A DNA stretch of 64,000 bases from Spinacia oleracea. Lineage: Eukaryota; Streptophyta; Magnoliopsida; Caryophyllales; Amaranthaceae. The notes below the pieces were generated by a model. That model had not been told where the DNA came from. It made no database searches and saw only the letters and a program-made list of their open reading frames with translations. Positions 1 to 64,000 of this stretch are shown here, one piece after another. Made by a program: the position numbers and the translations under genes. Numbering within the stretch: position 1 is the first letter of the stretch; every line of letters starts with the position of its first letter. Location: contig NC_079487.1 of NCBI RefSeq assembly GCF_020520425.1, forward strand, positions 129,044,385 to 129,108,384, given 5' to 3'.

Positions 1-74
1 CCATTTCACCTCCGAACAGGCGAACAGTAGAGGGAAACAGAGAAACACCCCGTACTCCGTATTGGTAATCTTTA

Positions 75-400
75 CTCCCTCCGTCCCGGAATACTTGACC
101 TGTTTTCCTTATCGGACCGTCCCTTAATACTTGACCTGTTTCTAAAAATGGAAATATTCTAACAATATTATATTATTTCTCACTCCACCCCTATTAACCC
201 ACCTACCCCCTACTCCATACAAAAAATAATATAAAATTCAACCCCTACTCTCTCCAACCCCACCCCTTTACACATTTCCCACTAACTACGTTAAAATAAT
301 ACCCCACTATCAACTACTACCTATTAAATTAAATAAGTCAATTCAAGTCCCTTAAACTCTGTGCCGGTCAAACCGGGTCGAGTATTCTGGGACGGAGGGA
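75..400. mobile_element. Stowaway-type MITE upstream of MsrA
   Basis: The left end reads CTCCCTCCGTCCCGGAATAC and the right end is its imperfect complement, GTATTCTGGGACGGAGGGA. Both are the classic Stowaway (Tc1/mariner) terminus. TA dinucleotides flank the element (73-74 and 401-402), as expected for the family. The interior is AT-rich and non-coding. It ends about 170 bp before the MsrA start codon, so it lies in the promoter or 5' leader region of that gene. The right terminus lacks one base of the usual GGGAG end. Confidence 0.85.
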
Positions 401-568
401 TATTCTATTTCTTCGTATATGCCGGTGTCGGTCAACTATATTCGAGAATTCAACTTTATTGACTTCATCAAATTCTATTTATATTTATTTTTATTAATAG
501 AAAATCCAAAATCTACCTTACCTTCACTCTCGCTAACCCTTGAACCATTCACAAATCCCACACCAAAA

Positions 569-3241
569 ATGGCAAACCCCGAAACCAACAACCCAGCAAT
601 GGACCCAGATTCTGACAGCCCGGACCAACCAGGTTTGGAACTTGCACAATTCGGAGCCGGGTGTTTCTGGGGTGTGGAGCTAGCTTTCCAGAGGATTGAA
701 GGTGTTGTCAAAACTGAAGTTGGGTATTCTCAGGGTCATCATCCTGACCCGAATTACAAGCTTATTTGCGCCGGAAATACAAACCATGTTGAAGTGGTTC
801 GGGTTCATTTTGACCCTAATGTTTGCCCCTTTACTAACCTTCTTGATCTCTTTTGGTCCCGCCATGATCCTACCACCCTCAACCGTCAGGTATGATGTAT
901 TTAGAGGCATTGAATACGTTAATTGTATCCACAATCAGTTAAGAATTGCCTGATAAAATTCGCTAATTGGTGTTTTTAATGTTTGATTTATGCTCAAAAT
1001 CCGCGATATTAAGGATTGTATGACAAAATCGGTGATAATTGGTTGTTATTAGTGTTTGATTTATACTCAAAATCCGCGATAATTTTAGTTATTAATATTC
1101 GGTTTAGCTTCTTATTAATGTTCGATAATTTGAGTTATTAATATTCGATTTAGCTTCTTATTAATATTCGATAGTTTGAGTTATCATTTTCCTGTAATTT
1201 GTTTTTAGTATGATTGAATTTTTCTATTAGAGTATGATATGATTACAGTACTTTTTAGTTTTTGATGCATGAAGATGCAATTTGATTGGATTTGGTTAAA
1301 AGCCTTGGGGGGTGGTAGTGTGATAGGCCTTCGAGTCACGTCTACGTCAGTGCCGTTTGCTGCTTATAGAAGTATGAGGGGTCCAGTTTGAAAGGGTAAT
1401 TTTGGATGTAGAACTGAAATGCAAAATGAAACAATATGTTGAATAGAAGATTGTCATGGAGCTCATTTGGATTTATAAACTGTAGGAAGAGGATGGCAAG
1501 TTGTCATTGTATGCCTGCATAATGAAATGTCAATAAACACATAATTCTAAGTAAATTGTTTCCCTGGTTTGGTGAGTTACAGAATTTAAAGGAGGAGTAA
1601 ATTTGGCAAATGATTTGGAGGGGGAGTCTAAACATCTTGCCTTTTTCCTGTGGTAGATGCTGCAGTCTGATACACTAGTAGTTTGCACACATCCCTCCTC
1701 AAAATTGGAGATATTTGGAGGAAAAATGGAGCTCACTTCCCCCTCCCTTTCTTTTCCCTCAATGTAGTTTGCAGTTATGAGTCTTGGGCATTGTCTATTT
1801 TAAAGGCATTTGCAGTTTACATTCTTAGAGGCAAGGTTGCGTATTTATGGGTATATCCTATCCTTGCCTTGGCGGGAATATTACCAGGTTATAGGTGTTG
1901 AATTCAAGTTGTATCACTGTATGCATCAGTGCATCTGCTCTTGCTAGTTGCGACCAATGAATTGTAGGAATCAAGGTAGTATACTGTTATCTTGATATTA
2001 GAAGGTGCAAACATTCAATTATATATGCAAGAACTTAGAACAACGTCAAAGTTGTGCTAAAGCTATAATCCGTGCTTGTTTCAGAATTGTTTTTGCAACT
2101 TTTTTCTTTTATGTAGTTTTGCATGGAGTATCGTCAAAATCCTGAGTTGTGGAGGGAAGAATAATGTGAGTTTATGAGATATCCTTGCTCTATGACTCTG
2201 AAATTGAACTCGGATTCAGTTTAGTAACTATGATAGTTGAACTTTAGAACAGATATTTGCTAGTAACATATCATTGATCATAGACAAACCTAGAAACTTT
2301 GAGGAAATTCCAAGCTCCTTTTATGGTGTCTAATGGGAAGTGTTCTGTGTCATATTTTCAAGCTTTTATTGGGTCAAACCTGATACTTTGCAACATGGGT
2401 TAAGTAACATATCATTGATCATAGACAAACCTAGAAACTTTGAGGAAATTCCAAGCTCTTTTTCTGGGGTCTAACAGGAGGTGTTCTGGTGTCATATTTT
2501 CAGGCTTCTATTGGGTCAAACCTGATACTTTTCAACATGGGTTAAAATTAAAAACTTGACTAGTATAGTTGGTTTCTTTTTACTTCGTATATTTTATTTT
2601 TATTTTTATGGCCCAACTAGTATAGTTGGTTTCGTATTGAGCTTGATTCTTAAGGTGCTCTGTGCTCTAAACTGCATTGAGTACACGTAGTTATAGCTGT
2701 TACATACATGGACTCATGGAGTATTTTCTATCCAGTATTGTGGAAGAAATAATTATGCAATTTTGAGAACATTCCTTTGTTCTAAGACTCTAAATGTGAG
2801 TGGGATTTCAGTAACTATGATTATAGAAGAGCATATATGTATACAGAGTACTGTCAAATTGTCAATATCCAGTGTTGTGGAGAAGAGAAGAAAACACTGT
2901 TGAACGAATTGATATCTCAGCGCTCTTTTTTATTCCGACTTTTTCCTAAATCTGTTGCTGATGACACCTTTCTTTTGTGGTGTTAGGCTGGTGATGTAGG
3001 AACTCAGTATCGATCAGGGATATACTACTACAATGAGACTCAAGCACGTCTAGCTCAGGAATCGAAGGAAGCCAAGCAGTTGGAGCTCAAAAACAGGAAT
3101 ATTGTAACTGAGATTCTACCAGCTAAGAGATTTTACCGGGCAGAGGAATACCACCAGCAGTATCTGGCTAAGGGTGGCCGTTTCGGTGATGGACAGTCCG
3201 CTGCAAAGGGGTGCACTGATCCCATCAAATGCTATGGCTGA
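569..3241 (+). CDS. MSRA: Peptide methionine-S-sulfoxide reductase (MsrA), cytosolic-type
   Basis: Reduces the S-epimer of methionine sulfoxide in proteins, using thioredoxin-type reductants. Two exons: 569-889 and 2987-3241, with a GT-AG intron in phase 0. Together they give 191 residues, the usual length for plant cytosolic MsrA. The catalytic motif GAGCFWG is at residues 29-35 (Cys32), and the resolving cysteines sit in the C-terminal tail [11 protein letters not shown] (Cys183, Cys189). I chose the ATG at 569 because it has a good context (AAAATGGC) and lies shortly before the domain. An in-frame ATG at 419 would add 50 residues without MsrA similarity and looks like 5' leader. No transit peptide is evident with the 569 start, so a cytosolic location is inferred. 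The 2.1-kb intron holds a 141-bp tandem duplication. A poly(A)-like AATAAA lies about 100 bp downstream. Confidence 0.95.
2262..2543 (+). repeat. 141-bp tandem duplication inside the MsrA intron
   Basis: The segment 2262-2402, beginning AGTAACATATCATTGATCAT, is followed directly by a second copy (2403-2543) with about a dozen mismatches. The two copies share the block ending AACATGGGTTAA. It is a simple two-copy duplication in non-coding intron sequence. No transposon ends are visible. Confidence 0.9.
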
Positions 3242-3336
3242 TACCAGATACGGTTTCTATCTTGAAACTTGTATTCATATGTTTGATCTTTAAATCTTAT
3301 GACCGAGCTCAACAAATTGTATCTTGTTGAGTGGAT

Positions 3337-3342
3337 AATAAA
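3337..3342 (+). terminator. Probable poly(A) signal of MsrA
   Basis: An AATAAA hexamer lies 95 bp past the MsrA stop codon in a T-rich context, at a typical distance for a plant near-upstream element. Only the motif and its position support it. The space from here to the convergent protease gene (3639) is short and holds nothing else recognisable. Confidence 0.4.
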
Positions 3343-3638
3343 CTGAGCAGTATAGTTGAGATTTCTTGTTAAGCAAAGACTGATTATAGCATGAAATCTA
3401 TTTACATGTATCCTGAATCCTGATGAGTAAATTCATAACAATTGTATTTTTCGTTCTTGGTAATCTTTCATTCTGTTCTTCAAATTGAAGCATACTACTA
3501 CTGAGATATCATGATGATAATCAGCATTTTATTTCATTGCCTTTAAAATAGGCTATTAGACTGCAGCCAACAATTGAAATGTAAAATTAAAGTTACTAAT
3601 GCCATTAAGTGCAGAAACTAAACATGTCTGAAACTGGT

Positions 3639-5323
<1,685 letters not shown>

Positions 5324-5438
5324 AATTGGTTTTTTTATGTTTTTTGGTTTGATTTTGTTTGGGAAATTCTAGTTTACTTGTGTTGTATGGAGAAGTGTAT
5401 GAATGTGTTGATGGATTCAGTAAGGAGAAGAGAGGAGG

Positions 5439-5446
5439 TATTTATA
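5439..5446 (-). promoter_or_regulatory. TATA box of the KDEL protease gene
   Basis: On the minus strand the sequence reads CATCTATAAATACCTCC, a textbook plant TATA box (TATAAATA). It lies 116 bp before the start codon at 5323, which leaves room for a leader of roughly 80-90 nt. No other element of the promoter could be recognised. Confidence 0.7.
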
Positions 5447-5459
5447 GATGAGTGTTTGG

Positions 5460-6638
5460 AGAAAGAAGCCAAAAGGGTGATCAATTATTAAAACTGATGA
5501 ATGTGCCTTAGAGGTAACTACAACTTAGCAAGAGAGATCACCTTTGCTATTTTAGGTTTGTGTACGTGATTTGTTATTTCTTTATTGGGAACAAATTGAA
5601 TTTCCTACAAAGTTCTAGGAATTCACATAATCCTTCGATTTTCTTGATTTTTTTTACAGTTTGGGTAACATACTTAATTACAAATGTATAATTTTAACTA
5701 TTAATATTTCTAATGGAGTATATGATTTAATATTTCGTACTAATAGTATCTCCGTTTTCCTTTAAATTTTGAGAGTTATACAATCTTCAGTTGAGATAAC
5801 AACATGACAAATCTGGTTAAAAAAAATAAACAAGTTAATACAAATTCTTGTGAAAGAATGTTTGACAGTTAGTAAATTGGACTAAACCACATGCTAGTTA
5901 TTCACCTCGTATAGTGGTATCCAACTAGGCATTTAGGTTATTACAATACTAAGGAGTATAGTCTGACAGTTAATTAAAGTTTTAGACGTTCTGACAACAT
6001 GTTATGTCAATCTACCACTGACCATGATCTTAATTAGTCTAACAAATAAGTAAGTGTGAGATGGTTTGATGAAAGACTAACCAGCTAAACTATTTAATCT
6101 CAAATAAGTTGTGCAGTGTCATTGTGCAATTAGAGGTCGGTTTGTTCATGTCAATGATCAGTAACAGCAACCGTTTTTACAAACCCAAAACTAACACGAC
6201 ATAACCTATATACCACTTCTATATGCACATGGAGTATTAAGTTGTTTTTTTATTCAAATTGTTAAGTTGTGCTTACACATAAGAAGTAAACCTTTTATTG
6301 TTACGGAATGACGATTATTAAGCGGTTAGCCATACAACTTGGTAGTTCAACATGTAAAATTCGTTAATTTTGTTTGTTATTTCTCAAAGTTGTACGTCGT
6401 ACTTCAATTCTATGGTGTGGGAATGGGTTAAAGTGAATTCAGATACGTGAGTTTATTGGGATGTGTGAGAAAATGTGGGATGAATGACGACCAATTTTTG
6501 ATTTTGCTAAGGTTTGTTTTGCAAATGTCTGTCACTCATTTGCAACAGCAATTGTCCTCTTCCTTCTTATGAAATTAAAACATCCTTGAAAATATATATT
6601 ACAATCGAATAATTTCCACAGACTACTCATCAACCATT
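5460..6638. other. Intergenic AT-rich DNA, no feature seen
   Basis: This 1.2-kb stretch upstream of the protease gene is AT-rich with many stop codons in all frames. I recognise no exon or element until the SINE at 6657. Part of it presumably carries regulatory sequence for the protease gene, but I cannot point to a specific site. Confidence 0.5.
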
Positions 6639-6656
6639 TTAATAAATTGATTAGTT

Positions 6657-6846
6657 TTTTTATTTTTTTTTGGTGTTAGCACAATAGCACCCGGTTCACC
6701 CTTAGGGCTAATTCGGATTTGGGGCGAGTTATGGGTGGATAGGTTTCAGTCTCTTCCCTGTTGTTGTTGCGGGGTATCAAACACGGATCCTCCCTATCAA
6801 GTTTAGCCCCAATCAGTCAATCACTACTGAATCAACAGACAATTGG
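6657..6846 (-). mobile_element. tRNA-derived SINE (family 2)
   Basis: An 18-bp target-site duplication, TTAATAAATTGATTAGTT, flanks the element exactly (6639-6656 and 6847-6864). Read on the minus strand it ends in an A-rich tail (here a T/G run at 6657-6673) and has tRNA-like promoter blocks near its 5' end: an A-box-like run around the sequence complementary to CAATCACTACTGAATCAAC, and a degenerate B box. It shares its body (GGTTCACCCTTAGGGCTAAT and GTTGTTGCGGGG on the plus strand) with the copy at 20691-20856, so the two are one family. Confidence 0.85.
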
Positions 6847-6864
6847 TTAATAAATTGATTAGTT

Positions 6865-8384
6865 AATACACGTACTTTGTAACATATTTGAATCTTTCAT
6901 CTTACCTTCTAAAAATTAATAGGAAATTATCGGATCTTAAAATAAAAAATAAAAAATTTCTAGAAAGCTTCAAGCCACCTAATAATAATTTAACTGAAGT
7001 TGAGCTAATAAACCCTCCTAAACCTTAGTTTACTTGTGACTTTGCACAAGATTGACGGGATCTCCACCAATGTTATTGGCTAAACAACTATAATGGCGCA
7101 AAGAAACAGAAAAAAGGAAGTTATAAACTTATAATAGTAAGGATCGAAAAAGTGTTATCATATCCGGTGTATTTTTGAAGCACCTTCTACTTTTTGAAAT
7201 ACTAGTAATCAACATGTATGAAATCGTCTAAAGTATCCAACTATTAATCAATTAATTGCCATGGAAGGTTGTTATCATGGAGTTTTAATTTGATTAACAA
7301 TCACTAATCCAAAATAATCTCATGACTAATTATCAATAAAAAACCGACCTTGTGAACATGATGGTATTGCTTGTAGAAGCAAGCTACTAATTAGCTAGTT
7401 AGCGTAGTGTGTTGGGTGGTAATGACTTCTTCAACTGAAATTCTGAGAATGAATTGACTGAAACTTGAACCTTGCTTATTATAAATATATTTTCTATTTT
7501 TTATTTTAATGGATTTTTATATTGGAACTTGAGGCAAAAGTTATTAGGTTCTAAAGATGAATCCGAACAGAATCATTATTGGTGAAGAATATGATCATTC
7601 AAAAGGTTTTCTTGCCTTTCATGCTATGTATAGTAAACCTAATTAGTCTAATTTATGTGCACATGATAACGATTTGATTGATTGATCCTAGCGGTGCTAA
7701 TCATGTTAAATAAGTAGACCATGTTTCATCTAGGTGACTAGGTCGGTTCGATTTTAGTCTTTTAGGTGAGTTTTATTCCATTTGATCCGAGTCTATTTCG
7801 ACAAGGTCATATCTGAGTCTACTATCAACTAGTTTAACATGATAAATCAATCAATTAATAAAAATCATATTACTTGGCCATTTCAAGTCAAAGTTGGTTC
7901 CGAGTCAAATATAGATTAGGTAAATCAAATCGGGTGATCCAGTACGAGTATATATGGCCAAATTCATAATATCCGGGATGTTGCTGCGTTTAAGTTAAGT
8001 GTTCCCACATTTGACTAAACATGTATGATGAGGCAGATGCATATTAAGGTACTAAATGTTTGCTAACCCTAATTATTTGAGCATTATTTAAAGTATGGCT
8101 ATGTGAGCATTGGAAGGTTTTGCCAACCAAGTGGGTGTACATGCTATGCTAATTTTAAACATTTCAACTTTTAAAACGTGATAGCATCATGGTGTAAACT
8201 TTCATAACCGAAAAGGTTTAATCTTTGCCTTGAAGGTTAAATCAGGACACATGATCACTATTATCAGGGTTTGCATGGACGTGTAAAACACTACTACTGT
8301 AATATTGCACACCAAAATTATACCCCTGCCCGCTCGGGCCTCTCCTATGGAACGGGTATGAGCGGAATTCACGAAATTATACCA
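6865..8384. other. Intergenic AT-rich DNA, no feature seen
   Basis: About 1.5 kb with no convincing exon, RNA gene or complete element. It contains dispersed short repeats only. Confidence 0.5.
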
Positions 8385-8392
8385 GCTGCCAT

Positions 8393-8940
8393 TAGACCTG
8401 TCAAAAATCGACCCGACCCGAAAACCGACCCGAACCCGACCCGAAAATACTGGGTCCTGAACAAGATTTTGTGACCCGTAACCCGATTTTATCCGAACCC
8501 GAGCAACCCGAAAAGTAATGGGTCAAAACCCGACCGAACCCGTTTTGGACCCGACCGATTGAAAATCGTTGTATTTATAGTAATAAATGCGATTATGAGA
8601 AAATTTAAGCATAATAAACACGCTGTTTTTACTATTATTGTGTGTAATATGATTTTAATTTGAACTATACGCCATTTTATGGTTGAATTTGACTAAATAT
8701 AAACTTATGTAGGAAAATTTGTTAATTTGTGCCCATATTTTGTATATTTATCACCTAAATTAATGAAAATATAATGCGCATTTTAAAATCTCTCAACCCG
8801 TTGGGTCGACCCGAACCCGAAAGTTCTGGGTCTTGAACAAGCATTTGTAAACCCGAACCCGAAAGTGACCGACCCGATCTAACCCGAACCCGAAAATAAT
8901 TTTTTACAATCCGACCCAACCGACCCGTTTGACAGGTCTA
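8393..8940. mobile_element. hAT-like MITE with GACCCG-rich ends (548 bp)
   Basis: The ends are TAGACCTGTCAAA and its perfect complement TTTGACAGGTCTA. A perfect 8-bp target duplication GCTGCCAT lies at 8385-8392 and 8941-8948. An 8-bp duplication with ends starting TAG fits the hAT superfamily. Both ends carry runs of CCCGACCCG/CCCGAACCCG (GGGTCGGG on the other strand), while the centre is AT-rich. No transposase reading frame is present. A second copy, in the opposite orientation and clearly homologous through the interior, is at 46780-47326. Confidence 0.9.
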
Positions 8941-9137
8941 GCTGCCATCCTTTCAAGGTAGACCTGATTATTAAACATGATAATCCAATGGGTATAGGAT
9001 TTGGGTCAAGTTTATATGGTTCAATCAGGTAGGGCTCTTATTGGACATGACATTTATTGGACAGGGTTAGCCATACTTATAGCACAACAATTTTAAAAAC
9101 TAAAATAGTTACTCGTATATATGATATTAAAAAAATA

Positions 9138-9396
9138 CTTCCTCCGTCTTTTAATACTCGCAACGTTTGGACTTTTGCCACTATTCATATAATCTACTTT
9201 GACTATTCTTAGTGCTTTTTATATAAGATAAAACATAGTCATGTGGGATCTTGTTAGATTCGTCTCAATGTGTATTTTCAAAATATTAACTTTTTATAAT
9301 TTTTGCATAAAGAGAATTTAAGATATAACTGATCAAAGTTGTGCATTGGCATGCGTGAAACTAACAAACGTTGCGAGTATTAAAAGACGGAGGAAG
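9138..9396. mobile_element. Stowaway-type MITE, young-looking (259 bp)
   Basis: The left terminus CTTCCTCCGTCTTTTAATAC continues into CTCGCAACGTTTG, and about 32 bp are repeated exactly in inverted form at the right end. TA dinucleotides flank it (9136-9137, 9397-9398). Perfect inverted repeats suggest recent insertion. The interior block TTAGATTCGTCT recurs in a decayed relative at about 28.3-28.5 kb. Confidence 0.9.
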
Positions 9397-9477
9397 TATA
9401 TGAATAGCTTCGTATTCACTTGTATTCACATACGTCTCTCCTTTTTTTTTTTTACCATGTCTGTTTATTTACCACCC

Positions 9478-9578
9478 ACTATTGACCCGCGACCCATTAT
9501 TGACCCGCAGCTAAAATTGAGCCTTTCATTACCCAACCCGCTGTTGACCCGCACCGACCCTGACCCGACCCACCCACC
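9478..9578 (+). repeat. GACCCG-rich patch
   Basis: Repeated GACCCGC/GACCCGA words resemble the termini of the hAT-like MITE at 8393-8940, but no inverted ends or target duplication can be drawn. It may be a remnant of the same family or an unrelated simple repeat. Confidence 0.4.
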
Positions 9579-9580
9579 CA

Positions 9581-9718
9581 ATAACCAAGTCTATTTGTAA
9601 GGCCACAGCTAGATATGAGTCGTATGATCTTTTACTTATAGACTTTCCAATAACCAAGTCTATTTCTAAGGCCACAGCTAGATATGAGTCGTATGATCTT
9701 TTAACAGTCAACACCATA
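9581..9718 (+). repeat. 69-bp tandem duplication
   Basis: Two copies beginning ATAACCAAGTCTATTT start at 9581 and 9650, with very few differences. Both contain GGCCACAGCTAGATATGAGT. The second copy ends in TTTTAACAG instead of TTTTACTT. It lies 300-440 bp beyond the 3' end of ATG16. Confidence 0.85.
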
Positions 9719-9776
9719 TACACTGTAACACCAAAAAACAGAACAGGGAAATGATGAATAACTGTACATTGCAGCC

Positions 9777-9869
9777 TGCAGGATAAAACCCCATATCATT
9801 TCAAAGGGAAAAGAAATTCCTGCAGGATAAAAATTAAAAACCCATATCATTTCACAGGGAAAAGAAATT
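9777..9869 (+). repeat. About 45-bp tandem duplication with flanking short repeats
   Basis: CCTGCAGGATAAAA...CATATCATTTCA.AGGGAAAAGAAATT occurs twice in a row (starting near 9777 and 9819). The pair is bracketed by AACTGTACATTG at about 9760 and 9870, suggesting slippage-type growth. Confidence 0.75.
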
Positions 9870-10021
9870 AACTGTACATTGTTAGAGAACAAACCATATT
9901 ATTTCCCGTGGCAACGTAACACTTTTAAGCAACCCAATCAGCTTCAGATGAAACGATTAAGAATCACCTACAAGAACAACTATAATGTGATAATAAAAGT
10001 GACAAGCTGCCGTAAAATGTA

Positions 10022-13000
10022 TCAGATCCAAGTGCAAATAACTCCATTCTTGTCAGAAGTCGCCAAAGGCTTTCCGAGACCACTCCAAGCACAGCACAAA
10101 ACAGATGATCCATGTTCCTTAAGAGTGCTAACTATATCTCCCTTCTGTATTGACCAAATATGTACAGATCCATCAGCAGATCCAGCAGCAACATAATTGT
10201 CATCTGCACTAATACAGGATCTGCTCCAGTTAGATGCCACTCTGTTTCCACTCGCCCTCAATGTGCCGTAAACTTCAAGTGTTCTCATATCAAACAGATT
10301 ATGCACATTATCTCTCCCACTTGTCAAAATCGTGTTTCCATTTTGAGACAAAGAGATTGATGTCACAGCAAGAGAATGAGCAGCAACCTCACTGAGAAGC
10401 TTTCCTGTTTGTATATCCCAAAGCCGGAGATTGCCATCAACATGACCTGAGCATATTGTTCTTCCATCCATGCTGAAACAAACTGCATTGCAATTGCTTG
10501 GGAAAATGATTGTGTTAGTGCAATAACCTTTCTGCAAATCCCAAGCTTTTATTGTTCGATCATATGCTGCACTGACAACATGTCGATTGGATACTTTACT
10601 CACATCTACTGCACAGACTTTATCAGTATGTCCTGTAAGTGTATGTCGGATTCGGCCCGAGCTGACATCCCAAACATATAAGTTATTTGAGCTACTAGCT
10701 GCTATTACAGTTTTATTATCATTTGTGATAGTGAGATCCAGAACAGAACCCAAGCAACCATAAAGAGTGTGACTTAATGATCCCGTGCTTGTATCCCACA
10801 TCTTAATAGAACGGTCCTGCCCTCCAGTAATCAATTTGCTGGAATTGTATTCAAACAATATGGAAGCACATCCACCATCATGAGCATGTATTCTATTGTT
10901 GCAAGTTGTAGGAACCGTTGATTCCACATAAAACTCCGCACCTTCCTCACATTGACGAACCACACCATCAACTTGTTGCCGAGCAATTTGTTGTATGCTG
11001 CTGGACTTGAGTTGTTCAAGCATGTCTTCATAAAGAGAATTTGCCTGAATCACAATGATTAGAAGATAGAATCTCTGAAAATAAATTTAAGAATGGCAAC
11101 AAGACATAGGAACTAAGAAGTTGGCAATGACAGCAAGTATACATTCAGTATATTTATGGAGTTACCTAGTTAACTTAAAACTTGACAGTACACAGTTATG
11201 GAGTTACCTACATAACTTGAAACTCTCCATAATTTTGATTTGGAATTCTCCGTCCTACACGTATAAATCTCTTTGAAAGAATTTCCTTTTCTCTATTTGG
11301 CCTGGGGGAGGGGGTTCATGTTTGGGGGATACTGGTTTCATCTTCCAAACAGTTAGGTTCTGAAATTCAGTGAACTGCTACTATACGATATGATCCCTCA
11401 GGATGGAGGTTAATTAAAATTCTACTCAGTCACATACGAGACGTTAGAAAGTTAATAGAGATTATTCAAAACTTATTCCGAGAAAGAAATTACTAATATA
11501 GAGGTGATGACTAAAACCCGTTCGGGGGTAAGGACGGACGTAGCCAAGTGGATCAAGGCAGTGGATTGTGAAACACCAAAGGCGGGTTCAATCCATGCCG
11601 TTACTTATGTGTTTAGGCAAACTTTTCATTCCTTCCATATTGAACTCCATGAATCATGCCTAGCTCCAAATTTCACAAAATAAACTGAGAAATCAATAGG
11701 AACCGGCACCGCTGAAGTCTTTACCTAGAATTTTCAACAGCGATGATACGGTTCATGAGAAAGAGATGATAGACAAAGTTACAAAGGGTTTGATCAAAGG
11801 CCCCAGCTCCATAGCCTATACTCACTACAAAATATTCCATTAATGAAAGATAAAAACTACGCATGTCTGATTAGGGAAATACAACACGCTACAGACATGC
11901 AGTCAGCTCAGCTCAACCCCAATTAAGAATCCCCAAGAACTTCCAAGAATTCTTGTTGTACAATTGTTCCAACCATCTTGAAAGCCCTTCCCTCAGAAGG
12001 AAGATCTGCCCAAATCCTCCTCAGTCTCCATGATTGTCCCAAAGCAGGATCATTTCCAGCTGCATAAGTGAGTTCGCCTACTATGAGCTCTGAAGGCCTA
12101 ACTAGTGTGATTCCTCTGTTATTAGCTTTTCGCTGCGCGTGAGCGCAACTCACGGTAGCTCCTCTTTTCTCTATTCAATGACACTAAATCAACTGAACGA
12201 ACTTCGGACACTTGTTCCACTTTGTGAGATCTTCCGTTCAATATTTCTTATATAAATGTAACTAATGTATCCCCCTCATAAATGATTTCTCCATAATGAC
12301 CATGAACTGTTGCCCCTGGACTAGCCAAAATAGGGGTTACTCCAAAGTCAAATTCAACAAAGTACAACTTGACCTGCTTTTAAGTGCGTCCTTTTTGGAA
12401 ATACATACGTTTTCACAAACAAATTGTCCAATATAATGGCCACGTACATTAACAAACAGCATGTGGAATAAGAGGAGCTCTAACAAGGGCCAGGCAAGAC
12501 AATTAGAATAAGCCATCCAAAATTGAAGAAACTTATAGTCTTGGTGGTCAAAGGCTGCATATATGTTCGCCTTCTTAAAAACCACCAACTGCTGGTATCC
12601 ACTATCCACAAAGGGCACTATGGGAGTTCACGAAAACTTAAAGGAATACAGTATGGCCCAGTCCCTACGTAATATCATTTCAATAAACTAAATAAGCTTT
12701 TTTCAATTTGATCCCCAAACATGGACAGGTAAAACTCATTTTTTTTTATGAGGGAATAAAAACAATTTAAGTTTTTAGTTTCAGGATTTCATTACTTACT
12801 ACTCCGTACATGAAAAAGGTTCACTTCATCACATGTGGTCCTTGACTCCTTTCTTAGCAAACAGAGTACAAAGAACGCTAAAAAGTTCATAGTAACGGTT
12901 TCAAGTTCAACGACACAACTTAAGAATAAAGTAAAAATAAGTTCCAATTGACCCAGTTTGTAAGAAAAATGATCCATGAAAAATCAGCTTCTCTAGCACT

Positions 13001-16000
13001 TATATGTGCTTGTGCTTCAACACGACAACACATGTGAGAAAGAAGAAAATGGCTATACGGTTTTAATGATGCTTTTACAAACTCAGGTAGAAAACTTTTT
13101 TAAAGAACTGTGTGGGTATTTCCTAGAAGCAAAAAGCTGCTGTAACTATAAACATGGTATTCAGATAACTATGTAGACTACTGGTTTTAACTTTTAACAG
13201 CATCAAGCCTTGTCGTACAAGGCGACAATTTGAAAGAAGAATGCGAGACATAAACAGACATGGCAGTCAAACCCATCCACTGACTGCAACTAAGCTGTAA
13301 AACTTTGCATTAATTCACTTATTAAAAAGACAACTACCGTATTTTTTTTATATACACAAAGTAAAAAAGAATAGTAAACCATTATTGTAACTAAGCCTTA
13401 AACAGATTATATAAAATTTTGTTGATTCCAATCACAAGTGAAGCTTTTTCACTACACCCAGTAGAGATGAATTGACCGGGTTTGTGTTACATAATGATGT
13501 AATTTGTGGATTTTAATTGCAGATAAAGAAGAAAATGAAAATGAGAATTAAGGAAAGAAGAGGATTAAATCACCAGTATAACCATAGAAACAGAGAAAAT
13601 ACAATATTTTCTGGATGCCTTTTCTCTCACACCCTTTCCCCTATTTATACTGCCTCTTGCTTATATCGCCTTTTCACTAAATAACTAACTTACCCAGTGC
13701 ACTGAATATCACTCCCATCAATTTCTTGCTCAAGGAAAGGCACAAATAACTTCTGACAGAATCAATTGCCTTCCCCATTATGCCCTTGTCACGTAACCAA
13801 ACATACACATTGTGAATAGGATTATAGGAGGCTTAGGGTAGTCAGGTGGGTGCACAACAAATTGCAGTTAAACAATACAGAAACACGGTCATCATCATGA
13901 ATATGGGTCCTATTTCTGCAAGATACTCTCTCCGTCCCTAAAAGATTGCCCCATATACTATAAACGGATGTCCCTATTTGTTTGCCCCATGCCTTCTTTG
14001 GTTTGCCCACATGTCTCTCCTCACACACTATTATTTAATCTAATTAAAAGACAAATCTACCTACCTATTTGCTTTTGAGTATACTCAATTCTTAATAAGG
14101 TGAATAAAAACATTTGGGGCTATCTTTTAGGGATTGAGGGAGTATATGGTTGACTTTGAAAAGTATTCAGCAACTTCTCAACTTGATGAACCACACATCC
14201 ACACCATCTACTTTCAGGGAAGGTAGTACTCTACAAGGATAATCTCAAATGAACTGGGCACAACTTCATTAAGAGAATTACCCTAAAATGATGTCATAAT
14301 ATAGTACTTTCAGAAGCTTCAAGCAGTTGATTATGATCTTTCAAAGGTCCTATCCTCACCCCATCCACAAACAATCTCCCTCCCATTCCCGGGGAAAAAT
14401 CACCCGCACGTGAGCATGACCTGTACTATTCATTAACAACTTGACAGATGGGATCTGTGCAACTTGTTCATTACAATATGATCTCAACAATCTACCCCTG
14501 CGAAACAATGAAACAAAAGAATCTTCTCACTCTCTACGGCTCTTCGAACTCATGAATATTCTTTACCATCAGATGAAGAATAAACTCATGGAATACCAAG
14601 GACCTAGAAGGCCATCACATGTTCATGCATAACCTATACTTTTCAAGTTCTTACTAGTATCACCTTCAAGCTAGTTTAAACTTCCAAAAGAACACAAGGA
14701 TTGGACATTTTATAGGGAGAAAGAAGAAAGGTAAATATCCACGTAATCCCATTGTTTTGCAATCCACAAGTGTGAGACACTCTTCGAGTTTAAAAGGAAA
14801 AAAAGAATTCTCGTTATCTCCTTTTTTTTCCGTCTTAATAAAAGGATTCAAAGAGATGAATATCAGGAATTAAGACTCAATCAATGAAAAGAAAAAATAT
14901 TTAAGACTTCTTACCAACCACGAAAAGGAATAGAAAAACAATAATACTGCATCTGTAAAAGAAAATAAGAGCCTAGATGGCAATGAATCAATTTAAGAAA
15001 TGATAGTTGGTTATATATGGGCTTAGAATCCCTTAATCGCCGAAAAAATTTAAATGATAAACCCCTGAGGGGCCAGAAGATGTGGGTTTCTCCTTCTCTA
15101 TCTCTATCTCTCTCCTCGCTCTATTCCCCAAAAGGTGTATATATTTTTTTAAAAAAAATTGGTGACCGTGGGAAGCCCAACCTCCTTCGTCATCAATAAA
15201 TCTCCCCTTAGAAAAAACAAGGACATTATTGTAAATGTCAGTCTGACAGTTCTATTTGTCAGAACGGAAGTTAGTTAAACAGAAAGCAATATAGGTTACA
15301 AAACATAGGTAAAGTTGGCTCTACTCTTCTAGTGATCTATCAAAGACAAATTCAATGCATTCCCTTTTATAGCAAAGACACATGAAATACCTCATTGAGA
15401 CGCTCAGCGTCTTGCATTTTCTGAAGCATCCAACGATCAATCAACATCTTATTCTCAGCTTCTGCATTTTTCGCTTTCATAGTCATCTCATCAAGTTGTC
15501 TTTTCAGCTCTTGATTCTCACTTGTCAGCAATTCTACACCCTTACTTTTCTCATCTAAATTTTTCTTAAACTCCGAGAGCTCATCGCTAAAGCATTATGT
15601 AAAACACTGATTCAGTATCCATATGAAGTACAGGAAATTCGGAATTAAAATGCCAAAAAATCATGGTGGGAAGCACACGAGGCTAACCTCAGCTGAGTAA
15701 CCTCCTTTTCCAAGTTAGCTACAGCAGTCTCTTTCTCTTGAATCAAAGCTTTGGCCGTCCGACCCTCAGCAACTTCAACCACAAGCTGCTCAGATAGTCG
15801 AGATTGAGCTTTGTAACATTGCTGAAGTTCAAGCTCCAGTTTTTCAGCTTTATCTTTCCATTCTGAGCCCTTAAAGAATAGAACACAATCATTCAGTCAC
15901 ATGTTCCAAAGAAATGAAATTGCAGGAGACATGCATGAAAAACCTGCAAATAGAGCTGAAACAATATAATAACCAAACACGACCCACTGTAGTGGCCTTT

Positions 16001-17529
16001 TACTCACTTATTTTTGCAGTAGTTACCACACTAAAGATGACTTTGCAAAGAAATATGGTCACTTACGGAAACATATTAATCTAAAACATATCTCGTTGAA
16101 TTAGGTCCCAACTCAAGGACCAGTATATCCCTCCCCCCTCCTCCCGCCCCTCCCCGGGAAAAGAAGTTAGAAGTGGAAGAATAAGGTTTGATTCACCACA
16201 GCCATGAAAAAACCAGGTAAAATAGCATTACTTTTTTTATGGATTTTTTTACATTTACTTTAAAAGTATGAATATGAAAACAGTGAAATGTGAAGGACAT
16301 TAAAGCCCAATGATTCTATGAATAATTTATTTATGCGCTTCATTGCATAAAAATTGTTTATAAGGTATCATATGATTATACATAGGCACTTCCTCGAAAT
16401 AGAAGCCTTCTTTCTGGTTTATGGTATCACAGTTGAATGTAAGTAATTACGCCAGTTAAGTAAGAAAAATACCACAACCAGTGGGAGAAGTTCTAATGCG
16501 AAGGCCAGCACTAGAAAGAAGTTGCATTCCGAGTTGTAAAGAGTATGAGGATGAAGAAAAAGAAGAAAGCCTAGGGTCATAAGGGGTTCACAACCTAATA
16601 GGAAATATACCTGCATAGTGGACTAAAGGAAGCTCTTCTGAGTTCTGAGTGGATTAGTGATTCATCAGAAGAAGCTTCTTCATTCACATGGGAGATTAAA
16701 GTGTATAGAAAATAGCCTTAAGTTCCCTATCATTCATCTCGAAAGTCAATTTCCTTCCTTCGTCACTTCAATCAAGTTGAATCTTTAAACAACATAAGCA
16801 CCTGCTACTAAATTTCCATATCAAAACCCAAGTTGGAGACTTAAGTTCTATCTAGCTTTTTGGGGGCCTTTGGCGTAATAATGTGATCAAATCAAATATC
16901 CAGGGCTAAATGATATTTCCATCCGCTAAAAACTAAGAATATACTAGTAAAAGCTAATTGGAGCAGCTTATTCTCTTTGATTATCCGCTTTCTCATAAAT
17001 CAAATGATTATTTAATCCAAGTATACTACCAATTTTACACAATATCTCTACAAACAGCAAATCCTACCAATTGACTGGTAGCTGCACAAGTTAGTCAAAG
17101 TGTCAAACAAGCCAATTGAACCAGCTAACCGCCAATACGAATCGCCAAACAAGGCCATTATCTTGATTTAATGGTTTTTCTTGTCAGAAAATTCATTAAC
17201 ATTAGTTTCAAATAAACCAAAACCCTAAAATAAAAGACAAAAATTCCTCAAGTAATGAATTGTTTGACCTGGTAGATAAGAGGTCTAGCTATAGCGGTGA
17301 TCGCCGGAGCATGAGCACCTTCTTCCGCCAAATGCCGCTGTCGAAGCGCTTTCAAAGCTTGCTTAATTGCTGCAATGGCGACCTCTTCTTCATTCAACCT
17401 GCTTCAGTAATTTCAAATTGATTAAATAATTATTGAAATTCATCAAAATTTCGACTTTCATACTCAACAGCTACCAAACAAATCAATGGAATTGAAAAAA
17501 TTAAATCAAATATATTACATTTTGAGCAT
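10022..17529 (-). CDS. ATG16: Autophagy-related protein 16 (ATG16), coiled coil plus WD40
   Basis: ATG16 scaffolds the ATG12-ATG5 conjugate that directs ATG8 lipidation on the autophagosome membrane. Five coding exons on the minus strand: 17529-17519 (11 nt), 17398-17269, 15869-15688, 15586-15391 and 11044-10022. All junctions are GT-AG and in frame, giving 513 residues, close to the usual plant ATG16 length of about 515. The N-terminal part (about 5-47) has the [10 protein letters not shown] and EEGAHAPAI segments of the ATG5-binding region. Residues about 48-190 form a heptad-rich coiled coil containing [18 protein letters not shown]. Residues about 215-513 are seven WD40 repeats (for example [35 protein letters not shown]). 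The whole C-terminal half sits in one 1,023-bp exon after a 4.3-kb intron holding a Stowaway and a plastid trnH fossil. The 11-nt first exon is the least certain part. Confidence 0.93.
11532..11607 (+). pseudogene. Decayed plastid-type trnH-GUG copy (nuclear plastid insert)
   Basis: GTAGCCAAGTGGATCAAGGC, then AGTGGATTGTGAA and GCGGGTTCAAT, reproduce the plastid tRNA-His(GUG) from D arm through anticodon GTG to T arm. The 3' half of the anticodon stem and the acceptor stem no longer pair. It therefore cannot be a working tRNA gene. It lies inside the large ATG16 intron, antisense to the gene. No longer plastid sequence could be recognised around it. Confidence 0.75.
11923..12153 (-). other. 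Unassigned 76-codon open frame in the ATG16 intron
   Basis: A minus-strand frame of 76 codons from an ATG at 12153. Unlike the surrounding AT-rich intron it has balanced composition and protein-like segments ([41 protein letters not shown]). I do not recognise the family. It could be a captured exon, an exon of a gene nested in the intron, or chance. It has the same orientation as ATG16 and would not preserve the WD40 join if spliced in. Confidence 0.3.
13926..14142. mobile_element. Stowaway-type MITE in the ATG16 intron
   Basis: Ends CTCTCTCCGTCCCTAAAAGA and TCTTTTAGGGATTGAGGGAG are inverted copies with a few mismatches. TA flanks both sides (13924-13925, 14143-14144). Length is 217 bp, with no coding capacity. 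Confidence 0.85.
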
Positions 17530-17599
17530 TTCCGAAGATATTCTACTCCTTCATTCGCTTCTTCAATTTAATTTCTTCAAGATTTTCCAGTAGTAGGCG

Positions 17600-18935
17600 A
17601 TTGATTTTACGATTGTCGAAGAAATTTTCAAATCATCGATATAATTATGCCGACTGTTGTACTGGCGATTTGTGAGAACAGCATGAAGTTTGCTTGAATT
17701 CGTAATTCAATAACAAATTTTAGAAGTTTATAAGTTTTTAAGATTTTAGAAGTTGAGTGAAAGAGGATGATAGATAACAGGAGTTCTTCCTGAATGAGTA
17801 AGGGAATGAAATAGCAACAGATGCGGGTTTGAAGTTGGGGCCCATGGGGTCTCGTGAGTTTTTTTAGGTGAATCGGGATTCAAGATCAAGATATCGGAAC
17901 CTAGCAAAACTGATCTCGACTCGTTTCTAATCGTAGAGTTTTCAATGGTTTAATGGACTTCACGGAGAATTCACATGCATAAAGTGAGGGCGAGTAAAAT
18001 AACCCAAAAATTCGAACCTCTTTCAGATATCCGATCTAAGAATTTGCGTACCCGAGTTGATAGGGCTACCGAATTGGTTGGATACCCGTTCCTAAAATAT
18101 GATTATGTGGTAACATTACGAATATAATTTTAAAAATAATGGGTTCTCAAAAATGATTTGATAAACATTTTCTTCTTTTTTCTAAAATATTTTTTGTCGA
18201 AAACCTAAAAACCTAAATTGTTTCCTAACAACTTTATAATTTGAGTAAATAGTAATTTTACTAGAAAACATAGTAGAAAATCTACTAATTCTTAAATAGA
18301 TCTGGTCCACATTAAATTTATTGTGGATGCTTAAAAAAAGTCAACAATTTGATTTATAATTTATTTTGATGGGTTTATTAGAATTATTATGAAAAAGTGT
18401 CAAATTGATGTCGTTATAAGTACATGTTGTGCTTGATAATGTGATTTTAAGTCACGATTCTCTTAAAAAACATAGGGTTACTTTGATTCAAAAATGGTTA
18501 TTAATTACTATACATACCCCGTCAAAAAAAAATACTATACAAAAAAAAAAAGGTGTTTAATTTGTTATAGTCACTATGTGAACCATAAATGTCACTATGT
18601 ATAGAAAATGGGTGTTAGAATAAATTGTTGGCTTTGGATCCACAGTAACAGGTTCACGCAAGAATAATCCTAAAAAATAATGGGTTAATGGTGGTATTTA
18701 CTGGTGGAAATTATATTTGATTAATTAAATTTTAAATTCTAACTTTTGGGGTACCAGTATCAGATCTGAACATTTGGATACCCGAACCTGCTCCCTGGGA
18801 TCGTGCATAAACAAACCTGCTGTACCAAAACTCCTGCTTGACTCGCATCTCGACTGCTTCCCCAAATGACCAGCACAACCAGACCTGCTCATTGTACCTG
18901 ACTTTTGAGTCTTTACTCTTTAGTCTTCCTAGAAG
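17600..18935. other. 5' region of ATG16 and following intergenic DNA
   Basis: The first few hundred bases beyond the ATG16 start probably hold its leader and promoter. No clear TATA box was found. The rest is AT-rich. Short GGATACCCGAACCTG-like words near 18.08 and 18.78 kb hint at remnants of another GC-ended MITE, but no boundaries can be drawn. Confidence 0.4.
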
Positions 18936-18939
18936 TAGC

Positions 18940-19505
18940 TTTTTTGATCCCGCTAGGGGGGAGACCCCATATTATATCAGCATCTTTTTTGGTTTTTCGG
19001 CATTTTTGACTGTTAAAAGGCGACGCACCTCCTAATCCGACGACACCAGATCAGAGCGAGAGACGAGAAATGCGATTAAACCCAAAAACTTCGCTTTCGC
19101 GAATATTTGAAAGTAAGGACCCGGGTCTTCGCCTCGTCGGGGAAACAAACTCCTCTAGCTGCAGGTTTACAATCACCCATACCTGCGCGTTCAAGAATTT
19201 CCGGTTTCCTAAATAGAAATGGAAGTAGAAGAGGCCCCCGATTGAAAGAAAAGAGGAGATAACTCAAATGCCGGCGCAGAAATGAAAAGAGTCGCGCCAT
19301 TCAAAGCGGAAGATCGGATATAGCTGGTTTTCCGCGAAATATATTTCAGTAGCTTCTTAATTTCGCAACATCATCAATTATAGGAGGATTCGGTCAATTT
19401 TTGACTCGCTAGGGGAGCTTTATACTCAAAATTCGCCCGATCGCGAGACTGCCTGTTGAACGTCTGATGGCTAGGGGAAACTCGATCCATCTTTCCGGCT
19501 TAGCC
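18940..19505. other. Probable mitochondrial DNA insertion (NUMT) with a 26S rRNA piece
   Basis: This block is much richer in G+C than its neighbours and reads like plant mitochondrial spacer DNA. At 19311-19352 it contains ATAGCTGGTTTTCCGCGAAA, the conserved helix region of the large-subunit rRNA as it appears in plant mitochondria, set in unrelated sequence. Plant mitochondrial genomes commonly carry such short shuffled rRNA pieces. No intact mitochondrial gene is visible. The edges are estimated from the composition change. Confidence 0.6.
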
Positions 19506-19687
19506 GAACTTGTACATTTGATTTATTAATATCAATTTTAGTGTTATTACGTATCGAGTACTCAATTAATCAGTTGTATCGATTCGGGTACCAGACATTC
19601 AGCTTTGATAAAGTGACATTTTCGTCATAAAACTGAAAATATCAAATTAGAGCAATTCATACCTGGGGAAAAGAGGACAAGTTTTTG

Positions 19688-20591
19688 TAGGATGTCAACG
19701 AGCCGAGTCGAGGCGAGTATTTGGTTGTTCGAGTTAAGCTTGAAAACAAATTTTCGAGTTCGAGCTCGAACCGAGCTTAACCGAGCTTTCATTTTTCCTG
19801 TTTGAGCTAAGCTCATTTAAGTTTGTTCGAGCTTAGCTCACGAGTAGCTTGTTTAAGTTCAAGTTCTATCCGAGTCGAGCTATTAACAGACGAGCCTTAA
19901 TAAACGAGCTTTTAACAAATGAACCATAATACCAATGATGTCTTGGCCTAGTGGTTAAGACTAAGTGCCTGTGTACAATAGGTCTCAGGTTCGAATCCCC
20001 CGCCCCCATTTGTAATTTATTTGCCCTTGTGGCTCATTCGCACAAAAAAAAAAAAAAACAAATGAACCATAATAAACAAGCAATATCGAATTTAAACGAT
20101 CATATTAACAAACGAAATATTATTTAAAAAAATTATAAAACATAAAAACATAAACTTGAGGGTTTTGACCTTTAAGAATTTTAATATATCCTTGATTGGT
20201 AGTTTTGGTAGTAGTATATAGTTGATTTCTTACCCTTAATTTTAGCATAATTATATGAATAATATCATTGATATATTGTTTGTTAATATTTTATTATATT
20301 AACTATAATTTTTTTTTAGAAACTAAATATATAAACGAACTTGAACGAACGAGAACGAGTTGTTCGCGAGCTTTTAAAGGAGCTTGTAAACGAACACGAA
20401 CGAGCTTGGAAACGAACATGAACGAGTTGTTCGCGAGCCTAAACGAGCTGAACACTAGGCTGTTTGAGCTAGTATCGTTTATTAAACGAGTTTAAATTTT
20501 TTATTCAAGCTCGTTTATTTACTAATGAACGAGCTTCGACCGAGCTTGTTCACGAGTTGTTCACGAGTATATCGGCTCATTGGCATCCCAA
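19688..20591. mobile_element. hAT-like non-autonomous element with GAGCTCG-rich ends (904 bp)
   Basis: The terminal sequences TAGGATGTCAACGAG and CTCATTGGCATCCCAA are imperfect inverted copies. The 8-bp sequence AGTTTTTG is duplicated on both sides (19680-19687, 20592-20599). Both ends are filled with CGAGCTTG/GAACGAGC words in opposite orientation, which could fold into a long hairpin. The centre is AT-rich and no transposase frame is seen. A SINE (19932-20057) has inserted into it later. Confidence 0.8.
19932..20057 (+). mobile_element. tRNA-derived SINE (family 1), nested, intact-looking
   Basis: A perfect 17-bp target duplication, ACAAATGAACCATAATA, flanks it (19915-19931, 20058-20074). 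It has an A box (TGGCCTAGTGGTTAAGAC), a B box (GGTTCGAATCC) and a 3' oligo-A run of about 15. It is 126 bp long and sits inside the hAT-like element at 19688-20591, giving the order of insertion. Relatives are at 22984, 23481, 25942 and 43394. Confidence 0.92.
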
Positions 20592-20690
20592 AGTTTTTGC
20601 ATCAAAGAAGGAAACATTTACCTCCCTATTTGATTATACATTGCAGTTGTTTTAGGTCAATACGTACGTTATGCCTCTCACTTACAATGT

Positions 20691-20856
20691 TTTTTTGGTG
20701 TTAGCACCCGGTTCACCCTTAGGGCTAATCCGGATTCGGGGCGAGTTCTGGGTGGATAGGTTCCAGTCCCCTCCCAATTGTTGTTGCGGGGGATCGAACA
20801 CGAGTTCTCCCTACTAAGTTCAGCCCCAATCACCACTGAACCAATAAGCAATTGGT
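20691..20856 (-). mobile_element. tRNA-derived SINE (family 2)
   Basis: A perfect 17-bp target duplication, CCTCTCACTTACAATGT, flanks it (20674-20690, 20857-20873). On the minus strand it shows TTGGTTCAGTGGTGATTGG (A-box region) and GTGTTCGATCCCC (B box) and ends in an A-rich tail. It is homologous to the copy at 6657-6846 and inserted about 100 bp from the end of the hAT-like element. Confidence 0.9.
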
Positions 20857-21088
20857 CCTCTCACTTACAATGTAAGTATATAATGAATACCTTTTCTATG
20901 AAATATGTAACCTTGTCGTTACATATAATATGGTAGTGGTTTTAACTTGATTAGTATCGTACTAGGACTATTACTTCAGAAACCCGTGGCGGATATATAT
21001 TAAACAGTTTTATAAGGGGATTGGTAGAAAAATTAAGCTAAAATTATATTCAAATTTTAGGGGGACGGAATTAAAAAGTATATTATGA

Positions 21089-21190
21089 ATTTTTTTTTTT
21101 CGTCCGGAGAGTCGTACCCAAGCCATAACTAAGAGGTAAGAACCGCCACCTTAAGAAACAATATAATAGCCCTCCTTAAGGTTCATGCTC
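21089..21190 (-). mobile_element. Possible SINE remnant
   Basis: On the minus strand a B-box-like GGGTACGACTCTCC is followed by a run of ten A residues. TATGAATT occurs on both sides and might be a short target duplication. The 5' part shows no clear A box, so this is only a candidate. Confidence 0.35.
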
Positions 21191-21620
21191 GAGTATGAAT
21201 TAATTAGTTGATTCTCGAACTAAAATTAAGTTGTTTTTGTCGTTATAAATCTATGTTGATTTTCTAGATCAATTATGCAATGTACTCTACTACTCTTTAC
21301 TACTCCATATGTTTATAATGTACTTTTCTATTTTGTGTTCAAAGGGCCTAAAAAGAGGTTGATCACACAACATCCAAATAAAATTAAACCAAATACCTAG
21401 AGATAGATATATTTATATAAACTTTTTTTCTAGACATTTTTTTGGATGGGGTTTCTAGAAATATTAAGATACAAGAAAATATAATGCAATATAAAATATG
21501 GCTAGAGAAAAAGTTAATCACTCAAATAATTTAATAACATTTCTAGTAATTATATTAATACAAAATTATATTACAAAGTACTCCGTAACAATCATACTCC
21601 GTATGAGTTTTATTATAGAA

Positions 21621-22715
21621 TTAGTAGTAGCAGCCAAAACTCTCACAGCTGATTGGATAAGCATTAAAAGAAGTGCAAGCAGAATGAGACCTCTGAGATG
21701 GCCTATTTGGAATACAATTGAATATGTCATCTTTACTCTTCAACTTCAAACATTCATACGGTGCATGACTAAAGAAGTTATAAGAGTAAGTAAAGTTCTC
21801 CAACTTAGGCAACCTACAAATACTCGCCGGAATTTCACCGGAAAACGAGTTAAACGCAACGTTCAGCTGCTCCAAGTTCTTCATTTTCCCTATGGAATCC
21901 GGTAAAGGACCGGAAAGTTCGTTGTAGCTGACATCGAGCACGGTGAGCTGAGTCAACTTTCCGATACCTGAAGGGAGACAACCCTTTAAACCGGCACCTT
22001 CGAGGATGAACTCGTTAAGGGTTTTCGACATTTTGGAGATGGAATTTGGGAGACAACCCTGAAAGTTGTTATTAGCTAGTACAACAACAGATACAGGGGA
22101 GTTACCTATGTTTTGAGGAAACTTGGAGGTGAAGTTATTGTTGTTGATGAATATTGCATCGAGTTTTAGGTCAAAAAGTTTCGAGGGAATTGGTCCATTA
22201 AAGTAATTATATCGAATATCGATGAATTTGAGACTAGGAAGTGAAAGGAGCACCTTAGGAAACCCACCATTGAAGTAATTGTTACTAACATCGAGCTCGT
22301 AGAGGAGACACCAATTCTTAAGAGTGTAAGGAAAAGAGCCACAAAAACGGTTTGAGTTAATATGGAAGAGAGCTAAGTCGGTTAAGAGACCGAGTTTTTT
22401 AGGAAGAGAACCTGCGATATTGGCATGGTTAAGGTCAATACCAGCAACAGTTTGTACATAACTGTTGTCTAAAGATGGAGCACAAAAGACTCCATTGTAG
22501 TTACAAACATTGTAACCTTCCCAATTTCTGGTAAAGTTGTTGGGATCATCGGTTATAGACTTCTTCCATGCTTGGAGGGCTATGTACGCCTTTTTGAGCC
22601 TCGGGTTGGAGAAGGTGTGGGGGTGTTGTTGGTATGAAGGGGATGGAAATGAGAGGAGGAAGGTGGATAGTAAGAGAAGAGATAAGGGAAGATTTAAGGA
22701 AATTTTCATGATCAT
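21621..22715 (-). CDS. LRX-type leucine-rich-repeat protein without extensin tail
   Basis: A single-exon gene for 364 residues. Residues about 1-28 form a signal peptide (hydrophobic LPLSLLLLSTFLLSF), so the product is secreted. An N-terminal LRR cap (about 40-90, ITDDPNNFTRNWEGYNVCNY) is followed by about ten leucine-rich repeats (about 90-310; for example LDVSNNYFNGGFPKVLLSLP, LDVSYNELSGPLPDSIGKM). A cysteine-rich end follows (NCIPNRPSQRSHSAC...CESFGC), which in LRX proteins joins the LRR part to the extensin part. The protein stops right there, so no Ser-Pro(4) repeats are present. LRX LRR domains bind RALF peptides in the cell wall; whether this short form does is inference. The second ATG (22709) gives an equally good signal peptide. 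A TATA-like box lies about 60 bp upstream. Confidence 0.93.
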   Translation of the reverse strand: MIMKISLNLPLSLLLLSTFLLSFPSPSYQQHPHTFSNPRLKKAYIALQAWKKSITDDPNNFTRNWEGYNVCNYNGVFCAPSLDNSYVQTVAGIDLNHANIAGSLPKKLGLLTDLALFHINSNRFCGSFPYTLKNWCLLYELDVSNNYFNGGFPKVLLSLPSLKFIDIRYNYFNGPIPSKLFDLKLDAIFINNNNFTSKFPQNIGNSPVSVVVLANNNFQGCLPNSISKMSKTLNEFILEGAGLKGCLPSGIGKLTQLTVLDVSYNELSGPLPDSIGKMKNLEQLNVAFNSFSGEIPASICRLPKLENFTYSYNFFSHAPYECLKLKSKDDIFNCIPNRPSQRSHSACTSFNAYPISCESFGCYY

Positions 22716-22773
22716 ATTAATAATAATAATTAATATGTCATGAAATGAAATGGTGTGGTTGTGTATGTTGGAG

Positions 22774-22783
22774 GATATATATG
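22774..22783 (-). promoter_or_regulatory. TATA-like box of the LRX-type gene
   Basis: On the minus strand ACATATATATCCTCC lies about 60 bp before the first ATG at 22715. Position and sequence suit a TATA box with a short leader. The AT-rich surroundings lower the weight of this call. Confidence 0.45.
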
Positions 22784-22983
22784 TTGTATTTTTTTTTGGT
22801 AGAATGAGTTTTTAAGGAAATGGTCTTTTGGTTAGATCATATGATATAGATATGAAAGCATATTGAAGAATGTTTGAAGCATTCTAGTTATAATTTAACG
22901 TACAAAGTCATGTTTGAAGAGTTGAAATCTGAAAGAGATGGATATATTTATATTACTATAATCAAGTCTCCTCTTGAATTGTA

Positions 22984-23107
22984 TTTTTTTGGGTTGCAAC
23001 TGAGCCATGAAGACAACATAAGTTACAAATGTGGGAGGGCCGGAGATTTAAACCTTAGACATATCGTATACAAATCCTCAATTTTAACCTCTACGCCAAG
23101 ACCTCGT
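22984..23107 (-). mobile_element. SINE (family 1), old diverged copy
   Basis: Same layout as the copy at 23481-23611: T-run, then TTGCAACTGAGCCATGAAGA..., then the complement of the B box (GAGATTTAAACC) and A box (CTACGCCAAGAC). Many substitutions separate it from the other copies. CCTCTTGAAT and CCTCGTTGAAT at the two sides may be the worn target duplication. Confidence 0.75.
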
Positions 23108-23480
23108 TGAATAGGGATTAAAATTGTTGTTGGTGTTTTAGACCTGATGTATTTTAAGGTCATACGTAGTATTAAGTTATGTTCTAGTAAGTGCCGTTTG
23201 GCTTTTTATCAATATTAATTCTTGCACATTGGCCATCAAAAAAAAAAAAAAAGGAACACAAGCCACACCAAACTGTATTGCAATTTCTAATTATATACAA
23301 GTTCGAAGTAATATACTTCGTATTAAACCTCACTATCAGAGCAGCCTGGAATCAAGATAAGATGCATAGATTAAGAAGTTAATTAAGCAGCCAATTAGTG
23401 TAGTTAACTATGAAATATGACCAGGACCACGCTTCCACTTGCTCATAAAATTAAAGTTATGTTATAAGTTTATTAGAATA

Positions 23481-23611
23481 TATTTTTTTTTGGTGGTGCG
23501 AATGAGCCATGAGGGCAATATAAATTACAAATGGGCGGCAGGGAGATTCGAACCTGAGACCTATTGTACACATGCCCTCAGTCTTAACCACTAGGCCAAG
23601 ACATCATTGGT
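23481..23611 (-). mobile_element. tRNA-derived SINE (family 1)
   Basis: The 10-bp repeat TATTAGAATA flanks it (23471-23480, 23612-23621). It contains the complements of B box (GAGATTCGAACC) and A box (CTTAACCACTAGGCCAAGA) and a T-run where the tail is read on the plus strand. It is clearly the same family as 19932-20057, in the opposite orientation. Confidence 0.88.
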
Positions 23612-23663
23612 TATTAGAATAATTATGGATGCTATGTATAACAATACTTCGTGTGTAGGACAT

Positions 23664-23872
23664 TTTTTTTTGAAAGTAAGATTAAGTGTCCTACCTGATC
23701 GAACACCGCACAGATTAACCCGCTCGGGTTAGCAGGCTAGACACTTTGAGACTAGGGGAAATTATAAGAGGAACCCTCTTTCAAAGTGCCCCTAGTGGAG
23801 ATTGAACCCCCAACCTTTTGGTTGAAAGGTGAAATCTTTTTCACTAGGCAATGCATTGCTTGGTACTTCGTA
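23664..23872 (-). mobile_element. tRNA-derived SINE (family 3)
   Basis: On the minus strand: TTGCCTAGTGAAAAAGATTTC (A-box region), GGGGGTTCAATCTCC (B box), a 3' body with CCGAGCGGGTTAATCTGTGC, and an A-rich tail. TACTTCGT occurs on both sides in a worn target duplication. The body is not shared with families 1 or 2. Confidence 0.75.
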
Positions 23873-24675
23873 TGTACGTAGTACTTCGTAGCTGGTAAGA
23901 GAAATACTTCGTATATGTAAATTGGCTTGAACAAGTGAACCATGTTGAATAAAGTTATTAATGGATTCAATAATGTTTTCTTCCTCTATTTAGCAAGTTG
24001 TGACAAAGTAAAAGAAAAAAATATTAGCATTTCGTTATCACCACATGAGCTTAATAATATATAGTCAACGTGGAGCAAAAAAAAAAAAAAATTTGAATTT
24101 TGTTAAACTTTAGACTAAATATTTATGTATTCAGCTCCTTAATCATTCAAAGAAAACCTAAGTCCCAATTTTAGTACTCCGTACATCTATTGCCAATTAG
24201 GGATTGAGGTTGACAAAGGACATCTATTGCTGCAAGTATTAAATCTTGTTTACGCCTTCCACTTTGACCAACATTATTATGTCAAAGACACCATTCAAGT
24301 AGAGCTGTGCCTAGAGTACTTGCATAAAGAGAAGGTTGATACTACATATCATTGAAATCAAAAGGCAAACAAAAGGAAATTGATTTTGACACACCTCTTT
24401 GTGAGTAGAGCACATAAAACTGTGTTCTAACACGAGGTCCGCCTTGAATCAACTTTTGGTGTGCCAAAATCATTTTCTCAAACAGAGTGACTCCAAAAGG
24501 TAATTTAATGAGGCATCAAAAATTGCTGAAAACTTACTAGGTTAGCAAATAGCAAAAATTTGGAAACCGCAGCTTTTAGTTCAAACCAGGAGAAATCAAA
24601 GGCGATGCACACATACGAGTACTCCTATTTGTTTTCAGTCTTTATTTTCTTAAGTTTGAACTTTGAACTACCAAC

Positions 24676-25077
24676 TCATTCCTTCTTCCCAATGCCATGG
24701 GACATGTTATAGATTCCCCTGCCCTGTAAAAGCCAACCAATTAAGATAAAGACTATTATATATCAAAATAGTATAGATTCCAACTGGGAAAAACATTTAG
24801 GAACGCCGAAATAGAAATGGGAAAGAACATTTAGGAACAAAGAGAGTATATCATTGTATTTCCTGTACAAAAAACACACACTAACTAACTAATATTCGAA
24901 CAAAGAGAGAAGGGTACTCACGATTAGAAAAATGGATGCAGCAGCAAAAGCAAGCGGAATGGCAACTGATGTCATCTTATCATAGCGCCCTTTTAGATGA
25001 ATTTGCTTACGAATGTTTTGGAAATGTTTTTGGTTCTCGAGCAGCTTTTCTACAGGGGAAAAAGGTAGTTCTGACAT
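24676..25077 (-). CDS. COX VIIa-like small mitochondrial membrane protein
   Basis: Two exons on the minus strand, 25077-24922 and 24723-24676, joined in phase 0 at a GTGAGT donor and TTTACAG acceptor, give 67 residues. It matches the plant cytochrome c oxidase VIIa-like family in the pattern PFSPVEKLLENQKHFQ, one membrane span (about 37-57, TSVAIPLAFAAASIFLI) and the tail GRGIYNMSHGIGKKE. Family knowledge places it in the inner mitochondrial membrane with respiratory complex IV. Without splicing, the frame would read through into the intron and end in LLSLFEY, losing the conserved tail. A CAG|GTAC donor at 26215 on this strand and an acceptor just before the ATG suggest an upstream non-coding exon. 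Confidence 0.9.
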
Positions 25078-25941
25078 TCTGCATCACATATTCACAGAGA
25101 TGACAGATTGTAATGTTCGTTTGTGTCAGTCCATTGTAAATAAACAACAAAGAAATACATGAAATTTGGCTAAGTAAATACGAAGTATGTTTCTAGAAGT
25201 TCTTGTTCAAGCAAATTAAAGCAAATTTGATCGACACATTTGATTTAATAATTAGCAAAGACAGCAACGAACTAGTTTCCAAATTTCCTTCAGCAGATAT
25301 TTCTACCATGGACTATTGGACTGTACTCAGGTGCAGCACTATAATATAGTAGCCCGTCACCCAAAAATCCTGGCTCTGCAGACACCCAAGAAAATATAAC
25401 ATCCCTGCAAAATCTATGTTTACTAATCCTCTCTATTTCACTTAATTGTAACTATGTTGAATCCTGGATACTCATAAGTATGATGGACCCTTAGACAAAT
25501 CATTTAGAAACGACAACATGGAATTTTTACATAAATCAGCTAACACTAACACTTGGGTACTATCTGCAGGCTCCATTCCCGAATTCCATGGGAAATGATT
25601 TTTGCATTTTTATTGGTATGTTTTGTTAGATGTGGAAAATGATTTACCAAAAGGTGGAAAACAAGTTTCTCTAGGGAAAATTAATTTTTTCCTTTAAAAA
25701 AATGGAATGTCACATATATCACTCTAATCCCTTACAAATCATTTCCTCTTCTCTATTTCGATTTTTTTTTTTAAAATGTTCTTATGAAGAAACAAATAAA
25801 GGAAAATTACTTGAAAATTATTTTTCATAAAAAATTATTTTCATTTTAAAATATTTTAATGGAGGCCTCAATGTCCAACATGGTACCCCACTTATTCTAA
25901 AACCATAACAACACCAAACGCATGTACACTCCAATTTACCA

Positions 25942-26013
25942 ATGAAGTTGTCATGTTTAAATCCCCTCCTCATTTGTAATTCTTATTACACTTGTGGTTC
26001 ATCCGCACGGATT
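25942..26013 (+). mobile_element. SINE (family 1) fragment
   Basis: GTTTAAATCCCCTCCTCATT followed by TGTAATT...CTTGTGGTTCATCCGCACGG matches the 3' two thirds of the SINE at 19932-20057. The A-box half is missing and no target duplication is visible. Confidence 0.65.
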
Positions 26014-26214
26014 GAAAAAGATTTTAGGGCTTTTGTTAATTAAAACTCTCCCCAGGGATCAATTGGAGAACAAACTAAATAATTGTATAACGTTTTAAAT
26101 TTTTACGGTAATTAAGATTAACAATTATCAAAGTAACGAATAATTCACACCCAAAATTAAATTAGTGTAATACGGAGTACGATAACATAATCAAAAGAAA
26201 AGGGGAGAATGTAC

Positions 26215-26280
26215 CTGTTTAATTGGAGGTTGATTGAGAAGCCAGAGGCTGTAAAGAAAAGGGTTGAATTGCCAAGTAAA
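26215..26280 (-). other. Possible 5' non-coding exon of the COX VIIa-like gene
   Basis: On the minus strand the stretch ends AATTAAACAG|GTACATTC, a good splice donor. A matching acceptor (TGATGCAG|A) lies one base before the start codon at 25077. The upstream edge is a guess. The mobile element at 26484 begins about 200 bp further out and thus lies near this promoter. Confidence 0.4.
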
Positions 26281-26870
26281 GGGGAAAATTAGGTGGGAGT
26301 TAACTTGGTCATTCTATAGTGGGCCTATATGGCTATATGGGCCCTAAGGCCCAGTAATTATACATAAAATGAAAAATTCAAGTGTCGAACCAAACTTTCA
26401 CTTTTTTAGATCCACTCCAATAGCAGTGTAACTAAATTCGTCACATTAAATATTTAGTCACAATGCTTTTAAGTTACAAAGTTCGGAAATTTCATTAAAT
26501 GCCCTCGAGTTTTGCCATAATTCACCAAACGCCCATCAAGTTTCAATAATTCATAAAATACCCCTCACAATTCGTACAAATACTCAACATACCCTTTCTA
26601 ATAACGGGCCGTTAGTCCGCCGTTAGCCAAGTTTCCAATTCACCCAATTGCCCCTATTCTGAAACTTATTTCACCAAATGCCCCTATTATGAAACTTATT
26701 TCACCAAATGCTCCAAATTTAAATATAGCTATTCTGAATTTCCGACGGCTAGTTTTTGTGTTTGAAAACAGGTTCTTGGTCATGGTTGGCTATAAAACCC
26801 CTTTGCTGAATGGTTCTTGTATTTTAGATGTTATTTTACTTTACTTTGCTAATTTCATAAGATTTGTGTC

Positions 26871-26968
26871 ATGAGTTTTCTTTCAAAATCATCTTCCACA
26901 CCCAATGAGTCCACATATATTAGGGTACCTAACAAATTTTGTTATTGTGGTAGGAATGGAGGTTGAAG
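26871..26968 (+). pseudogene. 5' fragment of a GRF zinc-finger gene in the left arm
   Basis: From an ATG at 26871 the frame begins MSFLSKSSSTPNE and continues through VPNKFCYCGRNGG, then stops. FCYCG is the first half of a GRF-type zinc finger. It is the inverted counterpart of the start of the gene remnant at 27203-27599 and exists because the element's left arm duplicates that part. Confidence 0.7.
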
Positions 26969-27202
26969 TGGTGTTCCACAAGCTCTTCTGGATAGCTGCT
27001 AATGCTTTTTGGGGTAGTTTTTTGAACATTTGTTTTGATCTTGCACATATTCATTGAGTAGAAAATAACATTAAATGTAGTTGGTGCAAAGATGTTTTGT
27101 AAGTGAAGCTAAAAACAGAAATGCTTCCCAGTTTGGTATTTTGTGCAGATTATTCAACATCAATTATTTATGAAATGTGAATTTGTTTCTCATTACTTGT
27201 GT

Positions 27203-27599
27203 TTACTTCATGATTACAAACAGTAAAATTACAAACATCAATATCCCCATTTGTATTACAACTTTGACTACTTTTTGTTGTTGTTTTAGCTTCTTCTTCA
27301 TTTACTTCAATTCTTCTTGCATCTTACTGTTTCACCTGTTTTCAATACTTTCTCCTTCGTCTAAGCTTCCCCCGCATTTTCCTTCGTGTTGTTGCCCCTT
27401 GTTTTCTTGCTCAACTACTCCCTTGCACCATCTCAGATTGTTTCAAGGATCACACTTGTAGTACAACCTTTGTGGATTGAGTGTTGTATCAGAGCTTCGA
27501 ATGACAAATTTCCTACCACAATAACAAAATTTGGTAGGTACTCTAATATATGTGGACTCGATCATTGGGTGTGGATGATGATTTTGAAAGAAAACTCAT
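27203..27599 (-). pseudogene. Broken GRF zinc-finger gene carried by the Mutator-like element
   Basis: On the minus strand, from an ATG at 27599, the reading starts MSFLSKSSST. It then shows KFCYCGRKFVIRSS and LNPQRLYYKCDP, the Cys-x-Cys and C-terminal Cys parts of a GRF zinc finger. A Lys/Gln-rich segment (KKKLKQQQKVV) and a hydrophobic end (MGILMFVILLFVIMK, probable membrane anchor) follow, ending at 27203. This GRF finger - coiled coil - membrane tail layout is frequent in plant repeats. Several in-frame stops interrupt the frame, so it is not functional as a whole protein. Confidence 0.75.
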
Positions 27600-28319
27600 G
27601 ACAAAAATCTTATGAAATTAGCAAAGCAAATCAAAATAACATCTAACTTACAAGAACCATTCAGCAAATGGGCTTTTATAGTCAACCGTGACCAACAGCT
27701 ACCTTTCAAACACAAAAACTAGTCGCTGAAACATCAAAATAGCTATATTTAAGTTTGGGGCATTTGGTGAAATAAGTTTCACAATAGGGGCATTTGGTGA
27801 AATAAGTTTCAGAATAGGGGCATTTGGGTGAATTGGAAACTTGGCTAACGGCAGACTAACGGTCCGTTATTAGTAAGGGTATGTTGGGTATTTGTACGAA
27901 TTGTGAGGGGTATTTTATGAATTATTGAAACTTGATGGGCGTTTGGTGAATTATGGCAAAACTTGGGGGCATTTCATGAAATATCCGTACAAAGTTTCCT
28001 ATTTGTTGAATACAATATCTTGTTGCTTCAACTCCTTATAATATTTTATTTAATATACAATTTTATTTATTTAACTTTTTTCGAGCTAGATGCGCAAAAG
28101 TACTAAAATATCTTCATAGCCGATTACGTAATTTTTGTATCAATGGTTGGCTATTGCTCATATTATTTTAACTTTTTACAAGCATGTCCTTTTGTATGAC
28201 CATTGTAGTTGCTCTCAGCTCCTTATAATATTGACTTTTGAATTTTGATACATTTAGTACCTATCTAATTTTTTTATATAAATTTTTCAAATCAATAATT
28301 GGACCTCTGGTAAAATTGG

Positions 28320-28523
28320 AAGTGTTCCTATTCCCGGTATGTACCATAAATGCATTATGACCAATTTAGTAGTGTTGGATCTTTTTAGATTCGTCTAAAT
28401 GTATAATTTGAATATGAAAACGTTTCATAATATCGATAAAAAGTTAAAATTATTAATGGTCAAAGGTCTATGATGGTAAACTTATCCGGTCAATATGGAA
28501 CAACTAAAGAAAGCGGAGAAGTA
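28320..28523. mobile_element. Decayed Stowaway-type MITE
   Basis: The interior TTTTTAGATTCGTCTAAATG matches the interior of the intact Stowaway at 9138-9396, and the right side ends AGCGGAGAAGTA in Stowaway fashion. The left end is too worn to place. Confidence 0.5.
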
Positions 28524-28614
28524 ACATTTTTTTATTGTAAATAGTTATCCCTATGTGTTTTCATTTCTTCCGGATTCAGAAGTATATGAAAAGCCTTAGG
28601 AATAGTTTACCTAA

Positions 28615-28840
28615 GGCCCTGTTTTGTTCACCTTATTTCCACTTATTTCAGTAAAAATAAGTTTAGATAAGTTCAGTTAAGTTTAGTTAAGTTCAGATAA
28701 GATAAGTTCAGAAAAAATAAGGGTTAACCAAGTACAACTTATAACTAAAATAAGTTTTGATAAGTTTTAATAAGTTCAGATAAGTTCAGTTCAGATAATT
28801 TCAGAAAAACAAGTGAAAATCAGGTGAATAGAACGCAGCC
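28615..28840. mobile_element. Tourist-type MITE (226 bp)
   Basis: The ends GGCCCTGTTTTGTTCACC and GGTGAATAGAACGCAGCC are inverted copies with a few mismatches. A 3-bp TAA duplication flanks it (28612-28614, 28841-28843), as expected for the PIF/Harbinger superfamily. The interior is made of AAGTTCAGATAAGTT-like words and has no coding capacity. Confidence 0.85.
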
Positions 28841-28859
28841 TAAAGATGATAAACAACTA

Positions 28860-30270
28860 CCTTTATTTTGTTGAAAGTGGAGTTGCGGCGATAACTTTAA
28901 GTTTTTGTCATAGTCATAAATAAAAATAAATACTAATTATATGAGTTATAATATAAAGTCTAAATAACTTATGACAAAATAAGTTTCAATAAAACACTCT
29001 CACGAGTTTACTAAATTCCATATAAAATAAGTTTGGACAAGTCAAAAAGTTGAATAAACATACCAAAAATATTGAATTAGAAATAAAGCTTGGCAAATAA
29101 TACTCTATTTGATCTAATGTTGATTGATCTAACATTCTAGCTATTTGATCTAATTTTTATCTAATAGGTTCAGGAGAGAGAGGAGAGCGACAAATAGAAA
29201 TGAGAGAGAAAGGAGCAACAAAATGAAATTAGGGTTAGAATTTGGAAAGAAATGACCCTATTGTCAACATTTGAGAACGAAATGGGCCGGCCCATTCTCC
29301 GAACTATATTAAAACGAAATGAATATATCTCTTATTAACTTGACAAGTTATGTTTGATTACAGGCCCGTTCTCCGAACTTTATTAAAACGAAAATGAATA
29401 GACTTTTATTTTAGCGGAAAATAAAAATAAAAAGCATCAAAATAAAATATTTGCTTTAATTTACTAATTAATTTGCTTTTTTATTTTATTTTAAATTGAA
29501 ATTTACAGTCATTTGCTTTTTTATTTTATTTTAAATTGAAATTTTTGTTTTAGCAGAAAAGAAAAAGGAAACAAAATAAAATATTTAATTTTGTTTAAAT
29601 TAATTTTTTTGTTTTGGCAGAAAAGAAAAAGGAAACAAAATAAAATAGTTAATTTAGTTTAAATTAATAATGTTAAGTTTTTTTAATAGCTTTAATTGGT
29701 CATAAGATTCGATTTTCTGTCATGTAATGCTATGAGTATTGTATGATCTAAATATCGCAAAATATTGACTTTGCGAATGATTTTTAGTGCCTAATATTTG
29801 TTAAATAACGCACGCATAGCATGCATAAAATACTAGTAATAGTCTATTTGATCTAATGTTGATCTAACTTTCTAGCTATTTGCACTAGGCACACACGCCT
29901 TCTAAGTTCTAACTATCAATTTCACTTGATAGAAATAAGAGTAAATCAAACCATTACGACTTACGAGTAATGTGGGAGGTAAAATGAAATACCAATAACT
30001 TGTATGATTAGGTAACCACTTGTGTAGAATTATCCAAGTCAGTCCAAAAATCTGACCACACCCATAACCAATTTCTTCTGGGGATCAAATTTTCAATTGG
30101 TTCCAACTAAAAATACAAAAATATAAATTCAATTGGGCCAACTCAATCTACCATAATAAAGATTCCTGTCAAACATTAAAGAATCTACATATTTTCACAT
30201 TTCCAACACCTTATCCTCTGCAAAAAAAAATTAAAAAAATTCTTGAATTAATTCACACCCCCAAAATATC
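28860..30270. repeat. Gene-free AT-rich DNA with clustered tandem duplications
   Basis: Several local duplications are visible: CCCRTTCTCCGAACT.TATTAAAACG at 29291 and 29366; a pair of about 52 bp around TTTGCTTTTTTATTTTATTT (29467-29549); a pair of about 69 bp with GCAGAAAAGAAAAAGGAAAC (29548-29670). TCTATTTGATCTAATGTTGA occurs at about 29103 and again at about 29840. No gene was seen. Confidence 0.7.
29806..29834 (+). mobile_element. Helitron-like 3' terminus (candidate)
   Basis: A short imperfect palindrome (GCACGCATAGCATGC) is followed after an AT-rich spacer by CTAG and then T. That is the layout of Helitron 3' ends (hairpin, then CTRR, inserted before T). No 5' TC end or helicase was identified, so the element cannot be delimited. 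Confidence 0.35.
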
Positions 30271-30282
30271 TTTCAAAAACTG

Positions 30283-30289
30283 TATAAAT
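30283..30289 (+). promoter_or_regulatory. TATA box of the cathepsin B-like gene
   Basis: CTGTATAAATTGAGAGGG, 97 bp before the start codon at 30380, fits a plant TATA box with a leader of about 65 nt. Confidence 0.6.
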
Positions 30290-30379
30290 TGAGAGGGAGA
30301 ACCCCAGAATTTGTGGGCATCATCTTTCTTCATCCCCCTAATAAAGTGGAACATTGCTTTTGATTGAAGGGGGTTGAAG

Positions 30380-33300
30380 ATGGCACCTTTATTTCTGGGT
30401 TTATCTCTTCTATTTCTGCTTGCACCTTCGGTAAGTCATCTAATCCACCTTAATTTTATTGGTTGATCTTTTTAGTTTCCAAAATTTTCAATTATTAATG
30501 ATCAATCCTTTTATATTATGGTTGATTATACTTTTTTTTTGATGAAATTTTGTTATGTTTGCCTTATATTGATTGACCTGATCCACTTATCTTAAAGTTA
30601 TGATCACTAGTTATAAGTTTAATTGGTCAAATATAATTATTACCTATTTCAAGGATCTATTTAAGCATCTGATATTGTTATTCGGGTTGTGGATGCAAGC
30701 TAGCTTAGTTTGTAAAGTTTTGGAGTGTGTATCTAAGACATGGGATTAATCCGGTCTATGATCTGGATCTGTTGAACTTTTTTTTGAGGGAAGGATCTGT
30801 TGAACTTTGATAGTTAAGCTGATGTATTTATGAATTTCAGTTGTTTAATGTCTTGGATTTGTGGGAAGAACTGCTGAACTGGGAATGAATTAATATTTGG
30901 ATTATATGAATATTTTAAGTGAGAAGATTTAAGAAAAGTTCTTAATTTGTTTTTCAAATTCAATTTTTGATTTGAGCTTTTTGTATAGGTGGGGTGGGGC
31001 AGGATAACTGGGAGGTTTTGGTGTATTCAATAGTGGTGTTTTAAGAGTCAGTTAGCAAATTTGTCTTTTGGCAAACCCTTGTTTTATAAAGAATCTGGAC
31101 TTATCATAGTTTGTCTTGTGTTATTTTTTTTGGTGTATATGGATCCAGACAATGGTGTAGACGGCATTTGATTCTAAACTTTAACTAACTAACTAACTGA
31201 CTAAGCTAGTTGACATCCACACTGTTTTGCCGTGTAGATGGAGGGCTTCACTAAATTTTGTTGAGAATGTTATGGGTTTGATCTTTTGAGTTTAATTTCA
31301 CTTTTGACGTATGGTTTAGTCATTTGGAATTTGTAAGAAATATTTTGCTAGTGTTCAAAGGTGCAGATGTTTTGAGGCTGATTTTCGTGCTCCCATTTTT
31401 TTAACTGTTGTCTACTTTTATGAAGAGGGAAGTGTGGTACTAGATTCGTGTAGTCCCATAGTCCTACAACTATTTGAAGTTTTGAACTAAGTACTCATTA
31501 GCACTGAACATTGTGCTTTTTGAATCTAATAAAAGAGTAGGGTAATGGTAAACATCTAACATAGACATAAAGACTAATACTTAACATGCATTTAATGGCA
31601 CGAAACAACTAAATACCATATTTGGAATAACATTTAGTGAAACCAAAGGAGTCATGTAGACTGCACAGACAACCCTATGATTTTTCTGATGGTAATTGAA
31701 ACTGCTGAATGTTGAAATCAAATTTTACTACCTTTATTTTCTTAAGCATGCACAATTACATCCACGAGTTCATGAATGTTCCTAGCCACAAAACTACTTA
31801 TGCAAGCATAATAGGATTCTTCTTATTTTCTTTAGTGTGGCTGTTATTTAGTTCCCTCCTTTCTCTGCCACAACCTGAGTCATAACTCCTGAATGTATGG
31901 AAGTTTTGTTCTTTAATAGTCATGAAGTGGTAGAAAGTAGTATTTGATTTCTTACATCCAGAAGTTGCGTGTTATGCTTCTCAGTATATCAGCTTTTTTG
32001 TTATCTATTCCAATTTTTTACTCTGTGGATACATAATTGAAGTTATTTTCATTGTAGGTTTTAGTAGCAGAATCAGTTCCTGAGCTGAAGTTGAACTCCA
32101 ACCTTCTCCAGGTATACTTCTTGCTAGCTTGAGTTATGTATAACTAATGAGCCATCACTATACTGATCACATTTCACCTCCAAATTATTATTTCAGGACT
32201 CAATAGTTAATTCGATAAATGCAAATCCAAAGGCTGGATGGAAGGCTGGCATGAACCAGCAATTATCCGACTATACAGTGAGTTTTTAGCCGAATGTTCT
32301 CCTCCAGTTTTCTGATGAAAGCGAGACTTAATCTTGCATCTTTAATTTACTAGAATGTCACAATTTCACTGATATTTTTTATATTCTATTGTTAAGCTTG
32401 GTCAATTCAAGTACATCTTAGGTGCTAGACCTACCCCAGAAAGTGAGAAGAGGAGCATCCCTCTCGTGCATCATGACAGGTCGTTGAACTTGCCAAAGGA
32501 GTTCGATGCCAGAAAAGCCTGGCCTCAGTGTACCTCTATTGGCAGAATTCTTGGTAAGCCAAATGCTATGTCCTTCTTCCTCATGTTCTCAGTTCTTACC
32601 AATTATGCAATGGATAATCTAACTTTTTTTGTCTCCCTTTTCCTCTATCTTACATGGGGCCATTGCTAAATCTCATATTAAAGACCAGGTACTTGGCACT
32701 TTATCACATTCATTTGTTAAAATGTCGACTTTTCAAGCTCACTTAATTAATTGATCTTCTGCAATCTGTCAAATAGGGTCATTGTGGTTCTTGTTGGGCA
32801 TTTGCTGCTGTTGAAGCCCTTTCAGACCGTTTCTGCATCAATTATAGCATGGTAGTTCCCTCTCTACTTTTCGAATACTTCCATTGTATTTCCATTTTCC
32901 ACCCTTATTGAAATAAATCATAACACCCAGTTCATCCAAATACTTGTAGAACATCACGTTGTCAGTTAATGATCTCTTGGCATGCTGTGGATTCTTGTGT
33001 GGAGCTGGATGTGATGGCGGGACGCCCATCTATGCTTGGCGCTATTTCGTTCACCATGGTGTTGTCACGGAAGAAGTAAAAGATCTTTCTTTACCCCCAA
33101 GGACATATTTTTTTCAACCTTTTGTACTATACTCTCTTCATTTCTAAAAGTTGATTTGTGTTATTGATTTCTCTGTGACAGTGTGATCCATACTTCGACA
33201 CCACTGGTTGCTCCCACCCAGGTTGTGAGCCTGGTTACCCTACTCCAAAGTGTGTAAGGAAATGTGTGAGCGGAAACCAACTTTGGAGACAATCAAAGCA

Positions 33301-34037
33301 TTATGGTTCAAATGCCTACAGAGTCAAATCGGACCAATATCAGATCATGGCTGAACTCTACAAGAACGGACCTGTTGAGGTGGCTTTCGATGTTTATGAG
33401 GTAAAAGGACGGATTTCTGAATCATTCATATGCGTCATTTTGATGGATAGTAGTTTAATTCAGTAGCAGATCTAGAATTGAATCCTATAAATGAGCTGCA
33501 TTGGTGCCATGTATGTTTCTTTCGCGGTTTACACAATTCCAACGTTTTGGTATTCTTTTTTCAGGATTTTGCTCATTACAAGTCGGGGGTTTACAAACAT
33601 GTAACTGGGCAATACCTTGGAGGACACGCTGTGAAGCTGATTGGATGGGGAACTTCAGCTGACGGAGAGGATTATTGGGTACTTTTTTGTTACCTTTTTA
33701 GTATTTTCCCCTTTAGATTTATGAATCATATCTCAATTTTGGTGCCTGATTGCTAATTCACTATCATGTTTCACAGCTTTTAGCGAATCAGTGGAACAGA
33801 AGCTGGGGTGATGTATGTTTCTTCTCTCTAGTAACCTTATACAAGTATTAGATTATATGTTTATATGTTTGGGACTCAGAAATGTTTCGTTGATTATAAC
33901 AGGACGGATACTTCATGATCAGCCGGGGAACCAACGAATGTGGCATTGAAGAAGATGTGGTGGCTGGCTTGCCTTCACCCAAGAACATGTTCAAGGTGGT
34001 AACTGAATCAGATGATGCTGGTTCTGCCTCCATATAA
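30380..34037 (+). CDS. CATHB: Cathepsin B-like cysteine protease
   Basis: Eleven coding exons: 30380-30430, 32058-32111, 32197-32277, 32397-32553, 32684-32688 (5 nt), 32777-32851, 32950-33075, 33182-33400, 33565-33678, 33777-33812, 33903-34037. All GT-AG, in frame, 350 residues, the usual plant length. Signal peptide about 1-21, propeptide with [10 protein letters not shown], mature part from about [14 protein letters not shown]. Oxyanion Gln116 and catalytic Cys122 are in [11 protein letters not shown], His277 in [11 protein letters not shown], Asn298 in [10 protein letters not shown]. The [13 protein letters not shown] block and the cysteine-rich insert around [15 protein letters not shown] (occluding-loop region) identify cathepsin B. 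In plants these enzymes act in the secretory and lytic compartments and are linked to hypersensitive cell death and senescence (family knowledge). The 1.6-kb first intron is much the longest. Confidence 0.96.
32684..32688 (+). other. CATHB: 5-nt micro-exon of the cathepsin B-like gene
   Basis: The previous exon ends on one base (G) after ...GRIL and the next begins with GGT CAT TGT. The family invariably has Asp-Gln between them. The only bases in the 223-bp gap that supply these residues with AG before and GT after are ACCAG at 32684-32688 (ATTAAAG|ACCAG|GTACTT). G+AC encodes Asp and CAG encodes the oxyanion-hole Gln116. Confidence 0.85.
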
Positions 34038-35136
34038 ACCATATGATTATTTCTCACTGATTGGCTTCAATAACGTTTCAAAATCTGCATTGTTGCTGGA
34101 AATGTACACTATTTGTCATATTTGATATCCAGTGCTCATTTACTGTTATCAATATTGTATTTTGTGATTCAGAACATCAATGAAGATTGTAATATTCCCG
34201 TTATACAGGATTACAGGGACCATGAATTCTCAGAATCAGTCTCTGGTAGTAGTTTATTACATGTAAATATGCCTTTGAAAGAGAAAACTCTGTAATTAGT
34301 TGTCTAATTCTTTTTCTTCCCTCCCCCTTTGGATCCTGCTTGAATGTGTGAAGTTCTCAAGTGCCATGCTTAACCTGCTAATTGCTTCTTAGATCCATGC
34401 TTAGCGCGCATTTGACTAGATAACCTCTCGTTATCCCTTGCCAATTATGTCTTATGTCATTCTTAACATAAACCGAGTATTGTTAGTTATATGTTAATAT
34501 GTTAATGGGTGTTAGTTTTGTTAGTTTGATATCATTTTTAAGTCTTATCATTCTCTGATTCCTAATGGTAGATTCAGTTTCTTAATAGATAATGATTGCA
34601 CGCATCATTATCACACATTAAATGAGGAAAGTGATTCTATTTCTCACATTTATTCCATTTGACTGTAATATAACTGAATAACTGATTATGGTATAATAAG
34701 TAGATACATACTGTAAACAATAGGTTAATCACCTTAGATCACAATATAAAAAAATCAAAATCAAAATCAAAATCAAAATAGTTATTATGGGACAGAGGAA
34801 GTATAGTAATTTGGGATGTCGCCATGTGACTAAGTTATTGTATCCGATACGCTCGTAATAAATTAAGTTTTAAGGGTTGATACAAGGAGTAGAAGGTCCC
34901 CAACACGTTTCACATTGACAGGATTGCAAGGAAGCTTATACATATGAACACTTCTGAGTTCTGAATGCAGACGACATCATATAGTTGTACACACGTTCAG
35001 CCTTTTTCATTTAGCCATCATTCCTACATGTAATGATGCAGGCATGCTTAAGTAGTCAACGTCTATATTTTAACAAAACGTCAACTTTTCAATGAAGGCC
35101 TCATGTTAAATGAGAGATTTAATCAGCAGTCCAGGC
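34038..35136. other. 3' flank and intergenic DNA, no gene seen
   Basis: The first part is probably 3' UTR of the cathepsin B-like gene. It contains a (TCAAAA)n microsatellite at about 34750-34779, followed by GGGACAGAGGAAGTA at about 34789-34803, which resembles one Stowaway end without a partner. Confidence 0.5.
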
Positions 35137-35220
35137 TAGAGCTGTCAAAACAGGTTATCGGGTCGGGTTTGGATCGGGTCATCTCGGGTTTTCGAGTCGG
35201 GTCAGTTTTTGACAGCTCTA
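35137..35220. mobile_element. Miniature hAT-like element, 84 bp
   Basis: The ends TAGAGCTGTCAAAA and TTTTGACAGCTCTA are perfect inverted copies. The 8-bp duplication GTCCAGGC is perfect on both sides (35129-35136, 35221-35228). Between the ends there is little except GGGTCGGGT/GGGTCATC words. Ends and composition relate it to the 548-bp elements at 8393 and 46780; it looks like a version reduced to bare termini. Confidence 0.88.
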
Positions 35221-35642
35221 GTCCAGGCTAAAACAATGTTTTACTATATACCAAAAACAGCATTGTAGTAAAATTCAACAACATAATAGTCAAATTACTG
35301 CTACACCTTCGACTACGAAAAACAACATATTTTGCCCTTAGAATTATGGAAAGTACTACAGGTTAGAACTTCTCCATTTGAAACATGAACAAATTTACTC
35401 CTACATCAAATCTCAAGTTTCATCAAAGAAACTTTCTCATGGAATGAATATCCAAACATCTAAAACACCAACTCCCAAAAGCCATAAGTTATACCCATCC
35501 AATGAAATGAATTCGCCCAACGATTTCTTTACCCAAAGTTTCCTTGTTCTCTATTCACTTAATCTGTATTTTCATCTGTCCCCCTTCCCTTCACATGAAT
35601 TTGGTTGTTTCCAGTTACTTTACAGTGCTATGAAACCCCCTT

Positions 35643-38600
35643 TCAAACTGCTCTTATTCTATCCACCCAATCCACACTACGGCGACCCTTCTCAAACTGC
35701 ATATCAATGCTTTTTCGAGACCTGTCGTGATATTCTACACTTCTCCGGGACTTCTCCAGCTGCTCAAAAGGTAGGTTCAATTTTTCGAGCTTATTGATGC
35801 TGCTGGCTTTATACTCATGTATTTTCATCATTTCTGGACGGTCAGTGCTTTTCCTTGGTTTCTCTCTCCTGTCAATACTTTTCCTTGGGGCATCGTAACA
35901 GTCGGTGCTCTTTCGTGATTTTTCAGGCCTGTCAACACTTCTTCGTGAGACGCTGTGCCTCTGGGAAGGAGGTTTCTCCATGGTGGATACAAATTTCTTG
36001 AGATGTTTGATATAGTCAGGGTAAAGTTCCAAGTCACAATGACTTCCTCCTTTAAGCCATAAGGGTTCATATTTTTCTGGGGACATTTCCCACAATGTTT
36101 TACCATGTGAAAAATCAACTACATCATCAGCCGTTCCCTGTATAGTATGACATAGCAGAGTTAACAGATACCCCAAGAAAAAGGAAGGCAATCAGAATAC
36201 AAGGAATGAGAATTCTCCTAACAATGCAGAATCATCATTTGTCACAGCATTATTGACTCAAAAGATTTGGTTAAATGGTTCAATAAGTCTCATTCAGTCA
36301 TTTGATAACTTTTTTCACTCAAAGATCTTTGCATAAGATAAAAGCCAAGACCTTATCAATGTTCAAATAATTTTTCACATTGAAATTGAGGAGCCAGAGG
36401 TGAGAATTGATGCTTACATGAATTACCAGAACAGCACACTTCACCAATGGAATTTTATCGATATTCTGCACAGAAGAATCACAAAATTATATTACAGGCA
36501 GTAGTTACATAAACTTAATCACACAGGAAATGGTGAAGCAATGATAGACCTTGTAGATGTCAAACCAATAAGTGCGCTTAACAGGATACATGACTCTCAA
36601 GCCTGAAAGGATAGGACTATGCAGAACAACTGCCCTTAATCGGGGTAAGCGAGAGGCAAGATCCAAAGTGGGGCCACTGCCAACAGATTGACCATATAGA
36701 ATGATATCTTCCTGCTTAGCACCATAGTTCTCTTCAAGACACTTATATGCAGCTTCAATGTCCGCATATGTGTTATTCTCAGTCGGCTGTAAAGAAACAT
36801 AAGTAGTTACTCTCTGGGTACTCAATCACTTTTCTTTCCTTTTTTTTTCTTTTGACAAAGTAACTAACCAATTCAAAAGGTTTTCATATCTTTTTCCTGG
36901 TAAATAACCAATTTAAAATTAACTCCGAGTTACCTTTCCACTTGATTGTCCATACCCAGAGTAATCATACCTGCAATAACAAATTTACTTCAGGTTAATA
37001 AGCTATTTGCTTCTCTTTGCATAAAGCTCTGCTTGTACACTCAGAACAGCAGCAAAATTCTCAAGACAAAGTCAGCCTTAAGCAGTTGGAAGTATCAGGA
37101 TCTAAAAATGTATTCAACTCGTCACTGAAACCAATAGGAATTAGGAAGTTTGTATCTGCACTCATTTTAATAGGTTGTTGAGGTCTTTCTTGAGTTCTTG
37201 TTGTACATGATTTTATATCATCTCCATGCAACAAGGCATGAATTGAAAAAGGGAGAAATGAAAATGGGGATATTTTAATTTTCTCAAACCTCTCTCTTCT
37301 TGAAGACAAGAAGTTTGAATAAGGCTTTATCAAACAAGATTTTTAGGATCCATCCCATACACTCCCTTCACTCTTCATGCTAAATCATCCGACAAGTTAA
37401 AAGAGAATTCTGATATGTTTTCCCTCTATTCTCACACAATCACGCCCTACCAAATAAACAGTTGCAACTAGTATAAATCTAAAAGGCTAAAAGAAACAAA
37501 TGATTGATAAAATTTATGCACACTCAAACCAGCACAATGTTGAGGACAGCAATAACATGGGTTACCAACCTCCTATCATGCCTATGGGCTATGGGGTAAG
37601 TGGAAGTTCATGTTATAACTTCAATGGAGCTTCATCTCAGCAAATGTTGTAATTATCATTCATACTCGGATAGAGCGTGTGATCCCGAAGATTTATACTA
37701 CAACAGCTGAAGAATTTAATTGGAGATAACTGATAATTAGGAAGAATAAGAGCCACTCCCACTCAATATCGCTGACTATATTAGATTATGAACATCCCTC
37801 AACTAGTTTGGTCAAGTAATTAGAAAAGGAATAGCCAATCAACCAGCAAACAAAGTAGAGGAAATCATAAAGAGAGTTCTGCAAGGGAACATAGGAACCC
37901 TTCAACTGTATTAGTTTCTACTACATCAGAAGACAGTTCTCAGCATCAAGTATGCTCAATTATTATTTTCGAAATGAAAAAGACGATGCTTAAATTGCTT
38001 TAAAGTGTTGACATACAACCCTTTCTCACAAATAAGCTATACACCTCCTTCCACTCTGTATGACGATAATAGAACCGCGCCAAATCTAGTTTATCGGTAG
38101 AAGACCAAAATGACAACCTGGAGAGAGACAAGTCTTCCCTAAACAGAAAAGAAGAAAGAAAATTGGGACACTGATAGACAATGACTTGACACACAAGCAG
38201 AGATCAAAACATGGCAGCCATCAGCATCCAAAATTACTCGAGCAGTCAAGATTTATTGTATACCAAACAACTTCCAAACATTATCCAATTTTACAGCCTT
38301 CCATTATGAAGATCACTAATCTAACCCAAATCAAGACATCAACCAAATTCTCATTGTTTAGCTGATTGAAACTCCTCATTTAGCTTAAACGCCATCATTC
38401 AACGAATAGGCGTAAAATTAGTCCATGGGCAAAAGATCAAACTAAGATTCAGCAATTCCAACAATCATCTAACTGAGCGGAGAAAAAACCCAAGTCAATA
38501 ATCTCTCTCCAACTATCAATTAATCACCAAAAAAAGGTGAACCCATTTCTATTTTCTTTTTCCCCCAGCTGATTTCCCAAACCCCCCTAAATCGTAAAAT

Positions 38601-39112
38601 CCCTAATCAACATAAAAACAAACAATAACAGCAAAAACATCACCAGCCACAAATTAACAATTTCCAAACAATGTAACCCTGGTTATTCACGCAAAAAATT
38701 GACAACAACCCAGAAAAATTAAACAAAATCCCAGAAATCCAACGCCCACAAAACAACCAGTTAAGCACGAGAGAGAAAATATAAAATTGGGAAATCAAGA
38801 ACATACGTACCCCATAATATTAACCTTCAAATGGATGCTCAACTCAATGAAAAGCTCATACATCTGGCCAATATCAGCAGCATTCCCATGAGAGTAAAGA
38901 ACAGTAGAAGTAGCCATTGGATACCTCACATACACAGCAACGATCTCAGTGTTCCTTCTTGTTGGGATCTTCAAAACGTCGACGTTTTCCCTGTGAGGGT
39001 AAGGCTCTAGAAGCTGTAAACCTGTTGATTCATCTTTAGACACTCTGTATGAAGGTGGGTTCGGTGGGAAAAACGCGAATTTCGCCGCCATTGATGACGT
39101 CACACCTCCCAT
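35643..39112 (-). CDS. ABHD17-type alpha/beta hydrolase with repeated R-[RK]-S tail
   Basis: Five exons on the minus strand: 39112-38811, 36970-36934, 36786-36550, 36465-36418, 36137-35643. All GT-AG, in frame, 372 residues. The hydrolase fold spans about 10-262. Nucleophile Ser147 is in GQSVG, acid Asp212 in [12 protein letters not shown], base His241 in [22 protein letters not shown] supplies the oxyanion loop. Animal ABHD17 enzymes remove palmitate from membrane proteins; the same activity here is inferred. Instead of the animal N-terminal cysteine cluster, the protein starts MGGVTSS, which fits an N-myristoylation signal. The tail (about 265-372) contains seven R-[RK]-S-[VTI]-[DE] units spaced 8-40 residues apart, possible kinase or 14-3-3 sites. 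Intron 1 is 1.84 kb. The leader is very CT-rich. Confidence 0.92.
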
Positions 39113-39129
39113 CTCTCAAGATTTCTCTC

Positions 39130-39400
39130 TCTAACTTCCTCTGTTTTTTTTTTCTTCTTTTTCTTCTTCTTCTCTGTTTTCTGTTTCTGAGAAAAGAGGG
39201 ATTAACTTTTTGTGGATCTTTACCCTTTTTCTTTTTTAGGTTTTCTTTAGCTCTGTAGAATTTGAGCAAGGCGGAACAGGCGGTGGTTGGTGGTGGTGGA
39301 AGTGGTGGAAGTGGTGGTTGATGCGGGTGGAGGAGGGAAAAAAAATAGGAGAGAGAAAGAAGAGGGAGGGAGGGAGGGAGGGAGGGAGGAAGGGGGAGAA
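39130..39400 (-). repeat. CT/GA-rich leader-promoter region including (GGGA)n
   Basis: Upstream of the hydrolase start codon the minus strand is almost pure pyrimidine blocks (TTTCTTCTTTTTCTTCTTCT) and the plus strand has a (GAGG)n microsatellite at 39362-39390. GA/CT-rich leaders are frequent in plant core promoters. No TATA box was found. Confidence 0.6.
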
Positions 39401-39868
39401 GTAGCAAGTTGGCAATGGAGTGTGGTCACATGTAAGAAAGTGGGGGGAGATTATAATTTAATTTTTATCTGTAATACAAATTTATTTTTATTTTTAAAAA
39501 TATTTGTCACTTTTTCATTTTAATTTTGTTTTAAATGTTGTTACTTTTTTTTTTATAAATAATTACAAGTACCTTTTCTTTCTTTCTTTTGTTACATAAA
39601 ATATTAAAATGGGTAGAAGTTTTACAGGTTGTTAATTTGTTATGTAGTAAATCATCATGTACACATTTCATTATTTTTGGCTATGGAAGAATTTTTGTTT
39701 GGTCATTTTTGGCCTTTTGGATTGAAGGACGGAAACTTGGGGAAGGCAAGCTCATAGTGTCATAAGGTTGTACGTCAATGTTCTAATTACTTAATTTTTA
39801 CTTATTTATAATTCTAATAAAAACTAAATACACGCATATTTTATTTAAATGTTGCATTACAAATCTAC

Positions 39869-39897
39869 TAGCTTTTATGCGCCAATGCGTGCAAAAT
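39869..39897 (-). mobile_element. Helitron-like 3' terminus (candidate), reverse strand
   Basis: On the minus strand, TGCACGCATTGGCGCATAAA is followed by AGCTAG and T: an imperfect palindrome, short AT spacer, then CTAG|T. The arrangement mirrors the candidate at 29806-29834 on the other strand. The rest of the element is not visible. Confidence 0.35.
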
Positions 39898-41790
39898 ATC
39901 CCATATGATTGATTATAATCCTACTTATGAAGTCATATTGATCTTACTTTTTTTAAAAGTAAAGTCATATTAATCTTAAATTACTTTTTATTGTTGAAAA
40001 AAAGATTTGTTGATTTAAATTGTATGATTGATTATTTCCCTAAATATTTTTTTTTTCTTCAACATTGTCAAACATGCAGATTTTTAGCCCGAATTAGGCT
40101 ATTTCCTTAAATTATTTTCATACCAATATGATCTCGTTTATAAAAATTACTACATTTAAATTTTTTTGTTTTTTGTTTTTACTTTTTCTTAGTTGTACAA
40201 AATTATGAGATTTATGGTCAATTAAATGTTTTCCTTAAATTAATATTTGTCCCTTTTAAAAAAAAATTATTCTTTATTATCGTCGTATTGTTGGTTCAGC
40301 TTATATCTCTATGAGTTTCCCCTCTACAGTTTTATAATATTACAAAAATTTGACAACAATTCAATAAGATGTGATGTTAAATCCTTGCAACAAGCTCTAT
40401 TTAATTTCTTATTGTTATCGTGTTTTACCTCTAAGGCAACGCTTTCACACATCGCTACAAATCCCGTAAATCAACTTAAGCACATTTCACTCATGGATTA
40501 TTGTTTTTAACCGAGATTAATTAGAAACCAAATGATAAAGTTTATCAAGAGGACAACTCTTGACATAGTCTAAAAGGTCAAACAAACACATGGTGAGATA
40601 ACATATTCTAGTTCAGATTAGCCTCCCCAAAAAAAAGTTAAAAAAATTAACAATAATAATATTATTATTATGTGAGCAAATCAACAAGTTCTTGGATCAT
40701 TTGAATAATGAATTAGTTGTAAATAACAAAGGGTTTTGCATAAGAATATGAGGAGTATGTTGGTGACATTCAAGACATTTTCCTCGAGATAGGATTTTTG
40801 TGGGTTTTCATTTTTGTTTTGTGTCCTTTTATTCCTATTAGAATATGGTTTTAGCTCCCTTTTCCACCTACCAAAACAACACATATGAGCTCTCTCTTCT
40901 GATTTTTAAAAACACAAAAACAAATATAAATTGGACCCATCTTAATCCATAAATTCCGTTTTTTCCCTCTTAAGGATGCATAATTATCTCATAACCTTGT
41001 GTGTGGAATAAGGAATTTGGTATAGAAACTATAAAGGAAAATGCGCCTATTCGTAAATGTTGTGAACGAGATTTGACCGTTAATATTGATTTTCAAAGCT
41101 TAACCAAATACGGCTATCTTTTGTTTTTAGACGAACTAAATCTAGTTAACATGGACCCTTTTTGCGATTTGTAACAAGTGACAACCTTATTTGCGTTACT
41201 AAAATACTCTTCCACATTGTTCATCTCTGCCAACGGGGGGAAATAATTAAATTAAATCGGAGTACAAAATTCCGAGGCTCCTTTTTTAGGGGCCTTGTGC
41301 GGTCTTCCACCCTTCACCGGCCCAAAACCACCCTGTAAAAGAATTGATTTGTTTTAGATGAACTAATTAACCATTTAGATGGAAGCTGATACCCATGGGG
41401 TATATGTAGCCTTTTCGCATTTAGACTGTAGGCTTAAATATACAATTTTCTCCTTGAACTAAGTGATAAAGAAAGAAAGTTACATATTCTACCGAATTGA
41501 AAGATAATGATTGATTAAACCAGGTCGTTTTTGCTGAATTTCTTGAATGAAAGTAATTCCTTATCGTACTTATTTACTTAAAATGTTATGGATAAATAAT
41601 GTCTCAATTATTAAGTGATTAACGTCAAAATCAACTTCCTCCATTTTGGTTTATACTATTTAAGTCTAGAAATTGAAAGACAATTGGATTTACACCGCAA
41701 ATAGTATTAGGTTGCTATCACATAGTTGGCTGATGGATCACCTTTATGGCGTTATACTTCAGTCACTAGAACAGGGATGGAGTGTGATTA

Positions 41791-42306
41791 GTAGGGTTGA
41801 GCGAAAAGTAAGGTTATCATCTGAACCGGAACTTGTTAGGAACCTGTAGTTCGAACCGAGACCTGTTGTGCAAGTTTCGGGTAACAAAATTGAAAACTTG
41901 TTGCAACAGATACCGGTTCTGATTCTCAATTTAGGGTACCATGTACACCAATTCTAATATGAAATGCCCAAAATAAAGGACCAAACCACATAAAAATGCT
42001 TCATATGCCCAAAATACATATACAAAAATCCAAGCTAATTTTTAGAAAATATAATATAGAATTACAATTTAAACTCAAACTATAAAATAATCTAATCACA
42101 AACCACAAGTTAACAATATTTGTTTTAAAATTTTAAAATGACAGGGTATCTTAAACCGAAACTTGTTGGAACAGGTTTTGATTTTGGTTCTCATTTTAAG
42201 GAACGTGTTGCAAAAAGTTTCGGTGTTCTCATTTTCAGGAACCTGTTGCAACATGTTCCGGTTCCGAAAATTTTGACAGGGTACCCTATTATGCTAACCC
42301 CGATAT
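41791..42306. mobile_element. Worn hAT-like non-autonomous element (candidate)
   Basis: TAGGGTTGAGC ... GAACCGGAACTTGTT at the left and GGAACCTGTTGCAACATGTT ... ATGCTAACCCC at the right are inverted relatives. Both ends are full of AACCGG/CCTGTTGCAAC words around an AT-rich centre, the same architecture as the other GC-ended elements here. No clean 8-bp target duplication is seen. Confidence 0.45.
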
Positions 42307-43393
42307 TTGCATATTGGTGAGATGGCATCAGGCCGCCTTGACCCAAGGCACGACACGACCTAGCAAGAAAAAAACCATGAAGCATGAATAAGTGAGCCAT
42401 TCTAGGGAATAACGCGAGAAGTCACAACACAACAAATCGTATTAAAATGAGGGAAATTTGATTTAAACACATAAGCAAGACGTGACACAGGGGCTTAATT
42501 AAAACTTGCCTGAGATGAACGTTGAAAATTTCCAGTGTAACACAACATCTATCTGGTACAAACAAATCTAGGACAAAGGTACGCAGACTCAACCTACGTC
42601 CATGTCTAGATATTGGTATCTTTGGTATTACGTAACCAAAGATTGAAATTAATGAAGGGGTCATTTATTTTACATATACGCTAATTAAAATAACACGATA
42701 ACAAACTAAAAGCAAAGATTAATCTAAAACCTCCGAGTTTCATTAGCTCTTAAAAAGTTACACGTAGTAGTACAAGAAAGCAATAAACGCTTAATCATCA
42801 GCAAGATTCTTAAGGCAACTAACCTTTGCCTTCGAAGTTCGAATACACCACCTGTAAAATAAACATTACCTTTATGTTAGGTTGTAGATTTTGTGATATT
42901 TCAAAATTCAAAGGCTTGTATAAAGTTGTAGAAGTTTGATACTTTAGAGAGCGCTAGTAGGTGCTGGGCCGGTGTGTTTACACTTTAAAGACTACTAAGA
43001 TCGACGAACTTAGAAATATGTCGGCCAGATAACCATCGAGCCTTTCGAAGTATTTTACTAAATAACTGCTCTAGGTATTATCGTATTTAAAATAAATAAG
43101 TAATTAATATCGAAATATTAAATTAAATGCTAAGTCTTGATTAATAATATATAGCTATATTACCAACTCAATACTAGCAAAACCAAGTCCAATGCTCCAC
43201 TAGGCCCAATAACCCAAGCCATCTCATATTCAATATATAAATGACATAAGTATATTTAAAGGCAACCAAAACATCATTTTTCTTTCATGGGGAGAATACT
43301 CCTACTGTCCTACACACATAAGTTGAAGACTACTGTCTAACATATATTGTACTATGTACTACGTACTATGTAGTTGTCTAATAGACAAACTAC

Positions 43394-43500
43394 TAATATC
43401 TTGGTTTAGTGGTTAAAAACTTAAAACTGATAACATGTGTACATAGATCGGATAATGTTTTATTCCTCCTTCTCCATTTGTTATTGTATTGTTGCTGAAA
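43394..43500 (+). mobile_element. SINE (family 1), old remnant
   Basis: ATATCTTGGTTTAGTGGTTAA matches the A-box half of the SINE at 19932-20057, and CTCCATTTGTTATTGTATTG its 3' body. The B box is nearly lost. Confidence 0.55.
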
Positions 43501-45174
43501 ATGGTACAAGGCCAACAGCTTATTGATGACGTCATCACCAATAATGAAAAGCTGATCGAAGCATGTTTGTTGTTCACACTTCACTCTGGTACAAAAACGC
43601 TACCATAAAACTGCAAGAAAAAAAGAGAGGTTTGGCATTTGGCATAACTTTCAAAGAACAAGAGCATGTTTGCCTTAGCCCTTAGGCTAATTGATGATAG
43701 AGACGTCACTCCAGTAGACAATGGGCATGCATTTCTTGGTGGGCACACATCCTCATTGTTCCATTCCCATGTATTTATCTGGCCAAGTACATCATCGTCC
43801 ACACATTTAACCTGCACAATTCACTTTGCCTTTGGTCCTACGTCGATCACAACTCGCCAAACTCGATCTCATGACGAGCTAAAATCAACTTTGTGTTTTT
43901 CTTTATAAATTTTAATTCCCACCAAAAACCATCCTAAATGATAATAGGATACTATAAAATAAATAATTATGACGAAAATGAGGATTAGTATTTTTTATAT
44001 ATATAATTAGTATTCCCATGAACATTGATATAAGAGCAGTTTTCTTATATTTTTACACTACAAATTCATTCCAGTTACTACTATTTATTAACGACTACCA
44101 AGTGGCTCGTACTAGGGATATATAATTTTATGGCATTTTTTGTTACTAATGTTTCCTCGAAAGTGACTAGGAATGGGATGGTAGGGTGACTTTCGTTGCA
44201 TGCTGTTGTCTAAGACTAGAGTATGATTTAAAAGTAGCTGTTTCCTGTTGGTCCACAATACGTGTTACCCTTCATGCTTCATTCCGTGGGGCTATCTTAC
44301 TTCAATCACAAGGAATTGTTGCTCCTTTCTCTCACCAAAACAAGGAAATGTCAATAAATTCAGGAAAAATGTAATCATGATTAACAAGATTATAGTATGA
44401 TTATCTTTGTCTACTGAACAAAAATTGAGGATCCACTTCAATGACACGGCGTTAATATTATGTACTCCGTATTGTAATAAACTACGTTGCTCAGACACAA
44501 ACATAAGTATTATGTGATCCAAATTTGCAAATACAACGACACGGATAAAGGAGTTTCTTGACTAATTCTTTAGACACATCTATCATATAAAATGTCGGAA
44601 CAAATCTCACCCCGTAATATTTTACATCAGGATAACTTTTACCTAATTTTTTAAACTTTTAATATATTTTAATTAACCTTTATATTATAAAAAAATTGAT
44701 AAACATTTTAAAGAGTTAAATAATTAATTTTATACATTATTAGTAGTGATTTTAAATAAAAAATCTTTATTACAATAAAAATATACATTATCACCATAAA
44801 ATAGACAACTTTTGGATATGCAAGAGTAACGTTAAAGCATTTTGAGTTAACTTTTACTACGATGTACAATATTTATTATACAATACTTGTAAGTTGTAAC
44901 TACAAAGTACCACAACAGTTAGGGCAAAGTTGACTTTTATGTAACTTAGGTACTCCGTATGTGTCTAAGTTCGTTACACTTTTAACACAAACAGAAAAAG
45001 ATGCGTCCAGATCCTATGGAGTTGTAGGAAACACCTACATTGTACAATTAAGAAAATTTGAGCACTCTATTAGAATTAACGGCCAAAATAGCTGAATTAA
45101 CTCAATGAATAAAAAAAACAAGTGATCATTAGGGCATTACTCAACTGTCAATCCATTACTTTGTATTAAATTTT

Positions 45175-45230
45175 TGTAACGGTCAAACCGATTTAAGGAT
45201 TCCAGGACGGATTTCGGGACAGAGGGAGTA
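45175..45230. mobile_element. Stowaway right end, unpaired
   Basis: GGTCAAACCGATTTAAGGAT...GGGACAGAGGGAG followed by TA resembles the right end of the Stowaway at 75-400. No matching left end was found, so this is a fragment or the left end has decayed. Confidence 0.5.
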
Positions 45231-46779
45231 ATATGTAAAATAATATTTCATCCTCATCATTCTCCTCGCCTGAAACCTATTCCATTACTCAACCGTCGAT
45301 CCATTACTCAACTGTCAATTTCGTGTTTTGCTATCAGAAAGTGCAATTTTCCCGCTGTTTCAAACTTTCAGTTATGAATGATTGTTGCTTCAATTTTTAT
45401 CGACCCCAATTTTTAAGGAAGATACGCATTAATAGTGAAGATTTTGGTGGTAAATATTATGATCCTAGTGATGAAGATATTGCTTGACTCTGCACTGTAG
45501 AGTTTTCCTTTAACTCCAGATAATACCTCAAGGCTGACACAATTATAAAAAAAAATCGCAATTTCATGAATCCAAATAGAAGTTCAACTGAGTTATAAGT
45601 TAACGGCTTATTTCTTCTAAAATATTTGTTCCAACTAACAACATAGTTAAAGAAATGCCTCAGAATGTCAACTGCAAATAAAAAATCTTAAAAAAAACAG
45701 CTTAAACTTTTACGTAATATCTTGAATTGTATTCCGTACTACTTGTACTTGGTAATCAAATATTTATGTTGCGCCAAAGACCTTGCTCTCCATCTCTACT
45801 TCAAGAAATTTGAAGGTTCAAACCTGCTAAAAACAATATTTTCAGAATCGATATAGGTTATCAATAAGGAGTGTTATTGTGTACTAAAACATAGAATTTT
45901 TCTTAACATAATTGATTGCTTTTTAGTCAAACTTCTTAGGGGGTGTTTAGTTTGCCAAACGGAACGCAAATGACAACAAGAAAGGGAAACAAAGGAGAAT
46001 AAAAAGTAAAAAGCGAATGATTACCCTGTTGTTTGTTTTGGACAAAATAAAAAATGCAAATGCATAACCACCATATTAATCTTCCGTTTACAATGCATGA
46101 TTTTAACCTCTTCACTAACGATATATTATGCAATGTGTGTATAGTTCTATACATTAATTAGAGTAAAAAGTTGGAGCAACACGAAGTCGATACAATACCA
46201 ACCCAACCTAAATCAACTTAAACACGGACTCTTTCAGATTAATTTTTCATATTATGCCATTATCTGACATTTTTTATAAATTTTGTGCACACCAAGACAT
46301 CAACATGAGACCAAACACAACATGAGACCAAACACAACGCGAGACCGCGACATGTTTGAAAACTCTTATTGGCATAATAGACCTGATCAGCAAAGACATG
46401 TACTCCAAATAGGTTCAAATATTCAGGAACCAATCCTCAAATACCTTATATGTTGTATGTTGGATATTTGGCGCACTTATAATTTATTTTCTGAAGTAGC
46501 ATGTGGATCTAGGTAACCTCCCCCTAATACCATCAAAATGTAATAGCCGTCTAACATAACTCATTGACTCCACTATGAAGATCCCAAAGTTGCCCATAAA
46601 CCATATGAAACTACTCAAGAACCATGAATTATCACCATAACTCCAGGTAACCTGCTCCGTTGTTCTCAAAGTGTAAGCAAACACCGGGATTTGGAACCAG
46701 CCCTTTTAGACCAACAAATCAAATGCATAGAAGAACCAGAATTCACATAGGCTAAGTATCGGATTTTATTAATAACAAG

Positions 46780-47326
46780 TAGACCTGTCAAACGGGTCGG
46801 TCGGGTCGGGCTGTAAAAAATTATTTCGGGTTCGGGTTGAATCGGGTCGGTCACTTTCGGGTTCGGGTTTACAAATGCTTGTTCAAGACCCAGAACATTC
46901 GGGTTCGGGTCGACCCAACGGGTTGAGAGATTTTAAAACGCGCATTATATTTTCATTAATTTGGGTGCTAAAAATACACAATATGGGCCTAAATTAACAA
47001 ATTTTCCTACACAAGTTTATATTTAGTCAAACTCAACCATAAAATGACGTATAATTCAAATTAAAATCATATTACACACAAAAATAGTAAAAACAACGTG
47101 TTTATTATGCTTAAATTTTCTCATAATCTCATTTATTACTATAAATACAATGATTTTCAATCGGTCGGGTCTAAAACGGGTTCGGTCGGGTTTTGACCCA
47201 TTACTTTCCGGGTTGCTCGGGTTCGGATAAAATCGGGTTACGGGTCACAAAATCTTGTTCAGGACCCAGTATTTTCGGGTCGGGTTCGGGTCGGTTTTCG
47301 GGTCGGGTCCATTTTTGACAGGTTTA
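46780..47326. mobile_element. hAT-like MITE with GGGTCGGG-rich ends (547 bp)
   Basis: Starts TAGACCTGTCAAACGGGTCG and ends TTTTTGACAGGTTTA. The 8-bp duplication ATAACAAG is perfect (46772-46779, 47327-47334). It is the reverse complement of the element at 8393-8940 along its whole length, including the AT-rich centre (for example TTATGCTTAAATTTTCTCAT here). No transposase. Confidence 0.92.
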
Positions 47327-47334
47327 ATAACAAG

Positions 47335-48127
47335 TCACAAGTTTTAATCTTAGATCACAAACATAACACGGTCTGCCAAAGAATAACATGGCATCAAGGC
47401 GATAACCTCTCCTAAGAATATGTTAGACCTTTTGCCACTTCAAGATACATTCCTACACCCAAGAGAAAGATAAACTAAAAAGATCAACTCCAATAACACA
47501 CACACATCCTAACCTATTTTGCGAAGCAAAAGATCCGACAGAATTCAGAAATCATAATTAACCCCCTACACAGGTCAAAGACAAAGCTCAACTAAAACCC
47601 GTAACAACATGAATCATGTCTTTCATGAGCACCCCAAAGTTTATGTTCCTTTTCTTCTCTCTATTATACAAGACCCTGGGAGGCTAGGAGTCCACAACTA
47701 TTGCAAAGAGCATAGAACTATTTATCTTTTGCCGTATGTGCATTTACTATAATACCAAATTGCTCTTTCATTCTTAACTCAGTCAATAATCATCAGAACA
47801 ATAAATCAAAAGAAGATATGAGGTAGTGTTCTCTTCACCTATTTACTTATCTTGTTGCTATGAACTTATCTTAAAAGAAGTTATCTAATCTAAGCTTATT
47901 ACCTGAACTTGTCAACTCTTATCTTATCTTATTAGCCTTGAACTTACTAAGCCTATTGAAACTTACAAAATGTAACCTTCGTTTTTATTAACCCTTATCT
48001 AATCTAAACATCTTAGCCCTTATTTTATTTTATCTAAACTTATTAGCCCTTATTTTATTTTATCTAAACTTATTAGCTCTTATATTATCTTACATGAATT
48101 TATTAACCCTTATAATATCGAACTTGT
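47335..48127. other. Left flank of the repeat array
   Basis: No gene seen. From about 47830 the DNA consists of CTTATCTAATCTAAACTTATT-like words, including three tandem units of about 30 bp (about 48007-48112, around TTAGCCCTTATTTTATTTTA). These words resemble the inside of the Tourist element at 28615, so a worn Tourist copy is possible. Confidence 0.5.
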
Positions 48128-49925
48128 TAGTATTAACCATTAGGAAAAAATATCAATGTATTATTTAGTAAAAATAGTTTGATGAACTAAAAATCAGATT
48201 TATCTATAGAACTAACTTTAATCCATCAAAAGCTATCAATTGTTCCCCAATTACAATTTATTTCTCAACAATGTTCTCATTCAGTAAACAGTGTCTCATC
48301 ATTTAGACTCACAAATCCAACACAATGACAACCATACAAACATACCAAGCTTGGTTCCTTATATTACTCTCAATAGACCAAATGTTGATTCATTTAAACT
48401 AAATTTTACTCAAAGGTATGCTTTCAATATATCCATAAACCGCATAATAAATACAACCACTAAACCTCAAAAATCAAACTCTTCCGCCCCTTCAGGTGGG
48501 AAACTTAGACATCAAAAACTACCCTCACTTTATTGTCAAAATAACTTTCCTCTGTCACTCGACTCCGATCAGCACAATATATCCATAAGAACATCCAAGA
48601 TTATTCTCATTCGCTTCTAAAATAAAACTTCCCACAAAACACATCACAAAAACAGTCCTTAGCCCCCTAAAGAAAACTTTTCAATGCAAAAAGTTCTTTC
48701 GTTGGAACAACTTTCAAACAGTTGAATAAGAAACCGTAACTAAATAATCAATTTATTAGTAAAATCCTCAGATAATTCTACAAATTTCTATAACTAGTTC
48801 AAAAAGCAATCAAAGATTCCTAAATCAAAATTTGCTTGTCAATTAAACTATTCCACATTAGGTCAACACCTCTCATCGTTAAGATCCACAAATCAAACAC
48901 AGCGATAATTGATGTGGCACAAAAAGCCCTACATCAATAATCATCAAAACATAGTGAGCTTGGTTCCTTTATTAGTCCCAAAAGTTGAATAATAGTACAA
49001 AATCTTCAAATTTTATTTTAAGTATGCTTTCAATAAAAGACTTCCATAAACCGCATAATTAATACAACCACAAACTCCTCAAAATTTTCTCTTCCCTAAG
49101 AACACTTAGGCATAAAAAAATCCACTAGCTCTTGGTTGTCAAAATCACTTCCTCTCAATAACCATCGAACATCCAAGACTAGTCTCACTAAGCTTCCAAA
49201 ATTTTACTTTCCATAAACCACATAATAAACACTATCTCTAGGCCCACAAAAATAGTTGTTCACAGAATAAAGTTCTTTAGTTTAAAACTTTTTCAAACAA
49301 TTGGATAAGAAACCACTAGTAAAAAAATCTTTTTCCAAGTAAAATCAGTTTTAAGGACACTATCACAAACTTTAAGCCATCTAAATGAAGAATATTCCCT
49401 AATCATAGGTTATTTCTCAACAGAACAGTACGCAATGAAATAACTCTCATCATTAGGACCAAAAATTCCAACACAATGATAACAATTGAAAACATATATA
49501 ACTTGCTTCTTTGCGTTACTCCCAAAATATGCTCAAACTTAAACTAGGTCGTCACAAATTTACTTCAAGTATGCTTTCATTATAAGACTACCATAAACCG
49601 CATACATTGATACATAAATCCCAATAATATAACCACTAGAACCGCAAAAAAAATAGAATCTCTCTTCTCTTCACTAATAGAACATGGCTTCAAAACTTCC
49701 CTGCCATACATTATTGTAAAAATCACTTTCCTGCGACAGTAAAGATCAATCCTCTTAATAAAAACCATATAAGATTCAAACTAAGCCTTCACAAACTGAC
49801 TCCAAGTATGCTTTCCATATAAGATTCACCATAAACTACATAATAAATACAACCTCTTAAACCACAAAAAAAGAGCAGTCTCTTCAACTAAGGCATCAAA
49901 AACTCACCTACCACACTATGTTGTC

Positions 49926-50047
49926 AATCATTATCATTATCATTACCCCATTGCCTCAAAGAGGCTCCCGCAAGAAGCGGGGTAAGGAGGGTCGGACGTA
50001 TGCAACCTTACCCCTGCAATTGCAGAGAGGTTATTTTATAAGTCAAT
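49926..50047 (-). mobile_element. SINE inserted in the array (Au-like 3' body)
   Basis: A perfect 17-bp target duplication, TACCACACTATGTTGTC, flanks it (49909-49925, 50048-50064). On the minus strand it contains GGGGTAAGGTTGCATACGTC, CCCCGCTTCTTGCGGGAGCC and CTTTGAGGCAATGGGG, which resembles the body of the plant Au SINE. It ends in ATG/ATA trinucleotide repeats rather than oligo-A. The tRNA-like head appears to be missing, so it is probably a 5'-truncated copy. Confidence 0.85.
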
Positions 50048-50331
50048 TACCACACTATGTTGTCGAAATCACTTAAAAATATAATAACATTAAAAGTACA
50101 CCCACTACGCGTCCAAAGTAGAACTTTCCAAAAACCACATAATAAAAACTATCACTAGGACCTCAATATTAGCAATTGACTTATAAAATATCTACCGCCA
50201 AAACAAGTTTCTAACAATTAGATAGAATATCATTTTTTTATTTATTCTTTTTAAGGTAAAAATTAGTTCGTTGATAAAATAGTCATACGACATCTACAAT
50301 ACAAATCAAAACTAACAAATACTCCCTCCGT

Positions 50332-50634
50332 CCCTTAATACTCGCACAAACCGGTGCGGAGTTTAAGGCATTTGAATTGACTTGTTAATTTATGGGTGTT
50401 AGTTGATAGTGGGTATTTTTTTAATATAGTTAGTGGGAAATGTGTAAGAGGTGGAGAGTGGTGAATGGGGGTGTGAATTTTTAAATGATTTTTTGTAGGG
50501 AATAAGGGGTGTAGGTGAGGTTAGTAAGTAAGTGTGAGAAATAATATAATATTGGTATAAATTTCCATTGTGGTGCAAGTATTAAGGGACGACCCGAAAA
50601 GGAAAGCAGTGCGAGTATTAAGGGACGGAGGGAG
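50332..50634. mobile_element. Stowaway-type MITE inserted in the array
   Basis: The ends CTCCCTCCGTCCCTTAATAC (then TCGC) and GCGAGTATTAAGGGACGGAG (then GGAG) are inverted copies with no mismatch over about 24 bp. TA flanks both sides (50330-50331, 50635-50636). 303 bp, non-coding. Confidence 0.92.
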
Positions 50635-53600
50635 TACAAAACAATTTGGATCAAACAAAATTCTAATCCGTCAAAACCACTTGAATTCTGACCGATCTTT
50701 TGCTTCGCAAAATAGACTAATATCTGAATTCTGACTGATCTTTTGCCGCAAAATAGGTTATGGAATAAACCGCATAACATATAGTTACAGAGGTTTGTGC
50801 TATTATATCTGATTATTAGTTCTTATTACTGATTATACTAATAACTGATTCTCAATTGAACATTCCAGCATTGAGTCAACTCCAGTAACTAGTAATTACC
50901 CACAAATTACACACAATGATAACCATCAAAATAGAGTGACTTAGTTCCTTATATTACTTAAATTATACAGAGTACTAGGCCTTCCCAAAGTTACTCCAAG
51001 TACGCTTTCAACATAAGACTTTCCATAAACCGCGTAATATATACAACCCTAAAACCTCAAAATCAGACACACTCTTCCACTCAAAAGCTTAGGCATCATA
51101 AATTTCCTATGAGGCTACTATACAGATTTCAAAATCACTCACGTCAATCGTAAACATCGTTCCTCTCATTAATAACCATCTGAACATTCAAACCTTTTCT
51201 CCCAAGCTTCCAAACGAGCTTTCCATAAACCACATGATAAATACTATCTCTAGGCCTGTAAATTTGTTATTCACTTTGAAAAATTATTTGGTCAAAAAAA
51301 TTCAGACAGTTAGGTAAGAAACCATTAGTAAAAAAATCTCATTCTTAGAAAAATCAGTTTTAAGGACTCTACGTAACTTTAATACATCAAAATAATGTAA
51401 AATATTCTCTAATAATAGGGACTCTATAACTATCTTCAATCCATGAATATAAAGTAAAATATTCCCAAATAACAGGTTATCAGCCGAACAATCCCACTAA
51501 GTGTTAACAACTCTCATCATCAAGACCCAAAAATCAAACACAATGATGCCCATAAAAATATGGAGAACTTCGTTCCTAAAGGAACTCCTAAAGGCAGCTA
51601 AATTTATCACGCCTTCAAGAATTTATTCCATAATATAAGACTTCAAATAAACTGAATTACAAATACATCCCAATCGAACATCAAATAATAAGCACTCTTA
51701 ACACACTTGGTTGTCGACATTACCTTCTCTACATGTCAAAATCACTTTCCTCTACAGGTCAACATCGGTCATCTCAGTAATAACCATGAGAACATTCAAG
51801 ATAACTCCCACTAAGCTCCCACGAATGAAACTGTCCATAAACCACATAATCAACACAATCTCTAGGACCTCAAAAATAGTTACTCTTAAAGAATTCTTTA
51901 GTCAAAACATGTTTGAAGTAATCAAAAAAAGTAAACAATAGTTAAAACTTTATTAGTAAAGTTAGTTTTAGAACTATAGATCAGACTTAAATTTACGTAA
52001 TTATATACCTACCTACAAACCATTAGAAGGTAGTAAAATATTCTACTATCACATTTTAAATCTAAAATGACTAATCCCGCATCGAGTCAACTCCTTTAAT
52101 AAGTAAGACCCACACATCAAACACAACGATAACCATCTAAACATAGTGAATTGGTTCCTTATATTACTCAAAACATTGCTTAAATTAAAACTAGGCCTTC
52201 ACAAATTTACTCCAAGTACGCTTCAATATAAGACTTTCCAGAAACTGTGTCACAATTACAACTAAAACCTCGAAATCATACACCATATGCTTTATACTAA
52301 AATAGTTTAGACATCACAAACTTTCCTACGACACTGTTGACAAACTCAAACACCATTCCTCTCAATAGTAACCATCAGAACGTTCAAACTTTCTCTTACT
52401 AAGTTTCCAAAATAGAACTTTCCATAAACCAAATGATAAACAATATCTGTAGGACATCAAAAATAGCTATTCACTCGCAAAATTCAACAGTAAAAAGTCT
52501 CAAAGTAAATTTCAAACAGTTAGATAAGAAACCATTAATTTAAAATTTTCTTAGTAAAATCAGTGTTAAGGACTCTCTATACCTAACTTTAATCCATTAA
52601 AATGAAGACAAATAATCCCTAACCACAGGGTACTCTGAACAGAAAATTTCCATATTGAGTTAACAACTCCAATCATCAAGGTCCAAAAATCGAACACAAT
52701 GATAACCATGAAAACATAGTGAACTTTGTTCCTAAAACAATTCCCCAAAGCAGATAAATTTAAATTTAGCCCTCACAAACTTACCCCAAGTATGCTTCCA
52801 ATGTAAGACTTTCACCAAACTGTACAAATACATCTACTGGAACCTCAAATATAAAGCACTCTCATCTTAACTGAGAAAACTTAAGCATCAAAAACTCCAA
52901 TAACACACTTGGTTGTCTACGTCACTTTCCTTTCTACTACATCGATCCTCTAAATAGTAAGTTTATAACCATAAAAATATTCAAGATCACTCACTAAGTT
53001 TCCAAAACATAACTTTCCATAAACCACGTGACCAACACAATAGGACCTCAAAATTAGTTATGGTTTAAAGTTCTTTAGTCAAAAAAAGTTTCTAACACCC
53101 GGAAAAGTAACCATTAGTACAAAAATTCAGTTGGTTTTAAAACCAAAGAATCAGACTTATTATACACATTTCTACACCTACCTATAAACAATCAAAAGGT
53201 AATGAAATATTCTCCAATCACTATTCAGTTATCAATTGAACAATCCAGCATGGAGTCAACTCCATAGCTAGTGAGACCCACAAATCAAACTCAACGATAA
53301 CCATCAAAACAAAGTAGACTTGATTCCTTATATTATTCCAGGTGTTACTTCAATTATACAGAGTAATATGTCTTCATAAATTTACTCCAAGAACGCTTCA
53401 ATATAAGACTTTCCATAAACCGCATGATAAATACAACCACTGAAAACTCAAAATAACACACTTTGCTCTTCACTCAAAAGTTTAGGCATCATAAAGTTTC
53501 CGAAGAGGCTACGACAAACTGATGCATAAATCGATTACCTGAATCAGTAAAAACCATTCCTCTCAATAGTAACCATCTGAAAAATTCACGACTTCTCTCC

Positions 53601-56600
53601 CAAGCTTCCAAAAGACCTTTCAATAATCCACACGACAAATACCATCTCTAGGCCCGTAACATAACAATTAACCATGAAAAATTATTTAGTCAAAATAATT
53701 TAAAACAGTTGCATAAGAAACCATTAGCTAAACAATTTTGATCCTAGAAAAATCAGTTATAAGGACTCTATAACGAACTTTAATACATCAAAATCAAGTA
53801 ATTATCCCCTAATAACAGGTTCTCAACTGAACAATCCCACATTGTGTTCATAAATCTCATCATCAAAACCCTAAAATCAAACCCAATGATGCCCATAAAA
53901 ACACGTGAACTTTGTTCCTAAAACAACTCCCAAATGTAGCTAAATTTATCAAGCTTTCACGAATTTGCTCCAAGGATGCTTTAAATATAACACTGCAAAT
54001 AAACCGCATTACAAATACCTACACAAGGACCTCAAAAGCATTCTTCAGATAGCATAGGCATCATAGCGTCCACTTATGTTGTCGAAATTACCTTCCTCTA
54101 GAAGTCAAAATCACTTTCCTAAACAGGTCAACATCGGTCATCTCAGTAATGACCATGAGAACATTAAACATCACTCTCACTAAGCTTCAAGAATATAACT
54201 GTCCATAAACAAAATAATCAACCCAATCTCAAGGACCTCAAAATAGTTACGCTTACAGAATTCTTTAGTCAAAACAAGTTCTGAGAAGCCAGAGAAATAA
54301 CCAATAGTAAACATTTAAAAAAAAAACAGTTCGTTAGTGAAGTACTTTTAGGAACTACTGGTCAGATTTTCAATTTTACATACTTCTATACCTACCATAA
54401 ACCATCACAAGGTAGTGTTCTGCAATCACATTTTTAAATCTAAATCGACTAAACCTAAATCGAGACAACTCCTTTAATAAGTAAGACCCACACATCAAAC
54501 AGAATGAAAACCATCACAACAAAGTGAACTTGGTTCCTTATATTACTCCGAATATTGCTTAAATAAAGCTAGGCTTTCACAAAGGTACTCCAAGTACGCT
54601 TTCAATACAAGACTATCCAAAAACCGTATAATAATTAGCGATAAAACCTCAAAATCAAACACCTTATGCTTTACACTAAAATAATTTAGACATTGTTGTC
54701 AAACTCAATTAGCTAATTCAGTAAACACCATTCCTCTCAATAATATTACCATCAGGAAGGTTCTAAAATTTTCTCACCGAGTTTCCAAAATAGAACTTTC
54801 CATAAACCAAATGATAAAACAATATCTCTAGTACCGCAAAATAGCTATTCACTTAGAAAAAATTCATTAGTCAAAAGACCCAAAACAAATTTCGAACAGT
54901 TAGATAAGAAACCATTAATAAAAAACCATGCTAAGTAAAGTCAGTCTTAAGAACTCTCTATACCTACCTTCAATCTATTAAAATGAAGTCAAATAATCCC
55001 TAACCACAGGTTGTTCTCAACAGAACAATCCCACACTGAGTCAACAACTCCCATCATGAAAACATAGTGAACTTTGTTCCTAAAACAACTCCCAAAAGTA
55101 GCTAATTTGAATTTAACCTTCACAAATTTACTCCAAGTATGCTTCCAATATAAGACTTTCAACCGACCAAGTAACAGATACATCCACTGGAACCTCAAAA
55201 TTAGTGAAGTTAGTTTTCCGAACTCAAAGTTAGACTTAATTGTACATATTCCTGTACCTACCGATAAACCATCAAACGGTAGTCAAATGTTCTCCAATCA
55301 CAGTTCAAATCTAAATTGAATAATCCTGTACTGAGTCAACTTAGTTCCTCATACTGCTCATGTCGCTTAAATTAAACTGAGCCTCCACAAACTTACTCCA
55401 AGTATATTTTCAATATAAGTTTCCGAAAAACAGCGTAATAAATACAAACACAAAAAAAAACCTCAAAATCAAACACAATAGTCTCTTCACTCGAAAAAGG
55501 TAGGCATCAAAAACATTCCTACGACACAGTTGTCAAAATCACTTACCAACACCGTTCATCTCAATAATAACCATCTAACATTCAATATTTTTCTCACTGA
55601 GCTTCTGAAATAGAACTTCCCATAAACTACATGATAAATACCATCTCTAGGCCCCAAAAAGAGCAATTCTCTTGGAAAAATCATTAAGGCAGAAAATTTC
55701 AAACAATTAGATAAGAAACCATTAGTATAAATATTTGTTTCTTAGTAAAATTCAGTTCAAACTTCGAAGGACTCTACAACTATAATCCATCAAAATGAAG
55801 TAAAATGTCCCCGAGTCATATGTCATTCTCAACAAAACAATCCCACAATGAGTTGACAACTTTCATCATAAAGACCCAAAAATATCAAACGCAACGATAG
55901 CCATCAAAACACAGTGAAACTTGTTCCTAAAAATTTTCCCAAAAGTACCTAAACTTAGATCAAGCCTTCACGAATTTACTCCAAGTATGCTTTTAATATA
56001 AAGTTTCAACAAATCAAATTACAAATACGACCACTACAACTTCAAATACGCTAACATAACTTAGGAATCAAAAGCTCCACTACCACACTTGGTTGTCAAA
56101 CCAAGTTTCCTCTGCCGGTGGAAATCAATCCTCTCAACAAATAACGATCTCAGAACATTCAAGGCTACTCTCACTAAGCTTCCAAAATATAACTTTCTAT
56201 AAACCCCATACTCAACACAATATTTAAAACCTCAAAAGTAGCTAACTTCAAAAATTCTCAAGACAAAACAAGTTTCAAACAGTAATAAAAAAAAAACATT
56301 AGTACAAATTGACAGTTCCTTAGTAAAATCAGACTTAACTGCACATATTTCTATACCTCTATAAACCATCAAAAGGCAGTGAAATGTTCTCCCATCAAAA
56401 TTTAGTTCTCAATTGAACAATTCTGCATTAAGTCAACTCCTCTAATCAGTAAGACCACATATCAGACACAAAGATAACCATCAAAACATATGAACTTGGT
56501 CCCATATATAACTCTAAAAGTTGCTTAAATGAAACTAAGCCTTCATAAATTTACTCCAACTGCGCTTCCAACATAAGACTTCCATGAAGTGCATAATAAA

Positions 56601-59299
56601 TATAACCACTAAAACCTCAAAACCAAACACTCTCCTCCACCCAAGAGATTTAGGCATAAAAAAACCATTCCCACCAAAACGTTGTCAAAATCACTTTCAT
56701 CAATCAATAAACACTGTTCCACTCAATAATAACGATCAGAACATTCAAGACTTTCCCCACTAAGCTTTCAAAATAGAACTTCCCATAAACCACAAATAAA
56801 CACACTCTAAGATCACAAAATAGTTGTTCACTTAAAAAACTCTTTAGTCAAAACAAGTTTCAAACAATTAGCCCAGAAACTATTAGTAGAAAATCAGTTT
56901 TGTAAACTAAAAATAAGATTGAGTTGTACAAACTTCTATAACTACCTTTGAACCAACAAAAGGCAGTCAAATATTCTCAATTGTACAATCTCGAATAGAG
57001 TTAACCCTCCAACCACTAATACCCCAAATTCAAACACAATGATAAACAAACATATTGAACTTGGTTTCATGTATTACTCCATGTGTTGCCTAATTTAAAC
57101 TAAGCCTTCACAAACTTTACTTCAAATTATCTTTCGATATAAGAAACCGTATAAAAAATACAACCATTAGAACCACAAAAATATAAGAATCTCTTCTCTT
57201 CACTAAGAAGACTTTGATATCAAAAACTCCCTTACCACATTGTTGTCAAAATCACTTTCCTTTTGTCATTCAACATCGATCCTCTTAATAATAACCATCA
57301 ACACATTAAAGAGTCCTCTTGCTAAGCATCCAAAATAGAACTTTCCACAAACCAGTTAATAAAGACAATATTTAGGTCCTCAAAAATAGCTACTCACTAA
57401 TTATTCAGTCAAAACAAGTTTCAAACAGTTAGATAAGAACACATTAGTAAAATATCATTCTTAGTAAAATCATTTTTGAAAACTGAAAATAAGATTTTAT
57501 TGTAGAACACACTATAACCAATTTAAATCCAGAAAAAGGTAGCCAAAGATGGCCCAACCTCAGTTTATTTCTAAACATAACAATACCACGTTGACTTTAT
57601 CATTAAGACCCACATTGAAAACCATCTAGACATAGTGAATTCGGATCCTTGTATTACTTCCAGAAGTTGCTGAATTCAAATGAAGCCTTCACAAACAAAC
57701 TCCAAGTATGTTTTCCATATACAACTCTCCATGCACTGCGTAATAAATACAACCACTTATACCACAAAAATATAACAGTCTCTTCTATTAACTAAGAAAA
57801 CTAAGGCATCAAAAACTCCCTACCACACTTGTGTTGCTAAAATCCCTTTCCTCCGTTACTCAACATCGATCCTCTTAATAATATCCGTCAGAAAATTGAG
57901 AGCACTCCCACTACACTTCCTTGATAGAACTTTCCAAAAAGCACAAATAAATACTTCTATAACTACCTTTGAACAATAAATAGACAGTCAAATATTCTCG
58001 GATCACATCATCACAGTTCAATCCTCAATTGAGCAATCCCACATAGAGTTAACACCTTTAATCATTAAGACCCACAAATCAAACATAATGATAACCATGA
58101 ATACATATTGAACTTCGTTCCTTATATTACTCCAGATGTTGCTTTTTAATCTAAGCTTTCACATATTAACTTCAAGTATGCTTTCAATATAAGACCCTTT
58201 CTATAAAGGCGCATAATAAATCAACCACTTTCCTCTCTTCACTATGAAAACTTAGGCAACAAAAACTCCCCTAACACTGTTGTCGAAATCGCTTTCCTTC
58301 ATTACTCAAGATTGACCCACTCAATAACAACCATCAGAAAGTTCGAGATTACGCTCACTAAAATTCCAAAACAGAACATTCCATAAACTACATCATAAGC
58401 TCTATACCTAGGCCCTCAAAAGTAGCTATTGATATAACAAAAATCTTTAGTCAAATCAAGTTTCAAACAGTTAGATAAGAAACCATTAGTAAAAAAAAGT
58501 GTTTTTATAAGTAAAATCAGTTTAAGGGACTAAAAACCAGATTCAATTGTACGAATCTCTATAACAACCTTTAATCCATCGGAAAGAAATCAAATATTTT
58601 GCAAATCACAATTTATACCTCAACTGAGCAATCCCAGAGTCAGTCAGTCAAAACCTCTCATCATTAATACCTGTGAATCAAATTCAATGAAAACCACCAA
58701 AATGTACTGAACATTTTTACGGATATTACTCCAAAAAGATGCTGAATTTAAACTAAGCCTTAACAAAATTACTCAAAGTATGTTTCCAATATAAGATTTT
58801 CCATAAATCGCATAATAAATAACCACTAGAACCTCAAAAATAGGCACTCTTCTGTTCTATCCACTTAGAGAACTTAGACATCAGAAACTCCCCAATTACA
58901 CTTGCGTTGTCAAAATCATATTTTCTCCTTCGGCAGCACTGATCATCATTTAGACCCAAACAGCGAAACACAATGGACTAGAAACCCATAATCCTTCCAT
59001 CAATAACCATCTAAACATATTAACAAGATAACTCCTAGTACACTTCCAAAATAGAACTTTCCATAAACCACAACATAAACACTATCACTAAAACCTCAAA
59101 ATATTCACTTCAACAACAACAACATAAACTATTCAGCCAAAGCAAGTTTAAACATCAAGTTAAAAACCATTAGTATGATTTACAATTAAGACATCTTGGT
59201 TGAACCACACAACAAACTCCTAAAGCTAGAACCTCAATTACCTAACCTACTCTTACAGAAATATATAAGATCAAAAGCAGTAAGTCGACAAAAATGTAA

Positions 59300-62200
59300 G
59301 TGAACATCCAAAAAGTTATCCACTTGTAAACGAAACTCTCATCCATAATGATAACCATCAATACATATTGAACTTGGTTCCTACTCCAGATGTTGCTTTT
59401 TAAACTAAGCTTTCACATATTAACTTCAAGAATGCTTTCAATATAAGACCCTTTCCATAAACCGCATAATAAATCAACCACTTTCCTCTCTTCACTATGA
59501 AAACTTAGGCAACAAAAACTCCCCTAACACTGTTGTCGAAATCGCTTTCCTTCATTACTCAAGATTGACCCTCTCAATGATAACCATCAGAAAGTTCGAG
59601 ATTACGCTCACTAAAATTCCAAAACGGAACATTCCATAAACTACATAATAAACTCTATGCCTAGGCCCTCAAAAATAGCTATTCATATAATAAAAATATT
59701 TAGTCAAATCAAGTTTCGAACAGTTAGATAAGAAACCATTAGTAAAAAAAAAGTTTTTTTATAAGTAAAATCAGTTTTAGGGACTAAAAACCAGATTCAA
59801 GTCAAAACCTCTCGTCATTAATACCTAAAAATCAAATTCAATGATGACCGCCAAAATGATTACTCCAAAAAGATGCTGAATTTAAACTAAGGCTTAACAA
59901 AATTACTCAAAGTATGTTTCCAATATAACACTTTCCATAAATCGCATAATAAATAACCACTAGAACCTCAAAAATAGGCACTCTTCTGTTCTCTCCACTT
60001 AGAGAACTTAGACATCAGAAACTCCCCAATTACATTTGCGTTGTCAAAATCATATTTTCTCCTTCGGCAACACTGATCATCATTTAGACCCAAAATAACA
60101 CATGATGATAGCCAGCAAAACACAATGGACTTGGAACCCATAATCCTTCCATCAATAACCATCTAAACATATCTACAAGATCACTCCTAGTACACTTCCA
60201 AAATAGAACTTTCCAAAAACCACAACATAAACACTATCACTAAAACCTCAAAATATTCACTTCAACAACAACAACATAAACTATTCAGCCAAAGCAAGTT
60301 TAAACATTAAGTAACAAAACCATTAGTATGATTTACAATTAAAACTTCTTGGTTTGAACCGCACAACAAACTCCTAAAGCTAAAACCTAAATTAACTAAC
60401 CTACTCTTACGAAAAAATATAAGATCAAAAGCAGTAAGTCGACAAAAATGTAAGTGGACAACCAAAAAGTTATCCACTTGTAAACGAAACTCTCATCCAT
60501 AATGATAACCATCAATACATATTGAACATGGTTCCTAATAGTACTCCAGATGTTGCTTTTTAAACTAAGCTTTCACATATTAACTTCAAGCATGCTTTCA
60601 TTATAAGACCCTTTCCATAAACCGCATAATAAATCAACCACTTTCCTCTCTTCACTATGAAAACTTAGGCAACAAAAACTCCACTAATACTGTTGTCGAA
60701 ATCACTTTCCTTCATTACTCAAGATTGACCCTCTCACTAATAACCATCAGAAAGTTCGAGACTACGCTCACTAAAATTCAAAAACAAAACATTCCATAAC
60801 CTACATAATATACTCTATACCTAGGCCCTCAAAAATAGCTATTCATATAATAAAAATATTTAGTCAAATCAAGTTTCGAACAGTTAGATAAGAAACCATT
60901 AGTAAAAAGCAGTCTGTTTATAAGTAAAAACAGTTTTAGGGACTAAAATCAAGAATCAAGTCAAAACCTCTTGTCATTAATACCTAAAAATCAAATTCAA
61001 TGAAAACCGCCAAAATGTACTGAATTTTTTTACGGATATTACTCCAAAAAGATGCTGATTTTAAATTACTCAAAAGTATGTATCCAATATAAGACTTTCC
61101 ATAAATCGCATAATAAATAACCACTAGAACCTCAAAAATGGGCACTCTTCTGTCCTCTCCACTTCGAGAACTTAGACATCAGAAACTCCCCAATTACACT
61201 TGCGTTGTGAAAATCATACTTTCTCCTTCGGTAGCACTGATCATCATTTAGACCCCAAATAACACATGATGATAGCCAACATAACACAATGGACTTAGAA
61301 CCAATAATCCTTCCATCAACAACCATTTAAACATATTTACAAGATCACTCCTAATACACTTCCAAAAAGAACTTTTCATAAACCACAACATAAACACAAT
61401 CACTAAAACCTCAAAATATTCACTTCAATGCAAGTTTATTAGTTTAAACATTTTACAAAACCATTAGTATGATTTACAATTAAAACTTCTTGGTTGAACC
61501 GCACAACTAACTCCTAAAGCTAAAACCTCAATTACCTAAACTACTCTAACGTAAAAAATATAAGATCAAAAGCAGTAAGTCGACAAAAATGTAAGTGGAC
61601 ATCAAAAAATTTATCCACTTGTAAACGAAACTCTCATCTATAATGATAACCATCAATACATATTGAACTTGGTTCCTAATATTACTCCAGATGTTGCTTT
61701 TTAAACTAAGCTTTCACATATTAACTTCAAGAATGCTTTCAATATAAGACCCTTTCCATACACCGCATATATAAAAACTTAGGCAACAAAGACTCCCCTA
61801 ACATTGTTGTCGATGTCGCTTTCCTTCATTAATCAAGATTGACCCTCTCAATAATAACCATCAGAAAGTTCGAGATTACGCTCACTAAAATTCCAAATCA
61901 GAACATTCCATAAACTACATAATATACTCTATACCTAGGCCTTCAAAAATAGCTATTCATATATTAAAATCTTTAGTCAAATCAAGTTTCGAACAGTTAG
62001 ATAAGAAACCATTAGTAAAAAATAGTCTTTTTATCAGTAAAATCAGTTTTAGGGACTAAAACCAGATTCAAGTCAAAACCTCTCGTCATTAATACCTAAA
62101 AATCAAATTCAATGATAACCGCCAAAATGTACTGAATTTTTTTACGGATATTACTCCAAAAAGATGCTGAATTTAAACTAAGGCTTAACTAAATTACTCA

Positions 62201-64000
62201 AGGTATGTTTCCAGTATAAGACTTTCCATAAATCGCATAATAAATAACCACTAGAACCTCAAAAATACGCACTCTTCTGTTCTCTCCACTTAGAGAACTT
62301 AGACATCAGAAACTCCCCAATTACACTTGCGATGTCAAAATCATATTTTCTCCTTCGGTAGCACTGATCATCATTTAAACCAAAAATAACACATAATGAT
62401 AGCCTGCAAAACACAATGGACTTGGAACCCATAATCCTTCCATCAATAACCATCTAAACATATTTACATGATCTCTCCTAGTACACTTCCAAAATAGAAC
62501 TTTCCATAAACCACAACATAAACACTATCACAAAAACCTCAAAATATTCAATTCAACAACAACAACATAAACTATTCAACCAAAGCAAGTTTGAACATTA
62601 ACCATTAGTATGATTTACAATTAAAACTTCTTGGTTGAACCGCACAAGAAACTCCTAAAGCTGAAACCTCAATTACCTAACCTACTCTTACAAAAAATTA
62701 TAAGATCAAAATCAGTAAGTCGACAAAAATGTAAGTGGACATCCAAAAAGTTATCCACTTGTAAACAAAACTCTCATCCATAATGATAACCATCAATACA
62801 TATTGACCTTGGATCCTAATATTACTCCAGATGTTGCTTTTTAAACTAAGCTTTCACATATTAACTTCAAGCATGCTTTCAATATAAGACCCTTTCCATA
62901 AACCGCATAATAAATCAACCACTTTCCTCTCTTCACTATGAAAACTTAGGCAACAAAAACTCCACTAATACTGTTGTCGAAATCACTTTCCTTCATTACT
63001 CAAGATTGACCCTCTCAATAATAACCATCAGAAAGTTCGAGATTACGCTCACTAAAATTCAAAAACAAAACATTCCATAAACTACATAATATACTCTATA
63101 CCTAGGCCCTCAAAAATAGCTATTCATATAATAAAAATATTTAGTCAAATCAAGTTTCGAACAGTTAGATAAGAAACCATTAGTAAAAAGCAGTCTGTTT
63201 ATAAGTAAAATCAGTTTTAGGGACTAAAATCAAGAATCAAGTCAAAACCTCTTGTCATTAATACCTAAAAATCAAATTCAATGAAAACCGCCAAAATGTA
63301 CTGAATTTTTTTACGGATATTACTCCAAAAAGATGCTGAATTTAAATTACTCAAAAGTATGTTTCCAATATAAGACTTTCCATAAATCGCATAATAAATA
63401 ACCACTAGAACCTCAAAAATAGGCACTCTTCTGTCCTCTCCACTTCGAGAACTTAGACATCAGAAACTCCCCAATTAAACTTGCGTTGTCAAAATCATAC
63501 TTTCTCCTTCGGTAGCACTGATCATCATTTAGACCCCAAATAACACATGATGATAGCCAACATAACACAATGGACTTGGAACCAATAATCCTTCCATCAA
63601 CAACCATTTAAACATATTTACAAGATCACTCCTAATACACTTCCAAAAAGAACTTTTCATAAACCACAACATAAACACAATCACTAAAACCTCAAAATAT
63701 TCACTTCAAAGCAAGTTTAAACATTTTACAAAACCATTAGTATGATTTACAATTAAAACTTCTTGGTTGAACCGCACAACTAACTCCTAAAGCTAAAACC
63801 TCAATTACCTAAACTACTCTTACGAAAAAAATATAAGATCAAAAGCAGTAAGTCGACAAAAATGTAAGTGGACATCAAAAAATTTATCCACTTGTAAACG
63901 AAACTCTCATCTATAATGATAACCATCAATACATATTGAACTTGGTTCCTAATATTACTCCAGATGTTGCTTTTTAAACTAAGCGTTCACATATTAACTT
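59300..64000 (+). repeat. Higher-order repeat zone, 1.14-kb dimer and 2.28-kb tetramer
   Basis: The landmark AATGATAACCATCAATACAT occurs at 59347, 60501, 61642, 62782 and 63915 (steps 1154, 1141, 1140, 1133). Each step holds two diverged units, one with ATAAACCGCATAATAAATCA and one with ATAAATCGCATAATAAATAA, plus an extra block with AGTAAGTCGACAAAAATGTA. Alternate steps agree best: the 60.5-61.6 and 62.8-63.9 kb dimers share CTCTTGTCATTAATACC and CTCTCCACTTCGAGAAC, while the 59.3 and 61.6 kb dimers have CTCTCGTCATTAATACC and CTCTCCACTTAGAGAAC. The real period is therefore about 2.28 kb. Confidence 0.88.

Follow-up and report, generated by a model that had tools for sequence, protein, structure and literature searches.

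Probable left edge of a satellite block with older and younger copying rounds ordered from left to right

How does a higher-order repeat begin, and can the order in which its copies arose still be read? Satellite arrays are usually studied in their homogeneous middle, where this history has been erased. The stretch analysed here (64,000 nucleotides of spinach DNA, hereafter the window) ends inside a tandem-repeat block and contains its left edge, along which older and younger copying rounds are ordered from left to right. We give a probability of roughly 0.8 to the reading that the array is a non-coding satellite, seen here at its left edge, and that it grew through successive duplications of blocks of several units. 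The type of structure is already known; its growth layers are unusually clear in the present array.

Units, strand and coding potential

A unit profile, built from 12 array units and then iterated, gave 29 matches in the whole window (U1–U29; nhmmer, E values 3.9e-18 to 7.9e-137), all head to tail on the forward strand between 48131 and 63999, where the array is cut by the window end. The original prediction had placed the array at 48128–64000; the run to the window end held, and the start moved to 48131. At E values up to 0.01, the profile matched nothing outside the array or on the other strand of the window. Queried with a single dimer from the right (61660–62800), blastn also reached left-hand units, for example at about 49151–49358 (E = 2.8e-37). 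As had been predicted (about 570–600 bp, head to tail), 20 of the 29 units measured 520–620 bp, with a median of 581 bp; the remainder were mostly partial, and U20 reached 680 bp. The array thus shows the head-to-tail order of satellite DNA over 15.9 kb of one strand. It was absent from the Tandem Repeats Finder list, in which the longest reported period was 500 bp. Directly left of the array edge, four copies of a 30-bp AT-rich repeat (47995–48113) gave no match to the unit profile.

Also in line with expectation, the array was AT-rich (GC 0.30–0.34 per kb) and non-coding. GC skew lay between −0.30 and −0.48 in every one of the 29 units, whereas of 85 windows (570 bp each) taken outside the array 4 reached −0.3; this strand asymmetry was probably inherited from the founding unit. 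The longest stop-free run in the array was 113 codons, compared with a mean of 121 and a maximum of 218 in 50 shuffles, so that the array shows the lack of coding capacity characteristic of satellite DNA. A transcribed or coding tandem family, of genes or of RNAs, would sit well with the strong asymmetry of all units and with a conserved core of ~64 bp, but it is scarcely credible given the lack of coding potential, of tRNAs and of any Rfam match at the gathering score. We rejected a coding or RNA array, taking the single sub-threshold Rfam match (E = 0.72) as chance. An exact 24-base motif of the unit had no match in viral_contigs. Six motif strings from the unit did not occur in the literature text searched, which is weak evidence on the novelty of the sequence family, and the literature passages compared, which came from queries not keyed on unit size, contain no plant satellite unit of ~580 bp.

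Three layers and a gradient of identity

An identity matrix over the units (the 96-bp U5 left unscored) and a tree divided the array into three layers. The left layer (U1–U5; 48131–50224, forward strand) has no alternation of two types: U1–U4 are 69–71% identical to one another, and U5 is a 96-bp remnant. The middle layer (U6–U17; 50840–57345, forward strand) alternates between two types, midE (U6, U8, U10, U12, U14 and U16) and midO (U7, U9, U11, U13 and U15), as predicted; among U6–U16, pairs of the same type are 72–85% identical and those of opposite types 62–70%. U17 and U18 are both transitional, U18 standing between the middle and right layers.

The right layer (58084–63999, forward strand), delimited by the identity matrix, the tree and junction scans, is a dimeric higher-order repeat of ~1140 bp with types RE (U19, U21, U23, U25, U27 and U29) and RO (U20, U22, U24, U26 and U28). 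Within U20–U29, units of the same type are 88–99% identical, units of opposite type 57–65% and adjacent units 60–65%, that is, diverged units within a block and near-identical blocks, as a higher-order repeat is defined. U19, whose left part is old, is for that reason 77–80% like the full RE units. On these identities, the array can be described as a layered higher-order-repeat satellite with the dimer as its repeated block.

The predicted left-to-right gradient of homogeneity was recovered at the level of the dimer. Mean identity at lag 2 was 0.733 in the left half and 0.862 in the right, a significant rise (rho = 0.70, p = 8e-5, n = 25 pairs), and each unit's identity to its closest counterpart anywhere in the array rose as well (rho = 0.78, p = 9e-7, n = 28 units). 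Identity at lag 1, by contrast, fell (rho = −0.52, p = 0.006, n = 26). The right-hand units had been called almost uniform; this proved wrong, since single neighbours never become uniform and it is the two-unit block that does. Mean K2P distance was 0.38 in L, 0.29 within the middle types, 0.08 within RO and 0.014 among U24–U28. At assumed substitution rates of 6.5e-9 to 1.3e-8, these values correspond to ages of about 15–29, 11–23, 3–6 and 0.5–1.1 million years, respectively.

Left-hand units were not only diverged but, as predicted, interrupted. U4 holds a 122-bp insertion (49926–50047) flanked by an exact 17-bp target duplication (49909–49925 and 50048–50064), the mark of a short retroelement; the insertion is SINE-like, more specifically Au-SINE-like. 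Between U5 and U6 lies a 317-bp Stowaway-like MITE (50320–50636), whose terminal inverted repeats, 28 bp long and without a mismatch, end in TA; the element has an 80% relative at 73–359 of the window. Both recognised insertions fall in the old part of the array, and unit lengths and gaps across the array gave no sign of a further insertion of such size.

Blocks, markers and the order of amplification

The tree of 28 units agreed with the identity matrix: midE, midO, RE and RO each formed one side of a branch (bootstrap 99–100), and the same four splits returned with columns 290–607 alone (bootstrap 100 each). Within types, sister pairs four units apart were recovered in the middle layer (U6+U10, U7+U11, U8+U12 and U9+U13) and in the right layer (U23+U27, U24+U28 and U25+U29), all starred in the 28-unit tree. 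In the tree from columns 290–607, U7+U11, U8+U12 and U24+U28 were again starred, U9+U13 and U23+U27 were weaker, and U6+U10 and U25+U29 were not recovered; U22+U26 were not sisters in either tree. U6–U9 and U10–U13 thus appear paired as by a four-unit duplication, and the commonest lag between 52 and 56 kb was 2378 bp. The four-unit block of the right layer measures ~2281 bp. Identity at lag 2281, taken per 100-bp bin, stepped up from 94–98% (bins 59700 to 60500) to 98–100% (bins 60600 to 61600), which places the left limit of the youngest duplication of this size at 60541–60601 (forward strand). As the sister pairs sit in separate clades, the middle and right four-unit events are separate. 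Two such events are few, and the alternation would survive a block of any even size.

Descent of the right dimer from the middle dimer, with RE from midE and RO from midO, is compatible with the tree. Grouping RE with midO (p = 0.005) or RO with midE (p = 0.035) was rejected and grouping RE with midE (p = 0.415) or RO with midO (p = 0.152) was not, these p values being soft because the groups were named after seeing a tree. One grouping is unexplained by a simple layer scheme: U4 (49774–50128) and U18 (57346–57934) cluster despite a distance of 7.5 kb and different layers, with support of 97/98 in the 28-unit tree and 84/91 in the tree from columns 290–607.

Polarity comes from indel-like markers, which we read as nested rightwards. 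A non-satellite segment of 158 bp is present in U21 (59176–59333, forward strand), U23 (60329–60487), U25 (61470–61628), U27 (62611–62766) and U29 (63743–63901), with scores of 276–295 out of 316, and in none of the 24 other units (16–27), U4 and U5 lacking that part of the unit. It resembled neither the satellite consensuses (best score 29, null maximum 35) nor the rest of the window beyond chance. Most of unit columns 140–255 are lost in U22, U24, U26 and U28 and retained in U20, and a stretch near unit position 50 is shortened in both U25 and U29. U19 switches at ~58084 from old-type to RE-type sequence: per 50 columns, it is 33–62% identical to U21 before this point and 92–100% beyond it. 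The right part of U19 together with U20 (58084–59061, forward strand) therefore forms an edge dimer that lacks two derived markers of later units of the same types and, because those derived states are found only to its right, would retain the ancestral ones. A further marker, the RO b-insert, is a segment of ~75 bp in the second half of RO units. In sequence it is close to part of the first half of the general unit (80% over 61 bp; score 62, null maximum 32), not to RO's own first half (score 18). It occurs in all five RO units, partially in U20 (76 of 150) and at 125–150 in the others, and in 0 of 21 further units with sequence there (12–25; U5, U13 and U29 left out). That the right layer's derived markers are absent from its edge dimer and present further in is as expected if new blocks were added inside the array. 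Older, insertion-bearing layers thus lie outside younger ones, with nested derived markers, on the one side of the array that the window covers.

The confinement of the 158-bp segment to one unit type might instead recall tandem repeats of a transposon, such as the internal tandem region of a retrotransposon or a Helitron. We consider this highly improbable: no stop-free run exceeds what shuffles give, no unit copy lies elsewhere in the window, and neither coding domains nor terminal structures spanning the units were recognised in the array, the only terminal structures being those of the two small insertions.

The ~580-bp unit of the array is itself the product of an old internal duplication with later deletions, as homology between its halves over a 74-bp core indicates (score 78 in the consensus; null mean 22.6, maximum 40; reached by 0 of 2000 shuffles). 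Both 'CCATAAACCRCATAATAAA' boxes of the unit fall within this core. Tested singly, 8 of 20 units beat all 200 of their own shuffles and 12 did not; in an earlier self-similarity test (60 shuffles each), all shuffles scored below the overall, E and RO consensuses, which was not so for the L, O and RE consensuses. The one quarter pair tested for deeper subdivision gave no signal (22, against a null mean of 19.5 and maximum of 34). Conservation across units was highest at consensus positions 340–403 (~64 bp, mean 0.80), where the top 21-base mean of 0.852 exceeded the 95% limit from permutations (0.774); this may reflect either selection or recent exchange.

Three junctions between units are irregular. 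At U3/U4 (49774–49779, forward strand; junction scan with the correspondence between halves), unit position 559 is joined to 336. As these two positions nearly correspond between the halves, the junction is a probable out-of-register exchange between the two internal sub-repeats. The junctions at U13/U14 (55201–55248, forward strand; 432 to 151) and U18/U19 (57934–57945, forward strand; 594 to 145) do not fit such an exchange, which thus explains one of the three.

Block amplification accounts for the layers, most of the junctions, the nested markers and the insertions. An ancient sub-repeat with a core of ~74 bp, still visible as homology between the halves, was duplicated to give the ~580-bp unit, presumably as the first step. 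Units diverged into two types, whose pairs became the repeated block of ~1150 bp observed here, and four-unit blocks were duplicated in the middle and right layers, as the sister pairs and the 2281-bp lag show. The machinery was most likely out-of-register homologous exchange between sister chromatids, or else circles of two or four units that were excised and re-inserted. With amplification centred to the right, inside the array, the edge would escape exchange, gather mutations and mobile-element insertions, and persist as fossil layers. A satellite caught at its edge, with homogenisation active towards its right, had been proposed from the outset; the measurements fit this proposal and the nested markers give the polarity, with the amendment that homogenisation acts on dimers and tetramers, not on single units.

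A more specific scheme would have the array grow by repeated doubling, from about half a unit to ~580, ~1150 and ~2300 bp, the middle and right layers each taking the four-unit step on their own. Excised circles in fixed size classes would be re-used as templates, and exchanges would favour the conserved core. Such a preference is suggested by block limits at RE-unit offsets of ~280 and 327–387 and by the sub-repeat join at 559/336; as a whole, the scheme strikes us as quite improbable. If general, it would make array edges a readable record of doubling, not of random unequal exchange.

Genomic setting and known satellites

How far the array extends bears on what kind of repeat it is. As the window includes neither a right edge nor a homogeneous core, the right layer may span no more than a few kb. 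A small local tandem duplication in gene-bearing DNA, of about 29 units and little more rightwards and no genome-wide satellite, is a conceivable, somewhat unlikely alternative. Frames with Pfam support do share the same 64 kb. Among 26 stop-free frames compared with Pfam, 8 matched, all between 0.3 and 37 kb of the window: methionine sulfoxide reductase, papain-type protease (4 frames, two places), WD40, LRR and an alpha/beta hydrolase, the last weak and below the curated cut-off; 10 frames of 76–89 amino acids between 40 and 47 kb had no Pfam match. Clear methylation-driven decay is likewise lacking, although CHG-type contexts are somewhat depleted. Speaking against a local duplication, blocks were amplified here in two or more rounds and the youngest of them lies at the window end, which suggests that the array is still active rightwards.

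Three features of the surroundings stand apart from the array. Papain-type cysteine protease genes or fragments lie ~28 kb apart in opposite orientation (3642–5368, reverse strand; 33179–33753, forward strand). An inverted pair of 550 bp (8391–8940 and 46780–47328; 95% identical, ~38 kb apart) probably represents two copies of a recent mobile element. A second inverted pair of ~475 bp (26484–26956 and 27510–27987; 91% identical, ~550 bp apart), whose two members each contain 30-bp tandem repeats, may form the long inverted termini of a single element.

Evidence in the sequence for methylation or heterochromatin is mixed. Observed-to-expected ratios in the array were flank-like for CpG (0.57 versus 0.62) and CAG (0.99 versus 1.00) and lower for CTG (0.79 versus 0.93), CCG (0.63 versus 0.87) and CGG (0.62 versus 0.81); no excess of TG or CA was seen in the array. 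Transitions were fewer in the array than in six control repeat pairs (205/409 versus 71/119, p = 0.08), and those of the right layer were also below the controls (40/89, p = 0.049). Differences between right-layer copies (58382–63999) are rich in transversions (49 of 89 singletons), and in the 2281-lag block right of 60541 transversions make up 12 of 15 substitutions, which are small numbers.

A centromeric or pericentromeric satellite, in which the array would be a centromere flank and a homogeneous core beyond 64000 would bind CENH3, appears clearly unlikely. The array starts ~14 kb from the protease exons, the nearest Pfam match above cut-off, and ~11 kb from the weakly matching hydrolase exon. 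Within the array, the AA/TT signal is strongest at a period of 8.8 bp (power 6.6, against 2.7–5.7 in five shuffles), with no nucleosome-scale periodicity near 10 bp; the left flank peaks at 10.0. The array holds no CENP-B-like site: three one-mismatch matches occur in the window, all outside the array, where 3.33 are expected by chance. To our knowledge, however, plants need no such site. In favour of a centromeric setting, the layering resembles that of primate alphoid arrays as given in the relevant passage of PMC8122249, monomers here being ~63% identical and blocks up to 99%.

The edge of a satellite that grew by block duplication remains our preferred reading. Within 16 kb of a gene-bearing window, the array preserves three age layers together with their junctions and nested indel-like markers, so that the order of amplification is open to reconstruction and to testing in related plants. 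This makes the array a good model for the beginnings of higher-order repeats, the kind of element not being new.

Caryophyllales satellites, as far as the passages compared describe them, are set apart by length. Spinach Spsat1–3 measure ~52, 365 and 325 bp (PMC6337768), 15 spinach and beet families 21–358 bp (PMC7840529), an amaranth satellite 169 bp (PMC5577786) and carnation satellites 510 and 32 bp, the 510-bp monomer coming from a higher-order-repeat region (PMC10788775). No unit of ~580 bp is among those described there, a distinction by reported length and not by sequence; the 510-bp carnation monomer comes close in size and, in that description, likewise occurs in a higher-order-repeat setting. 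VicTR-A of Vicia has a unit of 69 bp whose dimer and tetramer multiples are preferred in extrachromosomal circles; its authors, in the passage compared, suggest a transition to higher-order periodicity (PMC2543021). The present array shares the dimer and tetramer multiples and differs in its ~580-bp unit.

Like alpha satellite, in which older diverged monomers adjoin younger blocks, the array combines diverged monomers within near-identical blocks, dimer blocks and old beside young. Unlike it, the array has a unit of ~580 bp with an internal duplication and no CENP-B-like site, and we claim no relation by sequence. According to the passage compared, primate alpha satellite has a 171-bp monomer, with monomers ~70% alike within a block and adjacent blocks up to 97–100% alike; dimer blocks exist, and Smith's unequal crossing-over serves as the general model (PMC8122249). 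CentBd and CentBs of Brachypodium centromeres are described, in the part of PMC10910784 compared, as showing layered expansion, higher-order repeats and less similar units near retrotransposon insertions; those arrays are CENH3-enriched. With CentBd and CentBs the present array shares higher-order repeats, blocks that read as layered expansion and less similar units near insertions.
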